Assembly: GCA_020724265.1 (NCBI GenBank)
Contig: DYHH01000003.1
Span: forward strand, 180,682-244,681
Length of the DNA: 64,000 nucleotides
Direction: 5' to 3'
Source: Melioribacter roseus
GTDB taxonomy: Bacteria; Bacteroidota; Ignavibacteria; Ignavibacteriales; Melioribacteraceae
Positions 1-64,000 of this stretch are shown here, piece after piece. The translations under genes were made by a program, and so were the position numbers. How positions within the stretch are numbered: position 1 is the stretch's first letter; every line of letters starts with the position of its first letter. The notes below the pieces were generated by a model. It made no database searches, had not been told where the DNA came from, and was given only the letters and a program-made list of their open reading frames with translations.

Positions 1-431
1 TGCATTATAATCTGTTTATAAAATTCTAAAAATCTTGGTGAGACCAATCTTTTTCTTTCAGATCTTCTTTTTACATGAGGTTCGGGAAAAGTTATAAAAA
101 TTTCTTCAATTTTAGTATTCTTAAAAAATTCGGGTAATTTCTCTGCATTAATCCACAGAAATGTGGTGTTGGTAATTTTATTTTCAAGAGCTTTTTTCGC
201 CCCGATATAAATTCTGGCACCTTTGAAATCTATTCCAATAAAATTCCTTTTTGGAAAAAGTTTTGCTAAGGAAATAGTATAATCGCCTTCACCGCAGCCG
301 ATTTCTAAGGAAATTGAATTAGAGTTTCCAAAATATTTAAGTAATTCTTCTTCGGTATTTCCGGCTTTATAATCAAAAACATTTTCGAAGGAAGAAACTT
401 CATTTAATTTTTTATGTTTTGTGCGAGCCAT
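1..431 (-). CDS. trmB: tRNA (guanine-N7-)-methyltransferase, partial
   Basis: SAM-dependent enzyme that makes m7G46 in the variable loop of tRNA. The frame runs off the left edge of the window, so about 143 N-terminal residues are visible of a protein usually just over 200 long. Seen: the SAM-binding motif EIGCGEGD (residues 43-50) and the family signature TFPEPHVKRR (114-123), followed by a basic stretch and PRFLEFY, all typical of TrmB. The start is the ATG at 429-431 (MARTKHKKL). It is divergent from the four-helix-bundle gene. The family is clear; the C-terminus cannot be judged. Confidence 0.9.
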   Translation of the reverse strand, partial: MARTKHKKLNEVSSFENVFDYKAGNTEEELLKYFGNSNSISLEIGCGEGDYTISLAKLFPKRNFIGIDFKGARIYIGAKKALENKITNTTFLWINAEKLPEFFKNTKIEEIFITFPEPHVKRRSERKRLVSPRFLEFYKQIIM

Positions 432-565
432 ATTTCCCACATTTTAAGGGTAAAATTAGTAAGAACATGGGTGTTAAAAAAATTAAAGAACTATTACCAT
501 TAATGTGCATTTAAAACTTCATTTAATTAATTTATTAAAAAGGTATAAAATGAAATAGAGCAGTT

Positions 566-1141
566 ATGTCAGAGAAGCAATTTAATAAAGATGGTTTTAT
601 TCCTAAACATGGTGGTTATCAGAATCTGTTATCGTATAAAAAGGCTGAAATCATTTATGACGGTACAGTTTATTTTTGTAATCGTTTTTTTGCTAAATAT
701 GACCGTACCATTGGGCAAATGATTCAAGCAGCTCGTTCCGGTAAACAAAACATTGCAGAAGGAAGTATGTTCTCTGCCACTTCTAAAGAGGCTGAAATTA
801 AATTGACGAATGTTGCTAGATCTAGTCTAGAAGAATTATTAAATGATTATAGGGATTTTTTAAGAACAAATAAATATAGTGAGTGGCATAAAGACCATCC
901 TTATGCAAAGCGTTTAAGAGAATTAAACAGAGACCCGGACGCAAATTATGATTCGCTTAAGAAAGGAATTGAACATGAAAATCCTGAGATTTGTGCTAAT
1001 GTTTTAATAGGTTTAATAAAAGTTGCCAAGTATTTATTAACAAAACAGATAGCGAAACTTGAAGAAGAATTTTTAAATGAAGGTGGAATAAAAGAAAGAA
1101 TGGCTAAATCGAGATATGACAAGCGTAGGAAAGGACGCTAA
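566..1141 (+). CDS. four helix bundle suffix domain protein (S23/IVP-like)
   Basis: A 191-residue protein of the four-helix-bundle superfamily that includes the 23S rRNA intervening-sequence proteins and the diversity-generating-retroelement accessory protein Avd. Seen: an N-terminal GGYQNLLSYKKAEIIYDGTV helix, the conserved DRTIGQMIQAARSGKQNIAEGS-type region around residues 45-68, two further helices, and a basic tail (KSRYDKRRKGR). The long version with an N-terminal extension matches the 'suffix domain' subgroup. Biochemical function is unknown; binding of structured RNA is a family-level guess. No reverse transcriptase or rRNA gene is nearby, so it stands alone. It is convergent with rsmI. 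The extensions and the sequence repeats just downstream suggest accessory DNA. Confidence 0.8.
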   Translation: MSEKQFNKDGFIPKHGGYQNLLSYKKAEIIYDGTVYFCNRFFAKYDRTIGQMIQAARSGKQNIAEGSMFSATSKEAEIKLTNVARSSLEELLNDYRDFLRTNKYSEWHKDHPYAKRLRELNRDPDANYDSLKKGIEHENPEICANVLIGLIKVAKYLLTKQIAKLEEEFLNEGGIKERMAKSRYDKRRKGR

Positions 1142-1170
1142 TAACAAAAGGGATATAGTAATTGTCGCTT

Positions 1171-1186
1171 GAGTCCCTGAAGTCCT
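1171..1186. repeat. short tandem GAGTCCCT/GAAGTCCT repeat
   Basis: Two near-identical 8-bp units (GAGTCCCT at 1171-1178 and GAAGTCCT at 1179-1186) lie in the short gap between the convergent four-helix-bundle gene and rsmI. The function is unknown. Two copies are too few to exclude chance, although the location directly behind the four-helix-bundle gene is notable. Confidence 0.3.
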
Positions 1187-1193
1187 TAAAAAA

Positions 1194-1877
1194 TTAGCAT
1201 AACCAATTTTTCGGAGCAATTAAAACAACAAACTCACCTTTAGTAACTTTGTTTGGTAAATCTTCAAGTAATTCTTTTGCAGTTCCGCGCCAGGTTTCTT
1301 CGAATTTTTTAGTGAGTTCTCTGCAAACGACGATTAGTCTTTCGGGCATAAATTCATTTAGCTCAGTAAGTAATTTTTCAATTCTATAAGTTGATTCATA
1401 TAAGACTATTGTACGATTCTCTTCCGCAAGTTCTTTTAATTTTTTCTGTCTTCCTTTTTTCTGCGGAAGAAATCCTTCGAAGAGAAATGAATCAGTCGGC
1501 AAGCCGGCAATACTTAATGCTGCAATTGCGGCATTAACACCGGGAATTGATACAACTTCAATTTCTTCTTTAATTGCGGCGCTGACTAATCTTATTCCGG
1601 GATCGGAAATTGTCGGAGTTCCGGCATCGGAAACAAGTGCTGCGTTTTGTCCGTTTTTAATTCTAGATAAAACAGACGGAATTTTTCTCTTTTCGGATTG
1701 CGCATTGAATGAAAACAACTCTTTTGTGATTTCATATTCCTTCAGAAGAAATCCCGTTACTCGAGTATCTTCACAAATTACGAAATCAACTTCTTTTAGT
1801 GTTTCAATTGCACGGAGAGTAATATCTTTCAAATTACCGATTGGAGTTGCAACAATATATAATTTACCGGGCTGCAT
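1194..1877 (-). CDS. rsmI: 16S rRNA (cytidine(1402)-2'-O)-methyltransferase
   Basis: Tetrapyrrole-methylase-fold enzyme that 2'-O-methylates C1402 in the decoding centre of 16S rRNA, using SAM. Seen: the N-terminal LYIVATPIGNLKDITLRA motif, CEDTR near residue 36, ALVSDAGTPTISDPG (about 80-94), and SIPGVNAAIAALSIAGLP. At 227 residues it lacks the C-terminal extension of the roughly 285-residue E. coli protein; short forms are usual in this bacterial group. The ATG follows the stop of the acyl-CoA carboxylase gene with no gap, so it is co-transcribed and probably translationally coupled with it. The metabolic link between the two is not obvious. Confidence 0.95.
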   Translation of the reverse strand: MQPGKLYIVATPIGNLKDITLRAIETLKEVDFVICEDTRVTGFLLKEYEITKELFSFNAQSEKRKIPSVLSRIKNGQNAALVSDAGTPTISDPGIRLVSAAIKEEIEVVSIPGVNAAIAALSIAGLPTDSFLFEGFLPQKKGRQKKLKELAEENRTIVLYESTYRIEKLLTELNEFMPERLIVVCRELTKKFEETWRGTAKELLEDLPNKVTKGEFVVLIAPKNWLC

Positions 1878-3533
1878 CTATGTTTGAATTACACCGACAT
1901 TAAATTTCGGCATAATAGGATTGTGATCAGCTACTTCCAAACTCATAGAAATATATTCACGGGTTTTAGCCGGATCGATAACTTCATCAACCCATAATCT
2001 TGCTGCTGCATAAAGTGCGGAACTTGAGTCATCATAAGCTTTTCTAATTTGATCTGCTAATTTCTTTTTATCCGCATCGGAAAAATCTTTCCCTTCTTTT
2101 TGAAGTTGTTTCATTTTTATATCTAATAATACTCCACCGGCTTGCGCTGAACCCATTACTGAAATTTTTGCATTTGGGTAAGCATAAATAAATCGAGGAT
2201 CGTAGGCTTTGCCGCACATTGCGTAATTGCCCGCACCGAAACTGTTGCCGACAATTATTGTGATTTTCGGAACTGTTGAATTTGCGACGGCATTTACCAT
2301 CTTTGCACCGTCTTTAATTATTCCACCATGTTCGGCTTTACTGCCGACCATAAATCCCGTTACATCCTGTAAGAAAACAAGCGGAATATTTTTTTGATTA
2401 CAGTTCATTATAAATCGTGTTGCTTTATCCGCACTGTCTGAATAAATAACACCGCCGATTTGCATTTCACCTTTTGCACTTTTTACAATCTTGCGCTGGT
2501 TTGCCACTATTCCAACCGACCAGCCATCAATTCTTGCATAAGCACAAATTATTGTTTGACCGTAATCCGGTTTATATTCATCTATTTCCGAATTGTCAAC
2601 AATTCGAGCAAGCAATTCGTAAGTATCATATTGCTTTAATTGATCTTCGGGAAGAATGCCGTAAATTTCTTTCGGGTCGAATTTTGGCTTAACGGGTTTT
2701 GTTCTGTTAAATCCGAAGCGGGGAGTAGGTCCTTTTTTATCTACCAAATTTCTAATCATCTGCAGGCATTCTTCATCGTTTTTCATCACATAATCGGTAA
2801 CACCGGAAATATTTGTTTGAACATGTGCACCGCCGAGACTTTCATTGTCGATTACTTCACCAATTGCGGCTTTTACTAAATGTGCACCTGCAAGAAATAC
2901 CGAACCTTCTCCTTCGACAATTAATGCTTCATCACTCATTATAGGTAAGTAAGCTCCACCGGCAACACATGGGCCCATAATTGCGGCGATCTGCGGAATA
3001 CCCATTGCACTCATTTGTGCGTTGTTCCTAAAAATTCTTCCGAAGTGTTCTTTATCGGGAAAGATATCTTCTTGCAAAGGAAGAAAAACTCCTGCACTAT
3101 CAACGAGATAAATGATAGGGAGGTGGTTTTCCATTGCAATTTCCTGAGCGCGTAAATTCTTCTTTGCGGTCAAAGGAAACCATGCACCGGCTTTTACTGT
3201 TGCATCGTTGGCGACTATTAAATGTTTCTTACCATGAATTTCTCCAACACCGTAAACAGTCCCGGCACTCGGAGCGCCGCCCCATTCTTCATATATTTCA
3301 TGTGCGGTAAAGGTGTTTAGTTCGTAAAAAACGGATTTCTCATCTATAAGTTTTGCAATTCGTTCTCGAGCAGTGAGTTTGCCTTTAGCTTTCTGTTTCT
3401 CAATTGCTTTCTTCCCGCCGCCGAGTTCTGTTTGTTCTCTGATTGCACTGAGTTTACGAACTATATTTTTGTAGAAGTCTTCTTTTTTTAAGAATTCTTC
3501 TTTTTGGTTTAAGTCTGTTCCGATTTTTGTCAT
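1878..3533 (-). CDS. acyl-CoA carboxylase carboxyltransferase (beta) subunit
   Basis: Carboxyltransferase subunit of a biotin-dependent acyl-CoA carboxylase, moving CO2 from carboxybiotin to an acyl-CoA. Seen: crotonase-fold N half with GKLTARERI, IYLVDSAGVFLPLQEDIFPD and FGRIFRNNAQMSAMGIPQ, and C half with PLVFLQDVTGFMVG and FGAGNYAMCGKAYDPR. The block around the oxyanion sites resembles methylcrotonyl-CoA carboxylase beta more than propionyl-CoA carboxylase beta. The 551-residue length is usual. An acyl-CoA dehydrogenase lies upstream in the same direction, which fits breakdown of leucine or branched acyl-CoA. The biotin-carrying alpha subunit is not in this window. Substrate is inferred, not proven. 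Confidence 0.9.
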   Translation of the reverse strand: MTKIGTDLNQKEEFLKKEDFYKNIVRKLSAIREQTELGGGKKAIEKQKAKGKLTARERIAKLIDEKSVFYELNTFTAHEIYEEWGGAPSAGTVYGVGEIHGKKHLIVANDATVKAGAWFPLTAKKNLRAQEIAMENHLPIIYLVDSAGVFLPLQEDIFPDKEHFGRIFRNNAQMSAMGIPQIAAIMGPCVAGGAYLPIMSDEALIVEGEGSVFLAGAHLVKAAIGEVIDNESLGGAHVQTNISGVTDYVMKNDEECLQMIRNLVDKKGPTPRFGFNRTKPVKPKFDPKEIYGILPEDQLKQYDTYELLARIVDNSEIDEYKPDYGQTIICAYARIDGWSVGIVANQRKIVKSAKGEMQIGGVIYSDSADKATRFIMNCNQKNIPLVFLQDVTGFMVGSKAEHGGIIKDGAKMVNAVANSTVPKITIIVGNSFGAGNYAMCGKAYDPRFIYAYPNAKISVMGSAQAGGVLLDIKMKQLQKEGKDFSDADKKKLADQIRKAYDDSSSALYAAARLWVDEVIDPAKTREYISMSLEVADHNPIMPKFNVGVIQT

Positions 3534-3557
3534 TATTGGTATCTCAAAATTTGAAAA

Positions 3558-4169
3558 CTATTTATCTTGTTCGTCAGGTTCAACATCCGCAACTTTTTTT
3601 AATGCTCTTTTGAAGTTAGATTTTTTTGCACGTGTTATATTATTAATATCTCGTAATTTTTTTGGTTTTTTAATCCCAAGTTTTTGGGCAATAATTTCTA
3701 TTCCTTTTTCATTTTTGTATTTTTCAACCTCATTTTCAAGATTTTTCAATCGCACTTTTTGCCATGATGAACTTTTATTATGATGTTTTTTTATGAAGGA
3801 TTTCGGCAAAACATACATCTCCAAATTTTCTTCACCGGAACTACCATCATTCATACCATAAAACTTACCGATATTCAAAAACACTACTATAAGATAATCA
3901 AAAGCATCAAGTGATTTTTCTTTAATAGGAAATCCTCTATCACAATCGGTAGCATATCTACTTTTTACTTGAATTCTAACTTGCGACACTTCTTTAGGTT
4001 TGGGTTTATATCTTGGTTCTGGATGAATGCAAATTAAATCATAACCTTCATTATTTTCCGGTGCTTTATAAGAAAGAATATTTCTTCTCATTAAATATCC
4101 CATAACCAAATATTCTGCACTTTTTGAAACAACTGGAAGTCTAAGCCAATCTCTTTTACTTTTGATCAT
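3558..4169 (-). CDS. PD-(D/E)XK-like protein linked to PIN toxin-antitoxin pair
   Basis: An unnamed 203-residue protein. Its N half carries E19 in a first helix, GYDLICI with D44, and a strand ending RIQVKSR (Q67, K69). This E...D...QxK layout is that of the restriction-endonuclease-like (PD-(D/E)XK) fold found in DUF4365-type proteins. The C-terminal third is very basic (many Lys/Arg), suggesting nucleic-acid contact. Its ATG overlaps the stop of the PIN toxin gene by 4 bp, so it is translated as the third gene of that cassette. Nuclease activity, and whether it belongs to the toxin system or is a passenger, are inference. Confidence 0.6.
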
Positions 4170-4591
4170 TTACGTTTAGCCTGCCATGTTTTCAAAAAAT
4201 CTTGAGCTGTTGCCACAGAAATTTTACTCTTTTTATAATCAACTATATTTCTTGTTATTATAATATCAATTCCATTATTAACTGCGGTAAAATATTGTAT
4301 AGCGTCTTCAAAATCTTTGAAATCTGAATTTAATGACTGATCAATTACACGCCCATTCACAGGTAATATATCTAATATTGTTTTCAGTTTACGAAGATTA
4401 TTGAGTGCAATATTGTTTGAAGTTTCTTTCTTTAATAGATAATGAAGATTAGCAAAAACGAGAGAGGATGAAAAAGCCTTAATTTTATTTCGGTCAATTA
4501 ATGTGAATAATTTTGCAGCATGAATAAAGTGCGGTTCTCTTTTAACTAATAAATCTAAAATAATATCAGTATCCACAAACACCTTAATCAT
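4166..4591 (-). CDS. PIN-domain ribonuclease toxin (VapC-like)
   Basis: A 141-residue PIN domain, the single-strand RNA endonuclease fold used by VapC toxins with Mg2+/Mn2+. Seen: N-terminal acidic strand [12 protein letters not shown] (D7, D9, D13), the second acidic cluster DFEDAIQYF (D93, E95, D96) and the closing strand [15 protein letters not shown] (T113, N115, D118). Length is typical. It overlaps the upstream antitoxin gene by 4 bp (ATGA) and the downstream nuclease-fold gene by 4 bp. A type II toxin is the best reading. The RNA target cannot be predicted. Confidence 0.85.
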
Positions 4592-4839
4592 CGTGAATAT
4601 TTCTCCTCAAGGTGTTTTCTGTATTCTCGTTTTATATCAAAATCTTCCGGCAACTTAATTATTCCGGAAAGTTCTAATACATTAGGAGAGATTTCAATAT
4701 CGTGGACGTCTTCTTCCTTCGAGATAATGCTAAAGTAATTTTCAACAAGAGCAGATAAACTTTGTTTGTTTTTTTTAGCGTATCTTTTAGCTCTCTTAAT
4801 AACTTTGTCACTCATTTTTAGAGTTAATTTTGAGTTCAT
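4588..4839 (-). CDS. DUF6364-type antitoxin (ribbon-helix-helix)
   Basis: Small 83-residue protein beginning MNSKLTLKMSDKVIKRAKRYA, followed by KKNKQSLSALVENYF. This is the strand-helix-helix pattern of RHH DNA-binding antitoxins in the DUF6364 family, which usually precede PIN toxins. The acidic C-terminal half (about residues 45-83) would be the toxin-binding tail. It is the first gene of a cassette with the PIN toxin (ATGA overlap). A palindrome 14-49 bp upstream of its ATG is the likely autoregulatory operator. Confidence 0.8.
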   Translation of the reverse strand: MNSKLTLKMSDKVIKRAKRYAKKNKQSLSALVENYFSIISKEEDVHDIEISPNVLELSGIIKLPEDFDIKREYRKHLEEKYSR

Positions 4840-4852
4840 GTTGCATCCCTAT

Positions 4853-4888
4853 TTGTACGTAATATAATTATAATTAATATACGTACAA
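4853..4888. promoter_or_regulatory. inverted-repeat operator upstream of the antitoxin gene
   Basis: A perfect 9-bp inverted repeat, TTGTACGTA (4853-4861) and TACGTACAA (4880-4888), flanks an 18-bp, very AT-rich spacer that is itself nearly symmetric. It sits just upstream of the antitoxin ATG (4839), where RHH antitoxins bind to repress their own operon. The AT-rich centre could also hold the -10 element. Assignment rests on position and symmetry. Confidence 0.6.
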
Positions 4889-4918
4889 TCCTACCTAATT
4901 ATCAAGTATCAAAGAGAA

Positions 4919-6073
4919 CTAATCCCTCAACAAATGCCTAGCTATTACAATCCTTTGCACTTCAGAAGTACCTTCACCGATTGTAAGCAGTTTTACATCA
5001 CGGTAAAATTTTTCAACAGGATAATCTTTTACAAATCCGTAACCGCCGAAAATTTGTACAGCTTCGTTGGATGCTTTCGTAGCAATTTCACTTGAATATA
5101 ATTTTGCCATTGAAGCCGGGAAGGAGATATCTCCACCCTCATCTTTTATTCTTGCAGCATCATAGGTCAATAATCTTGCCGCATGAAGTTCTGTTGCCAT
5201 ATCTGCCAACTTAAATTGAATAGCTTGGAACTCGGATAAAGATTTGTTGAATTGTTTTCTTTCTTTTGAATAAGTTACGGAAGATTCGAGACAACCGACT
5301 GTAAGTCCACAACTTAAAGCCGCAATTGAAATTCTTCCGCCTTCCAAAATTTTCATAGCTTGTGTAAAACCTTCTCCTTCTCTGCCAATTAAATTTGAGG
5401 CGGGGATTTTGCAGTTTTCAAAAATCAATTGAGTTGTCTCGCTTGCGCGCATACCAAGTTTATTTTCTTTCTTCCCGACGCTGAAACCTTCGGTACCTTT
5501 TTCTACTACAAATGCTGAGATTCCTTTTTTACCTTTTTCTTTATCGGTTATTGCCATAATAACTGACGTCTCACCGCTTTTGCCATGTGTGATAAAAGTT
5601 TTTGTTCCGTTTAATATATAATAATCGCCAACTTTCGCTGCAGTAGTCTGCATTCCACCGGCATCGCTTCCGGAAGCAGGTTCGGTTAATCCCCAAGCGC
5701 CTATCTTTTTACCCGTTGCAAGATCGGGAATATATTTTTTCTTTAATTCATCACTACCAAAAACGTTAATGTGATTTGTACAAAGTCCGTTATGAGCAGC
5801 AACGGAAAGAGCAACGGAAGGATCAATGCGTGCAATTTCTTCAACGACTATAGTGTATTCAATATAGCCCAAACCTGCACCGCCGAGTTCTTCTGGAACG
5901 AGTATTCCGAGAAAACCTAACTCACCTAGTTCGTGCATCAAATCAATTGGGAATATTTGTTCTTCATCCCATTCCATTACATGGGGACGAATTTTTGTTT
6001 CAGCAAATTCCCGAATTGTATCTCTGATCATTTGCTGGTTTTCATTTAGGGGTATAATCTTTGTTATGTCCAT
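4919..6073 (-). CDS. acyl-CoA dehydrogenase
   Basis: FAD enzyme making trans-2-enoyl-CoA from acyl-CoA and passing electrons to ETF. At 384 residues it is the short/medium-chain size. Seen: the N-terminal helical domain, the signature GAWGLTEPASGSDAGGMQTTA, GKTFITHG, and the C-terminal QIFGGYGFVKDYPVEKFYRD, followed by IGEGTSEVQR, in which E367 matches the catalytic glutamate of butyryl/isovaleryl-CoA dehydrogenases. Ten bases separate it from meaB upstream. With the carboxylase beta subunit beyond the toxin cassette it suggests branched or short acyl-CoA catabolism. Exact substrate is unclear. Confidence 0.95.
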   Translation of the reverse strand: MDITKIIPLNENQQMIRDTIREFAETKIRPHVMEWDEEQIFPIDLMHELGELGFLGILVPEELGGAGLGYIEYTIVVEEIARIDPSVALSVAAHNGLCTNHINVFGSDELKKKYIPDLATGKKIGAWGLTEPASGSDAGGMQTTAAKVGDYYILNGTKTFITHGKSGETSVIMAITDKEKGKKGISAFVVEKGTEGFSVGKKENKLGMRASETTQLIFENCKIPASNLIGREGEGFTQAMKILEGGRISIAALSCGLTVGCLESSVTYSKERKQFNKSLSEFQAIQFKLADMATELHAARLLTYDAARIKDEGGDISFPASMAKLYSSEIATKASNEAVQIFGGYGFVKDYPVEKFYRDVKLLTIGEGTSEVQRIVIARHLLRD

Positions 6074-6082
6074 CCTTTATTC

Positions 6083-7042
6083 CTAATTATTGAATTGTGT
6101 TTTGTAGTGATCTACAATTTTATTTGCAAGATTATAAGGTGAAATATTGCCAAGTACAACATCTTCAATTGCCTCGTTAAGATTGTGAATTCTTTCGTCG
6201 GTCCAAAGTTCTTTTTGAAGAATTAAGTCCACAATTTCTTTAATACGTATTTTTGATCTTTTCTCTCTTAACTTAATTAATAAGTTTTTTTCTTCAAGAA
6301 AATTTTGATGCAATAGTATCTCTTTTAAAACAACATCAATCCCTTTATTTTCTGCTGCAATTGTTTTTACTATTGGAATCATCCAAGACTCTGCCGTATG
6401 TTCTCTAAACGACAATATAGTTTTTAAAGCAGCTGCCGCTGATTCTGAACCGGGTCTGTCACTTTTATTAAGCACGAACAAATCGGCAATTTCCATTAAA
6501 CCGGCTTTCATTGCTTGAACCGCATCACCTGATTCGGGAACAAGAACGACAACTGTTGTATCAGCTGCTTGAGCAATATCAAGTTCTGATTGACCGACAC
6601 CAACTGTTTCAAAGATAACATAATCATATCCGGCGGCATCGAGAATATCGGCTCCGTCAATTGCTTTTTTACTCAAACCACCGAGACTTCCTCTTGTTGC
6701 CATGCTTCTTATAAATACATTTGGGTGAGTTCCTATTTCACTCATACGGACGCGATCACCAAGCAGCGCCCCGCCGGTGAAAGGAGATGTTGGATCTACT
6801 GCTATTATACCGACGGATTTATCTTGTGCAGTAATCAATTTTGTTATTTGATTTGTTATCGTTGATTTACCCGAACCGGGAGGACCGGTTATTCCGATTC
6901 GATAAGCATTCCCGGTTTTATGGAAAATTTTATTTAATAACTCTGCTGATTTTATTTGATCTGATTCTACTATTGATATAGCACGAGATACGAAGCGTTT
7001 ATCTCTATTGTACAATTTATCCAGAAATGAATTATCGAACAT
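6083..7042 (-). CDS. meaB: methylmalonyl-CoA mutase-associated GTPase MeaB (ArgK)
   Basis: G3E-family GTPase that loads and protects the B12 cofactor of methylmalonyl-CoA mutase. Seen: Walker A GPPGSGKS (53-60), DPTSPFTGGALLGDRVRM (switch region), the ETVGVGQSE Walker B segment and the base-recognition motif NKSD near residue 193. Length 319 is normal. It lies between nadD (11 bp) and acyl-CoA dehydrogenase (9 bp). The mutase itself is not in this window, so the partner must be encoded elsewhere. Together with the acyl-CoA genes it supports a propionate/branched-chain acid pathway. Confidence 0.95.
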   Translation of the reverse strand: MFDNSFLDKLYNRDKRFVSRAISIVESDQIKSAELLNKIFHKTGNAYRIGITGPPGSGKSTITNQITKLITAQDKSVGIIAVDPTSPFTGGALLGDRVRMSEIGTHPNVFIRSMATRGSLGGLSKKAIDGADILDAAGYDYVIFETVGVGQSELDIAQAADTTVVVLVPESGDAVQAMKAGLMEIADLFVLNKSDRPGSESAAAALKTILSFREHTAESWMIPIVKTIAAENKGIDVVLKEILLHQNFLEEKNLLIKLREKRSKIRIKEIVDLILQKELWTDERIHNLNEAIEDVVLGNISPYNLANKIVDHYKTQFNN

Positions 7043-7053
7043 ATATATGGGGT

Positions 7054-7626
7054 TTATTTATATAATCCGTTTTTATAAATATATTCTTTTACTTTAAGAG
7101 GAACAAGGTAATCGATTGGTAAATTATTTGAAACTCGGTTTCTAATTTCGGTTGATGATATTTCTATGGTAGGTGTATCTAATATTATACCTCTATCATA
7201 ATACTGATTTTTCTTATCGGGAATTTTATCAACTTCACGGTGAAGTACAATAAGTTTACAAAGTTCTAAAATCTTTTCTGGTTTATACCATTTGTGAAAA
7301 ACCAACAAATTATCATAGCCGATAATAAGTTCTATATCACTAAAGGATTTCTTTAATTCAATTAGTGTATCAATTGTGTATGAAACATTTTTTCGCTCCA
7401 ACTCAAGATTATTTACAATAAAATTTTTGTTCTCATCAATAGCGAGTTTTAACATTTTGAGCCGGTGTTCAGGTGCAGCATATTTTACTTCTGTTTTAAG
7501 AGGAGAAATGTATGCAGGAATAAAAATAATCTTTTCCAGGTTTCTCTTTTCTAAAATACTTTGAGCAGTAATCAAGTGACCGAAATGAATCGGGTCAAAT
7601 GTACCTCCGTAAATTCCTACTTTCAT
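7054..7626 (-). CDS. nadD: nicotinate-nucleotide adenylyltransferase
   Basis: Adenylates nicotinate mononucleotide in NAD+ synthesis. Seen: GIYGGTFDPIHFGH with the HxGH motif (H14-H17) of the nucleotidyltransferase alpha/beta phosphodiesterase fold, GYDNLLVFHKWYKPEKI, and the C-terminal ISSTEIRNRV motif. The 190-residue length is usual. Its ATG overlaps the stop of prsW by one base (TAATG), which indicates translational coupling. As a housekeeping gene it has no obvious tie to the acyl-CoA genes that follow. Confidence 0.96.
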   Translation of the reverse strand: MKVGIYGGTFDPIHFGHLITAQSILEKRNLEKIIFIPAYISPLKTEVKYAAPEHRLKMLKLAIDENKNFIVNNLELERKNVSYTIDTLIELKKSFSDIELIIGYDNLLVFHKWYKPEKILELCKLIVLHREVDKIPDKKNQYYDRGIILDTPTIEISSTEIRNRVSNNLPIDYLVPLKVKEYIYKNGLYK

Positions 7627-8597
7627 TAGTTATTAACCCCGGTAAAATCATTCTTAATTTTTAGTACTATCTCATTCAGCTTCAGTTTCAAAGTATTAAT
7701 TTCCTTTTCGTAAAATTCTTTCTTCTTACCTGCTGAATTTTTCAATTGATGTTTTCTGAAAGCATACTTAATTGCAAGAGTGATATATAGTTTCCTGTAT
7801 TCTTCATTAATCCAACCTTTCTTATTGCGCTTAAGAGATGAAAGAATTTCAATATGGCTTGGAGAAATTAAGCTGATTTCTCTTTCACTTCCAAGTTCGG
7901 ATAAAATAATTTTTCTTTCGTTAGCTAATGATAAAAAGAAAACTCCGAAGAAAAAACCAATCATTATTATTAAAAAAAGCAGTCCTAAGAAAAACGTTGA
8001 TTCAAAACTTACACTTAAGTTCCACATAAAATGAATGAATACTGCAATTGCATAACCTGCAGCCGGCAATATAAACCTTACAGGACTTATATTAAATTTG
8101 CACATGGCTAAAAACATTCCCAATGTAGCTGTTGCAATGCAATGCATTACTGCAGAAAATATTGAGCGGATAATCACGAGTGTTATCCACGATTCAAAAT
8201 CTACACCGTATACAAAAAAGTAAAGAAAGTTTTCAGTCATACCGAAACCAAGTCCGACGGCACCACCGTAAACCAAACCATCTGTTATATTATCAAACTG
8301 ATTTGATTTATAGCTTCTCGACAAAAAGATTCCTTTTGTTGCTTCTTCGACAATCGGTGCAATTAGAATTGCTTCGAGCAAACCGACTACAATAATTGAT
8401 GGGAATATTATTTCAATTGCCGATGAAAAAAGACTACTTGCAATTAAAGCTAAAATTATTGCACCTATTGCCCCCCATAAAAAATGTTTTAATACATGTC
8501 CGAAAGGTTCTTTTTCATATTTATCAAGCCGCCATAATAAAATCATGTAAAAAGTCATTGGAACAACTGCTGCAATTAATGAAGCAAGTATCGGCAT
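7626..8597 (-). CDS. PrsW-family intramembrane metalloprotease
   Basis: Polytopic membrane protein with about seven or eight hydrophobic segments in residues 1-235, then a basic, charged C-terminal extension (about 240-323) with predicted helices. Family motifs are visible: VEEATKG (EExxK-type), GFGMTENFLYF, HCIATATLG and FIHFMWN, which supply the Glu/His metal ligands. In Bacillus, PrsW cuts the anti-sigma factor RsiW; the substrate here is unknown and no anti-sigma gene is adjacent. It lies 5 bp after the ABC permease gene and overlaps nadD by one base. Confidence 0.85.
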   Translation of the reverse strand: MPILASLIAAVVPMTFYMILLWRLDKYEKEPFGHVLKHFLWGAIGAIILALIASSLFSSAIEIIFPSIIVVGLLEAILIAPIVEEATKGIFLSRSYKSNQFDNITDGLVYGGAVGLGFGMTENFLYFFVYGVDFESWITLVIIRSIFSAVMHCIATATLGMFLAMCKFNISPVRFILPAAGYAIAVFIHFMWNLSVSFESTFFLGLLFLIIMIGFFFGVFFLSLANERKIILSELGSEREISLISPSHIEILSSLKRNKKGWINEEYRKLYITLAIKYAFRKHQLKNSAGKKKEFYEKEINTLKLKLNEIVLKIKNDFTGVNN

Positions 8598-8602
8598 TTA
8601 TT

Positions 8603-9760
8603 TCAATCCCTTTTTTTCTTTTCGAATTGAGAAAAACCATATGCAAAAAACTTTGATGCAAGGCTGATTATAATAAATATTGCACATAGCTGAATAATTA
8701 TCGTCAATAGTATTTCGCTAATTGAAATATCAATTAGATTTAATTTAATTAGCATAATAGGAGAAGTTGTAAGAGGGAAGTATGTCAATATATTACTTAA
8801 TAATGATGTCGGAGCTATCAATATCTGAACGGAAAGAACTATAGGTACAATTAAAAATAAACTTACGAGAGTTGTAATTTGTTGCGATTCATTTTCCGAA
8901 GAAACCTGTGATCCTATTGCAAGAAAAATAGAAGTGTAGACTAAATATCCCAACAAAAAATAAATTATAAGTAAATAGTAATTTACTTCGTTATGAAAAC
9001 TGATTGATGTCTTAGTCAAAACTAAATAACTAATTCCAAACCAAAATATTGTTTGAACTAACCCGATAAAAATTAAACCCAAATACTTACCGAATAAAAT
9101 TTTCTTAGCCGAAACACTCGATAGTAAAATTTCATTAATATGAGTTGATTTTTCTTCCAACAATGCGCGGATAAATGTTGAGCCGGAGAAGATAATTACA
9201 ACTATCAAAAGAAATAGAAACGCAAAGCTTGACATGAAGAATTGATGAAAATTCTTTTCATCAATTTCAGTTTCGTCTAACGATTTTTGCGAAAAACTGA
9301 ATCTTGGGAACTGAATGTTATCGTCCGCAAAAATCAATATACCTTTTAAAATACTCGATTCGACAATTCCTTTTATTTTCGTCAATTCAATAGGTGAGAG
9401 AGTTAAAGCATAATGAATATCAATATTAAATGAATTATCAATCTCATTTATGATAACAACGGCGTCATAAAATTCCGAATTTTGCTTATCATAAGATTTT
9501 AATCGAATTGAAAAAAAAGAAGGCTGTGATTCAGTTTCGGTGATCTTTTCTAATTCAGAGCTAATTAAATTAAAATAGGTTTGATTCTCGGTTTGAACTG
9601 CTACAACTTTTGTATAATTCAAATTGGATTCAGTAAAAAATCCGGCAATACCGCTTATGGAAATAATTAAAATCGGAGCAATAAAAAGCGTAGCCATAAA
9701 CAATCGGTTTTTGACTTTCTCTAGGAACTCCCATTTTGCAATTGCAAAAACTTTTTTCAT
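8603..9760 (-). CDS. ABC-2 type transporter permease (NatB-like)
   Basis: 385-residue permease: an N-terminal cytoplasmic start (MKKVFAIAKWEFLEKVKNR), one membrane helix (about 20-42), a large extracytoplasmic domain (about 45-175), then five helices to the C-terminus. The WEFLEKVKNR opening and architecture match the ABC-2/NatB sodium-efflux type permeases. No ATPase gene is adjacent: it is the first gene of the minus-strand run and the next gene upstream (yceD) is divergent. The partner ATPase must be encoded elsewhere. Substrate unknown. Confidence 0.85.
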   Translation of the reverse strand: MKKVFAIAKWEFLEKVKNRLFMATLFIAPILIISISGIAGFFTESNLNYTKVVAVQTENQTYFNLISSELEKITETESQPSFFSIRLKSYDKQNSEFYDAVVIINEIDNSFNIDIHYALTLSPIELTKIKGIVESSILKGILIFADDNIQFPRFSFSQKSLDETEIDEKNFHQFFMSSFAFLFLLIVVIIFSGSTFIRALLEEKSTHINEILLSSVSAKKILFGKYLGLIFIGLVQTIFWFGISYLVLTKTSISFHNEVNYYLLIIYFLLGYLVYTSIFLAIGSQVSSENESQQITTLVSLFLIVPIVLSVQILIAPTSLLSNILTYFPLTTSPIMLIKLNLIDISISEILLTIIIQLCAIFIIISLASKFFAYGFSQFEKKKRD

Positions 9761-9853
9761 TGATTTATAGTAAATACCGAAAGTGTTGTGTTATTAATTC
9801 AAAAATAAGTTATTTGTAGATAACAATTTAAGTTATTATTCGGCTTAGCAAAA

Positions 9854-9878
9854 TTATTGATTATCAGATTATCAATAA
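9854..9878. promoter_or_regulatory. inverted repeat in the divergent permease/yceD gap
   Basis: TTATTGAT (9854-9861) and ATCAATAA (9871-9878) form a perfect 8-bp inverted repeat with a 9-bp spacer, 34 bp before the yceD start. A second, weaker hairpin (GTTAT/ATAAC) lies at 9810-9825. Either could be an operator or 5'-UTR structure for the divergent promoters. In AT-rich DNA this could also be chance. Confidence 0.25.
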
Positions 9879-9911
9879 CTATATTTCCGCCTTACATTTT
9901 TTGATATTCCT

Positions 9912-10415
9912 ATGATTATTAAGTTTACAAATTTTTCCGATGGGATTCATCATTTGGAATTCCAAGAAACCGCGGAAAAATTAAATCTTGGATCTGATTT
10001 TGTAGACGATGTTCTATTAAATTGTGAAATGGATAAATCTCCCGGTCAGATTATTCTAAGTTGTAATATTTCAGCTACTACTCAACTAACTTGTGATCGC
10101 TGTAATAAAGAATATAACCATGAATTGCAGCATAATTTTAAGATGACTTATTTAATCGAAAAGGAAAGAATAACTGAAGACGGAACAGATATTCATTATT
10201 TATCACCGGACACCGATAAAGTTGATCTTCATCAAGATGTAAGTGAGCTTACAACATTGGCTTTGCCGATGAAACATCTGTGTGATGAAAACTGTAAAGG
10301 TTTGTGTCCGATTTGCGGAATTAACTTAAACGAAAATTCGTGTGATTGTAAGAGCGAAGAAATTAATCCGGTTTGGGAACCATTATTAAAATTAAAAGAT
10401 AAACTAAAAAACTAA
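9912..10415 (+). CDS. yceD: YceD/DUF177 family protein
   Basis: 167-residue DUF177 protein, which in bacteria and plastids sits next to rpmF and is tied to 23S rRNA/50S maturation. Seen: the CDRCNKEY pair (about residues 59-62) and a C-terminal Cys-rich stretch CDENCKGLCPICG ending in CDCK, suggesting a metal site, as in the longer bacterial forms. It starts the fatty-acid cluster, nine bases before rpmF, the classical order. Role in rRNA accumulation is family knowledge; nothing in the sequence specifies it further. Confidence 0.9.
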   Translation: MIIKFTNFSDGIHHLEFQETAEKLNLGSDFVDDVLLNCEMDKSPGQIILSCNISATTQLTCDRCNKEYNHELQHNFKMTYLIEKERITEDGTDIHYLSPDTDKVDLHQDVSELTTLALPMKHLCDENCKGLCPICGINLNENSCDCKSEEINPVWEPLLKLKDKLKN

Positions 10416-10424
10416 AGGTCTGAA

Positions 10425-10604
10425 ATGCCACATCCAAAACGAAAAATATCCAAAACCCGAAGGGATAAAAGAAGAACACATTATAAGGCATCTGCTCCTT
10501 CACTATCAAAATGTTCAAATTGCGGTGAAATGAAACTCAGCCATAGAGCATGTCCTAACTGCGGTTATTATGCCGGCAGATCAATGTTCGTTCCAGAATC
10601 ATAA
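10425..10604 (+). CDS. rpmF: 50S ribosomal protein L32
   Basis: 59-residue ribosomal protein of the large subunit. Seen: the basic N-terminus [17 protein letters not shown] and a complete zinc ribbon with C30-xx-C33 and C43-xx-C46, so this is the zinc-binding (C+) form. It sits between yceD and plsX as in many bacteria. The ATG at 10425 gives the full family start and the frame closes at TAA 10602-10604. Confidence 0.97.
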
Positions 10605-10615
10605 ATCCCCGGATT

Positions 10616-11644
10616 ATGACTAACCGACAAAGTAACACAAAATGTAAAATTGCAATTGACGCTATGGGGAGTGACTTTGCTCCCCATAATGACGTTATCG
10701 GTGCAATGCAGGCATATAACGAGAATAATAACTTTCAATTATTCTTGGTTGGTGACAAAGTAGCAATTCTTGACACACTAAAGAAAAACAATCTGGAACA
10801 TTCTGAAGAATTTATAGTTCATGCACCTGAGCAGATTAAAATGACGGATTCTCCGTCAACAGCAATAAGAACAAAGAAAAATTCTTCTTTGGTTGTAGGT
10901 GCAACACTTGTTAAAGAAAAAAAAGTGGATGCATTTGTAAGTGCCGGTAATACAGGTGCAATGTTAGCCGCTTCAACTTTAATTATGGGCAGAATAAGTG
11001 GAGTAAGCAGACCAACTATTGGTGCTTCATTCCCTAATGCAAAAAACAAGTTTACTATGTTGTTTGATGCCGGTGCCAGTGTTGATTCTAAACCTCAACA
11101 TTTATTGGAATATGCTGTGTTGGGGACAATCTTTTCACGAGAGATTTATAAAATTGATAAACCTAAAGTCGGATTACTCAGCGTTGGTGAAGAAAAAGAA
11201 AAAGGTAATGAGCTAACCTTTTCAACTCATGAATTGTTGACAAAATCGAATTTGAATTTTTTAGGTAATGTTGAGGGAAGAGATATCTTAAACGGTAATG
11301 TCGATGTGATTGTATGTGACGGCTTTGTTGGAAATGTGATCTTGAAATTTGGTGAAAGTGTAATAGGATTCCTTAAATCGAAAGTAAGATCGTATGCTGA
11401 TGCCGGAATCCTAAATAAAATAAAAGCTCTGGTTACTAAAAGTGTCCTAAAAGATTCTTTGAAAGATATGGATTACCAATACCACGGCGGTGTACCGCTT
11501 CTTGGTGTTAACGGAATAAGTATAATAGGACATGGTTCAAGTTCGCCTCTTGCAATCAAAAATATGGTACTAAGAGCAAAAGAAATGTATGATTTAAATA
11601 TTCTCCAAAAATTTGAGGAAGCACTTAAGCATTATGCAAAATAA
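10616..11644 (+). CDS. plsX: phosphate acyltransferase PlsX
   Basis: Converts acyl-ACP to acyl-phosphate, the donor for PlsY in phospholipid synthesis. Seen: IAIDAMGSDFAP near the N-terminus, SAGNTGAMLAAS (about 110-121) and CDGFVGNVILKFGE (about 235-248). The 342-residue length is normal. The 3' end overlaps the fabH start by 11 bp. It is the third gene of the yceD-to-rnc cluster, linking fatty-acid synthesis to membrane lipid formation. Confidence 0.97.
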   Translation: MTNRQSNTKCKIAIDAMGSDFAPHNDVIGAMQAYNENNNFQLFLVGDKVAILDTLKKNNLEHSEEFIVHAPEQIKMTDSPSTAIRTKKNSSLVVGATLVKEKKVDAFVSAGNTGAMLAASTLIMGRISGVSRPTIGASFPNAKNKFTMLFDAGASVDSKPQHLLEYAVLGTIFSREIYKIDKPKVGLLSVGEEKEKGNELTFSTHELLTKSNLNFLGNVEGRDILNGNVDVIVCDGFVGNVILKFGESVIGFLKSKVRSYADAGILNKIKALVTKSVLKDSLKDMDYQYHGGVPLLGVNGISIIGHGSSSPLAIKNMVLRAKEMYDLNILQKFEEALKHYAK

Positions 11645-12632
11645 AATAAAAGCTGCAATTACTGCGGTTGGTATGTATGTACCGGATAAAGTTCTTGATA
11701 ATAAATATTTTGAATCAATCGTTGACACAAATGACGAGTGGATCAAAACCCGCACCGGAATTAGTGAAAGAAGATTGATGGAAAACGGTGCTACTTCCGA
11801 TATGGCTGTTTATGCTATTGAAGATATGTTGAAAGATAAAAATTTTGATCGAGATGAAATCGATGTGATTATTGTATCAACCGTAACTCCCGATATGTTT
11901 TTCCCGGCAACGGCATGTTTGGTTCAGGAAAAAATCGGGGCAAATAATGCTTGGGGATTTGATCTCTCTGCTGCATGTTCCGGATTTTTATTTGCACTTC
12001 AAACCGGTGCAAGTTTAATTGAATCCGGCAGATATAAAAAGGTAATTGTTGTTGGTTCGGATAAGATGAGTGCAATTACTGATTATACAGATAGAAATAC
12101 TTGTATTCTTTTTGGTGATGCTGCTTCGGCAGTTTTGCTTGAACCCACCGAAGATGATAAATACGGAATCCACGATTCTATTTTAAGAGTGGATGGGAAA
12201 GGCAAAGAAGCACTATATATGAAAGCAGGAGGAAGTGCATTACCGGCATCACACGAAACTGTTGATAATAAACTCCATTATATTTATCAAGACGGTAAAG
12301 CAGTTTTTAAAGTTGCTGTTAAAGGTATGGCAGATGTTTCAGTAGAAATTATGGAAAAGAATAATTTACATTCCGATGAAGTTGCTTACCTTGTTCCGCA
12401 TCAAGCTAATCTAAGAATTATTGATGCAACTGCACAGAGAATGGGTCTTAGTAAAGATAAAGTAATGATTAATATTGATAAGTACGGAAATACAACCGCG
12501 GCAACTATCCCGCTTTGTTTAACAGAATATTACAGAGATGGAAAACTCAAAAAAGGCGATAATTTAGTTTTGGCTGCATTTGGTGCCGGATATACTTGGG
12601 GATCAATGTATTTAACTTGGGGTATGGATTAA
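11634..12632 (+). CDS. fabH: 3-oxoacyl-ACP synthase III (FabH)
   Basis: Starts fatty-acid chains by condensing acetyl-CoA with malonyl-ACP. The thiolase-fold triad is complete: C115 in SAACSGFL, H256 in VPHQANLR and N286 in YGNTTAATIP. I place the start at the ATG at 11634 (MQNKIKAAIT), giving 332 residues as usual; an in-frame ATG 21 bp upstream would add seven residues inside plsX. The stop overlaps the fabD ATG by one base (TAATG). The protein aligns with the housekeeping FabH pattern with no odd features. Confidence 0.97.
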   Translation: MQNKIKAAITAVGMYVPDKVLDNKYFESIVDTNDEWIKTRTGISERRLMENGATSDMAVYAIEDMLKDKNFDRDEIDVIIVSTVTPDMFFPATACLVQEKIGANNAWGFDLSAACSGFLFALQTGASLIESGRYKKVIVVGSDKMSAITDYTDRNTCILFGDAASAVLLEPTEDDKYGIHDSILRVDGKGKEALYMKAGGSALPASHETVDNKLHYIYQDGKAVFKVAVKGMADVSVEIMEKNNLHSDEVAYLVPHQANLRIIDATAQRMGLSKDKVMINIDKYGNTTAATIPLCLTEYYRDGKLKKGDNLVLAAFGAGYTWGSMYLTWGMD

Positions 12633-13546
12633 TGGGTAAAAAAGTTTTTTTATTCCCAGGGCAGGGGTCGCAATATGTTGGAATGGCAAAAGACCTTTTC
12701 GAAAAGTCTGTTGAAGCTAAAGAAATGATTCTTACTGCCGAAGAAGCAGCAGGTGTTCAACTTTCTCATATTATGTTTAATGGACCTGAAGAAGCGCTTA
12801 AACAAACTGATGTTACACAACCTGCAATTTTTGTTCATTCGGTTATTTTGAGTAGTATTATTAGATTGATGGATGCCGATATGGCTGCAGGCCACTCGCT
12901 TGGTGAATATTCAGCATTAGTCTCTGCCGGAGCTATTCAGTATTATGATGCTGTCAAACTTGTTCGTAAGCGTGGTGAACTTATGTTAAGAGCAGGTATT
13001 GAACAACCAGGTACAATGGCTGCAATTATGGGTATGGACTCGGAATCACTTAACGAAATTTGTCAGGAAGTCTCGTCACGAAATGTCGTTCAATGTGCTA
13101 ATTTTAATTCACCCGGACAAATAGTTATTTCAGGCTCGGTTGACGGAGTTTATGAAACAATGAAAATTGCTAAAGAAAAAGGGGCGAAATTAGTTAGAGA
13201 ATTAGTCGTAAGCGGTGCTTTTCATTCACCGCTTATGAGCAGCGCTAAAGAAGAATTTAAAAAAGAACTTGATTCAACAAATTTCTATGATGCTAAATTT
13301 CCAGTGTATGCAAACGTAACTGCAAAACCTGTAACTAAAAAAGCAGAAATTGTAGATGCTCTATACAAACAACTGGATAAGCCAGTGTTATGGGAAGATA
13401 CAATTAAAAATATGATATCCGATGGTGCTGAGGAATTTATTGAAATTGGACCCGGTAAAGTTTTACAAGGTTTGGTTAAACGAATCAATCCCGATGTAAA
13501 GTTTTTCGGGATTGATAAATATGAGGATGTCGAAAGGTTCTTATAA
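12632..13546 (+). CDS. fabD: malonyl-CoA:ACP transacylase
   Basis: Loads malonyl groups onto acyl carrier protein. Seen: FLFPGQGSQYVGM at the N-terminus, the nucleophile motif GHSLGEYSAL with S89, and H198 in GAFHSPLM, the Ser-His pair of the family. The ATG at 12632 overlaps the fabH stop and gives the conserved MGKKVFLFPGQGSQ start and 304 residues; an upstream in-frame start inside fabH is unlikely. The stop overlaps the next gene (DUF3109) by one base. Confidence 0.97.
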   Translation: MGKKVFLFPGQGSQYVGMAKDLFEKSVEAKEMILTAEEAAGVQLSHIMFNGPEEALKQTDVTQPAIFVHSVILSSIIRLMDADMAAGHSLGEYSALVSAGAIQYYDAVKLVRKRGELMLRAGIEQPGTMAAIMGMDSESLNEICQEVSSRNVVQCANFNSPGQIVISGSVDGVYETMKIAKEKGAKLVRELVVSGAFHSPLMSSAKEEFKKELDSTNFYDAKFPVYANVTAKPVTKKAEIVDALYKQLDKPVLWEDTIKNMISDGAEEFIEIGPGKVLQGLVKRINPDVKFFGIDKYEDVERFL

Positions 13547-14148
13547 TGCCCGACAATAATTTTGAGAAACAAATTAACGGATTGTGGATAGACCCGTTAA
13601 TTTTTACACATAAATTTGTAAAAACTTGTGATGTCTGCATATGTTCCGGTGAGTGCTGTTATTACGGTGTTTATACCGACTATGCTGAATACAAGAAAAT
13701 AATGAAAATGAAGAATCGTATCATTAAAGGGATGGACGATTCTCAAACAAAAGATGTTAAGAAATGGTTTGAAGAACCTGAAGAAGACCCTGATTTTGAT
13801 TCCGGCTGGGCAGTAGGTACAGAAATTCATAACGGGAAATGTGTTTTTTTGGATAGACAAGGATTTTGTACTCTTCAAAAAATTGCTATGGATGAGGGGG
13901 TTGACAGGTGGAAATATAAACCATTATATTGTATATTATTTCCTTTAGTTATATATGAGGGCGCTTTAACCGTTGATGATGACCATCTTAATAGGTTGCA
14001 TTATTGTAATAAACCGGAAAACCAAAACTCTACAATATATGACTGTTGTAAAAATGAAATAAAACATCTCCTTGGTGAAGAAGGTTTTATTGAATTGGAA
14101 AAGTATAGAAAATCTTATTTGAAGAAACTAAGTAAAGAGAAAAAGTGA
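13546..14148 (+). CDS. DUF3109 family cysteine-rich protein
   Basis: 200-residue protein with a cysteine cluster CDVCICSGECCYYGVY (about residues 28-43) and further cysteines (GKCVFLD, GFCTLQ, YCILFPL, HYCN, DCC), matching the DUF3109/YkgJ-type zinc- or iron-chelating domains. Its biochemical role is unknown. It overlaps fabD by one base and fabG by four (GTG start inside its stop), so it is firmly part of the fatty-acid operon. DUF3109 genes are common in Bacteroidota, but this position between fabD and fabG is unexpected. A metal-binding or redox role is inference. Confidence 0.85.
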   Translation: MPDNNFEKQINGLWIDPLIFTHKFVKTCDVCICSGECCYYGVYTDYAEYKKIMKMKNRIIKGMDDSQTKDVKKWFEEPEEDPDFDSGWAVGTEIHNGKCVFLDRQGFCTLQKIAMDEGVDRWKYKPLYCILFPLVIYEGALTVDDDHLNRLHYCNKPENQNSTIYDCCKNEIKHLLGEEGFIELEKYRKSYLKKLSKEKK

Positions 14149-14882
14149 AATTAAAAGACAAACGTGCAATAATTACCGGCGGCTCAAGAGGAATCGGGAA
14201 AGCAATTGTGGAGGAATTCCTTGCTGAAGGGTGCTCGGTTGTTTTTACTTACCAGAGTTCGGAAGAAAAAGCAAAAGAACTTGTAAATCAATTCCCAAAT
14301 TCAAAAGTATTTTCATTTAAAGCCGATGCTTCAAATTTATCTGAAGCTGAAGCTACCGTAAAATTTGCTTTGGAAAAATTAGGCGGCATTGATATATTAG
14401 TTAATAATGCCGGAATCACAAAAGATAATCTTCTTCTCAGAATGAGTGAAAGTGATTTTGATTCCGTTATTAATGCTAACTTAAATAGTGTTTTTAATTA
14501 TACTAAATCAGTAATGAAACCGATGATGGGTCAGCGCTATGGAAAAATTGTTAACCTTACTTCTGTTGTTGGGATTATTGGAAATCCCGGTCAAGCAAAC
14601 TACGTTGCTTCCAAAGCCGGAGTAATCGGGTTAACAAAATCTAATGCAAAAGAATTTGCATCAAGAAATATCTGCGTCAATGCAATCGCTCCTGGTTTTA
14701 TTGATACAGATATGACATCTAAACTTAACGATCAACAAAAAGAAGCTATTACAAATAACATCCCGTTAAAAAGATTAGGCAGCGGCAAAGATGTCGCAAA
14801 ACTTGCAGTGTTTTTATGCAGTCCGGATTCTGATTACATAACCGGACAAACTATTACCGTCGATGGCGGTATGGTGATGTAA
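14145..14882 (+). CDS. fabG: 3-oxoacyl-ACP reductase
   Basis: NADPH-dependent short-chain dehydrogenase reducing 3-oxoacyl-ACP in chain elongation. Seen: cofactor motif GGSRGIGKA (12-20), NNAG, and the catalytic S140, Y153 and K157 in the YxxxK arrangement, plus the C-terminal DGGMVM. Start is a GTG overlapping the DUF3109 stop; it gives the exact family N-terminus MKLKDKRAIITGGSRG. Length 245 is typical. acpP follows after 42 bp. Confidence 0.96.
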   Translation: MKLKDKRAIITGGSRGIGKAIVEEFLAEGCSVVFTYQSSEEKAKELVNQFPNSKVFSFKADASNLSEAEATVKFALEKLGGIDILVNNAGITKDNLLLRMSESDFDSVINANLNSVFNYTKSVMKPMMGQRYGKIVNLTSVVGIIGNPGQANYVASKAGVIGLTKSNAKEFASRNICVNAIAPGFIDTDMTSKLNDQQKEAITNNIPLKRLGSGKDVAKLAVFLCSPDSDYITGQTITVDGGMVM

Positions 14883-14924
14883 TTTCTTAACTTATTTATA
14901 CAAAACAACATTATAGGAGTAAAT

Positions 14925-15158
14925 ATGGATATTGAAGCAAAAGTAAAAGAAATTATCATGGATAAACTCGGTGTAGAAGATTCTCAAATTACACCCGAAG
15001 CTTCTTTTACTAACGATTTAGGTGCAGATTCTCTTGATATAGTTGAATTGGTTATGGGATTTGAATCTGAATTCGGTTTATCAATTCCTGATGAAGATGC
15101 TGAAAAAATCTCGACAGTTGGAGACGCAATTAAATATCTAACTGATCACAAAAGTTAA
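14925..15158 (+). CDS. acpP: acyl carrier protein
   Basis: 77-residue acidic carrier for fatty-acid intermediates. The 4'-phosphopantetheine attachment serine is S36 in [14 protein letters not shown] Shine-Dalgarno-like AGGAG precedes the ATG (ataggagtaaATATGG context at about 14913-14925), stronger than at most genes here and fitting high expression. A hairpin terminator follows before fabF. Confidence 0.97.
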
Positions 15159-15173
15159 TTTTTTTTTCTTAAC

Positions 15174-15206
15174 GACCACGAACTATTCGTGGTCTTCTTT
15201 TGTTTG
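15174..15206 (+). terminator. intrinsic terminator/attenuator between acpP and fabF
   Basis: Perfect 9-bp stem GACCACGAA (15174-15182) and TTCGTGGTC (15186-15194) with a CTA loop, followed by a T-rich run (TTCTTTTGTTTG). It lies 15 bp after the acpP stop and 23 bp before the fabF ATG. It probably ends part of the transcripts after acpP, giving more ACP than FabF. Confidence 0.8.
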
Positions 15207-15228
15207 TTAATAAAATCTAGGTCAATTT

Positions 15229-16473
15229 ATGCATAATAGACGGGTTGCTGTTACTGGTTTAGGCGCACTAACACCAATTGGTAATAATACAAATGATTTT
15301 TGGCAAGCTCTCAAAGAAGGGAAAAGTGGAGCCGGTCCTATTACCTATTTTGATGCATCCAATTTCGCAACTCAATTCGCCTGCGAAGTAAAGAATTTTA
15401 ATGTAGAAGATTATATTGAAAAGAAAGCCGCTCGCAGAATGGATCCATTTACACATTACGCTATAGCAACCGCTATAATGGCGATGGAAGATTCCGGGCT
15501 TAATCTTGAAAATGAAGATAAAGAGAGAATCGGCGTTGTTTTTGGCAGTGGAATCGGTGGTATGGATACTTTTGAAAAACAAGTAATTGCTTTTCTCGAT
15601 GGCGGACCTAGAAAAATTAGCCCTTTCTTTGTTCCAATGATGATTTCCGATATTGCAGCCGGACAAATTTCGATTAAGTACGGATTGAAAGGTCCTAACT
15701 ATGCAACCACATCAGCATGTGCTACATCTTCTCACGCTTTAGCAGACGCCTTTTTCCTTATTCAAAGAGGTTCTGCCGATATAATTGTTACAGGTGGTTC
15801 CGAGGCAGCAATTACGCAAATGTCCATTGGTGGATTTAATGCTTCCCGTGCAATTTCAACTTGGAATGATCGACCTACCGAAGCTTCAAGACCATTCGAT
15901 AAAGATAGAAACGGTTTTGTAATGGGAGAAGGCGGCGGTGTTTTAATACTTGAAGAGTTAGAACATGCCAAAGCCCGCGGTGCAAATATTTATGCAGAAA
16001 TAATCGGTGCCGGTTTAACCGGTGATGCATTTCACGTTACTGCTCCGCCTCCTGAAGGCGAGGGTGCTTTTCGATCGATGAGAGAAGCTTTACGTGACGG
16101 CGGTATTAAACCTGAACAAGTTGATTACATTAATGCACACGGTACTTCCACTCCACTAAATGATGAAAACGAAACTGCTGCAATTAAAAATTTATTTGGT
16201 GAACATGCTTATAAAATGGCAATTAGTTCAACCAAATCTATGACCGGTCATCTACTTGGTGCAGCCGGTGCTGTTGAAGCTGTTGCTACTGTTTTAGCAA
16301 TTAAAAATAGCTTTGTTCCGCCTACAATTAATTTGGATGAACCGGATCCATTATGTGATCTTGATTATACTCCAAAAGTTGGTAAAGAAAGAAATATTGA
16401 ATATGCAATTTCGAATACATTTGGTTTCGGCGGACACAACGCTTCACTCTTGTTTAAGAAATATAACGGATAA
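15229..16473 (+). CDS. fabF: 3-oxoacyl-ACP synthase II (FabF)
   Basis: Elongating condensing enzyme of fatty-acid synthesis. Complete Cys-His-His active site: C164 in SACATSSHAL, H304 in NAHGTSTPLND and H341 in MTGHLLGAAGAVEA. The 414-residue length is normal. It follows the terminator after acpP, so it may also depend on read-through or its own promoter. rnc begins five bases after its stop. Confidence 0.97.
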   Translation: MHNRRVAVTGLGALTPIGNNTNDFWQALKEGKSGAGPITYFDASNFATQFACEVKNFNVEDYIEKKAARRMDPFTHYAIATAIMAMEDSGLNLENEDKERIGVVFGSGIGGMDTFEKQVIAFLDGGPRKISPFFVPMMISDIAAGQISIKYGLKGPNYATTSACATSSHALADAFFLIQRGSADIIVTGGSEAAITQMSIGGFNASRAISTWNDRPTEASRPFDKDRNGFVMGEGGGVLILEELEHAKARGANIYAEIIGAGLTGDAFHVTAPPPEGEGAFRSMREALRDGGIKPEQVDYINAHGTSTPLNDENETAAIKNLFGEHAYKMAISSTKSMTGHLLGAAGAVEAVATVLAIKNSFVPPTINLDEPDPLCDLDYTPKVGKERNIEYAISNTFGFGGHNASLLFKKYNG

Positions 16474-16478
16474 ATTTC

Positions 16479-17249
16479 TTGGGGCAGTTTTTTACAAGAA
16501 TTAAGTCTTTTTTTTCAAGAAATAATATCGGTAGTCAGGAGAAAAAACTTGAGAAAATTGTTATTGAAAAGACTAAACAAATAGAAAAATTCTTCGGCTT
16601 CAAAATAAATGATCCGCAATATTTTATTAAAGCATTAACTCACCGTTCTTATCTCGAAGTCATCCCACAATTAAAAAAATCGAATGAACGATTAGAGTTT
16701 TTAGGTGATTCGGTACTCAGTTTAGTTGTTTCCGATCATTTATTTGATACTTTTGAGGAAGAGGGAGAAGGTTTTCTAACTAAATACCGTGCACTTATGG
16801 TCGATAGGGATGCGCTTGCAAAAGCCGCAACCGATATGGGATTGAAGAATTTTATTTTATATGATACACGATTTGTAAATGGTTCTAATTCCGGAATAAA
16901 AACAATTTTAGCCGATGCTCTTGAAGCAGTTATTGGTGCAATTTATCTTGACCAAGGATTTCAAACTGCTCAGAAAGTTATTAATAAATGGATAATTGAA
17001 CCGAACACGCTTGATGGTAATTTACCCGCTGATAAAAATTTTAAAGGACAATTACTAGAAGCAGCACATGCTAAAGCATTAGGATCACCGATTTATAAAG
17101 TTGTTAGGGAGGAAGGGCCTGAACACGATAAAAAATTTACTGTTGAAGTTTTCGTTGACGGTAAGAATTATGGCATAGGTGAGGGAAAAAGTAAAAAAAG
17201 CGCAGAGCAATCTGCTGCAAAATATGCACTCCAATTTTTTGACCACTAA
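16479..17249 (+). CDS. rnc: ribonuclease III
   Basis: Double-strand-specific endoribonuclease for rRNA and mRNA processing. Seen: the signature NERLEFLGDSVLSLVV (about 68-83), DALEAVIGAIYLDQG (about 147-161), and a C-terminal dsRNA-binding domain ending GEGKSKKSAEQSAAKYALQF. The start is a TTG at 16479, as no in-frame ATG occurs before the conserved domain; it yields 256 residues, slightly long because of an extra basic N-terminal stretch. It ends the fatty-acid cluster, where rnc often follows fabF. Confidence 0.95.
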   Translation: MGQFFTRIKSFFSRNNIGSQEKKLEKIVIEKTKQIEKFFGFKINDPQYFIKALTHRSYLEVIPQLKKSNERLEFLGDSVLSLVVSDHLFDTFEEEGEGFLTKYRALMVDRDALAKAATDMGLKNFILYDTRFVNGSNSGIKTILADALEAVIGAIYLDQGFQTAQKVINKWIIEPNTLDGNLPADKNFKGQLLEAAHAKALGSPIYKVVREEGPEHDKKFTVEVFVDGKNYGIGEGKSKKSAEQSAAKYALQFFDH

Positions 17250-17338
17250 AAAATCATAATTTACCACACACTTTCCTTATCTGTCATTTCAAAGTAACTC
17301 TTTTTGCTTATATTTGATTCTCAAAATTCTTTTAATTA

Positions 17339-20263
17339 ATGGAAATCAAAAAAATAAAGCAAACAATTATGGAAAAATTTGAATTTTATGATCGTTTCGT
17401 TGACCGGCATATCGGTCCAAGTGAAGTTGAAATTAAAGAGATGTTAGAAGAACTTAATTTATCCTCAATTGATGAATTAATTGAAAAAACAGTACCAAAA
17501 GGGATTCGACTAAAAGAAAAATTGGATTTACCTGAAGCTCAAACCGAGTTTGATTTTATTCATCATCTAAAAAATATTGCTCAGAAGAACAAAGTATTTA
17601 AATCCTATATCGGTATGGGATATTATCCGACTATTACTCCGGGAGTTATTCAAAGAAATATTTTAGAAAATCCAGGATGGTACACTCAGTACACACCATA
17701 TCAAGCCGAGATTGCTCAAGGTAGATTGGAAGCGCTTATTAATTTTCAAACTATGGTTACTGATCTTACCGGAATGGAATTAGCAAATGCATCCTTACTT
17801 GATGAAGCAACAGCTGCCGCCGAAGCAATGGGAATGTTTTATTCACTTAGAAAAGGTAATAAGAAAAATGCAGATGTATTCTTGGCTGATATTAATACTT
17901 TCCCTCAAACACTCGATGTATTAAAAACTCGTTCGGAACCATTTAAAATTAAGCTGAATATTGAAGAAATTTCAGAAGACAAATTACTGGATGATGTGTT
18001 TGCAATTTTATTGCAATACCCTAATAATGATGGTGAAATTCATGATCTAACATGTATTATAAAACAAGCACATGAAAAAGGAATTTATGTAGTTGTTGCT
18101 GCTGATTTATTGAGCTTGGCATTACTAACACCTCCTGGAGAAATGGGTGCCGATGCAGTTGTCGGTTCGGCACAGAGATTCGGTGTCCCGATGGGATACG
18201 GTGGACCACATGCAGCTTATTTTGCTACTAAAGATGAATTTAAAAGACAAGTCCCGGGAAGAATTATCGGTGTTTCGATAGATACTCATAATCGACCTGC
18301 ATTTCGAATGGCTTTACAAACCCGTGAACAGCATATTAAGCGTGAAAAAGCTACCAGTAATATTTGTACAGCTCAAGTTTTGCTTGCAGTTATGGCCGGG
18401 ATGTATGCCGTTTATCATGGACCAAAAGGAATTAGAAAAATAGCGGAAAGAATTCATAACTATACATTACTCCTTAATTCTGCTATTAAAAAATTGGGAT
18501 TAAAGCAAACTAATGAATTCTTCTTCGATACTCTGAAAATAGATATAGGCACTGAAGAAATAAAAATAAGAATAAAAAAGTTAGCCGAACAAAGAGAAAT
18601 TAACTTCAGATACTTTGTAGATAACCATATTGGAATTTCACTTCATGAAAAAGTACAAATGCCGGATTTACAAGAAATTATTGATGTATTATCGGAAGCG
18701 CTTGAGAAAAATTCATTTGATGTAATTGAATTAGCTAACGAAGCAAATTCAAATTGGAATGAATATCTAATTAGAAAAAGCGAATACATGACTCATCCGA
18801 AATTCAATTCTTTTTACTCGGAACATGAAATGCTGCGTTATATTAAAAGTCTTGAAAAGAAAGACCTTTCATTAACAACATCAATGATTCCACTCGGTTC
18901 CTGTACTATGAAATTGAATGCTTCAACAGAAATGTTTGGAATATCCTGGCCTGAATTTGCAACTCTTCATCCGTTTGCTCCGAGAGAGCAAGCCACCGGT
19001 TATACTCAATTATTTGATGAGCTAGAAAATTATCTCAACAAGATAACCGGTTTTACTGCAACATCGTTACAGCCAAATTCCGGTGCACAAGGTGAGTATG
19101 CTGGATTAATGGTTATACGTGCATACCATAAAGATAGAGGGGATCACCATAGAAATGTTGTTTTAATTCCATCGTCCGCGCATGGAACAAACCCTGCAAG
19201 TGCTGTCATGGCAGGTGGGCAAGTTGTTGTAGTTAAATGTGATGACGAAGGAAATATTGATATCCCAGATCTTCGAGAAAAATCAGAAAAGTATAAAGAT
19301 AACTTATCCGCACTTATGGTTACCTATCCTTCTACCCATGGTGTTTTTGAAGAGGGAATAAAAGAAATTTGTGACATTGTTCATCAAAACGGCGGACTTG
19401 TTTATATGGATGGTGCGAACATGAATGCACAAGTTGGTTTGACTACCCCGGCTGAAATTGGTGCCGATGTTTGCCATCTTAATCTTCATAAAACTTTTAC
19501 AATCCCTCACGGTGGTGGTGGTCCGGGTATGGGTCCGATAGCAGTGAATGATAAACTTGCAAAATACTTACCCGGTCATTCGGTTATAAATATAAATAAA
19601 GAAAAATCTATTACTGCTGTTTCTGCTGCTCCATGGGGAAGCGCATCAATTTTAGTTATTTCTTATGCATATATTAAATTGATGGGGTCAGAGGGATTAA
19701 CAAAAGCGACAGAAATAGCAATTCTTAATGCAAATTACCTCAAAGCAAAATTATCTCCACACTATAAAGTTCTTTATAGCGGTAAAAATAATTTTGTTGG
19801 ACACGAATTGATTTTCGATTTACGCGAGTTCAAGTATTCGGTAAATATTGAAGCAGAAGATATTGCAAAGCGATTAATGGATTATAGTTATCATGCACCG
19901 ACAGTTTCTTTTCCGGTTCCCGGTACTTTTATGGTCGAACCTACGGAAAGTGAATCCAAAGCTGAGCTTGATAGATTTGTTGATGCGATGATCTCTATTA
20001 GAAATGAGATAAGAGAAATTGAAGAAGGCAAATCCGATAAAGAAGATAATGTATTAAAAAATTCTCCGCATATTGCCGAAGATTTGATTTCGGAAAATTG
20101 GAATCATTCTTACTCAAGAGAGAAAGCCGGATTTCCGCTTAACTGGATAAAAGAAAATAAGTTCTGGCCGGCGGTTGGAAGAGTTAATAATGCTTACGGA
20201 GATAGAAATCTTGTTTGTACTTGTCCTCCATTGGAAGAATATGAAGAAGAGGTAGTTTTATAA
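17339..20263 (+). CDS. gcvP: glycine dehydrogenase (decarboxylating), P protein
   Basis: PLP enzyme that decarboxylates glycine and passes the aminomethyl group to the lipoyl H protein. It is the fused form holding both homologous halves. Seen: FVDRHIGPS near the N-terminus and the PLP lysine in [19 protein letters not shown] (K718 counting from 17339). The N-terminus is ambiguous: ATG 17339 gives 974 residues, ATG 17369 gives 964 with the more usual short lead before RHIGPS. GcvT, GcvH and Lpd are not in this window. A possible promoter lies around 17309-17316. Confidence 0.96.
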
Positions 20264-20271
20264 AAGACGAA

Positions 20272-20676
20272 ATGAAACAGTATTGTGATATATTAAAAAA
20301 CACTAAGAAGATTGCAGTCTATGGAATTTCTCATGATCCAGCAAGAACAAGTAGAGAGATTGCAGAATATTTAGTAAGAAATGGTTTTGAGGTGGTGGGA
20401 GTTAATCCCGCCATCTCAGATGCAAACGGAATAAAAGTTTATCCAAATTTGCGTGATATTCCTTTTGAGGTAGATGTTGTAAATGTATTCCGGCGTTCTG
20501 AATTCATACCTGAATTAATAGACGATGTAATTGCAATTAAACCGAAAGCTCTATGGCTTCAGCAAGGAATTAGAAACGATGAAGCAGTTAAACCGGTTAT
20601 TGAAGCCGGGATAGAGACTGTGCAGGATACTTGTATTGCAGTAATGCATTCATTATGTAAAGCAAATCACAAATAA
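20272..20676 (+). CDS. CoA-binding protein (YccU-type)
   Basis: 134-residue Rossmann-fold protein of the CoA_binding_2 family. Seen: IAVYGISHDPARTSREIAEY (nucleotide loop), VVGVNP, and the C-terminal LWLQQGIRNDEA and DTCIAVMH. CoA or nucleotide binding is family knowledge; no substrate is known. It begins 8 bp after gcvP and may be co-transcribed. Confidence 0.9.
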   Translation: MKQYCDILKNTKKIAVYGISHDPARTSREIAEYLVRNGFEVVGVNPAISDANGIKVYPNLRDIPFEVDVVNVFRRSEFIPELIDDVIAIKPKALWLQQGIRNDEAVKPVIEAGIETVQDTCIAVMHSLCKANHK

Positions 20677-20684
20677 CCCGATTG

Positions 20685-22007
20685 ATGAGATTAATAATTA
20701 TTTTATTTTTTCTTACCCCGGTAATATTTGCCCAACCTGTCGACACTCTAAAATTAGTTGATAAGAATCAGTCTGCGGTAATTGATTCAATAAAAATTGA
20801 AGGAAATAATATTACCGAAGAGTTTATAATTCTTCGTGAATTGACAATTTCAGAAGGTTCGCGGGTAAACAAAGATTTGCTTCATTACAATCGTGAAAGA
20901 GTTTATAGTCTTGGATTGTTTAATTATGTTGATTTTCATTTGCTAAATAAAAACAATCAGATTAAGCTTATCATTAAAGTTTATGAGAAGTGGTATTTCT
21001 ATCCGCTCCCTTTTATGCATTTTAACGAAGGTAATTTTAAGAATCCGACATATGGAATTAATTTTAAGTTAGAAAACTTCAGAGGTAGGAATGAAACAAT
21101 AAGTGCATTCATTGCACTCGGTTACGATCCTTCGGTAAGATTAAGATATTACAATCCTGCGTTTTTATATGAAGAGGGAATAGAATTCGGGTTTGCCCTC
21201 GGTTATCAAGATTTTCAGAATAAAAGTATGCAAGCTGAATTAATAAATAAAGAAAACTTTGAATACACTATATACTCGGTTTCATTTTCTTTAAGTAAAA
21301 GATTTGATCAGTTCCATTCACTTTCAATTATACCGGGGTATTCATATCTCCAAACTGATATTCCAATATTCCCAAAAATAACTGCATCAAATGAATCCAT
21401 TGATAGAGTGATAAGCTTATCAATTCAATACACCTACGATTCAAGAGACTTAAAACAATTTCCACATTCGGGTTTACTTTCCATAGTAGAATTGCGACAT
21501 AAAGGTTTCGGTATCAAAAATATTTCATACAATATTTTTGGTTTTGATATAAGGCAGTATAATGAACTAATGGATGATCTTACAGCCCGCTGGCGAATGA
21601 ATTATAGAAATGCTTTCGGTGCAAACGTACCTTATTATGATTATTCTTTTTTAGGTTATGATGAATATGTAAGAGGAAACCGCTATAATAAAACCGAAGG
21701 GCTGCAGTATTTATTGGGTTCAATTGAGTTAAGTTATGCAATACTAAGTGAGTGGAACTTCAGTTTGGATTTACCTTTATTACCCAAAAATCTTACCTCT
21801 GCACGAATAGGTGTTAATTTTAATATCTTTGCTGATACCGGAATGACATTTGATAATACAGATGAAATAAATCTAAATAATTTTGTTTCAGGATACGGAT
21901 TTGGATTAAATATATTATTCTTACCGCATAATTCTATCCGTCTTGAATATGCATTTGACGAATATATGAATGGAGAATTTATCTTTGGACTCGGATTTTC
22001 CTTCTAA
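20685..22007 (+). CDS. outer-membrane beta-barrel protein with POTRA domain (BamA/TamA-like)
   Basis: 440-residue protein with a cleavable signal peptide (MRLIIILFFLTPVIFA, then QPVDT), one POTRA-like domain (about 30-110: SIKIEGNNITEEFIILRELT...) and an Omp85/D15-type barrel (about 125-440) of alternating strands that ends in FGLGFSF with the terminal aromatic residue typical of barrel proteins. It is much smaller than BamA (only one POTRA), so a TamA-like or accessory outer-membrane role is likelier. ATG at 20685 is preferred over the TTG three bases earlier. Substrate unknown. Confidence 0.8.
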   Translation: MRLIIILFFLTPVIFAQPVDTLKLVDKNQSAVIDSIKIEGNNITEEFIILRELTISEGSRVNKDLLHYNRERVYSLGLFNYVDFHLLNKNNQIKLIIKVYEKWYFYPLPFMHFNEGNFKNPTYGINFKLENFRGRNETISAFIALGYDPSVRLRYYNPAFLYEEGIEFGFALGYQDFQNKSMQAELINKENFEYTIYSVSFSLSKRFDQFHSLSIIPGYSYLQTDIPIFPKITASNESIDRVISLSIQYTYDSRDLKQFPHSGLLSIVELRHKGFGIKNISYNIFGFDIRQYNELMDDLTARWRMNYRNAFGANVPYYDYSFLGYDEYVRGNRYNKTEGLQYLLGSIELSYAILSEWNFSLDLPLLPKNLTSARIGVNFNIFADTGMTFDNTDEINLNNFVSGYGFGLNILFLPHNSIRLEYAFDEYMNGEFIFGLGFSF

Positions 22008-22043
22008 TTCTACTTTGATGTTTATGCTTTACTTATGCTACGG

Positions 22044-22092
22044 ATTCGCGAATTAGCGGCTTATGATTTTCTTTTTGCCGCAAATACGCTAA
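22044..22092. repeat. palindrome-rich intergenic element
   Basis: A 10-bp palindrome ATTCGCGAAT (22044-22053) runs directly into nested inverted repeats: TTAGCG (22053-22058) with CGCTAA (22087-22092), and GCGGC (22056-22060) with GCCGC (22077-22081). It could fold into a hairpin after the barrel-protein gene (terminator-like, but without a T tract) or be a copy of a dispersed palindromic repeat. The rest of 22008-22240 shows no gene. Confidence 0.35.
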
Positions 22093-22240
22093 AGATACTT
22101 TTTCGTATTATCTGTTATTAAGAATTTTGAGGTGACTCCAGAATCTTAAATTTATTGATTTTTATACATTGTCCTGCTACATTAATTTTATGTTTTCAAT
22201 AAGCAAGAGTTTGTTACGAAAATAAGCTGGATTATCTAAT

Positions 22241-22474
22241 TTGGATTTTGAAATCATTGGTAAAATCAAAGGTACAAAACAGATTGCAAGTGGTAGTTCT
22301 ATTAGAGAGCAAATACGTTTGAACAAAATGTATGGTGAAGGTCGTTGGCGAAAAATTAAAGGATATGCAAAGATTAGATTAAATTAAATGACGGGACAAT
22401 ACATAATGCTGAATTACATTGGTATGAAGCACACGGAATCGGCAAAAAATAATTCAAAATAAAATTTCCATTAA
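22241..22474 (+). pseudogene. broken small gene (5-bp duplication and stop)
   Basis: Reading from 22244 gives DFEIIGKIKGTKQIASGSSI...GRWRKIKGYAKIRLN and then stop TAA (22385-22387). The sequence at 22379-22388 is a tandem TTAAA duplication; removing five bases restores the frame to RLN-DGTIHNAELHWYEAHGIGKK. A further stop (22450-22452) stands where FKIKF follows. The restored WRK-KG...ELHWYEAHGIGKK...KIK pattern is recognisable from small hypothetical bacterial proteins, and I recall the segment as usually intact, so this looks like a recently inactivated gene. The start is not clear. It lies directly before an intact small gene with which it may have formed a pair. Confidence 0.65.
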
Positions 22475-22493
22475 TTGATTAATGAAGGGATAT

Positions 22494-22736
22494 ATGCAAA
22501 AAGAAAAAGTAAAAGAATTTAATTATGTGATTTGCCTAAACAATACTGATTATTCGGCTTCACTAGAAGTGGGTAAAATTTATCGAGCAATTCCGGATAA
22601 AAATGCAGAGAAACATGGATACTTAAGAATTGTTGATGAAAGTGGAGAAGACTATGCTTACTCTTCAGATAGATTCTCATCAATTAAATTACCTCAAATG
22701 GTTCAGGAAGCTTTATTTTCTACTTATACAGAATAA
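22494..22736 (+). CDS. small conserved hypothetical protein
   Basis: About 80 residues, with CLNNTDYSASLEVGKIYRAIPD, then GYLRIVDESGEDYAYSSDRF and a hydrophobic end LPQMVQEALFS. It resembles a family of small uncharacterised proteins (…SLE..KIY..IPD….R..DESGEDYLY…) known to me only as hypothetical. I favour the ATG at 22494 because GAAGGGA lies just before it; the ATG at 22482 would add four residues. It follows the broken small gene and precedes rsmE by 11 bp. No catalytic motif is visible. Confidence 0.7.
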   Translation: MQKEKVKEFNYVICLNNTDYSASLEVGKIYRAIPDKNAEKHGYLRIVDESGEDYAYSSDRFSSIKLPQMVQEALFSTYTE

Positions 22737-22747
22737 TTCAACTATAA

Positions 22748-23449
22748 ATGCACTTGACTAACATCGAATTATATTTTTCACTTTACACAACAGCTACTGT
22801 TGTTTCTATAGTTGGCGAAGAAGCTCATCATATAATGAAAGTTATGAGAAACACTGTCGGTGATGAAATTTATGTGACGAATGGAAATGGAAAAATTTTC
22901 AGAGTGGAAATTTCATCAACAGAGAAAAATGAAGTAAAAGGGAAAATTAAAGAAACATTTAGTTATGAAAATAAATTAAGCAGCTTTACTATTTGTATTC
23001 CACGATTAAGAAATTCAGATCGGTTTGAGTTTGCTCTCGAAAAATGTGTCGAATTAGGATTTACAAATTTTGTTGTTTTTGAATCTAACCGTACAATTGC
23101 TTCCGGTGATAAAACCTCCCGTTGGATGAAAATTGCAATAGCTGCTATGAAACAATCACTTCATAGTTATTTACCTCAGATAAAATATTTAAAAAAGTTT
23201 GAAGAGATTAATAATCTTGATGGAAGCAAAATAATTTTCGAACAAGGAGCTAATGAAATATTTTCATCGGCAATAACTAATTTTTCGAATGATAATAAAT
23301 ATGTCTTATTATTTGGACCGGAAGGGGGACTAACCGAGTCTGAAATTAATTTCATTCAACCAAGTCAAAAATATTCAATTACATCAAATAGATTACGAAC
23401 AGAAACTGCTGTAATTACAGTAGCCTCATTGATCAGTACAAATTATTAA
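22748..23449 (+). CDS. rsmE: 16S rRNA (uracil(1498)-N3)-methyltransferase
   Basis: SPOUT-fold enzyme methylating U1498 of 16S rRNA. Seen: the N-terminal PUA-like part (VVGEEAHHIMKVMRNTVGDEI), CVELGFTNFVVFESNRTIA, and the SAM-knot motifs LLFGPEGGLTESEINFI and ITSNRLRTETAVITVASLI. Length 233 is usual. It converges with punA, the two ends 15 bp apart. Confidence 0.93.
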   Translation: MHLTNIELYFSLYTTATVVSIVGEEAHHIMKVMRNTVGDEIYVTNGNGKIFRVEISSTEKNEVKGKIKETFSYENKLSSFTICIPRLRNSDRFEFALEKCVELGFTNFVVFESNRTIASGDKTSRWMKIAIAAMKQSLHSYLPQIKYLKKFEEINNLDGSKIIFEQGANEIFSSAITNFSNDNKYVLLFGPEGGLTESEINFIQPSQKYSITSNRLRTETAVITVASLISTNY

Positions 23450-23464
23450 TTTGTTATAAATACT

Positions 23465-24286
23465 TTAAAGAATTGAAATCGTTTTCTTAATTAATCTTTC
23501 AAACATTACTTTTGATTTCTCTGCAGTTTCCATTACTTCTTGATGAGATAGTTTTTGAGGAGATATTCCCGCAGCATGATTTGTGATTAAGGAAATGGCA
23601 CCGACCTTCATTCCTAATTTTATTGCAAATATTGCTTCATGAACAGTTGACATTCCTACTGCATCAATTCCAAAATTTGCATACATTTTTATTTCTGCAG
23701 GACTTTCATAGCTGGAACCTTTAGTTAAAATGTATGTTCCTTCTTTCAATATTATTTTTTCGCTAATCGCTGCTTCTCTTATTATATTGTTAACCACTGA
23801 AGAAGGGAAGTCCAACAATTTATTTCTTTCTTCGATTGTTGCGAGTCCTAATAGATTTGTTATTTCTTTTTTTATGTTGATAGAATTTACATCCAAGATT
23901 AACATTAAATCACCGGGACTAAAGTTAGGATTAACGCCTCCGGCTGCATTTGTAAGAATAACAACTTCACAACCAAGTTCTTTAGCAATTAAAACCGGCA
24001 AAACACAATCCGAAAGAGGATAACCTTCATATATGTGAATCCTCCCTTGGAAAATCAGCAATTCTTTATCTGTATATTTTGAGAAATGAATGTATCCCTT
24101 ATGTCCTTCAACTGTAGATTTGGGATAACTTGGTAAAGAATCAGTAGGTATGGATTTCAAGGTATTTACTTTTTCGGCAAAATCACCCAACCCGCTTCCT
24201 AAAATCAAAGCTATTTTTGGTTTGAAAGGGGCTTCGGATTTTACTTTATCCAAAATGGGGCGGTATTTTTCATTCAAAGTTATCAT
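23465..24286 (-). CDS. punA: purine-nucleoside phosphorylase
   Basis: Cleaves inosine/guanosine with phosphate to base plus ribose-1-phosphate. Seen: ILGSGLGDFAEKV (phosphate loop), GHKGYIHFSKY, LTNAAGGVNPNFSPGDLMLI and the terminal IDAVGMSTVHEAIFAIKLGM with SLITNHAAGI. This is the trimeric, mammalian-type PNP family; 273 residues is normal. It starts one base after the nucleoside transporter stop and is the last gene of the cdd-tdk-transporter-punA salvage run. Confidence 0.95.
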   Translation of the reverse strand: MITLNEKYRPILDKVKSEAPFKPKIALILGSGLGDFAEKVNTLKSIPTDSLPSYPKSTVEGHKGYIHFSKYTDKELLIFQGRIHIYEGYPLSDCVLPVLIAKELGCEVVILTNAAGGVNPNFSPGDLMLILDVNSINIKKEITNLLGLATIEERNKLLDFPSSVVNNIIREAAISEKIILKEGTYILTKGSSYESPAEIKMYANFGIDAVGMSTVHEAIFAIKLGMKVGAISLITNHAAGISPQKLSHQEVMETAEKSKVMFERLIKKTISIL

Positions 24287-24287
24287 A

Positions 24288-25640
24288 TTAAAAAAGAATT
24301 CCAGCTAAAGTTGCCGTCATTAAAGTGGCCAATGTTCCGCCAATAACTGCTTTTATTCCAAGTGATGCAATATCTGTCCCACGATTGGGAGCAAGTGGAG
24401 TTATACCTCCCAACTGAATTGCTATTGAACTAAAATTTGCAAATCCGCACAAGGCATAAGTAGCCATTACTATTGCTTTCTCGTTTACTAATGACTTAAT
24501 TTCGATTAATCGGCTCATATCAAAATATGCAACAAATTCGTTTAGTACTACTTTAGTCCCGATTAAGCTTCCAAATTCAAGTGCGTTTTCCCAAGGCACT
24601 CCTATCGCAAAAGCCAAAAACTGGAGCACGAGCCCAAATAATAATTGCATACTTAATGGTTTTCCGAATTCTGTTTCAAAGAATGCATTCACTCCAAATA
24701 AATCACCAATTCCAATCAAGATATAATTAACTAAAGCTATTAAAGCTATAAAAGCAATTAACATAGCGCCAACATTTAAAGCTAATTTCAAACCATCACC
24801 GGCACCAACTGCAGCAGATTCGATAAAGTTGGAAGCATTTTTCTCAATATTTACTTTTACATCTCCTTTTGTTTCAGGTACTTGAGTTTCTGGAAAAATT
24901 ACTTTAGAAATTACTAGAGCAGCCGGAGCAGCCATCACACTTGCTCCTAATAAATGAGTTGCAAACATTAGCTGAGCTTCTTGAAGAGGTAATCCCATAG
25001 ATTGCGAAAATGAATGTCCCAACATTTGAATATATGCTGCCATTACACCCCCGGCAATCGTTGCCATTCCACCGGTCATTATGGTTAACAATTCACTTTT
25101 TGTTAATCCTTTTAGAAATGGTTTTATCATCAATGGTGCTTCGGTTTGACCAACGAAAATATTAGCAGTAACAGAAAGAGATTCTGCTCCGCTTGTGCCC
25201 ATTAATTTAGCCATTATCCAAGCCATCCCTTGAACAACTCTTTGCATAACTCCGAGATAATATAAAATCGACATCAAGCTGGCAAAGAATATAATAGTCG
25301 GCAATACCTGAAATGCAAAGAACATTCCGAGACTTCCTTCTTGTCCCGGACTAATAGCCAAATCACCAAATACAAACTGAGCACCTTCACCGGTAAAATT
25401 TAAAACAAGTACAAAGAAACTACTAACCCATCTAAAAAAATCTTTAGGCCAACCGAGAGGGGCAAAGAATTCTCCGAGGGATTCGCCTTTGATAATTAGA
25501 ATGGCAAATAAAAGTTGTAAACCCAAACCGGTAATTACCAATCTCCAATTAACTTTTGATTTGTTATTTGATAATAGAAATGCAATTCCAATAAGTACGG
25601 CTATTCCGATGATACCTCGTAAGATTGCAATAAAATCCAT
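24288..25640 (-). CDS. nupC: concentrative nucleoside transporter (NupC/CNT family)
   Basis: Cation-coupled nucleoside importer of 450 residues with about ten hydrophobic segments. Seen: the substrate/ion motif GQTEAPLMIKPFL, GGMATIAGGVMAAYI and ANFSSIAIQLGGITPLAPNR near the C-terminus, all CNT hallmarks. It is flanked by tdk (9 bp) and punA (1 bp), so imported nucleosides can be phosphorylated, deaminated or phosphorolysed by its neighbours. The symbol follows the CNT family rather than a proven ion specificity. Confidence 0.93.
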   Translation of the reverse strand: MDFIAILRGIIGIAVLIGIAFLLSNNKSKVNWRLVITGLGLQLLFAILIIKGESLGEFFAPLGWPKDFFRWVSSFFVLVLNFTGEGAQFVFGDLAISPGQEGSLGMFFAFQVLPTIIFFASLMSILYYLGVMQRVVQGMAWIMAKLMGTSGAESLSVTANIFVGQTEAPLMIKPFLKGLTKSELLTIMTGGMATIAGGVMAAYIQMLGHSFSQSMGLPLQEAQLMFATHLLGASVMAAPAALVISKVIFPETQVPETKGDVKVNIEKNASNFIESAAVGAGDGLKLALNVGAMLIAFIALIALVNYILIGIGDLFGVNAFFETEFGKPLSMQLLFGLVLQFLAFAIGVPWENALEFGSLIGTKVVLNEFVAYFDMSRLIEIKSLVNEKAIVMATYALCGFANFSSIAIQLGGITPLAPNRGTDIASLGIKAVIGGTLATLMTATLAGILF

Positions 25641-25649
25641 AGAATTTCC

Positions 25650-26228
25650 TTATTCAGATTCGGGAATATAATGACATTTTCTACATCTAGCTTCGTAACT
25701 ATCCGAAGCACCAACTAACACTCTATCTTGAGATTTGATTTTTCTTTGTGTTCTATCTGCTGGGTTTCCGCAATTAACACAAATTGCTAAGGTTTTTGTA
25801 ATGTATTCGGCAACGGCTAATAGCTGAGGCATTGGTTCAAATGGTATTCCTCTGTAATCTTGATCGAGTCCTGCTACAAGCACTCTTTTTCCGCTGTCTG
25901 CTAATTTATTACATACTTCAACAAGATCGCTTTCATAAAACTGAGCTTCATCAATACCGATTACTTGAGCATCTTGTGAGAGTTCCAAAATTTCTTGAGC
26001 TGATGTTACTACTTCAGAAGGGAGGGATTGTTCACTATGAGAAACAATTTTGTTCTCGGCATAACGATTATCAATCTTAGGTTTGAAAATTTTTACTCTT
26101 TGTTTTGCAATTTGTGCCCGGCGTAAACGTCTTATTAATTCTTCTGTTTTTCCGCTGAACATACAACCGGCAATTACTTCAATCCATCCGGTTTCTTTTG
26201 GTGTTGAGTGAGGTTGAAATTCCATCAT
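25650..26228 (-). CDS. tdk: thymidine kinase
   Basis: ATP-dependent phosphorylation of thymidine (salvage). Seen: P-loop GCMFSGKT (21-28), the DEAQFYESD Walker B motif (about 94), the lasso region, and a structural zinc site from [13 protein letters not shown] and CRKCHY near the C-terminus (type II TK1-like). Length 192 is usual. It starts two bases after cdd. Confidence 0.96.
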
Positions 26229-26230
26229 AA

Positions 26231-26626
26231 TTATTTTAAGAAATCTTCTCCAAATGAGTGGGGAATAAGTTCGGTTATTTTGTACTTTATAATTTCTTCT
26301 TTAGCATTGATTAATATTACATCCAAATCTTTTCCGCAAAGGTCTAATAATACTTGTCTGCAGGCACCACATGGCGGACAGTAATCTTCTGCATCGCTTG
26401 CAATTGCAATTGACTTAAACTTTCTTTGACCTTCTATAATTGCTTGAAATACTGCAGTTCTTTCAGCGCAAATTGTTAGACTATAAGAAGATGTTTCTAT
26501 ATTTCCACCATTATAAACTTTTCCGTCTTCAGCTAATAGCGCTGCACCAACGTGAAATTTTGAGTAAGTCGGCATTGCTTTTGACTTTGCTTCTACAGCT
26601 AACTTGCCGAGCGATAGATCATCCAT
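26231..26626 (-). CDS. cdd: cytidine deaminase
   Basis: Zinc enzyme converting (deoxy)cytidine to (deoxy)uridine. Seen: [12 protein letters not shown] substrate region, zinc/catalytic motif TICAERTAV (C53, E55) and [11 protein letters not shown] (C86, C89). The 131-residue length fits the homotetrameric small form. It appears to be the first gene of the nucleoside salvage run, 55 bp after the glycosyltransferase gene. Confidence 0.96.
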
Positions 26627-26681
26627 TTTTACCTCAATTAATCCGTTAAAAATAACTTATTAAAAATATAATTCAAAAATT

Positions 26682-27662
26682 TCATTTCCATTTTGTTTTA
26701 CCAAATGTTGCTTTTAAGTAATTAACAATTATCAGTAATTCATAAATTATCTGCAGATAAACAGACTCTGCAATTCCAAATTTATATCCGAAATGTTTTT
26801 GTTTGACTTGAACGGTAATTACATCGAAAATCAATTTTATTACAAACGGTAGAGCAAACAATATATCTATGAATGTTAGAACAACAGAAAATAGGAAACT
26901 AAGATTAAGAAGATGCCAAATACCAAGAAAAATTTTATGCTTAAGCAAATAATAATTTGATGACGCAGTATGACGAGCTTTTTGAATTAAATATTCTTTG
27001 AATTTATTCTTTGTTGATGAATAAACAAAAGCGTCCGGAATCTCAACCGTTCCAATTTTCATATTATGCTTAATTGCTTCTTGCAGTAACAGATCATCAT
27101 CGCCGCTTATTGTTTTTGTCGTATTCTTGTATCCTTCTAAATTATCAAATGCTGTTTTTCTAAAACCAAAACTACGAGCTGCAGCAGAATAGGGAAATCC
27201 CATCTTAGCGACTGTAAACATTAGTAGTTGTGAACGAAGATTTTCGAAACAAGAAATTTTATTTACAAAACTATTTTTTTGATGAAAGGGAGCGATACCG
27301 AAAATGAAATCGTAACCTTGCTTAAATTTTTCGGCGAAACTATTTAACCATTCCGGTTGAGGTTCACAATCGGCATCGGTTATCATTATGTATTCATATT
27401 TAGCGTGTGAAATACCAATTTCTAATGCACCTCTTTTGCCGGAGTATTTTTTATTATGTGATTCGTAAATACTTATATATGTGTTTTCTTTGATGAAGTT
27501 TTCTATGATGATTTTAGTATTATCGGTTGATTGATCATCAATAAAGATAATTTCGAAATATTCTTTTGGATAATTCAGTTTAGTGAGTGAATTAAAAAGC
27601 AAAGGAAGATTTTGCTCTTCGTTTTTAGCTGCGATTATTATTGAGAATTTTATTTGTGGCAT
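26682..27662 (-). CDS. family 2 glycosyltransferase
   Basis: 326-residue GT-A fold inverting transferase with C-terminal membrane helices (about 225-320). Seen: FSIIIAAKNEEQNLP, FIDDQSTDNT (about 39-48, nucleotide-sugar binding), MITDADCEPQP (DxD, about 92-102) and GDDDLLLQEAI, followed by a basic segment and two or three hydrophobic stretches. Likely adds a sugar to a lipid or surface polymer at the inner membrane; the acceptor cannot be told. It lies 21 bp after the helicase gene. Confidence 0.9.
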   Translation of the reverse strand: MPQIKFSIIIAAKNEEQNLPLLFNSLTKLNYPKEYFEIIFIDDQSTDNTKIIIENFIKENTYISIYESHNKKYSGKRGALEIGISHAKYEYIMITDADCEPQPEWLNSFAEKFKQGYDFIFGIAPFHQKNSFVNKISCFENLRSQLLMFTVAKMGFPYSAAARSFGFRKTAFDNLEGYKNTTKTISGDDDLLLQEAIKHNMKIGTVEIPDAFVYSSTKNKFKEYLIQKARHTASSNYYLLKHKIFLGIWHLLNLSFLFSVVLTFIDILFALPFVIKLIFDVITVQVKQKHFGYKFGIAESVYLQIIYELLIIVNYLKATFGKTKWK

Positions 27663-27683
27663 AATAAATTCAAAAAATTATTT

Positions 27684-29681
27684 TTAAAACTCTTCTTCAA
27701 GCAGCCACTCTTCAGCAAGTTCATCCGAAATTCCTTGAATAAATCTGGATGGTTTTGAAATTGTAACCCCTTGAAACCTATCAAAGATATTCATCGGATA
27801 TGAGACAAATAGATTTTGTTTAGCTCTTGTTGAGGCAACATACATTAATCGTCTTTCTTCTTCCAATGCTTCAATACTTTCGTAAGATTGACCGGAAGGG
27901 AACATTCCTTCTAAAGCATGAATAATAAATACCGAATGCCACTCTAATCCTTTTGCGGAATGAATGGTTGAAAGTACTAACTTTTCATTTTCTTTATCTT
28001 CGGCTTCAACGTCAGTAACAGTATCTTGAGGAGGTTCAAGCGCCATATCAGCTAAAAAGCTGTCAAGACTTCTATAATTTTCAGCGATGTTTACAAAAAC
28101 TTCCAAATCTTTTTTTCGTTTGTTGAAGTCATCATATTTGTTCATAAAAAGCGGGTCGTAATATTTTATAGCCTGCATTGCTTTCTCTGCCGGTGTTTCC
28201 TTTTTCGAGTGAAGATCATGAAGTAATACAAATAGTTGATAAAGTTTTTCTCCGAAAGATGATCTTTCTGCAATTGCATCGGGATTTGATTTAAAATGAA
28301 TTTTGTTCTGTGATATTTCATCCAGAATCATTTGTGCTTTTTTCGGACCGATACCTTCATGCAAAAGTAAAATTCTATACCAGCTAACAAAATCTTTTGG
28401 ATTAGCTGCAATACGCATAAATGCTAAAACATCCTTAACATGCGCGGTTTCTACAAATTTCATCCCGCCAAATTTTACGAAAGGAATGTTTGCTTTATTC
28501 AATTCAATTTCCAGGTCGAAAGAGAAATATGAATTTCTAAAGAGAATAGCTATATCACTAAGCGGAACTTCTTCCTCGCGGAGTTCTAAGATTTTATCAA
28601 CTATAAATCTTGACTGCATATTCTCTGTTGCTGCCGAAACTATTGCCGGTAATTCTCCAAACGGTTTTCTTGTGAAAAGATGTTTCTCGTATTTTTCTAT
28701 TGCATGATCTATTATATAATTGGCAAAGTTCAAAACCGATTGCGTACTTCGGTAATTCTCTTCTAATTTAATTATCTCCACATTTTCAAAGAGATTCGGG
28801 AAATCCATAATATTTTTAAAATTTGCACCACGGAATGAATAGATTGATTGTGAATCATCACCAACAACCATAACATTATTATGATTCTGAGCCAATCCTT
28901 GAACAATATCCGCTTGCAATTTATTAGTATCTTGATATTCATCAACCATTACAAATTTTATTGTTGAAAGTAGATTCTTGGCACCGGGCGAAAGATCAAA
29001 AAGAAATTTTCTTAAATAAATAAGTAAGTCGTCATAATCGAGCAAACTGTTTTGCTTTTTATATGATTGATAGATTTTTTCTATTTCAAGAATTTGATCC
29101 GTGAATTTCGCGAAATGCGGATAGTCTATTTCAAGTATTTCTTCAATCTTTCTACCTGTATTTACACTTAACGATAATACTTTAAAGATTGTTTGCTTAT
29201 TCGGGAAACGTTTTTTTAATTCTTGTAAATTTAGTTGACCACGAATAAGATTAATTACGTCTTCGCTGTCACCTTGATCGAGAATAATAAAACCGGAATT
29301 GAGTCCGACATCTTTAGCATATTTTCTCAAAGTAAGATTTGCAAACGAGTGGAAAGTGCCGCCATTAATCTTTGAGCATCGGTTATCTAGTAATAAAGCA
29401 GCGCGGTTCATCATCTCGCGTGCGGCTTTTCTTGTAAATGTTAAAAGAAGAATTGATTTTGGATCATAACCCATTTCAACAAGTCGAGCAACGCGGTAAA
29501 CTAATGTTCTTGTCTTTCCGGTACCCGCACCGGCAATTAAGAGATATGCTCCTTCTACTGATTTTACTGCTTCAAACTGAGCCGGGTTTAATTCATTTTC
29601 ATAATTAATAGAAAAGCGGGCTTCGGTTTTTGCATTGAAGCCCGCTTTATCAATCCTGGTAAGCTTATATTTCTTTGCCAT
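27684..29681 (-). CDS. UvrD/PcrA-type ATP-dependent DNA helicase
   Basis: 665-residue superfamily 1A 3'-5' helicase. Motifs in order: LNPAQFEAV (Q motif), AGAGTGKT (about 50-57, Walker A), TFTRKAAREM (Ia), VDEYQDTNKLQ (II), VGDDSQSIYSFRGA (III), LEENYRSTQSVL (IV), STIHSAKGLEWHSVF (V) and EERRLMYVASTRAK (VI). It lacks a C-terminal nuclease domain, so it is not RecB/AddA. Probably acts in repair or fork clearance. It overlaps the upstream hypothetical gene by one base. Confidence 0.93.
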   Translation of the reverse strand: MAKKYKLTRIDKAGFNAKTEARFSINYENELNPAQFEAVKSVEGAYLLIAGAGTGKTRTLVYRVARLVEMGYDPKSILLLTFTRKAAREMMNRAALLLDNRCSKINGGTFHSFANLTLRKYAKDVGLNSGFIILDQGDSEDVINLIRGQLNLQELKKRFPNKQTIFKVLSLSVNTGRKIEEILEIDYPHFAKFTDQILEIEKIYQSYKKQNSLLDYDDLLIYLRKFLFDLSPGAKNLLSTIKFVMVDEYQDTNKLQADIVQGLAQNHNNVMVVGDDSQSIYSFRGANFKNIMDFPNLFENVEIIKLEENYRSTQSVLNFANYIIDHAIEKYEKHLFTRKPFGELPAIVSAATENMQSRFIVDKILELREEEVPLSDIAILFRNSYFSFDLEIELNKANIPFVKFGGMKFVETAHVKDVLAFMRIAANPKDFVSWYRILLLHEGIGPKKAQMILDEISQNKIHFKSNPDAIAERSSFGEKLYQLFVLLHDLHSKKETPAEKAMQAIKYYDPLFMNKYDDFNKRKKDLEVFVNIAENYRSLDSFLADMALEPPQDTVTDVEAEDKENEKLVLSTIHSAKGLEWHSVFIIHALEGMFPSGQSYESIEALEEERRLMYVASTRAKQNLFVSYPMNIFDRFQGVTISKPSRFIQGISDELAEEWLLEEEF

Positions 29682-30268
29682 TATCTGCGGTGAGCTTTAG
29701 GTTTATTCAATATTTCGGAAACTAAAATATATTCTCTTATGGATTCCGGATTTGCAATTTTCTTTCTGATATTTTTTACAAATGATGAAGAATATTCCGA
29801 TTCACTAAGTTCTTCCACTTCTATTGAATCGGGAAGTTTTGCCATACTTTTTTTAGCATCGGAAATTTTCTTCTCAAGGGATTTTACCGGGTCAATAAAT
29901 TCCGTTTGCTTGGCTTCAGAACGTTTCTTAGAATATCTAACAGTTTCGATTCCAATAGAATCTTCGTAATCTTCTTCCGGATTCCAGGTTGTTTCATGAT
30001 AGCCAACGGGATCTAATACTTCAGCATTTCTATCGGAAGAAGATCGAGACGTAGATTTTGATTCTTCCGGAATTTTTAGACCGAATAATTGTTCAAGAAT
30101 ATCCGATGTTGATTCTTGTTTCTTCTCTTTAGATGTACTTGTTGTACTGCTTGTAGTTTGGGATTGCTGTTGGCGTTGTTGCTGCTGCTTTTTCTTTTTT
30201 CCCAAAAAACTTTGAAGTATAGAAAAAATGAAGAAAAGAATTATCAGATATTCAAATAAATTATCCAT
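29681..30268 (-). CDS. Gln/Ser-rich membrane-anchored protein of unknown function
   Basis: 195 residues: a single N-terminal hydrophobic segment (about 5-22), then KKKK and a low-complexity Gln/Ser/Thr stretch (about 25-60), then a charged region with [17 protein letters not shown] and a C-terminal part ending [32 protein letters not shown]. No known domain recognised. Its start overlaps the floA stop by 8 bp and its stop overlaps the helicase start by one base, so the three genes are one unit. The anchor next to FloA suggests a membrane role, which is inference. Confidence 0.75.
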
Positions 30269-31256
30269 TCTGATCCTTATCTTTTTTATCCTCAGGTTTT
30301 GCGATTGTATTTCGCATATCGGTATCAGCTTGAATGTTTCTCAGATTATAATAATCCATAATTCCTAAATTTCCTGCTCTGAAAGCTTCTGATATTGCTT
30401 TCGGAATTTCAGCTTCTGCTTCAACAACTTTAGCGCGCATTTCTGCAACTCTTGCTTTCATTTCTTGTTCGGTTGCAACTGCAGCTGCTCTTCTTTCTTC
30501 TGCTTTTGCTCTTGCTACTTTCAAATCTGCTTCAGCTTGATCCGTCTGCAAAATAGCACCGATGTTTGTTCCAACATCTACGTCTGCAATATCAATCGAA
30601 AGAATTTCGAACGCTGTACCGGAATCTAATCCTTTTGATAACACAACTTTAGAAATACTATCCGGATTTTCAAGAACTGCTTTGTGTGTATCGCTTGAAC
30701 CGATTGTCGATACAATACCTTCGCCAACACGTGCAAGAATTGTTGCTTCACCGGCACCACCGACCAATCTTTCAATATTTGCGCGAACCGTTATTCTTGC
30801 AATTGCTTTTAACTGAATACCATCTTTAGCTACTGCTGCAACAAGTGGAGTTTCAATTACTTTTGGAAGTACGGACATTTTAACTGCTTCTAGAACATCT
30901 CTTCCTGCCAGATCAATTGCTGCGGCTTTTTCGAAACTTAAACTTAAATTTGCTTTGTTAGCGGAAATAAGTGCGTTGACAACTTTTATAACATTTCCGC
31001 CTGCTAAATAATGGGCTTCCAATAGCGGTGTCTCTAAATCAATACCTGCTTTTGTTGCTGAAATTTGACTTCTGACAATGACCGGAGGTGAAACTTTCCT
31101 GAGTCTCATCCCTACAAGATCTTTGAATATTTTTAATCTAACACCGGAAAAATATGCTGTTATGAATAATCCGATCGGAACAAAATAGAAGAAAAGCAAT
31201 AAGAAAAACACTGCTCCAATAATTATTAATATTGATACACCTGATACTGCGTCCAT
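30261..31256 (-). CDS. floA: flotillin-like protein FloA
   Basis: Bacterial flotillin that organises functional membrane microdomains. Seen: one N-terminal hydrophobic hairpin (about 8-32), then [21 protein letters not shown], an SPHB-type middle ([21 protein letters not shown]) and the coiled coil with Ala/Glu-rich repeats (about 245-295) ending [19 protein letters not shown]. The 331-residue length is the family's. Divergent from clpC across 203 bp. Confidence 0.95.
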
Positions 31257-31446
31257 TGTTACTCCTTTTTATTTGTCTTTATTGGTAGTAAATTAACAAA
31301 AAAAACTACAATGTTCTAAAAAACCGGAAATCATTTATGGATTGTATAATTTCTGCATCTTTTGTTATCTTGTAATCAGGATACATTATATGTATTTTTG
31401 AAACAATTTTAATCACATATATGTTAGAGATAAAAACAAATTAGGT

Positions 31447-31452
31447 AAAGGA
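31447..31452 (+). promoter_or_regulatory. ribosome binding site of clpC
   Basis: AAAGGA seven bases before the ATG of clpC. Clear purine-rich sites are uncommon in this window. In the rest of the 203-bp gap to floA I see only a weak TTGTTA / CATTAT promoter candidate (31362-31389) and no strong operator. Confidence 0.6.
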
Positions 31453-31459
31453 TATTATT

Positions 31460-34015
31460 ATGGACGGAAATTTTTCCGAAAGAGTACAAGAAGTAATTAG
31501 ATTAAGCAGAGAAGAAGCTCTAAGATTAGGGCATGATTATATAGGTACCGAACATCTTCTTCTCGGAATTATTCGCGAAGGTCAAGGTGTTGCGGTTAAA
31601 ATTCTTCGAAACCTTGATGTAGAACTTATTAAATTAAAAAAGGCAATCGAAGATACGGTTAGAAGTGCCGGTGGTACTTTAACAATCGGTAATATCCCGT
31701 TAACAAAGCAAGCCGAAAAAGTTCTCAAAATAACTCAGATCGAATCAAAAATATATAAATCCGACGTTATTGGTACTGAACATATTCTACTTTCTCTTCT
31801 TAGAGATGAAGATAATATCGCAACTCAAATTCTGCATCAGTTTAATGTAAATTATGATACTGCAAGAGCCGAATTAAATTCTATTCTAAGTACAAAAGAT
31901 CCTGATCAGCCGACGAAAGGTTTTACTCATCCCGGTGCTCCACAATCAAAGGGGGGACAAAAAACCGAAAGAACTAAAACTCCCGTCTTGGATAATTTCG
32001 GAAGGGATTTGACAAAATTTGCTGCCGATGATAAACTTGATCCTGTAATCGGGCGTGAGAAAGAAATTGAAAGAGTTGCTCAAGTTTTAAGTAGAAGAAA
32101 GAAAAATAATCCTGTATTAATAGGTGAGCCTGGAGTTGGTAAAACAGCTATAGCCGAAGGTTTGGCTCTTAGAATTCATCAAAGAAAAGTTCCAAGAATT
32201 CTTCAGGATAAAAGAATTGTTACTTTAGATTTAGCCGGGTTAGTTGCAGGTACTAAGTATCGCGGTCAATTTGAAGAAAGAATGAAAGCATTAATGACCG
32301 AACTTGAAAAAGCTGATGATGTAATATTATTTATTGATGAATTGCATACAATAGTAGGTGCCGGAGGTGCTTCCGGTTCACTCGATGCATCAAATATGTT
32401 TAAGCCGGCTTTAGCTCGCGGCGATATTCAATGTATTGGTGCAACTACATTAGATGAATACCGGAAATATATTGAAACTGACGGTGCATTGGATAGACGA
32501 TTCCAGAAAGTGATGGTTGATCCGCCGTCTATTGATGAAACAATTGAAATTTTAGAACATATTAAAGTTAAGTATGAAGAGCATCATCGAGTAAAATATT
32601 CAAATGAAGCAATTACTTCCGCTGTTAAAATGAGTGCAAGATATATTACAGATCGACATTTACCCGATAAAGCAATTGATGTTATTGACGAAGCCGGGTC
32701 GCGTGTTCACATGGGAAATTTTACCGTTAGTGAAGAAATTCTAAAACTCGAAGAAGAAATTGAGAAAGTTAAGTATGAGAAAATCCGTGTTGTTAAAGAA
32801 CAAGATTATGAACAAGCCGCAAGGTTAAGAGATAAAGAAAGAACTTTACAGTCTGATCTTGAAATTGCAAAAAGAGAATGGGATGCCAAAACAAAAGATA
32901 TAATTCATGATGTTTCCGAAGACGATATTGCAACTGTTGTATCAATGATGACCGGAATTCCGGTTACTCGTGTTGTTCAAGCAGAATCTGAAAAACTTCT
33001 TAAAATGGAAGAAGCTCTTAAATCTAAAATTGTGGGGCAAGATGAAGCGGTAATTAAACTAACCAAAGCAATTCGTAGAACAAGAGCCGGTTTGAAGAAT
33101 CCGCATAGACCGATTGGCAGTTTTATTTTCTTAGGTCCCACCGGTGTTGGAAAAACTGAACTTGCTAAAGTTTTAGCAAGATATCTTTTCGATTCGGACG
33201 AAGCTTTGATTCGAATTGATATGAGTGAATACATGGAAAAATATTCGGTTTCTCGTTTGGTAGGCGCACCTCCCGGATATGTTGGATATGAAGAGGGTGG
33301 CCAATTAACTGAAAAAGTAAGACGTAAACCTTACTCGGTAGTTCTTTTTGATGAAATCGAAAAAGCTCATCCCGATGTATTTAATATATTGCTTCAAGTA
33401 CTTGATGACGGACAATTAACAGATAGTTTAGGAAGAAGAGTTGACTTCAAAAATACAATTATCATTATGACTTCCAACGTTGGTACAAAAGATATTAAAG
33501 CTACCGGCGGAATCGGCTTTGCTGATGAATCCGAAGCGAATGCTTACGAAAAATTAAAGAATACTGTTGAAGATGCAATGAAAAAACTTTTCAACCCGGA
33601 ATTCTTAAACAGAATTGATGAAGCAATTGTTTTCAGAAATCTTGAAATTGATGACATTAAGAAAATAATTCTGATAGAAATAAAAGAATTGGTAAAGAAT
33701 GTTGAAGACAACAAGATGGAAATAGAACTTGACAAATCCGCTCTCGAATTTTTAGCAGATAAAGGATTCGATCAAAAGTATGGTGCGCGTCCTTTAAAAC
33801 GTGCAATTCAAAAATATATTGAAGACCCGCTTGCAGAGGAAATGCTGCTCGGTCATTTCAAAGAGGGAAGTAAAATTGTTGTAAAACATAAAAAAAATAC
33901 CGAAGAACTATATTTTGTTTCACCTAAATCATCATCTAAGAAATCAGATGGTGATGAAGAAGTTAGTGATAATGATGAAAGCAACGAGAATAAAAAAGAA
34001 GAAGCAATCGATTAA
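31460..34015 (+). CDS. clpC: ATP-dependent Clp protease ATP-binding subunit ClpC
   Basis: Hexameric AAA+ unfoldase that feeds ClpP. Seen: two Clp_N repeats (about 1-145; [14 protein letters not shown] and [11 protein letters not shown]), AAA-1 Walker [10 protein letters not shown] (about 222-230), a UVR motif (about 440-475, [14 protein letters not shown]), AAA-2 Walker [10 protein letters not shown] (about 559-567) and the D2-small domain. The UVR middle identifies ClpC rather than ClpB or ClpA. The acidic/lysine tail after about 815 is a low-complexity extension. ClpP is not in this window. phhB follows after 11 bp. Confidence 0.96.
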
Positions 34016-34026
34016 GAAAGAATTTT

Positions 34027-34305
34027 ATGAGTAAAATGAGTGAAGAAGAAATTAATTCTGCATTAACCCGGTTGACCGGATGGAAATACGAAAATAATTC
34101 TATTGTGAAAGAATTTGAATTTAATGACTTCACCCGGTCAATCGGTTTTGTTGTTAAGGTAGGAATTGAATCCGAAAAAGCAGATCATCATCCGGATATT
34201 TTTATTCACTCATGGAATAAAGTTAAAATAATTTTATCAACTCATAGTGCAGGCGGAGTTACAGAAAAGGACATTTCTTTAGCCGAAACATTTGATTCAT
34301 TTTAA
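34027..34305 (+). CDS. phhB: 4a-hydroxytetrahydrobiopterin dehydratase (PCD/DCoH)
   Basis: Dehydrates 4a-hydroxytetrahydrobiopterin (pterin recycling for aromatic hydroxylases; related PCDs act in molybdopterin contexts). The 92-residue protein has the active-site cluster ADHHPDIFIHSWNKVKI, including the HHP motif and the conserved W, and THSAGGVTEKD. It starts 11 bp after clpC. No phenylalanine hydroxylase is seen in the window, so its substrate context is unknown. Confidence 0.92.
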   Translation: MSKMSEEEINSALTRLTGWKYENNSIVKEFEFNDFTRSIGFVVKVGIESEKADHHPDIFIHSWNKVKIILSTHSAGGVTEKDISLAETFDSF

Positions 34306-34424
34306 TTATTATTACCCCCCAAAACAGAGAATTTTTATATATAGTAAAGTTTTTGATTTTATAACCCAATCAAATTAGTTAATTTTACAAATCTATTTCA
34401 CTTTTCATTATATTAAGTACAATC

Positions 34425-35660
34425 ATGGAACAGAAAAAACTCATACGCACTTTAGATTCGATAACTTCCCGTAGATTCAAAACTGAAAACGAAATGTTGG
34501 TAGAAGTTCTTGATCAAATTGTTGCAAGAGAGCAAATTAAAGTTACAGGTGGAAGAATTTGGAAATTAAATAAATTTCTAAAAGCTTACGAATTGATTTA
34601 TCAAACCGGCGATGTTCAAAAAATTCCATCGGATTTTAAACTTCCTCTTGAAGAGTACCCCATCTTTAAAGAGATAACAAAAGAAAGAACGGTTCTTGCT
34701 AATGAAACAAACAAATTTCTAATCAGCAAAGGAATTTTTAAGTATTCGGCATCCGGTGTCGGATTAAAAATTAAAGTTGCAGATGATAGATACTACGAAT
34801 ATTTATTAGTTGTGAACAGCGAAGAAATAAATGATGACCTCGGTTATACTTTAAATATCGTTGCAACAATACTAACTTCAAAGCTAAATGCATGGCGAGC
34901 ATCTGTTTCTAGAAAAGATTTGATTGAAGATATTGATAGAGCAAAACAATTACAAAAAAGCATACTGCCCGAACACGAATATTCATTTAACAATTATGAC
35001 TTATTCGGGATAACAGTTCCTGCTAAAATAATCGGAGGTGATTTTTTCGATTATCTTGAGATTGGTGCACAAGGTGACAGACTCGGCATTGCTGTCGGTG
35101 ATGCGGCATCAAAAGGTTTAGCTGCTGCCGCCGAAGCTATGTATATCTCCGGCGCATTAAGAATGGCAAGTACATTTGAAATTAAAATTTCTCCTCTGTT
35201 TTACCGGATGAATGAATTAGTCAATAAAATTTTTGAAGACGATAAATTTGCTTCACTTTTCTACTGTGAAATTTCGTCTGATAAAAAAGGATTATGCTTA
35301 TATGCAAACGCCGGTCACAATCCACCTATATTTTATCATAAAAGTAAAGATGAATTGGTATTGTTGTATCCAACTGGTCCCCTTATTGGGCCTGCACCTC
35401 ACTCAACTTATGATACAGATAGTTTTAATTTTAGCGCCGGTGATGTATTAGTAATTTTCACCGACGGTATTACGGAAGCGGCAAACGAAAAATTTGAGTT
35501 CTATGAAGAAAAACGCTTGGAGGATTTAATTAGGAAAAATTCTTCAAAAACTCCCAAAGAAATTGCTCTTGCAATAATTGAAGATGTATCCAAGTTTTCA
35601 ACAAATGACAGCAAATATCAAGACGATAAAACAATCGTAGTGATTAAGCGAAAGGTATAA
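34425..35660 (+). CDS. SpoIIE/RsbU-type PP2C serine phosphatase with GAF-like N-domain
   Basis: 411 residues. The N-terminal half (about 20-160) looks like a GAF-type sensor fold without recognisable ligand residues. From about 165 a helix (AKQLQKSILPEHEYSFNNYDL) leads into the PP2C domain: IIGGDFFDY with D206, GDAASKGLAAAAEAMYI, NAGHNPPIFYH and IFTDGITEAANEKFEFYEE, the metal-binding Asp/Gly pattern of RsbU-like phosphatases, which dephosphorylate anti-anti-sigma factors. It ends one base before the iron-sulfur protein gene, so it is coupled to the pduS/pduT-like pair. Target unknown. Confidence 0.88.
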   Translation: MEQKKLIRTLDSITSRRFKTENEMLVEVLDQIVAREQIKVTGGRIWKLNKFLKAYELIYQTGDVQKIPSDFKLPLEEYPIFKEITKERTVLANETNKFLISKGIFKYSASGVGLKIKVADDRYYEYLLVVNSEEINDDLGYTLNIVATILTSKLNAWRASVSRKDLIEDIDRAKQLQKSILPEHEYSFNNYDLFGITVPAKIIGGDFFDYLEIGAQGDRLGIAVGDAASKGLAAAAEAMYISGALRMASTFEIKISPLFYRMNELVNKIFEDDKFASLFYCEISSDKKGLCLYANAGHNPPIFYHKSKDELVLLYPTGPLIGPAPHSTYDTDSFNFSAGDVLVIFTDGITEAANEKFEFYEEKRLEDLIRKNSSKTPKEIALAIIEDVSKFSTNDSKYQDDKTIVVIKRKV

Positions 35661-35661
35661 A

Positions 35662-36975
35662 ATGTCGTTAGACAAAAAAATATTTGATGCCGGAGTTGTT
35701 GGTGCCGGTGGTGCAGGTTTCCCAACTCATGTTAAAGCAAAATCTAAAGTTGAATTTGTACTTGCAAACGGTGCCGAATGTGAACCGTTGATTCATAAAG
35801 ATTATGAAATTATGAGAAATTTTCCGAAAGAAATTGTTCATGGCATGGAATTGATGATGCAGAATACTAATGCAAAGAAAGGTTACTTCGGCATAAAAGC
35901 AAAAAATGCGGATGCAATGGAACTTATCCAAAATGAATTTTCCAACGGGAAAATTGAAATGACAATTTTGGGAGATTTTTATCCCTCCGGTGATGAATAT
36001 GAATTGGTTTATGAAGCAACAAAACGCTTGATACCACCGCACGGCATCCCGCTTGATGTGGGTTGTGTTGTCAATAATGTAGAGACTTTTTATAATATTA
36101 GCAGAGCTTCAGAAGGTAAACCGGTAACGGAAAAATTTGTTTGTATTGCCGGTGCCGTAAAAAATCCATCTACATTTTTTGCTCCGGTAGGAACAAGTTT
36201 TGAAGAATTGATTAAACACGCCGGAGGCGCAACCGTTAATGATTTCGGTGTTTTTATAGGCGGACTTTTAATGGGGAGTTTAACTTTTGATTTATCCGAA
36301 GTTATTACCAAAACAACAGCTGCGTTAATTGTATTACCGAAGAATCATTATATGATTAATAGGATGGAACGCCCGAAAGAAGATATGAACAGAATCGGGA
36401 AATCAGCTTGCGATCAATGTACATATTGTACCGAATTCTGTCCTCGTTATTTGCTGGGTTATGATGTTCAACCCCATAAAGTAATGAGGTCACTTGTCTT
36501 TACCACATCAGGAAAAGAATTGTGGAATCAATATGCAGATTTATGTTGTGCTTGCGGTTTATGTTCATTGTATGCATGTCCGGAAGATTTATATCCACGC
36601 GAAGCCTGTGTTCAAAGCAAAGAAGAAATGAAAGCAATGGGACAAAAATATGAACAGCAAAAACCTGTGAAAGTTCATCCTATAAAAGAGGGAAGAAGAG
36701 TTCCGCTAAAACAGTTAAGAAAAAGACTGAACGTTGATGAATATGAAACACACACTCCTTTTACAAAAGAAAGCCCGAAACCAAATTCTGTAAAAATCAT
36801 GTTGAAGCAGCATGCCGGTCCTCCGGCAAAAGCTGTATTAAGCATCGGAGATATTGTAAATATTGGAGATGTAATTGCAAAACCCGAAGAAGGAAAACTT
36901 GGTTCGGTTATTCATGCATCAATTAGCGGAAAAGTTACACACATAAATGAAGAATTTATAAGAATATCAAAATAG
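35662..36975 (+). CDS. PduS/RnfC-like iron-sulfur SLBB protein
   Basis: 437-residue electron-transfer protein. N-terminal part begins GVVGAGGAGFPTHVKAKSKV and has NGAECEPLIHKDYEIMR, the Gly-rich FMN/NADH-binding layout of RnfC/NuoF-like subunits; a SLBB domain lies in the middle; then two 4Fe-4S motifs CDQCTYCTEFCP (about 252-263) and CCACGLCSLYACP (about 293-305). This matches PduS, the cobalamin reductase of propanediol microcompartments, better than RnfC (about 440 residues, same order). It is followed by a PduT-like shell gene but no other BMC gene is present in the window, which is unusual. Confidence 0.88.
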   Translation: MSLDKKIFDAGVVGAGGAGFPTHVKAKSKVEFVLANGAECEPLIHKDYEIMRNFPKEIVHGMELMMQNTNAKKGYFGIKAKNADAMELIQNEFSNGKIEMTILGDFYPSGDEYELVYEATKRLIPPHGIPLDVGCVVNNVETFYNISRASEGKPVTEKFVCIAGAVKNPSTFFAPVGTSFEELIKHAGGATVNDFGVFIGGLLMGSLTFDLSEVITKTTAALIVLPKNHYMINRMERPKEDMNRIGKSACDQCTYCTEFCPRYLLGYDVQPHKVMRSLVFTTSGKELWNQYADLCCACGLCSLYACPEDLYPREACVQSKEEMKAMGQKYEQQKPVKVHPIKEGRRVPLKQLRKRLNVDEYETHTPFTKESPKPNSVKIMLKQHAGPPAKAVLSIGDIVNIGDVIAKPEEGKLGSVIHASISGKVTHINEEFIRISK

Positions 36976-36987
36976 AAAGGTTTGGAA

Positions 36988-37539
36988 ATGGTAATGAATT
37001 CACTTGGATTAATAGAATTGACAAGCATTGCTGCCGGAATGCAAGCAGCGGATATAATGTTAAAAACTTCGCAAGTTGAATTGGTTTTATCACGCACAAT
37101 TTGTTCGGGCAAGTATATGGTATTAATATGCGGTGAAGTTGCCGAGGTTCAATCTGCAGTTGATAATGCAGCCAGTCAAATTGATTTTGCAGTTATAGAT
37201 ACCTTTGTAATTCCTCATGTTCACCCCGATGTATTTCCTGCATTATCAGGGCATACTCTTGCAACTGAATTAGAATCTTTGGGAATTATTGAATCATTTT
37301 CTGTTGCATCATTAATTGAAGGCGCAGACGCAGCAGTAAAAGCAGCAAAAGTTCAATTGATAGAAATTCGTCTTGCAATGGCGCTCGGAGGTAAAGCTTT
37401 TTGTACACTAACCGGTGAAGTTGCTGCTGTAAGAAGTGCCGTTGATGCCGGCGCTCAAATTATTGCGGATAAAGGTCTTCTTGTAAACAAAGTTGTAATT
37501 CCTCAACCAAGAAAAGAATTGATGAGTGAGATGATATAA
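36988..37539 (+). CDS. tandem-BMC (BMC-T) protein, PduT-like
   Basis: About 183 residues with two bacterial-microcompartment shell domains (about 5-90 and 95-175; LGLIELTSIAAGMQAADIML and IESFSVASLIEGADAAVKAA). The pore loop of the first domain has TICSGKYMVL with C39, the position where PduT binds a central 4Fe-4S cluster through the trimer's cysteines. The start is ATG 36988, with AAAGG seven to eight bases upstream; an upstream in-frame TTG exists. It follows the PduS-like gene by 12 bp, the natural electron-transfer partner. No pentamer, hexamer or enzyme genes of a compartment are visible. Confidence 0.85.
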   Translation: MVMNSLGLIELTSIAAGMQAADIMLKTSQVELVLSRTICSGKYMVLICGEVAEVQSAVDNAASQIDFAVIDTFVIPHVHPDVFPALSGHTLATELESLGIIESFSVASLIEGADAAVKAAKVQLIEIRLAMALGGKAFCTLTGEVAAVRSAVDAGAQIIADKGLLVNKVVIPQPRKELMSEMI

Positions 37540-37548
37540 TGACAGTGC

Positions 37549-37597
37549 AACCTTCAAGGTAAGTGATTGATGATAGCGTTCAGTATCCTTGAAGGTT
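37549..37597. repeat. 11-bp inverted repeat between convergent genes
   Basis: AACCTTCAAGG (37549-37559) and CCTTGAAGGTT (37587-37597) are perfectly complementary, separated by 27 bp, in the gap between the BMC-T gene and the convergent TraB gene. Each arm is itself nearly palindromic (ACCTT-C-AAGGT). The position suggests a bidirectional transcription end, but no T tract follows, so a dispersed repeat is equally possible. Confidence 0.5.
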
Positions 37598-37622
37598 ACT
37601 CGCAACTCAATTAATCAGTCAA

Positions 37623-38810
37623 TCAAAACAAATTCTTCACAATTTCAAACATACCTACATAAGTTCCAATCGCACTTCCTATTCCGGAAAGTAAAAACAC
37701 AAGTAAAATTCTAAGCAGCCTATTTTTCCACCAATTTTTTGCTTTCATTACATCTTCACTAACCGATTGAAACTCTTTTACTTTTGGCGGAACAAGCATC
37801 AATTGAACAAAGGCGGCAACATAACCGGCACCTATCAGAGGTGTAAGACTTGTAAATGGCGCAGCTAAAAATGATACTAGTACAGTTAACGGATGACCAT
37901 AAGCTAATGCAGCACCTAATGCACTTGGAATTCCGTTTGCAAGTATCCAATAAATAGCATTATCTCCCGCTGCTGATGCACCTTTAGTCATTCCTATATA
38001 CAGAATTGCACCGATTATTATTACCGGGATTGCATACCCGATACCTTTTAGAATTGGGGAAACCGGGGGAATAATTTCATACTTTGCAAGGTCTTCTTGC
38101 TTGCCGCTATTTAATTGGTCAACTATCCCGTTTAAGTGACCGGCACCGACAACTGCAATCACTTTGTTACCTATTGATTCTTTTATTTTTTGCGCTAAAT
38201 ATATATCACGTTCATCGATCAATACCGATTTTAGAACCGGCATAACTTTTCCGAGTTCGGTCATCATTTCATTTAATACATCTGTCTTTCGCAGTTCGGT
38301 TAATTTTTCTTCGCTTAATTCTTCTTTTTCAAAAACTCCGGCTAAACCGGCTGTAAGAAATTTTAACTTTTGCCAGAATGACATTGAATTCCAAGCACGG
38401 CGTAAAGTTATTCTTACATCTCTGTCGCATAATTCAATTGGTATATTATTTTCTTTCGCGGTTTTTGCTGCTTCAAGTAATTCGACACCGGGGTTCACAC
38501 CTAATTTTTCACCCAACTTTTTTTGGTAGGATGCCAGAAGAATATTTATCAACAAAGTCGATAACTGTTTTTCTTTTATCACATTTTTTAAGTCAAGTTC
38601 TTCCCATTTCTTTTTATCACTCAAAGACTGATAGCGTTTTTCATCGAGTTCAACGCATACCACATCAGGTTTTTCTTCTTCAATAACTTTTCTTACAAGG
38701 TCTGCCGATTGCTGGGAAATGTGCGCTGTTCCGATAAGAAGATATTCTCTTCCGTTTTGCGTAATTTCAATTACATCACTCCCATATTTTGATTGAACAG
38801 TTTCTTTCAA
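37623..38810 (-). CDS. TraB/PrgY family membrane protein
   Basis: 395 residues: an N-terminal TraB domain (about 1-235) with LIGTAHISQQSADLV and VVCVELDEKRYQSL plus the conserved VVGAGHLNGI, followed by four or five hydrophobic segments (about 250-395). TraB/PrgY proteins have a haem/metallo-EreA-like fold with a GxxH and E motif and, in Enterococcus, limit pheromone signalling; related proteins are widely distributed. The role here is unknown. It is encoded convergent to the BMC-T gene. Confidence 0.85.
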   Translation of the reverse strand: MKETVQSKYGSDVIEITQNGREYLLIGTAHISQQSADLVRKVIEEEKPDVVCVELDEKRYQSLSDKKKWEELDLKNVIKEKQLSTLLINILLASYQKKLGEKLGVNPGVELLEAAKTAKENNIPIELCDRDVRITLRRAWNSMSFWQKLKFLTAGLAGVFEKEELSEEKLTELRKTDVLNEMMTELGKVMPVLKSVLIDERDIYLAQKIKESIGNKVIAVVGAGHLNGIVDQLNSGKQEDLAKYEIIPPVSPILKGIGYAIPVIIIGAILYIGMTKGASAAGDNAIYWILANGIPSALGAALAYGHPLTVLVSFLAAPFTSLTPLIGAGYVAAFVQLMLVPPKVKEFQSVSEDVMKAKNWWKNRLLRILLVFLLSGIGSAIGTYVGMFEIVKNLF

Positions 38811-39005
38811 TTTTTCCTCTGATGTGTTAAAACGAAAAGCAAAACTACTACTTTTTGTTAAGAATATGAAAAGAGGATTGAACTTTCTATTTATTACAGA
38901 GAGTTGTAACCTTTTAATGTAGATTAGAGCTTTTTATTTGATATTGGAAAAGAATCGTTTTTTGGGTACTTTTATCAATTAATATTTGTTCAATTTGGAG
39001 TAGTT

Positions 39006-39242
39006 ATGGGAATTGATTGGGAAAAATTTATCGACAGAACTCTCAACATAACCATGAATGAAAATTACGGAGTTGTTTACGGTGAGAGAAAAGAACAATC
39101 TAATTTTTACGAAATTGTCTTCAAAACCGGGAAACTGCGTGAAGTTTTTGATGACGGGTTGTTACTCGAATCGGTTCGTGATAAAAATCTGGTTATGATT
39201 TTCATGCCTTATTCCTCAATAAAATGTGTTGAGATTTTTTAG
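39006..39242 (+). CDS. small hypothetical protein preceding the T9SS plug gene
   Basis: 78 residues, acidic and aromatic-rich (MGIDWEKFIDRTLNITMNEN, FYEIVFKTGKLREVFDDG), ending IKCVEIF. No known family recognised. Beta-strand-rich in pattern. It begins 195 bp after the TraB gene (nothing found in that gap) and ends 5 bp before the DUF5103 gene, so it is likely co-transcribed with it. Confidence 0.55.
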   Translation: MGIDWEKFIDRTLNITMNENYGVVYGERKEQSNFYEIVFKTGKLREVFDDGLLLESVRDKNLVMIFMPYSSIKCVEIF

Positions 39243-39247
39243 TTAAA

Positions 39248-40456
39248 ATGAAAAGATATTTTGCATTCTTATTTATTATTACCTCTATCCTTGCACAATC
39301 GCTTGAGATAAAAAGTTTACAGGTATACACAATAAACAACAACGAACTTCCGGTAGTTACTCAAAACGAAAAACTTACTATTGAATTCGACATTGCCGCA
39401 TCCTTTGAACCAAATCTAGTAATCAAATTTTATTTTTGTGATAAAAACTGGGTTCCTTACGAAAATATATTTCTAGAAAATCAAAGTTATAATACAGCTT
39501 ACAATCTTTGGTTTGATCATGTACCCGTTGTAAGTGGAAATGTTAGATATCATTTTAAGGATCAGTATCCTAATATAGATGTAACTTTTCCTTTTTCCGG
39601 GAAGTGGAAATTTTTTGTTACCGAATCAAATGATCCGGACCAAGTTTATGCAGAAGGAAGGTTTTATGTCATTAATCCGCAAATTTCAATAAGACATAAA
39701 TTGACAAAGTATCGCTTGAATAGTCAAATTGAACCAATTACAGAGCTGCAGCGTGTTTATGACCTAAGAGTTAGTTTCTCAATCCCTGATACATCCTACC
39801 CAATGGACTTGGATTTTGTAGAAATTATTGAGAACAAAAAAATTGATTACCCGATCAATATTAAAAAAGAGCGTAGAGACAATTTAAGGTATTATGAAAC
39901 AAACGGTGCGAGAAGTTTTACATTTATTGCAAGTGATATCAGACCCGGTAATGAATATCGTCAAGTAAATTTGCGGGATCGTAATAAATATCAACCACCG
40001 GTTACAAATGCCCATTTTGAAGGTTTTGATTACGATAGATTCCAACAGTTTGGGGCGCCGGATTTTAACGGCGGTTTTGAACTTGTTAGATATGATGACA
40101 ATTATGCCGACTATATGCAGGTCGAGTTTGAATTTTCTCCGCAATCAATTATTTCCGATGATTTATTTTTAGTAGGTGCATTTAATGACTGGATAGTTTT
40201 TCCGGAATACAAACTTGAAGCAGATGGAGGAATTTATCGAGTCTCTACCGAGCTCAAGCGCGGAATATATGATTATCAATACGTATCCGGTGAAATTAAA
40301 GGAAATGAAGTTCACAATATTGATTGGTATAACTTAGAAGGAAATTTTTGGGAAACTACTAACAACTACTACATTTTTGTTTATTATAAATCACAAAAAT
40401 ACGGCGGGTATGATCAGATAATCGGTTACCTAAAAATAAATAGCGGAAATCTTTAA
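39248..40456 (+). CDS. type IX secretion system plug protein (DUF5103)
   Basis: 402 residues with a signal peptide (MKRYFAFLFIITSILA, then QSLEIK) and the DUF5103 pattern: a SLEIKSLQVY start, CDKNWVPYENIFLENQSY, TFIASDIRPGNEYRQV and a C-terminal LVGAFNDWIVFPEYKLE, followed by GIYDYQYV. DUF5103 proteins plug the periplasmic face of the SprA translocon when PorV is absent. It is about 15 kb from sprA and porX. Fit to the family is good from memory of conserved positions; no other function competes strongly. Confidence 0.8.
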   Translation: MKRYFAFLFIITSILAQSLEIKSLQVYTINNNELPVVTQNEKLTIEFDIAASFEPNLVIKFYFCDKNWVPYENIFLENQSYNTAYNLWFDHVPVVSGNVRYHFKDQYPNIDVTFPFSGKWKFFVTESNDPDQVYAEGRFYVINPQISIRHKLTKYRLNSQIEPITELQRVYDLRVSFSIPDTSYPMDLDFVEIIENKKIDYPINIKKERRDNLRYYETNGARSFTFIASDIRPGNEYRQVNLRDRNKYQPPVTNAHFEGFDYDRFQQFGAPDFNGGFELVRYDDNYADYMQVEFEFSPQSIISDDLFLVGAFNDWIVFPEYKLEADGGIYRVSTELKRGIYDYQYVSGEIKGNEVHNIDWYNLEGNFWETTNNYYIFVYYKSQKYGGYDQIIGYLKINSGNL

Positions 40457-41445
40457 TGAGTAAATTAAAAGTCGGTGTTATCGGTACGGGGCATCTTGGC
40501 AAGATTCACACAAAATTATTTAACGAAGTTGAAACTGCAGAATTAGTTGGTGTTTATGATATTGATGAATCCAAAGCTGATGCAGTTGCAAAAGAATTTA
40601 ATACAAAAGCTTTTATAAATACTGATGAACTTCTTTCTCAAATTGATGGAGTTTCCATTGTAGCGACAACAAGCGCACATTACGAATTGGTAAAAAAAGC
40701 TTTTGAGAAAAATGTAAATGTACTCGTTGAAAAACCCATCACGGCTACAATTCAAGAAGCTGAAGAAATTGTAAAAATTGCAGACGAAAAAGAATTGATT
40801 TTACAAGTCGGTCATATCGAAAGATTTAACCCGGCGCTTCTCTCATTAGATCAATACAAATTAGACCCGAAATTTATCCAGACAGATAGATTAGCTCAAT
40901 TCAACCCGCGCGGAACAGATGTTGCAGTAGTTCTTGATTTAATGATTCATGATATTGATATAATATTGAGTCTTGTAAAAAGTGATGTAAAAGAAATTAA
41001 AGCCAGCGGTGTACCTGTTGTATCCGGTAATATTGATATTGCTAATGCACGATTGGAATTTGAAAATGGTGCGGTTGCTAACGTTACGGCAAGTCGTATT
41101 TCGCAGAAGAAGATGCGTAAAATGAGAATGTTTCAGCAAAGCGGATATATTGCTTTGGATTTTATTACAGGTGTTGCCGAAGTTTATAGACTGATAGATC
41201 AAAAAGAAATGGATGAAAATCATTTTATTTCTTTTGGCGAAATGGGAGTTGGCGAAAAGAAAAAGTTTGTAGTTTATGATCAACCTGAAATTAAACAAGT
41301 AAATGCTCTTAAGTACGAATTGGAATTATTTATTAATTCTATTAAAAATAAAACTAAACCGGTTGTCAGTGGTGAAGACGGACTAAAAGCATTAAAGGTA
41401 GCAGATGAAATAATTAAGAAAATTGAGGAGTCGCAAATTTCATGA
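40456..41445 (+). CDS. Gfo/Idh/MocA family oxidoreductase
   Basis: 329-residue NAD(P)-dependent sugar dehydrogenase. Seen: KVGVIGTGHLGKIHTKLF (Rossmann, 4-21), VLVEKPITATIQEAEEIV with the EKP motif (about 93-110), and HIERFNPALLSLDQYK; the segment VVLDLMIHDIDIILSL has the H-x-D catalytic neighbourhood. The block resembles dehydrogenases near lipid A or aminosugar genes in Gram-negatives (GnnA-like), which would suit lptD nearby, but the substrate is inference. It overlaps the plug gene by one base and the following lipoprotein by four. Confidence 0.88.
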   Translation: MSKLKVGVIGTGHLGKIHTKLFNEVETAELVGVYDIDESKADAVAKEFNTKAFINTDELLSQIDGVSIVATTSAHYELVKKAFEKNVNVLVEKPITATIQEAEEIVKIADEKELILQVGHIERFNPALLSLDQYKLDPKFIQTDRLAQFNPRGTDVAVVLDLMIHDIDIILSLVKSDVKEIKASGVPVVSGNIDIANARLEFENGAVANVTASRISQKKMRKMRMFQQSGYIALDFITGVAEVYRLIDQKEMDENHFISFGEMGVGEKKKFVVYDQPEIKQVNALKYELELFINSIKNKTKPVVSGEDGLKALKVADEIIKKIEESQIS

Positions 41446-42044
41446 AAAATAAAAAAATATTTTTAATAGCCGCACTAACTTTATTAATTGCATCTTGCGG
41501 AGTTTATGAAACTCTTACAAATTTTGCTAGACTAAATTTCAAAGTGGATTCTTATAATAATTTTAGAGTTGCAGATGTTGCACTTGAAGGAAAAAGTAAG
41601 ATAGCTGATTTTAGTCCGATCGATTATGTAAAATTAACCGGTGCATTTGTAAAAGGTGAATTGCCGTTTAGCTTTTTAATTAATGTAGAAGCCGATAATC
41701 CTAATGACGGTTCGGGTGGTTTTCCTGCAACCGATATTTCTATCGAGTCGTTTCCGTTTAGAGTATTGTTGGATGACAAACAAATATTAGCCGGTAATAT
41801 CGAACAAGCATTTACAGTTCCCGGAGTCGGAGAAAATAGAATTATTCCAATTCGTGTTGATATTGATTTGCTGAAATTTTTCAAAGACAAGAGTTTCGAT
41901 GAACTGACAAATTTTATTTTAGCAGTCGGCGGTAAGGATGGAAGTCGATCAAGAATATCCTTGTTTGCTAAACCTGTATTAGGAACCCCTGTCGGTACGA
42001 TTGATTATCCCGATGAAATAAAAATAAGTCATGAGTTCAATTAG
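41442..42044 (+). CDS. predicted lipoprotein, LEA-like fold
   Basis: 200 residues with a lipoprotein signal (MKNKKIFLIAALTLLIASC; lipobox LIASC, lipidated C19). The mature part resembles the water-stress/LEA type 2-like beta-sandwich seen in periplasmic lipoproteins (ADVALEGKSKI, FLINVEADNPNDG, FRVLLDDKQI...). No enzymatic residues seen. It overlaps the dehydrogenase gene (ATGA) and precedes the ROK gene by 9 bp, so it probably belongs to an envelope-related operon. Function unknown. Confidence 0.7.
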   Translation: MKNKKIFLIAALTLLIASCGVYETLTNFARLNFKVDSYNNFRVADVALEGKSKIADFSPIDYVKLTGAFVKGELPFSFLINVEADNPNDGSGGFPATDISIESFPFRVLLDDKQILAGNIEQAFTVPGVGENRIIPIRVDIDLLKFFKDKSFDELTNFILAVGGKDGSRSRISLFAKPVLGTPVGTIDYPDEIKISHEFN

Positions 42045-42053
42045 AGGATTATT

Positions 42054-43007
42054 ATGAAAACTGATAAATATGCAATTGGTGTTGATCTCGGCGGTACATC
42101 CATAAAGTTTGGATTGGTCAATAACGAAGGCAAAATTAAAAAGAAATTCTCGCTTGATACTCATGCTGAAGAAGGTCCTGATGCGGTAATCAATCAAATA
42201 AAAAAGGGCATTGATGAGTTACTAAAATCAAAACAAAAAATTGTAGGAATTGGAATAGGTACACCCGGTTCGGTTATTCAGAAAAAGGGGACAGTAGAGA
42301 ACCCTCCAAATTTTAAAGGATGGGAAAGTATTCCACTCGGTAGTATTATAAAAAATGAATTCAACAAAAAAGTCTTTGTAGAAAATGATGCAAATGCTGC
42401 GGCAATTGGTGAGATGATTTTTGGTGCTGGCAGAAAGTATGAAAATTTCATAATGGTAACTCTTGGCACAGGTGTAGGCGGTGGAATAATTATTGACGGG
42501 AAGATTTATAGAGGTGAGAGTGGTGCAGCCGGTGAAATCGGTCATCTTTCAATAGAAGAATACGGTAATCAATGCAAGTGTGGTTCAAGAGGTTGTATAG
42601 AAACATACATCGGCAATAATTATCTGATTGAACATGTAAAAAAAGAATTACCTCTGCACAAAAACTCTAAACTGAATGTATTAATCCAAGATGGTGAAAC
42701 ACTTACTCCTAAACTTATTCATGATGCTTATCTTCTAAAAGATTATTATGCGGAAATGATAATTACCGATGCCGCCTTTAAATTAGGTGTGGCTCTTTCT
42801 TCTATTATAAATGTTTTGGATATACCTACTGTAATTATCGGCGGTGGAGTTTCTGGCTTTGGCAAAATCCTTTTCGAAACAGTTGAGAAAACAATTAAAG
42901 AAAGAGTAATGAAACCAAATCGACCAAAGATTGTTGTAAAACCTGCTAAACTGAAAAACGAAGCCGGTATTAAAGGTGCTTCGGCTTTGGTTTTTTACCG
43001 ATCTTAA
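42054..43007 (+). CDS. ROK family sugar kinase/regulator (glucokinase-like)
   Basis: 317 residues of the ROK family. Seen: ATP site YAIGVDLGGTSIKFGLV (about 6-22), VENDANAAAIGEM (catalytic region about 110-122), GTGVGGGIIIDG, the zinc site NQCKCGSRGCIE (about 178-189) and GGGVSGFG near the end. No helix-turn-helix, so a kinase rather than a repressor; glucose or N-acetyl sugar is likely. It lies between the lipoprotein gene and lptD, 22 bp before the latter. Confidence 0.9.
   Translation: MKTDKYAIGVDLGGTSIKFGLVNNEGKIKKKFSLDTHAEEGPDAVINQIKKGIDELLKSKQKIVGIGIGTPGSVIQKKGTVENPPNFKGWESIPLGSIIKNEFNKKVFVENDANAAAIGEMIFGAGRKYENFIMVTLGTGVGGGIIIDGKIYRGESGAAGEIGHLSIEEYGNQCKCGSRGCIETYIGNNYLIEHVKKELPLHKNSKLNVLIQDGETLTPKLIHDAYLLKDYYAEMIITDAAFKLGVALSSIINVLDIPTVIIGGGVSGFGKILFETVEKTIKERVMKPNRPKIVVKPAKLKNEAGIKGASALVFYRS
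42961..42996 (+). terminator. possible terminator at the end of the ROK gene
   Basis: AAGCCG (42961-42966) and CGGCTT (42982-42987) can pair over a 15-nt loop, followed by TGG and six Ts (42991-42996), inside the last codons of the ROK gene. The stem is short and coding constraint could explain it; lptD follows closely. Weak call. Confidence 0.3.
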
Positions 43008-43029
43008 AAAATGAAGAAGAATTTTGCGG

Positions 43030-45615
43030 ATGAATTTGAAGCTATTAATATTTTCGTTTCTATTAGCTGTTTATATTAATTTATCTGCACAAGTTAATAT
43101 AGAAGATACAACTCAATTCGTTTATTCCGACTCACTTTCAATTTTAGATTCAGCTTCAGCAGATACTCTCAAACAAGTTACTCCAAGAACAGATGTTGAC
43201 GATGTAGTAACCGCGATAGCAACAGATTCACTTACATTTGATGTTCGTAATAAAAAAATGAATATCTATGGTAGAGGTGAACTGAAGTATAAACAAACGG
43301 ATCTTAAATCGGGAAAGATTTTTGTCGATTTCCCAACTAATGAATTAGAAGCCTTCGGTATTATTGATACTTCAGATACAACAGGGCAAAAATTAATTCA
43401 AACACCACAACTGACAGAAGCCGGAGATACTTATCAAGGTACTAGTATCAAATACAATTTTAAGACTCAACGAGGATTTATTTCATTAGCAAAAAACGAA
43501 ACCGAAGGTCAAACTTACAGCGGACAAAGAGTAAAAAAAGTTGATAAAGATATTTACTTCATTGAAGACGGAATTTATACAACTTGCGGCGGTGATGAAC
43601 CGGTTACTTATTTTTCGGCAAAAAAAATGAAAGTTATACATAAAGATAAAGTCATCGCACAATGGATATTTATGTATATCGGTGGTGTTCCTGTTCCGGT
43701 ACCGATTCCTTTTGCAGTTTTTCCGGCAGAAAGCGGAAGACGATCGGGTATAATTGCACCAAGTTACGGGCAGATAGGTGACCGGGGTTGGTACTTTAGA
43801 AATTTTGGTTATTTCTTAGCAATTAGTGATTACATGGATTTAGCAGTTACAGGTGATTATTATACACGGGGAGGGTGGGGAACTCGTAGCAGGTTTCGTT
43901 ATGCTAAAAGATACAATTTCAGCGGTAATGTTAATGCAGGTTATTCGGTAATTAAAGCAGGTGATGATTCCGATCCTTCAAGAACCGAACAAATAGATTG
44001 GAATTTGTCCTTATTCCATAATCAACAATTTAATCCTAATACTCGTCTTGATGTTAACCTGCAATTTCAATCATCTACATATCTGACAAACAACAGCGTT
44101 AGTTATAATGATCTTCTTCAAAAAGATATTATTTCTAATGCTACTTTGAATAAGAGATGGGATAACGGAACAAGTATGACCGTTAACTATAGTAGAAGAC
44201 AAAATCTTCAATCCGGTGATATTTACGAAACTCTACCGAATATAAATTACAACGTTCCGGTCATTTATCCTTTTCGTCCAAAATACTCAACCTCCCGCGA
44301 TCAAAATTGGTATGAATTAGTCGGTGTTAATTACTCGGGTCAATTAAAGAATCAGCGCAACAAAGTTGACGGTAATTTGAATATCAGAGGCGGTATTCAA
44401 CATAATGCATCTGTTAAAGCTTCGCCTAAGATTGGTTATTTTAATTTTACTCCTTCTATTAATTACACTGAAAAATGGTATAACAAGAAAATCGAAAAAT
44501 TTCGTGTTCCCGAATTCATTACTGATACAACCGGAGTAGTAACTGATACAACTTATAGTAATGAAGAACGCGATATAAAAGAAATTAATTTTGTACGCAC
44601 ATTTAATTTTTCGCTTTCGGCACAAACAAAAATTTACGGGATGTTTAACATAAACGGACTCGGAGTTGAGGCGCTTCGACATACCATCACACCAACTCTA
44701 AGTTATAATTACCGACCGGATTTCAGTGAAGATAAATACGGTTATTACAGTGAATACATTGATAAGGACGGAAAATTAGTAAGATATGACCAATATCAAA
44801 GTGAAGTTTTTGGAGGAGCCAGCAGAGGTGAACAACAGCAATTAAATTTATCGGTTGGAAATATTTTCGAAATCAAAACAATGAAAGATCCGACCGATAC
44901 AACTTCAAAGCAGCAAAAAATTCAACTGCTTAATTTGAATGCAAGTCTTGGATACAACATAGCAGCAGATAGCTTAAAACTCTCAGATCTAAGACTAAGT
45001 TACAGAACACAAATAGGTGATTTACTTTCTTTCAGTGGTTCATCCGCATATACATTTTATGATTTCCGTGAAGGTACAAAGGTAAATGAATTTTTAGTTG
45101 ATAAAGGTAAAGGTTTGTTAAGAATGACAAATCTTAACTTCTCCATTTCTACAAATTTAAGCGGTGACAAAATTTCCGGCGAAACAAGAAGAAGCGGTTT
45201 CGGAGTTGAAGAATCAAGCGACTACTCTGCGTTTAATAGAACTGATTATATTGGATTGTACGATGAAGTACCTTCGGATTTTTCCATACCTTGGAATCTA
45301 AATCTTAATTATAATTTTAGTTTTAACAAACCTACTCCCGATGCGTCAACAATTCGTTCGACAATTGGTGCGAGTTTGAGTGTTAGCTTAACTCAAGCTT
45401 GGAAACTTACATTCAGAGGAAATTATGATTTCCAGGCTAAAGAAATTTCGGCACCTCAAGTAACTATTTTTCGTGATCTAGACTGCTGGGAAATGAATTT
45501 TACTTGGAACCCGCTTGGCACATGGCGCGGATTTAGATTCGAAATCAGAATGAAAGCTCCTGAACTTAGAGATATCAAAGTAACAAAGAGCAGGGATATT
45601 TTCTCCGGAAGATAA
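43030..45615 (+). CDS. lptD: putative LPS-assembly protein LptD
   Basis: 861-residue outer-membrane protein: signal peptide (MNLKLLIFSFLLAVYINLSA, then Q), an OstA/LptA-like jellyroll (about 65-230: SLTFDVRNKKMNIYGRGELKY, TPQLTEAGDTYQG, TEGQTYSGQRV) and a long strand-rich barrel region ending in SRDIFSGR. The middle block GVPVPVPIPFAVFPAESGRRSGIIAPSYG fits the family's conserved junction. It would insert LPS in the outer leaflet. The ATG at 43030 is preferred over TTG six bases earlier. LptE is not seen nearby. Confidence 0.85.
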   Translation: MNLKLLIFSFLLAVYINLSAQVNIEDTTQFVYSDSLSILDSASADTLKQVTPRTDVDDVVTAIATDSLTFDVRNKKMNIYGRGELKYKQTDLKSGKIFVDFPTNELEAFGIIDTSDTTGQKLIQTPQLTEAGDTYQGTSIKYNFKTQRGFISLAKNETEGQTYSGQRVKKVDKDIYFIEDGIYTTCGGDEPVTYFSAKKMKVIHKDKVIAQWIFMYIGGVPVPVPIPFAVFPAESGRRSGIIAPSYGQIGDRGWYFRNFGYFLAISDYMDLAVTGDYYTRGGWGTRSRFRYAKRYNFSGNVNAGYSVIKAGDDSDPSRTEQIDWNLSLFHNQQFNPNTRLDVNLQFQSSTYLTNNSVSYNDLLQKDIISNATLNKRWDNGTSMTVNYSRRQNLQSGDIYETLPNINYNVPVIYPFRPKYSTSRDQNWYELVGVNYSGQLKNQRNKVDGNLNIRGGIQHNASVKASPKIGYFNFTPSINYTEKWYNKKIEKFRVPEFITDTTGVVTDTTYSNEERDIKEINFVRTFNFSLSAQTKIYGMFNINGLGVEALRHTITPTLSYNYRPDFSEDKYGYYSEYIDKDGKLVRYDQYQSEVFGGASRGEQQQLNLSVGNIFEIKTMKDPTDTTSKQQKIQLLNLNASLGYNIAADSLKLSDLRLSYRTQIGDLLSFSGSSAYTFYDFREGTKVNEFLVDKGKGLLRMTNLNFSISTNLSGDKISGETRRSGFGVEESSDYSAFNRTDYIGLYDEVPSDFSIPWNLNLNYNFSFNKPTPDASTIRSTIGASLSVSLTQAWKLTFRGNYDFQAKEISAPQVTIFRDLDCWEMNFTWNPLGTWRGFRFEIRMKAPELRDIKVTKSRDIFSGR

Positions 45616-46065
45616 ATGCAGCACTATTTAATTGACGGAAATAACTTAATAGGTAAACAGAGTAGTCTAAAATCCTTACAAGAAACCGACCCTCAACAAT
45701 CACGTGAAAAATTAACGTTTATTTTAGACCGCTATTTTGTAAATAGGAAATACAAAGTATCTCTTCATTTTGATGGTTTTGAGAAAGATAAAATTAGAAC
45801 GGCAAAAATGAAAATTGTTTACTCGGATAATAAAACAGCTGATGAAAAAATTCGTCAACAGATTGAGTATGCTAAAAATCCTAAAAAGCTTGTAGTTATA
45901 ACCTCAGATTTTTCTCTAGGTGAATTTGCAAAGAAATGCAGTTGCTCTGTTATCAAATCGGAAGAGTTTCTAAAAAAACTTTCTGATAAAAACGATTCTA
46001 AAAGTGAAAATGAAATTCAAAAAGAAATTGATAACGAGGAGATTAAAAGATTATTTGGAATTTAA
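45616..46065 (+). CDS. NYN-domain (YacP-like) ribonuclease family protein
   Basis: 149 residues. Seen: HYLIDGNNLIGKQSSL with the acidic DGNN motif, and VITSDFSLGEFAKKC with a second acidic/metal site, typical of YacP/NYN nucleases related to PIN domains. The C-terminal tail (about 118-149) is charged. It follows lptD with no gap (stop TAA then ATG at 45616). Bacterial YacP (Rae1) acts on ribosome-associated mRNA; that function is family knowledge only. Confidence 0.8.
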   Translation: MQHYLIDGNNLIGKQSSLKSLQETDPQQSREKLTFILDRYFVNRKYKVSLHFDGFEKDKIRTAKMKIVYSDNKTADEKIRQQIEYAKNPKKLVVITSDFSLGEFAKKCSCSVIKSEEFLKKLSDKNDSKSENEIQKEIDNEEIKRLFGI

Positions 46066-46277
46066 GTCTGGATTAATTGTCCAATTGTCTTATGGTTTTC
46101 GGACAATATTTAATTTGTAAAAAGTATCAATTTCTATATAGTTCCGTAGATAATTGTCATCAAAATACTCTTCAAAAACATAAACACAACCATTTAGCAA
46201 TTCAGCAACTTTTGATTTCCCCGTGAAATTGTATTTAAGATAAGATATCTTTGTTTAGTAATAAAATTTGGTTTTAT

Positions 46278-47522
46278 ATGGAAAAGAAAAAAGTTGTAAT
46301 TATCGGCGGTGGTTTTGGCGGATTAACTATAGCCAAAAAGTTAAAAAACTCAAATTACCGGATAACATTAATTGATAAAACAAATCATCACTTGTTTCAA
46401 CCTCTTTTATATCAAGTTGCTGCTGCGGCACTTTCACCGGGTGATATAGCAGTTCCGATTCGTTCCGAATTTTCAAATCAAGAAAATGTTGAAGTTATTC
46501 TCGGCGAAGTAACTGAAATTAACAGGGAAGAAAAAAAGGTTTATCTATCGAATACTGCATACGAGTATGACTACCTTGTTGTTGCAATAGGGAATAGACA
46601 TTCATATTTCGGAAATGATCAGTGGGAAAATTTTGCTCCGGGACTTAAAACTATCTCAGATGCTTTAAAGATTCGTGAAAAAATGCTGCTCGCTTTTGAA
46701 AAAGCGGAAATAGCAAAAAGTGATTCCGAAAAAAAAAGAGAGATGACATTTGTAATAATCGGTGGTGGACCAACCGGTGTTGAAATTGCCGGTTCAATTG
46801 CGGAAATCTCAAGAGAAACTTTACTGAAAGATTTTAGAAATATTAATACAGCAGATACAAAAATAATTCTGATCGAAGGAATGAATAGAATTCTACAATC
46901 ATTTGATGAAGATTTGAGTTTAAAAGCACAAATAACACTTGAAAAACTTGGTGTTGAAGTTAGAGTAAATTCTATGGTAGCCGAAGTTAATGAAAATGGT
47001 GTAGCAGTCGGCGATGAATTTATAGAAGCATCTAATATTATCTGGGCTGCCGGAAATAAAGTATCTCCTTTAATCAATTCATTAAAAACCGAAACGGATC
47101 GTAACGGTAGAGTAATAGTTGAACAAGATTGTTCTTTACCGGGCGACTCTGATGTTTTTGTAATTGGTGATGCTTCACTTTTCAATGAAAATGGAAAACC
47201 TTTACCAGGTGTTGCTCCTGTTGCTATGCAGCAGGGAAGATATGTTGCAAACCTCTTGAAGAAATCAATCCCTAAAGAGCAAAGAAAACCATTCCGATAT
47301 TTCGATAAAGGAAATCTCGCAACAATTGGTAGAGCAAAAGCAGTGTTGCAAATAGGTAACTTTAAAATTTCCGGATTCTTCGCATGGTTGGTTTGGGCAT
47401 TAGTTCATATTGCTTTTCTTGTAAATTTCAGGAAACGTTACCGTGTAATGACCGAATGGATTTGGTACTACATGACTTTTAAGAATGGGATAAGACTTAT
47501 AACTAAGTATAATGGAGAATAA
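46278..47522 (+). CDS. ndh: NADH dehydrogenase type II (NDH-2, FAD-dependent)
   Basis: 414-residue single-subunit membrane-bound NADH:quinone oxidoreductase. Seen: FAD motif VVIIGGGFGGLTIAKKL (about 5-21), HLFQPLLYQVAAAALSPGDIA, NADH motif VIIGGGPTGVEIAGSI (about 162-177), and GVAPVAMQQGRYVANLL. A C-terminal hydrophobic/amphipathic segment (AWLVWALVHIAFLVNF) attaches it to the membrane. ATG 46278 starts the conserved MEKKKVVIIGGG. An upstream ATG at 46251 would add nine residues. It is the last gene before a repeat-rich convergent gap. Confidence 0.9.
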   Translation: MEKKKVVIIGGGFGGLTIAKKLKNSNYRITLIDKTNHHLFQPLLYQVAAAALSPGDIAVPIRSEFSNQENVEVILGEVTEINREEKKVYLSNTAYEYDYLVVAIGNRHSYFGNDQWENFAPGLKTISDALKIREKMLLAFEKAEIAKSDSEKKREMTFVIIGGGPTGVEIAGSIAEISRETLLKDFRNINTADTKIILIEGMNRILQSFDEDLSLKAQITLEKLGVEVRVNSMVAEVNENGVAVGDEFIEASNIIWAAGNKVSPLINSLKTETDRNGRVIVEQDCSLPGDSDVFVIGDASLFNENGKPLPGVAPVAMQQGRYVANLLKKSIPKEQRKPFRYFDKGNLATIGRAKAVLQIGNFKISGFFAWLVWALVHIAFLVNFRKRYRVMTEWIWYYMTFKNGIRLITKYNGE

Positions 47523-47680
47523 ATCCTAATTTCTAAATCCTAAATCCTAAACAAATCAGAAATGATAAATACGAAATGCTAAACGGTTGATTGTTGTTTT
47601 GTTAATTCTAATTTCAGATTTAGATATTGTTTAGGATTTCGAGTTTCGAAATTAGTGTTTGGGATTTAGAATTTAACATT
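47523..47680. repeat. 'AAATCCTAAA'-type interspersed repeat element
   Basis: Between the convergent ndh and amidase genes lies a 150-bp AT-rich element with telomere-like units: CTAAATCCTAAATCCTAAAC near the left end (47533-47552) and TTGTTTAGGATTTCGAG with TTTGGGATTTAGAATTT toward the right, so the two ends are inverted versions of each other. Similar patterns of unknown origin occur between genes of many environmental bacteria. No gene is seen in it. Confidence 0.6.
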
Positions 47681-48442
47681 CTAGAGTAATTTGATATCAT
47701 CAAGAAACGGCAGTTTTTCTCTTACTTCTTCAACTTTACTTAGATCAATCTCTGCACTAAAAATACCTTCTTCATTCGGGCACACTAAAACTTCTTCACC
47801 CATTGGATCGAAGATTGCACTGCAGCCGCTGTACACATTAAACGGATCAGAACCGATCCGGTTTACTCCAATCATATAACATTGATTTTCTATCGCACGT
47901 GATTTCAAAAGATGTTTCCAGTGTACGATTCTTTTAATAGGCCAATTAGCAATGTTAATAATTATTTCATTTCTATCTTTACCATATAGTCTATATAGTT
48001 CCGGGAAGCGTAGATCATAACAAATTGTTAAACCGATTTTTATTTTCTCAATGTTTGTAGTTACTGTTTCTTTTCCGGCACTATAAGATTCGTCTTCTTT
48101 CGCGTAACTAAATGGGTGAATTTTTCTATAACGTGCACGAATTAATCCGTTGCTGTCAAAATGTACGAGTGAGTTGTAAATATTTTCTCCATCTTTTTCG
48201 ATGATTCCTACAAAGAGATGTTTTTTTAATCGTTGCGATAACGAAATAAAATATTTTGTCCCGGTTCCGTCAATTTCTTCCGCAAATTTTTTTGACTCCA
48301 TCGTAAAGCCGGTTAAAGTCATTTCGGGAAAAATTATTATATCTTCATCGGAAATTTTTCTTGTAATTGTTGATTCGATTATAGAAATGTTCTCTTCGAC
48401 GTTTTCCCATTCGGGTGAATATTGAAAAAGGCTTATCTTCAT
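47681..48442 (-). CDS. carbon-nitrogen hydrolase (nitrilase superfamily amidase)
   Basis: 253-residue amidase with the full Glu-Lys-Cys triad: E40 in IIFPEMTLTGF, K107 in YRKIHPF and C141 in TICYDLRFPELYRLYG. The YafV/omega-amidase group has this size and the same FPEMTLTGF/CYDLRFPELYR pattern; it would hydrolyse 2-oxoglutaramate-like amides. It is on the minus strand, convergent to ndh and divergent from the SpmAB-like gene. Substrate is inferred. Confidence 0.92.
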   Translation of the reverse strand: MKISLFQYSPEWENVEENISIIESTITRKISDEDIIIFPEMTLTGFTMESKKFAEEIDGTGTKYFISLSQRLKKHLFVGIIEKDGENIYNSLVHFDSNGLIRARYRKIHPFSYAKEDESYSAGKETVTTNIEKIKIGLTICYDLRFPELYRLYGKDRNEIIINIANWPIKRIVHWKHLLKSRAIENQCYMIGVNRIGSDPFNVYSGCSAIFDPMGEEVLVCPNEEGIFSAEIDLSKVEEVREKLPFLDDIKLL

Positions 48443-48553
48443 GGATTTTTATTTGCAAAATACAAATTACAGTATCCATTATAAACATTATGTTTTTTGA
48501 AAAAAGATTTTTAATTTCACTTATCATTTACGCCATACTAAAGCAGAGAACTT

Positions 48554-50173
48554 ATGCTCAATTATATTTGGATGGCTTTACTCTTTTTAGGAATTGCCAC
48601 TGCTCTTACAACAGACATAATTGATGAATCATCAAATAAATTTCGTAACGGTGAATCATTAAACGTAACTATTTTTTCAGATGAACCCATCGAACAAAAT
48701 TTCGAAAAACAAAAAGTAATATTGAAAATTCCTCCCAAAGAATTTAACTATTTTTACAAAACAGAAGTTTATGATACGGTAAGACATTCAGCTCAGATTA
48801 CTTATAACCCAAAGAAGAACAATTACTCACTCTTCATTAAAATAGATGGTAATACTCCGCATATCTGGAAGCAAATGGCAAAAGGTTCCGGTGCCGAAGA
48901 AGATTTGGTTGGAACATTGACATTGATTTCAAAAGGTGCAGAATTACCAAGAAAAGCTGAAATTATTTTTGAAGATATCAGCTTTACAAAGATGAAAGAG
49001 ATAACCGGTGCAACATTAAATTATGCAACTACGGCAGTAAATATAGCTCTTGGACTTATTGGTATTATGGCATTATGGCTTGGCATAATGAAAATTGCCG
49101 AGGAAGCCGGGTTGATAAGAATGATTGCAAGAGGAGTAAGACCAATAACAAAATTTTTATTTCCTTCTGTACCGCACGATCATCCGGCTATCGGTTCAAT
49201 TATAATGAATCTTTCTGCAAATATGTTAGGTCTGGGCAACGCTGCTACTCCTTTTGGTTTGAAAGCAATGGAACAGCTTGACGAATTAAACACAGAGAAG
49301 GGAACCGCTACTAATGCAATGTGTATGTTCCTTGCTGTAAATACTGCCGGGCTGACACTAATTCCGGCAACTGCAATTGCAGTTAGAGCCGCTGCCGGTA
49401 GTAGTGATCCTACTATAATAATCGGCACTTCATTCTTCGGTGCGCTTTGCGCAACAACAGTTGGGATTTTATCTGCTAAAATATTTGAAACATTCTCACT
49501 ACGTAATATGAAATTTAGAGAATGGCTTCAAACAAAAATTAAATCGATTGCTGTTTTTTCAATAGTATTTTTAATCGCATTATTATTTATTCTTAGCGGA
49601 ATGTTTGCCTCATTTTTCGGTAGCATCGAAACTGATGCATTCAAATCTTTCATTCAAATATTTTCTACGCTTGCAATCCCATTTATAATACTTTTATTTG
49701 TCAGTTACGGTGTTATTAAAAAAGTTAAGATATACGAATCATTTGTTGAAGGAGCAAAAGAAGGATTTCAAATTGCTGTAAGAATCATTCCATATTTAGT
49801 TGCGATGCTTGTAGCAATAGGAATATTTAGAGCAGGAGGTGCGATGCAATATTTAATTGCATTAATATCTCCTGCAACGGACTTAATAGGAATGCCTGCG
49901 GAAGCATTACCAATGGCTTTCATGCGTCCCCTTTCGGGTAGCGGTGCCCTCGGTGTTATGGCTGAAATTCTTTCTGTTCATGGAGCCGATTCATTTATCG
50001 GCGTTTTAGTTTCCACAATAATGGGAAGTACTGAAACTACATTTTATGTAATCGCTGTTTATTTCGGTGCAGTAAATATTAGTAGAACAAGATATGCTTT
50101 AGCCGCAGGTTTATTAGCCGATATTGCCGGTATTTTAGGTGCATTGTTTATTGTAAGATTTTTATTTGGATAG
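48554..50173 (+). CDS. SpmA-SpmB fusion, nucleoside-recognition (Gate) membrane protein
   Basis: 539 residues with an N-terminal hydrophobic segment, a periplasmic insert (about 35-155), then two Gate (nucleoside_recog) domains in tandem: SpmA-like (about 160-330; LSANMLGLGNAATPFGLKAM) and SpmB-like (about 375-539; MAFMRPLSGSGALGVMAEIL, IMGSTETTFYVIAVYFGAV). In Bacillus these two are separate spore-maturation proteins; the fused form is common in non-spore-formers. The substrate is unknown. It overlaps the next ORF's possible upstream start. Confidence 0.88.
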   Translation: MLNYIWMALLFLGIATALTTDIIDESSNKFRNGESLNVTIFSDEPIEQNFEKQKVILKIPPKEFNYFYKTEVYDTVRHSAQITYNPKKNNYSLFIKIDGNTPHIWKQMAKGSGAEEDLVGTLTLISKGAELPRKAEIIFEDISFTKMKEITGATLNYATTAVNIALGLIGIMALWLGIMKIAEEAGLIRMIARGVRPITKFLFPSVPHDHPAIGSIIMNLSANMLGLGNAATPFGLKAMEQLDELNTEKGTATNAMCMFLAVNTAGLTLIPATAIAVRAAAGSSDPTIIIGTSFFGALCATTVGILSAKIFETFSLRNMKFREWLQTKIKSIAVFSIVFLIALLFILSGMFASFFGSIETDAFKSFIQIFSTLAIPFIILLFVSYGVIKKVKIYESFVEGAKEGFQIAVRIIPYLVAMLVAIGIFRAGGAMQYLIALISPATDLIGMPAEALPMAFMRPLSGSGALGVMAEILSVHGADSFIGVLVSTIMGSTETTFYVIAVYFGAVNISRTRYALAAGLLADIAGILGALFIVRFLFG

Positions 50174-50174
50174 T

Positions 50175-51125
50175 ATGAAAGTATTTATAACAAGAAGTTT
50201 ACCCGGGAATGTAGAAAAGACATTACGTGAAAATGGTCACTCTGTTGTAACCTTTAAGAAGGATAGACCCATCACTAAAAAAGAATTTATCAATTATGCA
50301 CGTAACGCAGATGCTGTAATTTCTTTACTGACTGATAAAATAGATTCGGAGATAATTGACAACTTAAAAAAGTGTAAAATTATTGCTAACTATGCTGCCG
50401 GTTATAATAATATTGATATTAATTATGCCAAGCAGAAAAATATTATTGTAACCAACACTCCGGATATTCTTACAAACGCGACTGCCGACATAGCTTTAAC
50501 TCTTGCTCTTACCTGTTCAAGAAGAGTTATTGATGGACATGATTTTGTGAAGAAAAAGAAATTCAAAGGTTGGGCGCCAAAACTTTTATTAGGACTTGAT
50601 ATTTGTGGTAAAACTATTGGTATTATAGGTGCAGGAAGAATCGGGCAAGCCGTTGCAAAACGATTTAAAGCTTTCGACACAAAAATTATTTACTACAATC
50701 GCTCAAGAAAATCTGATTTCGAAAAGAAAATCGGTGCAAAAAAAGTTACTCTTAAAAAGTTAATGAGTGTTTCGGATATTATTACTATACAAATTCCTTC
50801 AACCAATGAAACATATCATTTGTTGGATAAAGAACATCTTTCGTTTTTGAAACCGAATGCAATTCTTATAAATATTGCTAGGGGAGAAGTGGTTGATGAA
50901 AAATATCTTATTCAATTATTAAAGAAAAATAAAATTCATTCAGCAGGGTTCGATGTATACGAAAATGAACCTAATATTGATCCTGAGTTATTGAAATTAC
51001 CAAACGTAGTTGTACTGCCGCATTTGGGAAGTGCCACAATTGAAACACGCACAAAAATGGCTTTACTTTGTGCAGAAAATGTACTCCGTGTCTTAAAGGG
51101 GAAATCGGCAAAAACACCTGTTTAG
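50175..51125 (+). CDS. D-2-hydroxyacid dehydrogenase (glyoxylate/hydroxypyruvate reductase-like)
   Basis: 316-residue NAD(P)-dependent dehydrogenase. Seen: TIGIIGAGRIGQAVAKRFKAF (nucleotide loop, about 145-165), catalytic R in NIARGEVVDEKYL, E in DVYENEP and H in LPHLGSAT. The C-terminal order is R-E-H as in the family. Likely substrates are glyoxylate, hydroxypyruvate or D-glycerate. ATG 50175 is preferred because it follows directly after the stop of the Gate-domain gene; a TTG in frame exists three codons upstream. Confidence 0.9.
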   Translation: MKVFITRSLPGNVEKTLRENGHSVVTFKKDRPITKKEFINYARNADAVISLLTDKIDSEIIDNLKKCKIIANYAAGYNNIDINYAKQKNIIVTNTPDILTNATADIALTLALTCSRRVIDGHDFVKKKKFKGWAPKLLLGLDICGKTIGIIGAGRIGQAVAKRFKAFDTKIIYYNRSRKSDFEKKIGAKKVTLKKLMSVSDIITIQIPSTNETYHLLDKEHLSFLKPNAILINIARGEVVDEKYLIQLLKKNKIHSAGFDVYENEPNIDPELLKLPNVVVLPHLGSATIETRTKMALLCAENVLRVLKGKSAKTPV

Positions 51126-51201
51126 TATAAGCATATTCTTTGTTTCTAACCGGATTTATAAGTATTTTTTACTTTATTAATTAAATAAATTTAGACAAAT
51201 T

Positions 51202-52323
51202 ATGCGAATAGGAATACCAAAAGAAACAATACTCGAAGAAAAACGAGTTGCGATTGCACCAGCCGGTGTAGATGCTTTAGTAAAAGCCGGTCATACTGTT
51301 TTTATCCAAACTAATGCCGGTATTGACAGCCATTTTTCGGATGAGGAATACAGACAAGTTGGCGCTAATGTTGTCTATACTGTTGAAGAAGTTTATCAGC
51401 GAGCAGAACTTATAGCCAAAATTGCACCTCTTTCAGAAGGTGAAGCTGAAATGCTTCAGGAAAATCAAATAATATTTTCATTTTTACATTTAGCAATAGG
51501 TAAGAAGACAATTATTGACGAACTATGTAAGAAAAAAATAACAGCTGTAAGCTATGAATTAATTGAAAAGAATAATGAGCTTCCTGTTCTCGAATCAATG
51601 AGTGAAATTGCCGGTCAGTTAGCAATTCAACTAGGTGAAAGATTTATGGCTAGCGATGTACCAAACAGTCGGGGAATTCTAATGGGTGGTATAACCGGTG
51701 TTGCACCGGCAGCAGTTGTTATTCTTGGTGCCGGAGTTGTTGGTTTTAATGCCGCACGTGCTGCTCTTGCAAGAGGAGCTCATGTAATTGTTTTGGATAA
51801 AGATTTACAAAGGTTGCGCAAAATTGAAAATCATTTCGGTAAAAATATTACTACTGTTGTTGCTAATCCTTACACTATTGCAAGAGGATGCAGATTTGCG
51901 GATTTATTTATAGGGGCTGTGCTAATTAAAGGCGAAAAAGCTCCCCATCTTGTAACGGAAGGCATGGTTAAATCAATGAAAAAGGGAGCAGTTTTAATGG
52001 ATGTTTCGATTGATCAAGGAGGTGTAGTTGAAACAAGCAGACCCACAACTATATCCGACCCTATTTTTGTTGAGCATAATGTTATTCATTGCTGTATTCC
52101 AAACATGCCTGCTTTGGTATCACGGACAGCCAGCTATGGTCTAACAAATGCATCGATTGATTATATTCTAAACATCGCAGATAACGGTTTGACTAATGCA
52201 TTATTAAGTGATACCGGTTTAGCAAAAGGAGTTTGTACTTATAACGGTTTCTGCTCTAATGAAACATTAGCAGAAAAATTTGGTATTGAGTATAGAAGAC
52301 TTCACTTTTTTTCAACTAACTAA
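51202..52323 (+). CDS. ald: alanine dehydrogenase
   Basis: NAD-dependent interconversion of alanine with pyruvate and ammonia. Seen: the N-terminal MRIGIPKETILEEKRVAIAPAGV, AVVILGAGVVGFNAARAALARGAHV (Rossmann) and GGVVETSRPTTISDPIFVEHNVIHCCIPNMP. The 373-residue length is usual. It lies between the hydroxyacid dehydrogenase and a CoA-transferase, suggesting pyruvate/amino-acid catabolism. Gap 51126-51201 is AT-rich and may hold its promoter. Confidence 0.96.
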   Translation: MRIGIPKETILEEKRVAIAPAGVDALVKAGHTVFIQTNAGIDSHFSDEEYRQVGANVVYTVEEVYQRAELIAKIAPLSEGEAEMLQENQIIFSFLHLAIGKKTIIDELCKKKITAVSYELIEKNNELPVLESMSEIAGQLAIQLGERFMASDVPNSRGILMGGITGVAPAAVVILGAGVVGFNAARAALARGAHVIVLDKDLQRLRKIENHFGKNITTVVANPYTIARGCRFADLFIGAVLIKGEKAPHLVTEGMVKSMKKGAVLMDVSIDQGGVVETSRPTTISDPIFVEHNVIHCCIPNMPALVSRTASYGLTNASIDYILNIADNGLTNALLSDTGLAKGVCTYNGFCSNETLAEKFGIEYRRLHFFSTN

Positions 52324-52325
52324 TT

Positions 52326-53690
52326 ATGAAAAATGATATGACTTACGAAGAAACTAAGACTACTAAGAATAATAATCCGGCTTGGCTTGTTAAATACAAC
52401 TCAAAAATTGTAAAAGCGGATGAAGCTGTAAAAATTATCAACTCCGGTGATAAAATTGTTGTTCAGCCAGGATGTGCAGCACCTTTGGAATTAATACGTG
52501 CTATGGTAAAACGAAAAGATGAACTTGAAGATGTGCAGATTTACCATATACTTATTGTTGGGGATTTACCCTATGTTCAACCCGGTATGGAAAAGCATTT
52601 CAAACACAAAGCGTTTTTTATAGGAGGAAATACTCGAAAAGCAGTTAATGAAGGTCGAGCAGAGTTTATTCCAATTTTCCTGTCTGAAGTTACGATGCTT
52701 TTCAAGAGGGGCTTGTTAAAAGCTGATGTTGCATTAATAAATGTATCACCTCCGGATGAACATGGATTCTGCAGTTACGGTATTGATGTCGGAAATATAA
52801 AAACACCAACTGAAAAAGCTAAGACAATTATTGCACAAATAAACGATAAAATGCCTCGAGGTTTGGGAAACAGTTTTATCCATATTAATAAAATCGATTA
52901 TATTGTTGAACACAGCGAACCTTTGATGGAACTTCCGCAAATTGATCCGAATGCAACAAAAGAAGAATTAGAAGTTTACAATCAAATTGGTAGCCACATT
53001 GCCGATTTAATTGAAGATGGTTCAACATTACAGATGGGTATAGGCGCTATTCCCGATGCCGTTATGTCTTATTTGAAAAATAAAAATGATTTAGGAATTC
53101 ATACTGAAATGTTTTCCGATGGCTTAATTGATCTTGTTGAAATGGGAATTGTAAATGGCGAAAAGAAAACACTGCACCCGGGTAAAATTATTGCCGGTTT
53201 TGTCCTGGGAACTAGAAGAGCTTACAATTTTATTGATAACAATCCTATTTTTGAATTTCATCCGCAGGAATACGTAAACGATCCTTTTATAATTGCTCAA
53301 AATCATAAAATGGTTGCAATTAATTCGGCAATCGAAATTGATTTAACCGGTCAAGTATGTTCGGACTCAATAGGCACTAAATTTTACAGCGGTATTGGCG
53401 GACAGGTAGATTTTATTCGCGGGGCTTCCAGAAGTGAGGGAGGTAAACCGATTATTGCATTACCTTCGGCAGCAAAACACGGTCAAATAAGTAGAATTGT
53501 TCCAACCCTTAAGCCAGGTGCCGGCGTAGTAACATCACGTGGAGATGTTCATTATGTTGTAACTGAATTCGGAGCGGTTAATCTATACGGTAAAAGCGTA
53601 CAAGAAAGAGCGACTGCACTAATTGAAATTGCTCACCCGGATTTTAGAGATGAACTTAAGCAGTTTGCTAAGGAGACTTACAAAATTTAA
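52326..53690 (+). CDS. acetyl-CoA hydrolase/transferase family (CoA-transferase)
   Basis: 454-residue class I CoA-transferase of the 4-hydroxybutyrate/acetate group. The catalytic glutamate is E261 in GIHTEMFSDGLIDL; GIGGQVDFIRGASRS and GVVTSRGDVHYVVTEFG are further family motifs. It would transfer CoA between acyl groups (acetate, butyrate or similar) with the covalent glutamyl-CoA mechanism. It begins three bases after ald and overlaps the following phosphoesterase by one base (TAATG). Substrate uncertain. Confidence 0.92.
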   Translation: MKNDMTYEETKTTKNNNPAWLVKYNSKIVKADEAVKIINSGDKIVVQPGCAAPLELIRAMVKRKDELEDVQIYHILIVGDLPYVQPGMEKHFKHKAFFIGGNTRKAVNEGRAEFIPIFLSEVTMLFKRGLLKADVALINVSPPDEHGFCSYGIDVGNIKTPTEKAKTIIAQINDKMPRGLGNSFIHINKIDYIVEHSEPLMELPQIDPNATKEELEVYNQIGSHIADLIEDGSTLQMGIGAIPDAVMSYLKNKNDLGIHTEMFSDGLIDLVEMGIVNGEKKTLHPGKIIAGFVLGTRRAYNFIDNNPIFEFHPQEYVNDPFIIAQNHKMVAINSAIEIDLTGQVCSDSIGTKFYSGIGGQVDFIRGASRSEGGKPIIALPSAAKHGQISRIVPTLKPGAGVVTSRGDVHYVVTEFGAVNLYGKSVQERATALIEIAHPDFRDELKQFAKETYKI

Positions 53691-54379
53691 TGGTTGCTGT
53701 AATTGGAGATATTCACGGCTGTTATCATACTCTTGTCGAGTTATATAATCGAATTAGAGAAAAATACAGCCGAATTCCTATATATACCGTTGGTGATTTA
53801 GTTGACCGCGGTAATCATAGTTATGAAGTAATTAAGTTTGTTATTGATGAGAAAATTCTTTTCACACCAGGTAATCATGATTATATGTTTTATCATTTCT
53901 TTAAAGACCCTTCTAGTGTATTCGCAAGATCATGGATTTATAACGGAAATGAAATGACACTGGAATCTTATGAAGAACATGAAGAAGCATTATTCCAACA
54001 TATTGATGTAATTAAATCAGCTCCTTTATATTATAATTTAGAAGACTGTTTTATCTCTCATGCAGGCATTTCCAAAGATTTTAAAAACTTTCTTCCTACT
54101 AACTTTAAAGAAAATTTATCGGTTTTGGATGAAATAATTTTTAGTAGTTACCGGAATGATAACGGTGTTTTATGGACTCGAAACCAATTGCTCGATATTG
54201 GAAAAATGCAAGTAGTTGGTCATACTAAACAAAAAGAAATTGTTTTTGATGAATCGGCAAACGCTTTATATATTGATACGGGTGCGTGTGTAGGTAATAA
54301 TCTTAGTGCAGTTATCATTGAAAAGAATGAAGTCATTGAAGTACTATCTCAAAAAACAAATTTGAACGATATAATATAA
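53690..54379 (+). CDS. metallophosphoesterase (PPP/PrpE-like)
   Basis: 229 residues with the calcineurin-type metal motifs GDIHGCYHTL (about 6-15), GDLVDRGNHS (about 36-45), GNHDYMF (about 63-69), SHAGIS and VVGHTKQKE (about 181-189). It belongs to the serine/threonine protein phosphatase or diadenosine polyphosphatase group. It is coupled to the CoA-transferase by a one-base overlap, which does not reveal its substrate. Confidence 0.9.
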   Translation: MVAVIGDIHGCYHTLVELYNRIREKYSRIPIYTVGDLVDRGNHSYEVIKFVIDEKILFTPGNHDYMFYHFFKDPSSVFARSWIYNGNEMTLESYEEHEEALFQHIDVIKSAPLYYNLEDCFISHAGISKDFKNFLPTNFKENLSVLDEIIFSSYRNDNGVLWTRNQLLDIGKMQVVGHTKQKEIVFDESANALYIDTGACVGNNLSAVIIEKNEVIEVLSQKTNLNDII

Positions 54380-54422
54380 GTCCATCCATAAATTTATCTC
54401 TTAAAAAAATAAATTGAATTTA

Positions 54423-54436
54423 TTGATTGAAATCAA
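54423..54436. promoter_or_regulatory. perfect FNR/CRP-type palindrome upstream of sprA
   Basis: TTGAT-TGAA-ATCAA at 54423-54436 matches the FNR consensus TTGATNNNNATCAA exactly; the symmetry extends to TTATTGATT-GA-AATCAATAA (54420-54439). It lies about 113 bp before the sprA ATG. A TTGACA -35-like site follows at 54457-54462. The regulator is not in the window. In AT-rich DNA a 10-position match can arise by chance. Confidence 0.55.
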
Positions 54437-54548
54437 TAATTTTTCACTACATTTTGTTGACAAATTAGGGAGGGTTGATAGAAAAAATTCTACTGTAATT
54501 ACTAATAAATTTAGATAGGTACATATTCTGCGATATCTAAAATATTTT

Positions 54549-57500
54549 ATGGCTATTGGGATCAAAAACTTTTTGATTCCTATTTTTGTTTTAGGAGTGA
54601 TTTCAATTTTTTCTATCTTTTCCGAAAGTAAAGGGAAAACAATTAACCTTTCTTCATGGGATGACAGATTAGAATTTCAAATCGCACCTTTTGATTCATC
54701 GGCAAATGATATAAGATCGAATCAAACTGATTCAATATCAGTTGGTGATTCTTCTTATTTGGTGAGTGATACTCTAAACTTATCACCTTCCGATTCACTT
54801 GCGTTAATTGATACAGTTAAATTAGATTCATTATCAATAGATTCTACCGCACGTCTACAACATTTTCAATATAGTCTTCAACCAAATTACATTTATAGTT
54901 TAACTAAGGAGAGAAGGACTAGATTTTTTGTTTATCCTACTACAATTATTGAAGAAAGAACAGTAGAACTTGATTCAACAGGTCAATATGTACTTATCAT
55001 GGAAAAAACATCCGAAGGGAAAAAGCGGTTATTTCTAAAAATCCCGTTGTCAGAATACATTGAAATTAAACTTAGGGAAAATGAAGCAAATGACTGGGCA
55101 AAACTTGGCTATGCATATACATTTGATGATGGAAAACGTGGTTTGGGAGATTTTTTCTCCGATATAACAAATATTGAAATTCCGCTTCCCAGTACTTCAT
55201 TTTTAAGCATTTTCGGACCTCCCAAAATTAGTTTAAGGATTAGCGGAGCTGTTGATATAAGGGGAGCTTGGCGTAACGAAACTATTGAAGGAGTAACTGC
55301 ATCGGCATTAGGTAATACTAGAAATGAACCTGATTTTAAACAGCAGGTTCAAATCAATGTTGCCGGTACTATAGGTGATAAATTAACTATATCTGCAGAT
55401 TGGAATACCGAACGAACCTTTGAATACGAAAATCAGTTAAAAATAAAATACACCGGGTACGAAGATGAAATAATTCAAAGCATAGAAGCCGGTAATGTTT
55501 CTCTTCAAACTTCATCGTTAGTTGGTGGTAGTGAAGCCCTTTTTGGCATTAAAGCATTGTTTCAATTTGGACCTTTTAGTTTAACTGCTTTAGCTTCGCA
55601 AAAAAAAGGTGAAGTTCAGGAAGTAACCGTTACCGGTGGTTCGGAGAAACAGGAATTTGAAAGAAGAGTATATGATTATTCAACAAACCACTATTTCTTA
55701 GATACTGTTTACGCTGATACTTCTCCCGAATTAAACATCTTTAATAAGTACTATGGAGAAAATACACCAATTGTACTAAACGAGTATAAAGTTAAAGATA
55801 TTGAAGTTTGGAAAACTACTAAAGCAATCGTTGACAAAAGTAAAGAAAGAAGAGCAAATGCATATATCGATTTAGCACCTCGTAGTGCAGAAGATATTTA
55901 TTCAAACGATTTAAGAAGTACATCAATTGATGAACGTGCCGGACGAAGTGTAATCGGAGGTAGATTTGTAAAACTTGAACAAGACATTGACTATATTCTG
56001 CATGATGAAACTGGCTATATAAGTTTTAGATCGAATGTACAAAGAGAGGATGCTATTGCAGTTGCATATAGAATCGAAAACGGACCCGGTGCTGCAGACG
56101 ACCTTTATTATGGAGAATTTCTTAGAGATATAAATGCTCAGGATACTTCTATAGTAATGGTGCTTAAACTTGTAAAACCTGCCAATCTTCAACCCGATGG
56201 TGACTTTGCAACTGCATGGAAACTTCAACTTAAGAATATTTATCCTATTGGTGGAAGAGATGTTAAACAAGAAGGTTTTGAATTCGAGATAAAATACCAG
56301 GAAGAAACAGGTGACCCGAAAAATGATTACCAGGGAACGCCTTATGTTCAGTTATTCGGACTAGATAAAACAAATCAAGATGGTACAAGTGACCAACCTG
56401 ATGGTGCTTTTGACTTTAAACCCGGTGTTACAATCAATGCTTCAACCGGAGAAATAATTTTCCCGGTACTGCAGCCATTTGGAGAACAATTTCCAACAGC
56501 TCTTCCTCAGGATAGAAAATTCGATGAAGTTTATACAAAGCAAGTAACTTTTGCACAGCAAGAAAAAACCAAAGATAAATTTATTCTTACCGGTGTTTAT
56601 TCAGCTGCTGTTTCATCAACTTTTAATATCGGCTTTAATGTTGTCGAAAATTCGGTGGAGGTTTTTCTCGGTGGTAGAAAACTGAACCGCGGTTCCGATT
56701 ATACAGTGGATTATAATATCGGTCAAATTACAATTCTCAATAGCGATGCGCTCGTTCCCGGTGCGGATTTACGAATTACTTTCGAACAAAATGATTTATT
56801 TCAGCTTGCTTCAAAAACATTATTAGGTTTACGAGGTATTTATCAATTTAATAAAGATTCTCATATTGGTTTTTCATTCCTTAATCTAAATCAGCAAACT
56901 CTTAGCGATAAAGTTCGTATCGGTGAAGAGCCGTTGAATAATACAATATATGGAGTGGATTTAAAGACAAAATTTGATCTTCCGTTTTTAACAGATGCTT
57001 TAGATAACGTTATCTCAACCAGTGAAATGTCAAGCATATCACTTAATGCCGAATTTGCATATATGAGTCCTGATCCTAATACTAAAAAGAGTACTGTTGC
57101 TAGTGATGAGAACAAAAGTATTGCATACATAGATGACTTTGAAGGATCTAAACGAATCATACCTGTCGGGATTAATTATGGGCAATGGCGGTATCTATCG
57201 CCGCCAAATAAAGTTCCCGGTCATTCGGAATCTTTATCAGCACTTGAATTAATGGATTATAAAGCATTTGCTTACTGGTTTAATCGACTGCCGGCTATTG
57301 ATAATGTAAACGATATTTGGCCGGAAAGAAAAGCATCAAGGGATAATCAGACAATTACTGTTTTAGATTTTGTTTTTGAACCAACAGAGCGCGGTCAATA
57401 CAATTCCGAAAACCCAACATTAGATATACCGGAATTAAATTGGGGCGGCATGATGAAACCGCTTTCATCAACTGCAAGTAATCTTATTGAAGAAAATATC

Positions 57501-60500
57501 GAATTCATAGAGTTTTGGATGCAGATTGGTTCCGCATCCGAAAATGCTGTTCTTAATATTGATCTCGGACAAATAAGCGAAGATGTTATTCCAAACGGTA
57601 TCCTGAATACAGAAGACCGCAACCAGAATGACCTAATTGATGAAGGAGAAGACACAGGTATTGATGGTTTGTTTGACCAAGATGAACCCGGATATGATCC
57701 GGTTACTAATCCGGATCCCAACCGTGATAATTTTAGTTTTACTCAAGGTTCAGGTGACTATCGGTTTATTAATGGTGTTGAAGGTAATGCTGCTCTAACT
57801 GATGTTGGTAGATTGCCTGATACGGAAGATTTAAATAGGAATTTAACTTTAGATAGAATTAACAGTTATTTTAGATATTCAATCCCAATTGATACGGTTA
57901 GAGAAAATAACCCGTTTATTAAGGGTGGTGGTGATAATAAAAGCTGGTATTTATTCAGAATTCCATTGAGGGATTTTACAGATGAAGTTGGCAATCCCTC
58001 TCTAACTTTAGTTGAGACCATACGTTTGTGGATAAGTGGTGTAAACGAAACTGTTCATTTACGTTTTGCTGAAATGAACTTAGTTGGCAACCAATGGAGA
58101 AAAGTTTTAAATCCTCCTAGAGTGACGGAAGATGATGAAGTATTAGAAGTTACAACCATTAACCTGGAAGATAACCCGGAATACTATTCTCCTCCCGGAG
58201 TTCAGAGAGAAAGAGATAGAACTAAACCTGATGAAGATGTATTGAAGAATGAGCAGTCTCTTAATCTTATTCTTAAAAATTTGGAAGACGGAGATAAGAG
58301 GGAAATTGTTAAATATTTATATAAACCATTAGACCTGTTTAATTACAGAGAATTAAAAATGTTCTTGCATGGTGATCTTTATACCGGCAGAGGATCAGTA
58401 TCTTATTACGAGGATGAAAATACTTATGGTGCAGAAATTTACTTTAAATTCGGTACCGATACATTAAACTATTATGAATATAGACAGCCGGTTAGAAGCG
58501 GTTGGAATGAAGTTAGAATGCTATTCTCTGAACTTACTGCAATAAAAGAACAGCGCGATAATGAAAGAGAAGTATTTAGGTATTATCTTGAAAATCAAGA
58601 TGGTGCCTCTTATGCTGTAAGGGGCAGCCCCACTCTTACTCGTGTTACTTATTTTATTATCGGTATCCAAAATCCTGTTTATGCCCGTGATGGTTCAAGA
58701 CCTAATAATTTCGGGGAACCTGTATCCGGTAGTGTGTGGGTAAATGAATTGAGAGTCCTTGATGCCGAAGATACTCCGGGATGGGCATATACTGCAGCGA
58801 CTTCAGTAAAATTTGCTGACTTACTAACAGTTGACGTAAATACACAGCAAACTGATCCGTATTTTCACCGTTTAGCTGAAAGATTTGGCAGACGAATTGA
58901 TGAACGAAGCTGGGGAGTTAATGTAAATTTCGATATATTGAAATTAATCCCCGTTAATTTACAAGGCAGTAATCTAAGGCTTAATTATTCCAGACGCGAA
59001 TCGATTTCAAAACCATTATACTTACCAGGTACTGATGTAAATGTTGATCAAGCTGCCGAACAGTTAAGAAAAAAAATGATTAATGATGGGTTCAGCGATA
59101 AAGCTGCGGAAGCAGAAGCAGAGCGAATTAAATTCGAGAGCCAAACACTAAGTGTTACTGATACTTGGTCACTTAGCAATATCAAATTTATTATCCCTTC
59201 GGATGCTTGGTACATTAAGGAAACAATCAATAACCTTAGTTTTGGTTTTAACTATAATATTACTACAATGCGCAATCCAACCACACTCAAAAATGAAAAA
59301 TGGATTTGGAATGCCAACATGGGTTATAACCTCAACTTTAGTAAAGAGAATTACTTTAAACCATTGGATATACCGTTTATCGGTGATATACTGGAAATTT
59401 TTAGTGATTACAAAGATGTAAAGGTTTTCTATTCACCAACTAAATTTGATGCAGCTTTTACGGCTTCTCGTAATAGGTCGTTTAATCTAACAAGAACAGA
59501 TAGTGCCAAACCCAACATCCAAAGAGATTTTACTACAACTAGAAAGTTCGGATTTGGCTGGCAGTTGACCGAAGGAGGTATCTTAAATCTTAGTTTTAAT
59601 TATTCTGCTGATTTTCAATCTTCCTTAACAAATTTATTAACCGAAGAAATTGGTCTTGATAAAAACGATCAGCCTATACTCAGAGAAAGATCCGAAAGTG
59701 AAATTTGGGGTGATATTTTCAGTAGTGCATTTTTTGGACAAGATTATAATTTAAGACAGTCTTTCGATGTGCGCGCTGCGCCAAAACTTCCATCGATATT
59801 TGATCTTGACAAATATTTTAACATAACATTGAATTATTCTGCCTCTTATTCGTGGAATAACAATTTTACTCAACCTATTATCGGACGCTCAGCAAGCTGG
59901 GGAAATAGAATTGGTGCAGGCTTGAACCTTAGATGGAAAGCACTATGGGAGCCATTATTTAAAGAGACACCCTCTTCAACACAAACTAGACAACCAAGTG
60001 GTAGAACTCAAGATACTAGAGGCAGAGGACGAGGAGCTCGAACTGAAGACACTGGTGTAGGAGTAGAGCGAGATGTTGATAAAGATGTTAAAGGTGATAA
60101 TAAACCTGAAGAAGGAAATAATGAACAAGAAGATATTGATGATGATTCACCTTCAACAATTAGTAAAGCTTTCTCGTATATAAAAGCTACTCTAAAATAT
60201 TTGCTTCTGGATTATGATCAAATTCGTGTGAATTTTTCTCAAAATAATTCTATGGCAAATACCGGATTAGCAGGCGAAGGTTCAGGATTTAACAATTTCT
60301 GGGGATTTAGTCAGTCTTTTAATAATGGACCGAGTCGTGCATATATGTTAGGTCTCTCGTATGATGTTGGACCCCGTGCACCGAACGGGAATTTAAGTGA
60401 TAATTTTTCTCAAAAAAATAGTGTTGATTTTTCAACTTCAAGACCACTATGGGACGGAGCAACATTAGATCTTAAATGGAATGTGGGATGGGGCATAAAT

Positions 60501-61409
60501 AAAACAACCTCTATTGAAACTGATGATTTTGGAAATGTTACTATTACAAACCTAAATTCAAGCGGAACTATTGATAGATCATTTTTATCAATTCCAAATT
60601 TCTTATTCTTTAACTTCTTTGATAATAACATTGAGAAGGTTGCCGCTTTATATAACCCGGAACTTCCAAACAGAAGTGAAAATTTAAGTAAAGCTTTTTT
60701 AGAGGGATTTGAGACAGTACCCTGGCTCTCTAATATTCCTTTGTTAAAAGATTTTATGAAATATATACCAAGACCTAATTGGTCGATTACCTGGACTGGC
60801 TTAGAAAAACTTCCCCTCTTTAAAGAGTTTGCACAGCGGGTGCAATTCAAACATGCATATAATTCTAAATACTCAGAAGGTTGGAGAATTGATCCTGACG
60901 GAAACAAACAAATTCAAACACAGAAAATAAGTTACGGGTTTGCACCGCTTGCCGGTCTAAGTATTACCTTTGAAAAATTATTCGATGGAAACTTAACCGG
61001 TTCTGTTCAGTATAATACAACTTCCAATTATGATTTGGGGACAACAACAAGAAATATAACCGAAGGATTTAGTAAAGATATTTCATTTACGGCAAGTTTC
61101 TCGAAGTCAGGATTTGAAATACCGTTATTCGGTCTATCGTTAAAAAATGATTTGGAAGTTTCTCTTTCATATACTACAAGTGAAAATTCAACGATTATTT
61201 ATGAAATGGATAATTTTACCGAGGAAGGAACACCTCAAGACGGAACTACCCGAACCAGTATTGAACCAAGAATTAAATATGTCATGAGTTCGAGAGTTAC
61301 TGTTTCACTATTTTATAAACGAACTTCCATTGAGCCGAAAGGTGCTGCAAGAATTCCTCCTACTACTACTAACGAGGCAGGTCTTGAAGTTCATATTTCT
61401 ATTCAGTAA
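54549..61409 (+). CDS. sprA: SprA, type IX secretion outer-membrane translocon
   Basis: 2286-residue outer-membrane protein of the T9SS (SprA in Flavobacterium, Sov in Porphyromonas), the very large beta-barrel through which cargo passes. Seen: N-terminal signal (MAIGIKNFLIPIFVLGVISI), repeated SprA N-terminal segments (NRxxxxFEYENQLKIKYTGYEDEI, GIKALFQFGPFSLTALASQKKGE), and a strand-rich C-terminal half. A polar, low-complexity linker lies at about residues 1805-1875 (Gly/Arg then Asp/Glu). The last residues GLEVHISIQ end like a barrel strand. porX follows after 20 bp. Confidence 0.95.
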   Translation: MAIGIKNFLIPIFVLGVISIFSIFSESKGKTINLSSWDDRLEFQIAPFDSSANDIRSNQTDSISVGDSSYLVSDTLNLSPSDSLALIDTVKLDSLSIDSTARLQHFQYSLQPNYIYSLTKERRTRFFVYPTTIIEERTVELDSTGQYVLIMEKTSEGKKRLFLKIPLSEYIEIKLRENEANDWAKLGYAYTFDDGKRGLGDFFSDITNIEIPLPSTSFLSIFGPPKISLRISGAVDIRGAWRNETIEGVTASALGNTRNEPDFKQQVQINVAGTIGDKLTISADWNTERTFEYENQLKIKYTGYEDEIIQSIEAGNVSLQTSSLVGGSEALFGIKALFQFGPFSLTALASQKKGEVQEVTVTGGSEKQEFERRVYDYSTNHYFLDTVYADTSPELNIFNKYYGENTPIVLNEYKVKDIEVWKTTKAIVDKSKERRANAYIDLAPRSAEDIYSNDLRSTSIDERAGRSVIGGRFVKLEQDIDYILHDETGYISFRSNVQREDAIAVAYRIENGPGAADDLYYGEFLRDINAQDTSIVMVLKLVKPANLQPDGDFATAWKLQLKNIYPIGGRDVKQEGFEFEIKYQEETGDPKNDYQGTPYVQLFGLDKTNQDGTSDQPDGAFDFKPGVTINASTGEIIFPVLQPFGEQFPTALPQDRKFDEVYTKQVTFAQQEKTKDKFILTGVYSAAVSSTFNIGFNVVENSVEVFLGGRKLNRGSDYTVDYNIGQITILNSDALVPGADLRITFEQNDLFQLASKTLLGLRGIYQFNKDSHIGFSFLNLNQQTLSDKVRIGEEPLNNTIYGVDLKTKFDLPFLTDALDNVISTSEMSSISLNAEFAYMSPDPNTKKSTVASDENKSIAYIDDFEGSKRIIPVGINYGQWRYLSPPNKVPGHSESLSALELMDYKAFAYWFNRLPAIDNVNDIWPERKASRDNQTITVLDFVFEPTERGQYNSENPTLDIPELNWGGMMKPLSSTASNLIEENIEFIEFWMQIGSASENAVLNIDLGQISEDVIPNGILNTEDRNQNDLIDEGEDTGIDGLFDQDEPGYDPVTNPDPNRDNFSFTQGSGDYRFINGVEGNAALTDVGRLPDTEDLNRNLTLDRINSYFRYSIPIDTVRENNPFIKGGGDNKSWYLFRIPLRDFTDEVGNPSLTLVETIRLWISGVNETVHLRFAEMNLVGNQWRKVLNPPRVTEDDEVLEVTTINLEDNPEYYSPPGVQRERDRTKPDEDVLKNEQSLNLILKNLEDGDKREIVKYLYKPLDLFNYRELKMFLHGDLYTGRGSVSYYEDENTYGAEIYFKFGTDTLNYYEYRQPVRSGWNEVRMLFSELTAIKEQRDNEREVFRYYLENQDGASYAVRGSPTLTRVTYFIIGIQNPVYARDGSRPNNFGEPVSGSVWVNELRVLDAEDTPGWAYTAATSVKFADLLTVDVNTQQTDPYFHRLAERFGRRIDERSWGVNVNFDILKLIPVNLQGSNLRLNYSRRESISKPLYLPGTDVNVDQAAEQLRKKMINDGFSDKAAEAEAERIKFESQTLSVTDTWSLSNIKFIIPSDAWYIKETINNLSFGFNYNITTMRNPTTLKNEKWIWNANMGYNLNFSKENYFKPLDIPFIGDILEIFSDYKDVKVFYSPTKFDAAFTASRNRSFNLTRTDSAKPNIQRDFTTTRKFGFGWQLTEGGILNLSFNYSADFQSSLTNLLTEEIGLDKNDQPILRERSESEIWGDIFSSAFFGQDYNLRQSFDVRAAPKLPSIFDLDKYFNITLNYSASYSWNNNFTQPIIGRSASWGNRIGAGLNLRWKALWEPLFKETPSSTQTRQPSGRTQDTRGRGRGARTEDTGVGVERDVDKDVKGDNKPEEGNNEQEDIDDDSPSTISKAFSYIKATLKYLLLDYDQIRVNFSQNNSMANTGLAGEGSGFNNFWGFSQSFNNGPSRAYMLGLSYDVGPRAPNGNLSDNFSQKNSVDFSTSRPLWDGATLDLKWNVGWGINKTTSIETDDFGNVTITNLNSSGTIDRSFLSIPNFLFFNFFDNNIEKVAALYNPELPNRSENLSKAFLEGFETVPWLSNIPLLKDFMKYIPRPNWSITWTGLEKLPLFKEFAQRVQFKHAYNSKYSEGWRIDPDGNKQIQTQKISYGFAPLAGLSITFEKLFDGNLTGSVQYNTTSNYDLGTTTRNITEGFSKDISFTASFSKSGFEIPLFGLSLKNDLEVSLSYTTSENSTIIYEMDNFTEEGTPQDGTTRTSIEPRIKYVMSSRVTVSLFYKRTSIEPKGAARIPPTTTNEAGLEVHISIQ

Positions 61410-61429
61410 TAAATAGCATAAGGATTGAA

Positions 61430-62995
61430 ATGCCTTCAAAACGAATACTCTGGGTTGATGACGAAATCGAATTATTAAGATCGCATGTAATTTTTCTTAC
61501 AGAAAAAGGTTATCAAGTTGAGACTGTTACTAATGGTGAAGATGCTTTAGATAATGTAAGGAATAATAAATATGATTTAATATTTCTTGATGAAATGATG
61601 CCGGGAATGGGCGGTCTTGAAACTCTTGCTGAAATTAAAAGTATTGATGCACACATACCGGTAGTTATGGTTACCAAAAGTGAAGAAGAAAGTTTAATGC
61701 ATGATGCAATCGGTAGTAAGATTAGTGATTACCTCATAAAGCCTGTAGTTCCATCTCAAATTCTGCTTGTTTGTAAAAAGATTTTCGATCGCCAAAAGAT
61801 TTCGGGTGAATATGTTGCAAGAGATTACTTGAATGACTTTAATCAAATATCACGCAGATTAATTGATAACCCTAATTTTAATGATTGGATTGACATTTAC
61901 AAAAGATTGGTGAATTATGAATTGGAGCTTGATGCACACCCCGAAGTTGATCTTCGCCAGACTTTAACCGATCAAAGAAAAGAATGTAATCAAGAATTTA
62001 GTAAGTATATTGAAAAGTCTTATACAAAATGGGTAAATAATTCTAATGGTGATAGACCTACATTAACAACGGATATTGTTGAAAAGTATGTTATTGATCA
62101 AATACAAAATTCGGATGGTCCGATTTTTTTCTTTGTTTTAGATTGTCTTCGTTTGGATCAATGGAAAGTAATGGAGCGTCATCTAATTAATTTATATAAT
62201 CTTACAACCGATTATTACTATTCAATTCTTCCAACAGCAACTCCATACGCTCGTAATTCTTTATTCAGTGGTTTATTTCCCTCGGATATTGAGAAATATT
62301 ATCCCGATTTATGGAGTAAAGGAGATGATGACGAACGAAGTCAAAATAAATATGAAAAAGAACTTCTTCAATTGTTCTTGGATAGAAAACAGATAAAATT
62401 GAAGAATGATTTAAAGTACATGAAAATTATCGATCCTGACGTTGGCAGAGCATTTGAACAAAATATCGGGTCACATCACAATACACATTTCATGGCAATA
62501 GTAGTTAATTTTTTAGATATGATTGCTCACGGAAGATCCGATTCGGCAATTCTTAAAGAAATTGCTCCCGATGAGTCTGCATATCGTTCTTTAACAAATA
62601 GTTGGTTCAAGCATTCATCTTTGCTTTCAATATTTCAATCAATTTCAAAAATGAAAAATGCTAAAGTAATTATTACTACTGATCATGGAAGTATTAGAGC
62701 ATTACGCGGGGCAAAAGTTTTGGGTGATAGAGAAGCTTCAACCGGGTTAAGATTTAAATTTGGTAAAAATCTCAAAGTCGATGATAAACATGCGGTATTT
62801 ATTAAAAACCCTTTGGAATTCAAACTTCCTAAAAGAGGTTTGACCATCAGTTATATAATTGCTAAAGAAGATTATTATTTTGTTTACCCAACGGATTACC
62901 ACAAGTATTTGAGTTATTATAAGGATACTTTTCAGCATGGCGGAATTTCAATGGAAGAAATGATTTTACCGGTAATTACTATGGAAAATAAATAA
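61430..62995 (+). CDS. porX: PorX-type T9SS response regulator with PglZ domain
   Basis: 521 residues: a receiver domain (about 1-122; D10/D11 acid pair, phosphoacceptor D54 in LIFLDEMMPG, T/K in VMVTKSEEE and LIKPV) and a C-terminal alkaline-phosphatase-like PglZ domain (about 225-520) with DCLRLDQW, PTATPYARNSLFSG, TTDHGSIRA and FQHGGISMEEMILPV supplying metal ligands. In Porphyromonas PorX is phosphorylated by PorY and acts with SigP on T9SS genes; its PglZ domain is a zinc phosphodiesterase. No PorY or SigP gene is seen here. Confidence 0.94.
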   Translation: MPSKRILWVDDEIELLRSHVIFLTEKGYQVETVTNGEDALDNVRNNKYDLIFLDEMMPGMGGLETLAEIKSIDAHIPVVMVTKSEEESLMHDAIGSKISDYLIKPVVPSQILLVCKKIFDRQKISGEYVARDYLNDFNQISRRLIDNPNFNDWIDIYKRLVNYELELDAHPEVDLRQTLTDQRKECNQEFSKYIEKSYTKWVNNSNGDRPTLTTDIVEKYVIDQIQNSDGPIFFFVLDCLRLDQWKVMERHLINLYNLTTDYYYSILPTATPYARNSLFSGLFPSDIEKYYPDLWSKGDDDERSQNKYEKELLQLFLDRKQIKLKNDLKYMKIIDPDVGRAFEQNIGSHHNTHFMAIVVNFLDMIAHGRSDSAILKEIAPDESAYRSLTNSWFKHSSLLSIFQSISKMKNAKVIITTDHGSIRALRGAKVLGDREASTGLRFKFGKNLKVDDKHAVFIKNPLEFKLPKRGLTISYIIAKEDYYFVYPTDYHKYLSYYKDTFQHGGISMEEMILPVITMENK

Positions 62996-63421
62996 ATGAA
63001 ATTACCGTTTGTCAGTGAAGTTATATCGGAAACAGAAACCGAAAAAGTTGCTAAGGAGTTTGCGCATTTATTAAAACCCGGTGATGTTATTGGATTAACT
63101 GGAGAATTAGGTAGCGGAAAAACTTTTTTTGTTAAAGCGGCATGTAAAACCTTTGGAATTAGTAATGTATCCAGTCCTAGTTTTGCTATAGTTAATATTT
63201 ACAACGGAATTGAAAAAATAAATCATTTTGATTTTTACAGGATAAAAAAAGCTGAAGAATTATTTGATATAGGTTTTGATGAATACTTTGACGAGCATTC
63301 AATTACTTTTGTTGAGTGGTCTGAAATGTTTCACCAATTAATGCCGGCAAAGTATTACCAGGTAAATATTGTTTTTTGTAACAACGATAAGCGAAAAATT
63401 TCTATAAGTAAGAATGAATAA
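62996..63421 (+). CDS. tsaE: tRNA threonylcarbamoyladenosine biosynthesis ATPase TsaE
   Basis: P-loop ATPase of the t6A37 tRNA modification complex, with TsaB and TsaD. Seen: Walker A GELGSGKT (36-43), SSPSFAIVNIY, HFDFYRIKKAEEL and IGFDEYFDEHSITFVEW. The 141-residue length is normal. It starts directly after the porX stop and overlaps tsaB by 8 bp. Confidence 0.95.
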   Translation: MKLPFVSEVISETETEKVAKEFAHLLKPGDVIGLTGELGSGKTFFVKAACKTFGISNVSSPSFAIVNIYNGIEKINHFDFYRIKKAEELFDIGFDEYFDEHSITFVEWSEMFHQLMPAKYYQVNIVFCNNDKRKISISKNE

Positions 63422-64000
63422 GTTATTTCCAATATTAGCGATTGAAACAAGCGATCAATTGTGCAGCGTTGCGATTTTGATTGATGATAAATATTATTCA
63501 GAAACAAACATAAATGGAAAACATATCCATTCGGAAAAATTAATGCCAATGATTAATGAAATATTGCACTCTAACAATATTGATATTTCTCAGGTGAATT
63601 CAATTGCAGTTTCCGAAGGACCGGGTTCATTTACCGGTTTAAGAATTGGTATGGCTGCTGCAAAGGGAATCGCATCCGGTTCAGGTTTACCGATAATACC
63701 TGTCCCGACATTTATTGCATTAGCAAATAAAATTGCCGATTATTTATTAATTGGTCAAAGCTTTGTTATTGCTAAAAAAGCATCAAGAGATGAAGTTTAT
63801 TTTGCAAAGTATTTCAAAACGCAAAAGGGGATTGAAGAACTAAACTCTCTCAGCTTGTTGAACAAAGAAAATCTATCATCCTTTATAGAGAATGATGATC
63901 TTGTATTTTCAAATACATCCGATTCAGTTATGAAAGATATCGTAACTCCAACTGCAATTGATATTGGACGTTGGGCTTATTTATTTGGCAAAGATTTATT
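63414..64000 (+). CDS. tsaB: tRNA threonylcarbamoyladenosine protein TsaB, partial
   Basis: Runs off the right edge. Visible about 195 residues: LAIETSDQLCSVAIL (N-terminal ASKHA loop), HSEKLMPMINEIL and the signature SEGPGSFTGLRIGMAAAKGI (about 67-86). TsaB is the scaffold partner of TsaD. The ATG at 63414 overlaps the tsaE stop. The C-terminal end cannot be judged. Confidence 0.95.
   Translation, partial: MNKLFPILAIETSDQLCSVAILIDDKYYSETNINGKHIHSEKLMPMINEILHSNNIDISQVNSIAVSEGPGSFTGLRIGMAAAKGIASGSGLPIIPVPTFIALANKIADYLLIGQSFVIAKKASRDEVYFAKYFKTQKGIEELNSLSLLNKENLSSFIENDDLVFSNTSDSVMKDIVTPTAIDIGRWAYLFGKDL

Follow-up and report, generated by a model that had tools for sequence, protein, structure and literature searches.

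The adjacent pduS-like and pduT-like genes in the window (the whole 64-kb stretch of DNA that was analyzed) are best explained as an outlying part of an SPU-like metabolosome that degrades deoxyribose and has its genes dispersed over the chromosome, with PduS and PduT as its presumed electron outlet; we place the probability of this reading at roughly 0.8. Its parts differ in strength. The pair almost certainly belongs to the dispersed microcompartment (BMC), and this BMC is very probably a deoxyribose one; the electron-outlet role, argued by analogy from known homologues, is somewhat favored. The initial annotation had called the pair an 'orphan', a term that does not fit, since shell genes and extension-bearing enzymes are encoded in the same genome.

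The pduS-like and pduT-like pair and its surroundings

The window, with a GC content of 34%, lies on contig C10 of a 3.77-Mb genome (designated G000) of 99.98% completeness. Its relevant features are as follows.

23465-26626, minus strand: nucleoside salvage cluster, assigned by Pfam, the phosphorylase also by NCBIfam
34425-35660, plus strand: SpoIIE/PP2C-type phosphatase gene (PF07228), ending one base before pduS
35662-36975, plus strand: pduS-like gene, 437 aa, with NADH/FMN domain, SLBB, two 4Fe-4S motifs and C-terminal RnfC_N barrel
36988-37539, plus strand: pduT-like tandem-BMC (BMC-T) shell gene with two PF00936 domains and pore cysteine C39

By their Pfam domains, the PduS-like and tandem-BMC genes reported in the initial annotation are indeed real and adjacent. 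In the first, Complex1_51K, SLBB, Fer4_17 and RnfC_N (PF01512, PF10531, PF13534, PF13375) all scored above the Pfam cut-offs, the four domains being those listed for PduS in PMC6325248. The tetracysteine 4Fe-4S motifs, C250/C253/C256/C260 and C295/C298/C301/C306, were invariant in all 11 aligned sequences. RnfC proteins are the nearest solved relatives of PduS, both by sequence and by fold; in contrast to RnfC, the window protein carries its RnfC_N barrel at the C-terminus and scored below the rnfC NCBIfam cut-off (235.9 vs 245.95 bits). The predicted model of PduS was used for fold class only, since its Fe-S region partly has a pLDDT below 50. Among 11 relatives in named records, six were labelled Ignavibacteria, Ignavibacteriales or Melioribacteraceae, and the closest, 94% identical, was from an Ignavibacteria MAG.

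The second open reading frame contains two BMC domains (PF00936, E 1.6e-45). Its start is given as TTG 36982 in the ORF list, but aligned orthologues favor ATG 36988; the latter yields a protein of 183 aa in which the pore cysteine is C39, the position originally claimed for it. All 11 aligned sequences retain C39, which corresponds to the cysteine of 3pac, and the motif C-x-G-K-[YF] was found in all 26 PduT rows that scored above 100 bits, two of which are the window's own gene. The AlphaFold model (pLDDT 89) matched a Desulfitobacterium tandem BMC protein (TM 0.93) and the PduT crystal structures 3n79 (Salmonella) and 3pac (TM 0.90-0.91); structure prediction thus upholds the BMC-T fold that had been proposed. 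As the TIGR02526 eut_PduT equivalog cut-off was not reached (128.7 vs 250.3 bits), the protein is referred to as 'PduT-like'.

The pair shares with Pdu and glycyl-radical BMCs the PduS domain set, the two tetracysteine motifs, the PduT pore cysteine and the adjacency of the genes, as described in PMC2982820 and PMC6325248. It differs from them in that no shell, B12 or glycyl-radical gene was noted beside it, and in the SpoIIE-type phosphatase gene directly before pduS. The latter is a possible operon partner of pduS; in 11 of the 20 PduS loci fetched, a gene of this type was no more than 60 bp away from pduS. No other shell gene was detected in the 64-kb window, where PF00936 matched only the pduT-like gene and PF03319 had no match. 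Further upstream, at 9 kb from the pair, the salvage cluster encodes a purine nucleoside phosphorylase, an Na+-dependent nucleoside transporter, thymidine kinase and cytidine deaminase, and was unmentioned in the initial annotation. It is plausible that this cluster could supply deoxyribose-1-phosphate upstream of the BMC.

Shell genes and candidate cargo elsewhere in the genome

The absence of other microcompartment genes, as first stated, holds for shell genes in the window and fails for the genome as a whole. Besides the window's BMC-T, G000 encodes two BMC-H and three BMC-P proteins. Their genes occupy the three sites listed here, which brings the shell genes to four sites in all.

C18, ~143.2-143.7 kb: adjacent BMC-H pair, the second gene with a long acidic extension
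C18, ~35.1-35.6 kb: adjacent BMC-P pair
C52: single BMC-P gene (bmcP3)

Upstream of the BMC-P pair, at a distance of 0.7 kb and separated from it by two small ORFs, is deoB, the phosphopentomutase gene; a DeoC gene is situated ~8 kb from the BMC-H pair. The acidic extension of the second BMC-H (L005:18483-19154) ends in a domain of the LNVHELRKLAR...FPIKGREISKANR type, which is also present in at least five other genomes; this C-terminal domain had no Pfam match at E values up to 1.

SPU BMCs, described as acting on products of DNA degradation, have DeoC and RpiB in common, along with AldDh (PMC8217296), and the likeness of G000 to them lies in the presence of a DeoC-type aldolase (PF01791), an RpiB-type isomerase (PF02502) and an acylating AldDh. 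DeoC passed the TIGR00126 equivalog cut-off by a wide distance (279.2 vs 117.3 bits), DeoB passed its NCBIfam equivalog cut-off, and AldDh scored narrowly above the TIGR02518 cut-off for acetylating acetaldehyde dehydrogenase (620.4 vs 620.1 bits). In DeoC, ~65 residues precede the barrel, starting with a helix-like segment of the encapsulation-peptide type, and the C-terminus of AldDh forms a conserved tail that is likewise of this type. Both the helix-like extension and the tail recur among fetched rows from many families. By their appearance and the company they keep, they are putative encapsulation peptides. When single sequences were shuffled, amphipathicity was significant in 12 of 39 DeoC extensions as against 26 of 39 AldDh tails. 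As a control, 20 short DeoCs from shell-negative genomes were compared, and none aligned before query residue 57. Both lysine motifs of DeoC were kept in 40 of 41 rows. The patterns for the catalytic cysteine of AldDh fitted 16, 22 and 30 of 42 rows, and this cysteine is claimed only for the G000 enzyme, where it was read directly. In DeoCs outside families 1 and 2 (L035-L054), the linker contains a CKDGICTDGLCVVHN-like cysteine cluster, possibly a metal site.

The search for RpiB was prompted by the guess of an SPU-like system, of which RpiB is the other marker. G000 indeed has a single RpiB (PF02502), with an N-terminal extension of ~63 residues. When a profile of 30 such extensions was compared with the whole of E. 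coli EutQ, it aligned with the EutQ N-terminus at an hhalign score of 42.7 (E 1.4e-7); shuffling only the first 70 residues of EutQ 50 times gave 14.1 at best. The EutQ-like N-terminus constitutes a difference from SPU BMCs. The extended RpiB (L158:1456-2109, minus strand; rows of L173-L202) has Asp where two aligned solved RpiBs have Cys, as counted in all 25 rows that fitted the pattern out of 30. We take this Cys to be the catalytic one; the Asp in its place makes the reaction of RpiB uncertain, and the Asp-type extended enzyme may act on a different substrate.

PduL phosphotransacylase (PF06130) was not found in the G000 genome, in which the system differs from both SPU and PDU BMCs; this does not bear on EUT, since in the eut operon of E. 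coli EutD takes its place. An encapsulated Pta was considered as the CoA recycler and rejected, as the two PTA-family matches above cut-off were, by eye, without a tag; one of them resembles a malic-enzyme fusion. With PduL not found and Pta lacking a visible tag, CoA recycling in the lumen is unexplained. In G000, DeoC, RpiB and AldDh are predicted cargo, associated with the shell by co-occurrence rather than by locus.

Dispersed positions and co-occurrence across the class

Gene neighborhoods were compared in 20 PduS, 20 BMC-P, 20 BMC-H and 30 RpiB loci and in 37 DeoC neighborhoods, which were fetched by the author's choice, mostly one genome per genus. In all 20 PduS loci, pduT was located downstream of pduS with a gap of at most ~0.5 kb. 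The BMC-P pair had deoB no more than ~0.75 kb upstream in 17 of 20 loci and was followed by rpoD in 19 of 20; the BMC-H pair stood close behind relA-yqgF in 15 of 20; folD was near deoC in 20 of 37 neighborhoods. In 23 of 30 loci, as counted by hand, the gene within 50 bp upstream of rpiB was the same; by eye it encodes a sugar-phosphate guanylyltransferase.

In genome G097, a single contig, the parts occupy seven sites in unrelated neighborhoods, the neighboring sites being 14 kb to 2.2 Mb apart if the contig is circular. The G000 type therefore differs from SPU BMCs in not forming one locus. A single main locus of shell and enzyme genes was found neither in G000 nor in its single-contig relatives G097 and G133. 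A full BMC locus elsewhere in the genome had been named in the initial annotation as a finding that would refute it, and here the outcome was unusual: the genome does have a set of shell and enzyme genes, which is scattered rather than assembled in one place. G079, a relative, does have such a locus: RpiB, DeoC, BMC-P, AldDh and BMC-H are contiguous, two more BMC-P genes follow downstream, and all three enzymes carry extensions, that of RpiB differing in sequence. This gene set corresponds to the SPU gene content, and it ties the same enzymes directly to a shell.

Contiguous BMC loci of another type, with a different AldDh, also occur in the same class (L056, L057, L095 and L137); PduS/PduT are present in L056, L057 and L095, and a class II aldolase in L057, L095 and L137. 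Genome G013 (L137) carries both such a contiguous locus and the dispersed set.

Scattered shell genes might be regarded as relics of a decaying microcompartment, given that the genes are dispersed, that PduL was not found, and that a stop interrupts pduS in the assembly of the single-contig genome G133 (L107). However, the reading frames are open in G000, the pore cysteine and the first Fe-S motif are retained in the fetched rows, and the dispersed positions keep the same neighborhoods in several families, all of which render decay very improbable.

The distribution of the shell genes, the extended enzymes and PduS was followed in 149 genomes of the class, for which at least 90% completeness had been requested. 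Among the matches listed, PF00936 was found in 57 genomes (56 above cut-off), PF03319 in 54, and both in 54; PF00936 without PF03319 was listed for G096 (weak, E 6.5e-4), G112 and G145. The extended DeoC (query start at or before residue 35) occurred in 49 genomes, the extended RpiB (query start at or before residue 3; among the matches listed) in 49, the G000-type AldDh (E below 1e-140) in 51, and full-length PduS (E below 1e-100) in 40, and in every instance these genomes were among the 54 with both shell families. The presence/absence tables were typed by hand from the search listings. Short DeoC and short RpiB were common outside the 54.

Full-length PduS was therefore never seen without both shell families in this sample (40 of 40), on which ground the proposal of a compartment-independent PduS-PduT redox complex, favored by the lack of any other shell gene in the 64-kb window, is rejected as having next to no likelihood. 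The other option originally offered, that the pair serves a compartment encoded elsewhere, is well supported by the shell and extended-enzyme genes of the genome and by their co-occurrence with the pair across the class.

Several borderline cases define these counts. Ten 'extended' DeoCs aligned only from residues 23-35; the extension was present in the five that were fetched (G013, G035, G070, G108, G126), and the other five (G044, G066, G086, G091, G138) were counted by alignment start alone. Five shell-positive genomes were without an extended DeoC in the count: G029, where a contig end breaks the gene, G079, whose DeoC (start 45) and RpiB (start 64) both fall outside the 49s, and G059, G088 and G102, which have contiguous BMC loci with a different AldDh. 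No RpiB match was listed for G060. Just beyond the thresholds, the shell-negative G039 has a DeoC whose alignment begins at residue 41, together with an AldDh of 45% identity (E 1.3e-110); it may have lost its shell or may use an unrelated pathway. In G003, also shell-negative, an RpiB match beginning at residue 28 contains internal stops. AldDh rows were dropped at 44-45% identity in G039 and in second copies of G063 and G142, and at 31% in G102; eight PduS matches at 33-36% identity, one each in G000 and G145 included, were set aside as putatively RnfC-like.

Fisher p-values for co-occurrence were 5e-34 and lower. These p-values overstate independence: three changes suffice for the DeoC tree, of which well-supported branches force just one, so that most of the co-occurrence goes back to common descent. 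In the tree, the length rule labelled G145 long, though the leader there is non-homologous. Families 2, 4, 13 and 18, which have members with and without the system, are more informative. Here the two shell families were missing together with the extended DeoC, the extended RpiB and AldDh, except that G102 and G088 have contiguous loci of a different kind.

Within the 50 genomes of the dispersed type, a set that includes G029, PduS was present in all 37 with at least four BMC-domain matches and in none with two or three (0 of 13, with G035, which has three matches, assigned to the 13 lacking BMC-T). Thus, the PduS/PduT pair, absent from 13 of the 50, behaves as one optional module. The 37 and the 13 genomes together make a natural presence/absence series for asking what PduS-PduT contributes to a microcompartment.

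It could be argued that the BMC handles another sugar phosphate, with a class II aldolase, encoded ~3.7 kb from bmcP3, as signature enzyme and DeoC as a secondary one. This aldolase gene is near bmcP3 on C52 in G000 and likewise placed in G097, the contiguous PduS/PduT loci of G059 and G088 have a class II aldolase beside pduT, and Melioribacter roseus has a PVM-like locus, a type with class II aldolase, according to PMC4207490. On the other hand, the G000 enzyme lacks any obvious extension at its termini (Pfam match 6-180 in 220 aa), for which reason it was set aside as signature enzyme; ddl, rarA and dprA, by eye ordinary neighbors, lie between it and bmcP3; and G059 and G088 have another AldDh, with identities of 27% and 25%. 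The extensions and the co-occurrence with the shell belong to DeoC, RpiB and AldDh, and we consider the class II aldolase a rather improbable signature enzyme.

Proposed pathway and comparison with known microcompartments

In a deoxyribose BMC of this kind, deoxynucleosides would be imported and then phosphorolysed, the window's salvage cluster being a presumptive source, and DeoB would convert the product to deoxyribose-5-phosphate. In the lumen, DeoC would free acetaldehyde, which AldDh would turn into acetyl-CoA with formation of NADH. PduS would oxidize the luminal NADH via FMN and two 4Fe-4S clusters. The PduT-like trimer would take up the electrons at a 4Fe-4S cluster in its pore and release them to a cytosolic acceptor, so that NAD+ would be regenerated inside the shell as the electrons exit.

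If the pair serves the dispersed BMC, PduS could instead be a cobalamin reductase for a B12-dependent cargo, as in Pdu. However, the candidate cargo identified here (DeoC, RpiB, AldDh) does not require B12. The characterized PduS is a corrin reductase, which speaks for such a role; in the same account, this Citrobacter freundii protein is an NADH-dependent flavoprotein with two 4Fe-4S centers that interacts with PduT (PMC2982820). Against it, PduS also occurs in the B12-independent glycyl-radical BMCs (PMC6325248) and is reported in Atribacteria SPU loci (PMC4207490), the latter being a further likeness to SPU BMCs. The cobalamin-reductase role is thus judged unlikely. For the electron outlet, a review proposes an electron transfer complex of this kind for other BMCs and cites +99 mV as the midpoint potential of the cluster in PduT (PMC6325248).

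Dispersed shell genes have been described before. FRAG BMCs, found in Ignavibacteriae and others, combine a BMC-P triplet with shell genes spread over as many as six places (Sutter 2021, PMC8217296), and the G000 shell genes indeed show several locations and a BMC-P triplet. The same article assigns FRAG BMCs no obvious signature enzyme (PMC8217296); here, in contrast, the shell is linked to DeoC, RpiB and AldDh that bear extensions of microcompartment type. The G000 BMC would presumably correspond to one of the numbered types, FRAG1-7. For Melioribacter roseus, seven BMC-P genes in five loci were reported in addition to the PVM-like locus (Axen 2014, PMC4207490), and in two other phyla constitutive expression was suggested as something that may make clustering unnecessary (PMC4207490). 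No paper joining Ignavibacteria or FRAG BMCs to deoxyribose was recognized among the main texts of open-licence PMC articles.

Taken further, and as a tentative proposal to which we give slightly less than even odds, ignavibacterial FRAG BMCs would be housekeeping organelles for deoxyribose from DNA salvage. Their operon would have dissolved into stable insertions of single genes or gene pairs in unrelated housekeeping operons, and the products of the dispersed genes would be brought together by targeting peptides alone. PduS-PduT, gained or lost as a unit, would act as an Fe-S wire across the shell to cytosolic acceptors and would be the main means of luminal NADH reoxidation in most lineages. 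The reading given here provides the ignavibacterial FRAG microcompartments with a specific and testable function, namely deoxyribose breakdown, and suggests that the genes of an organelle can stay scattered over the chromosome yet be lost together. A DeoC with EP-like extensions has also been described at distal positions in some HO-type genomes (PMC8217296).
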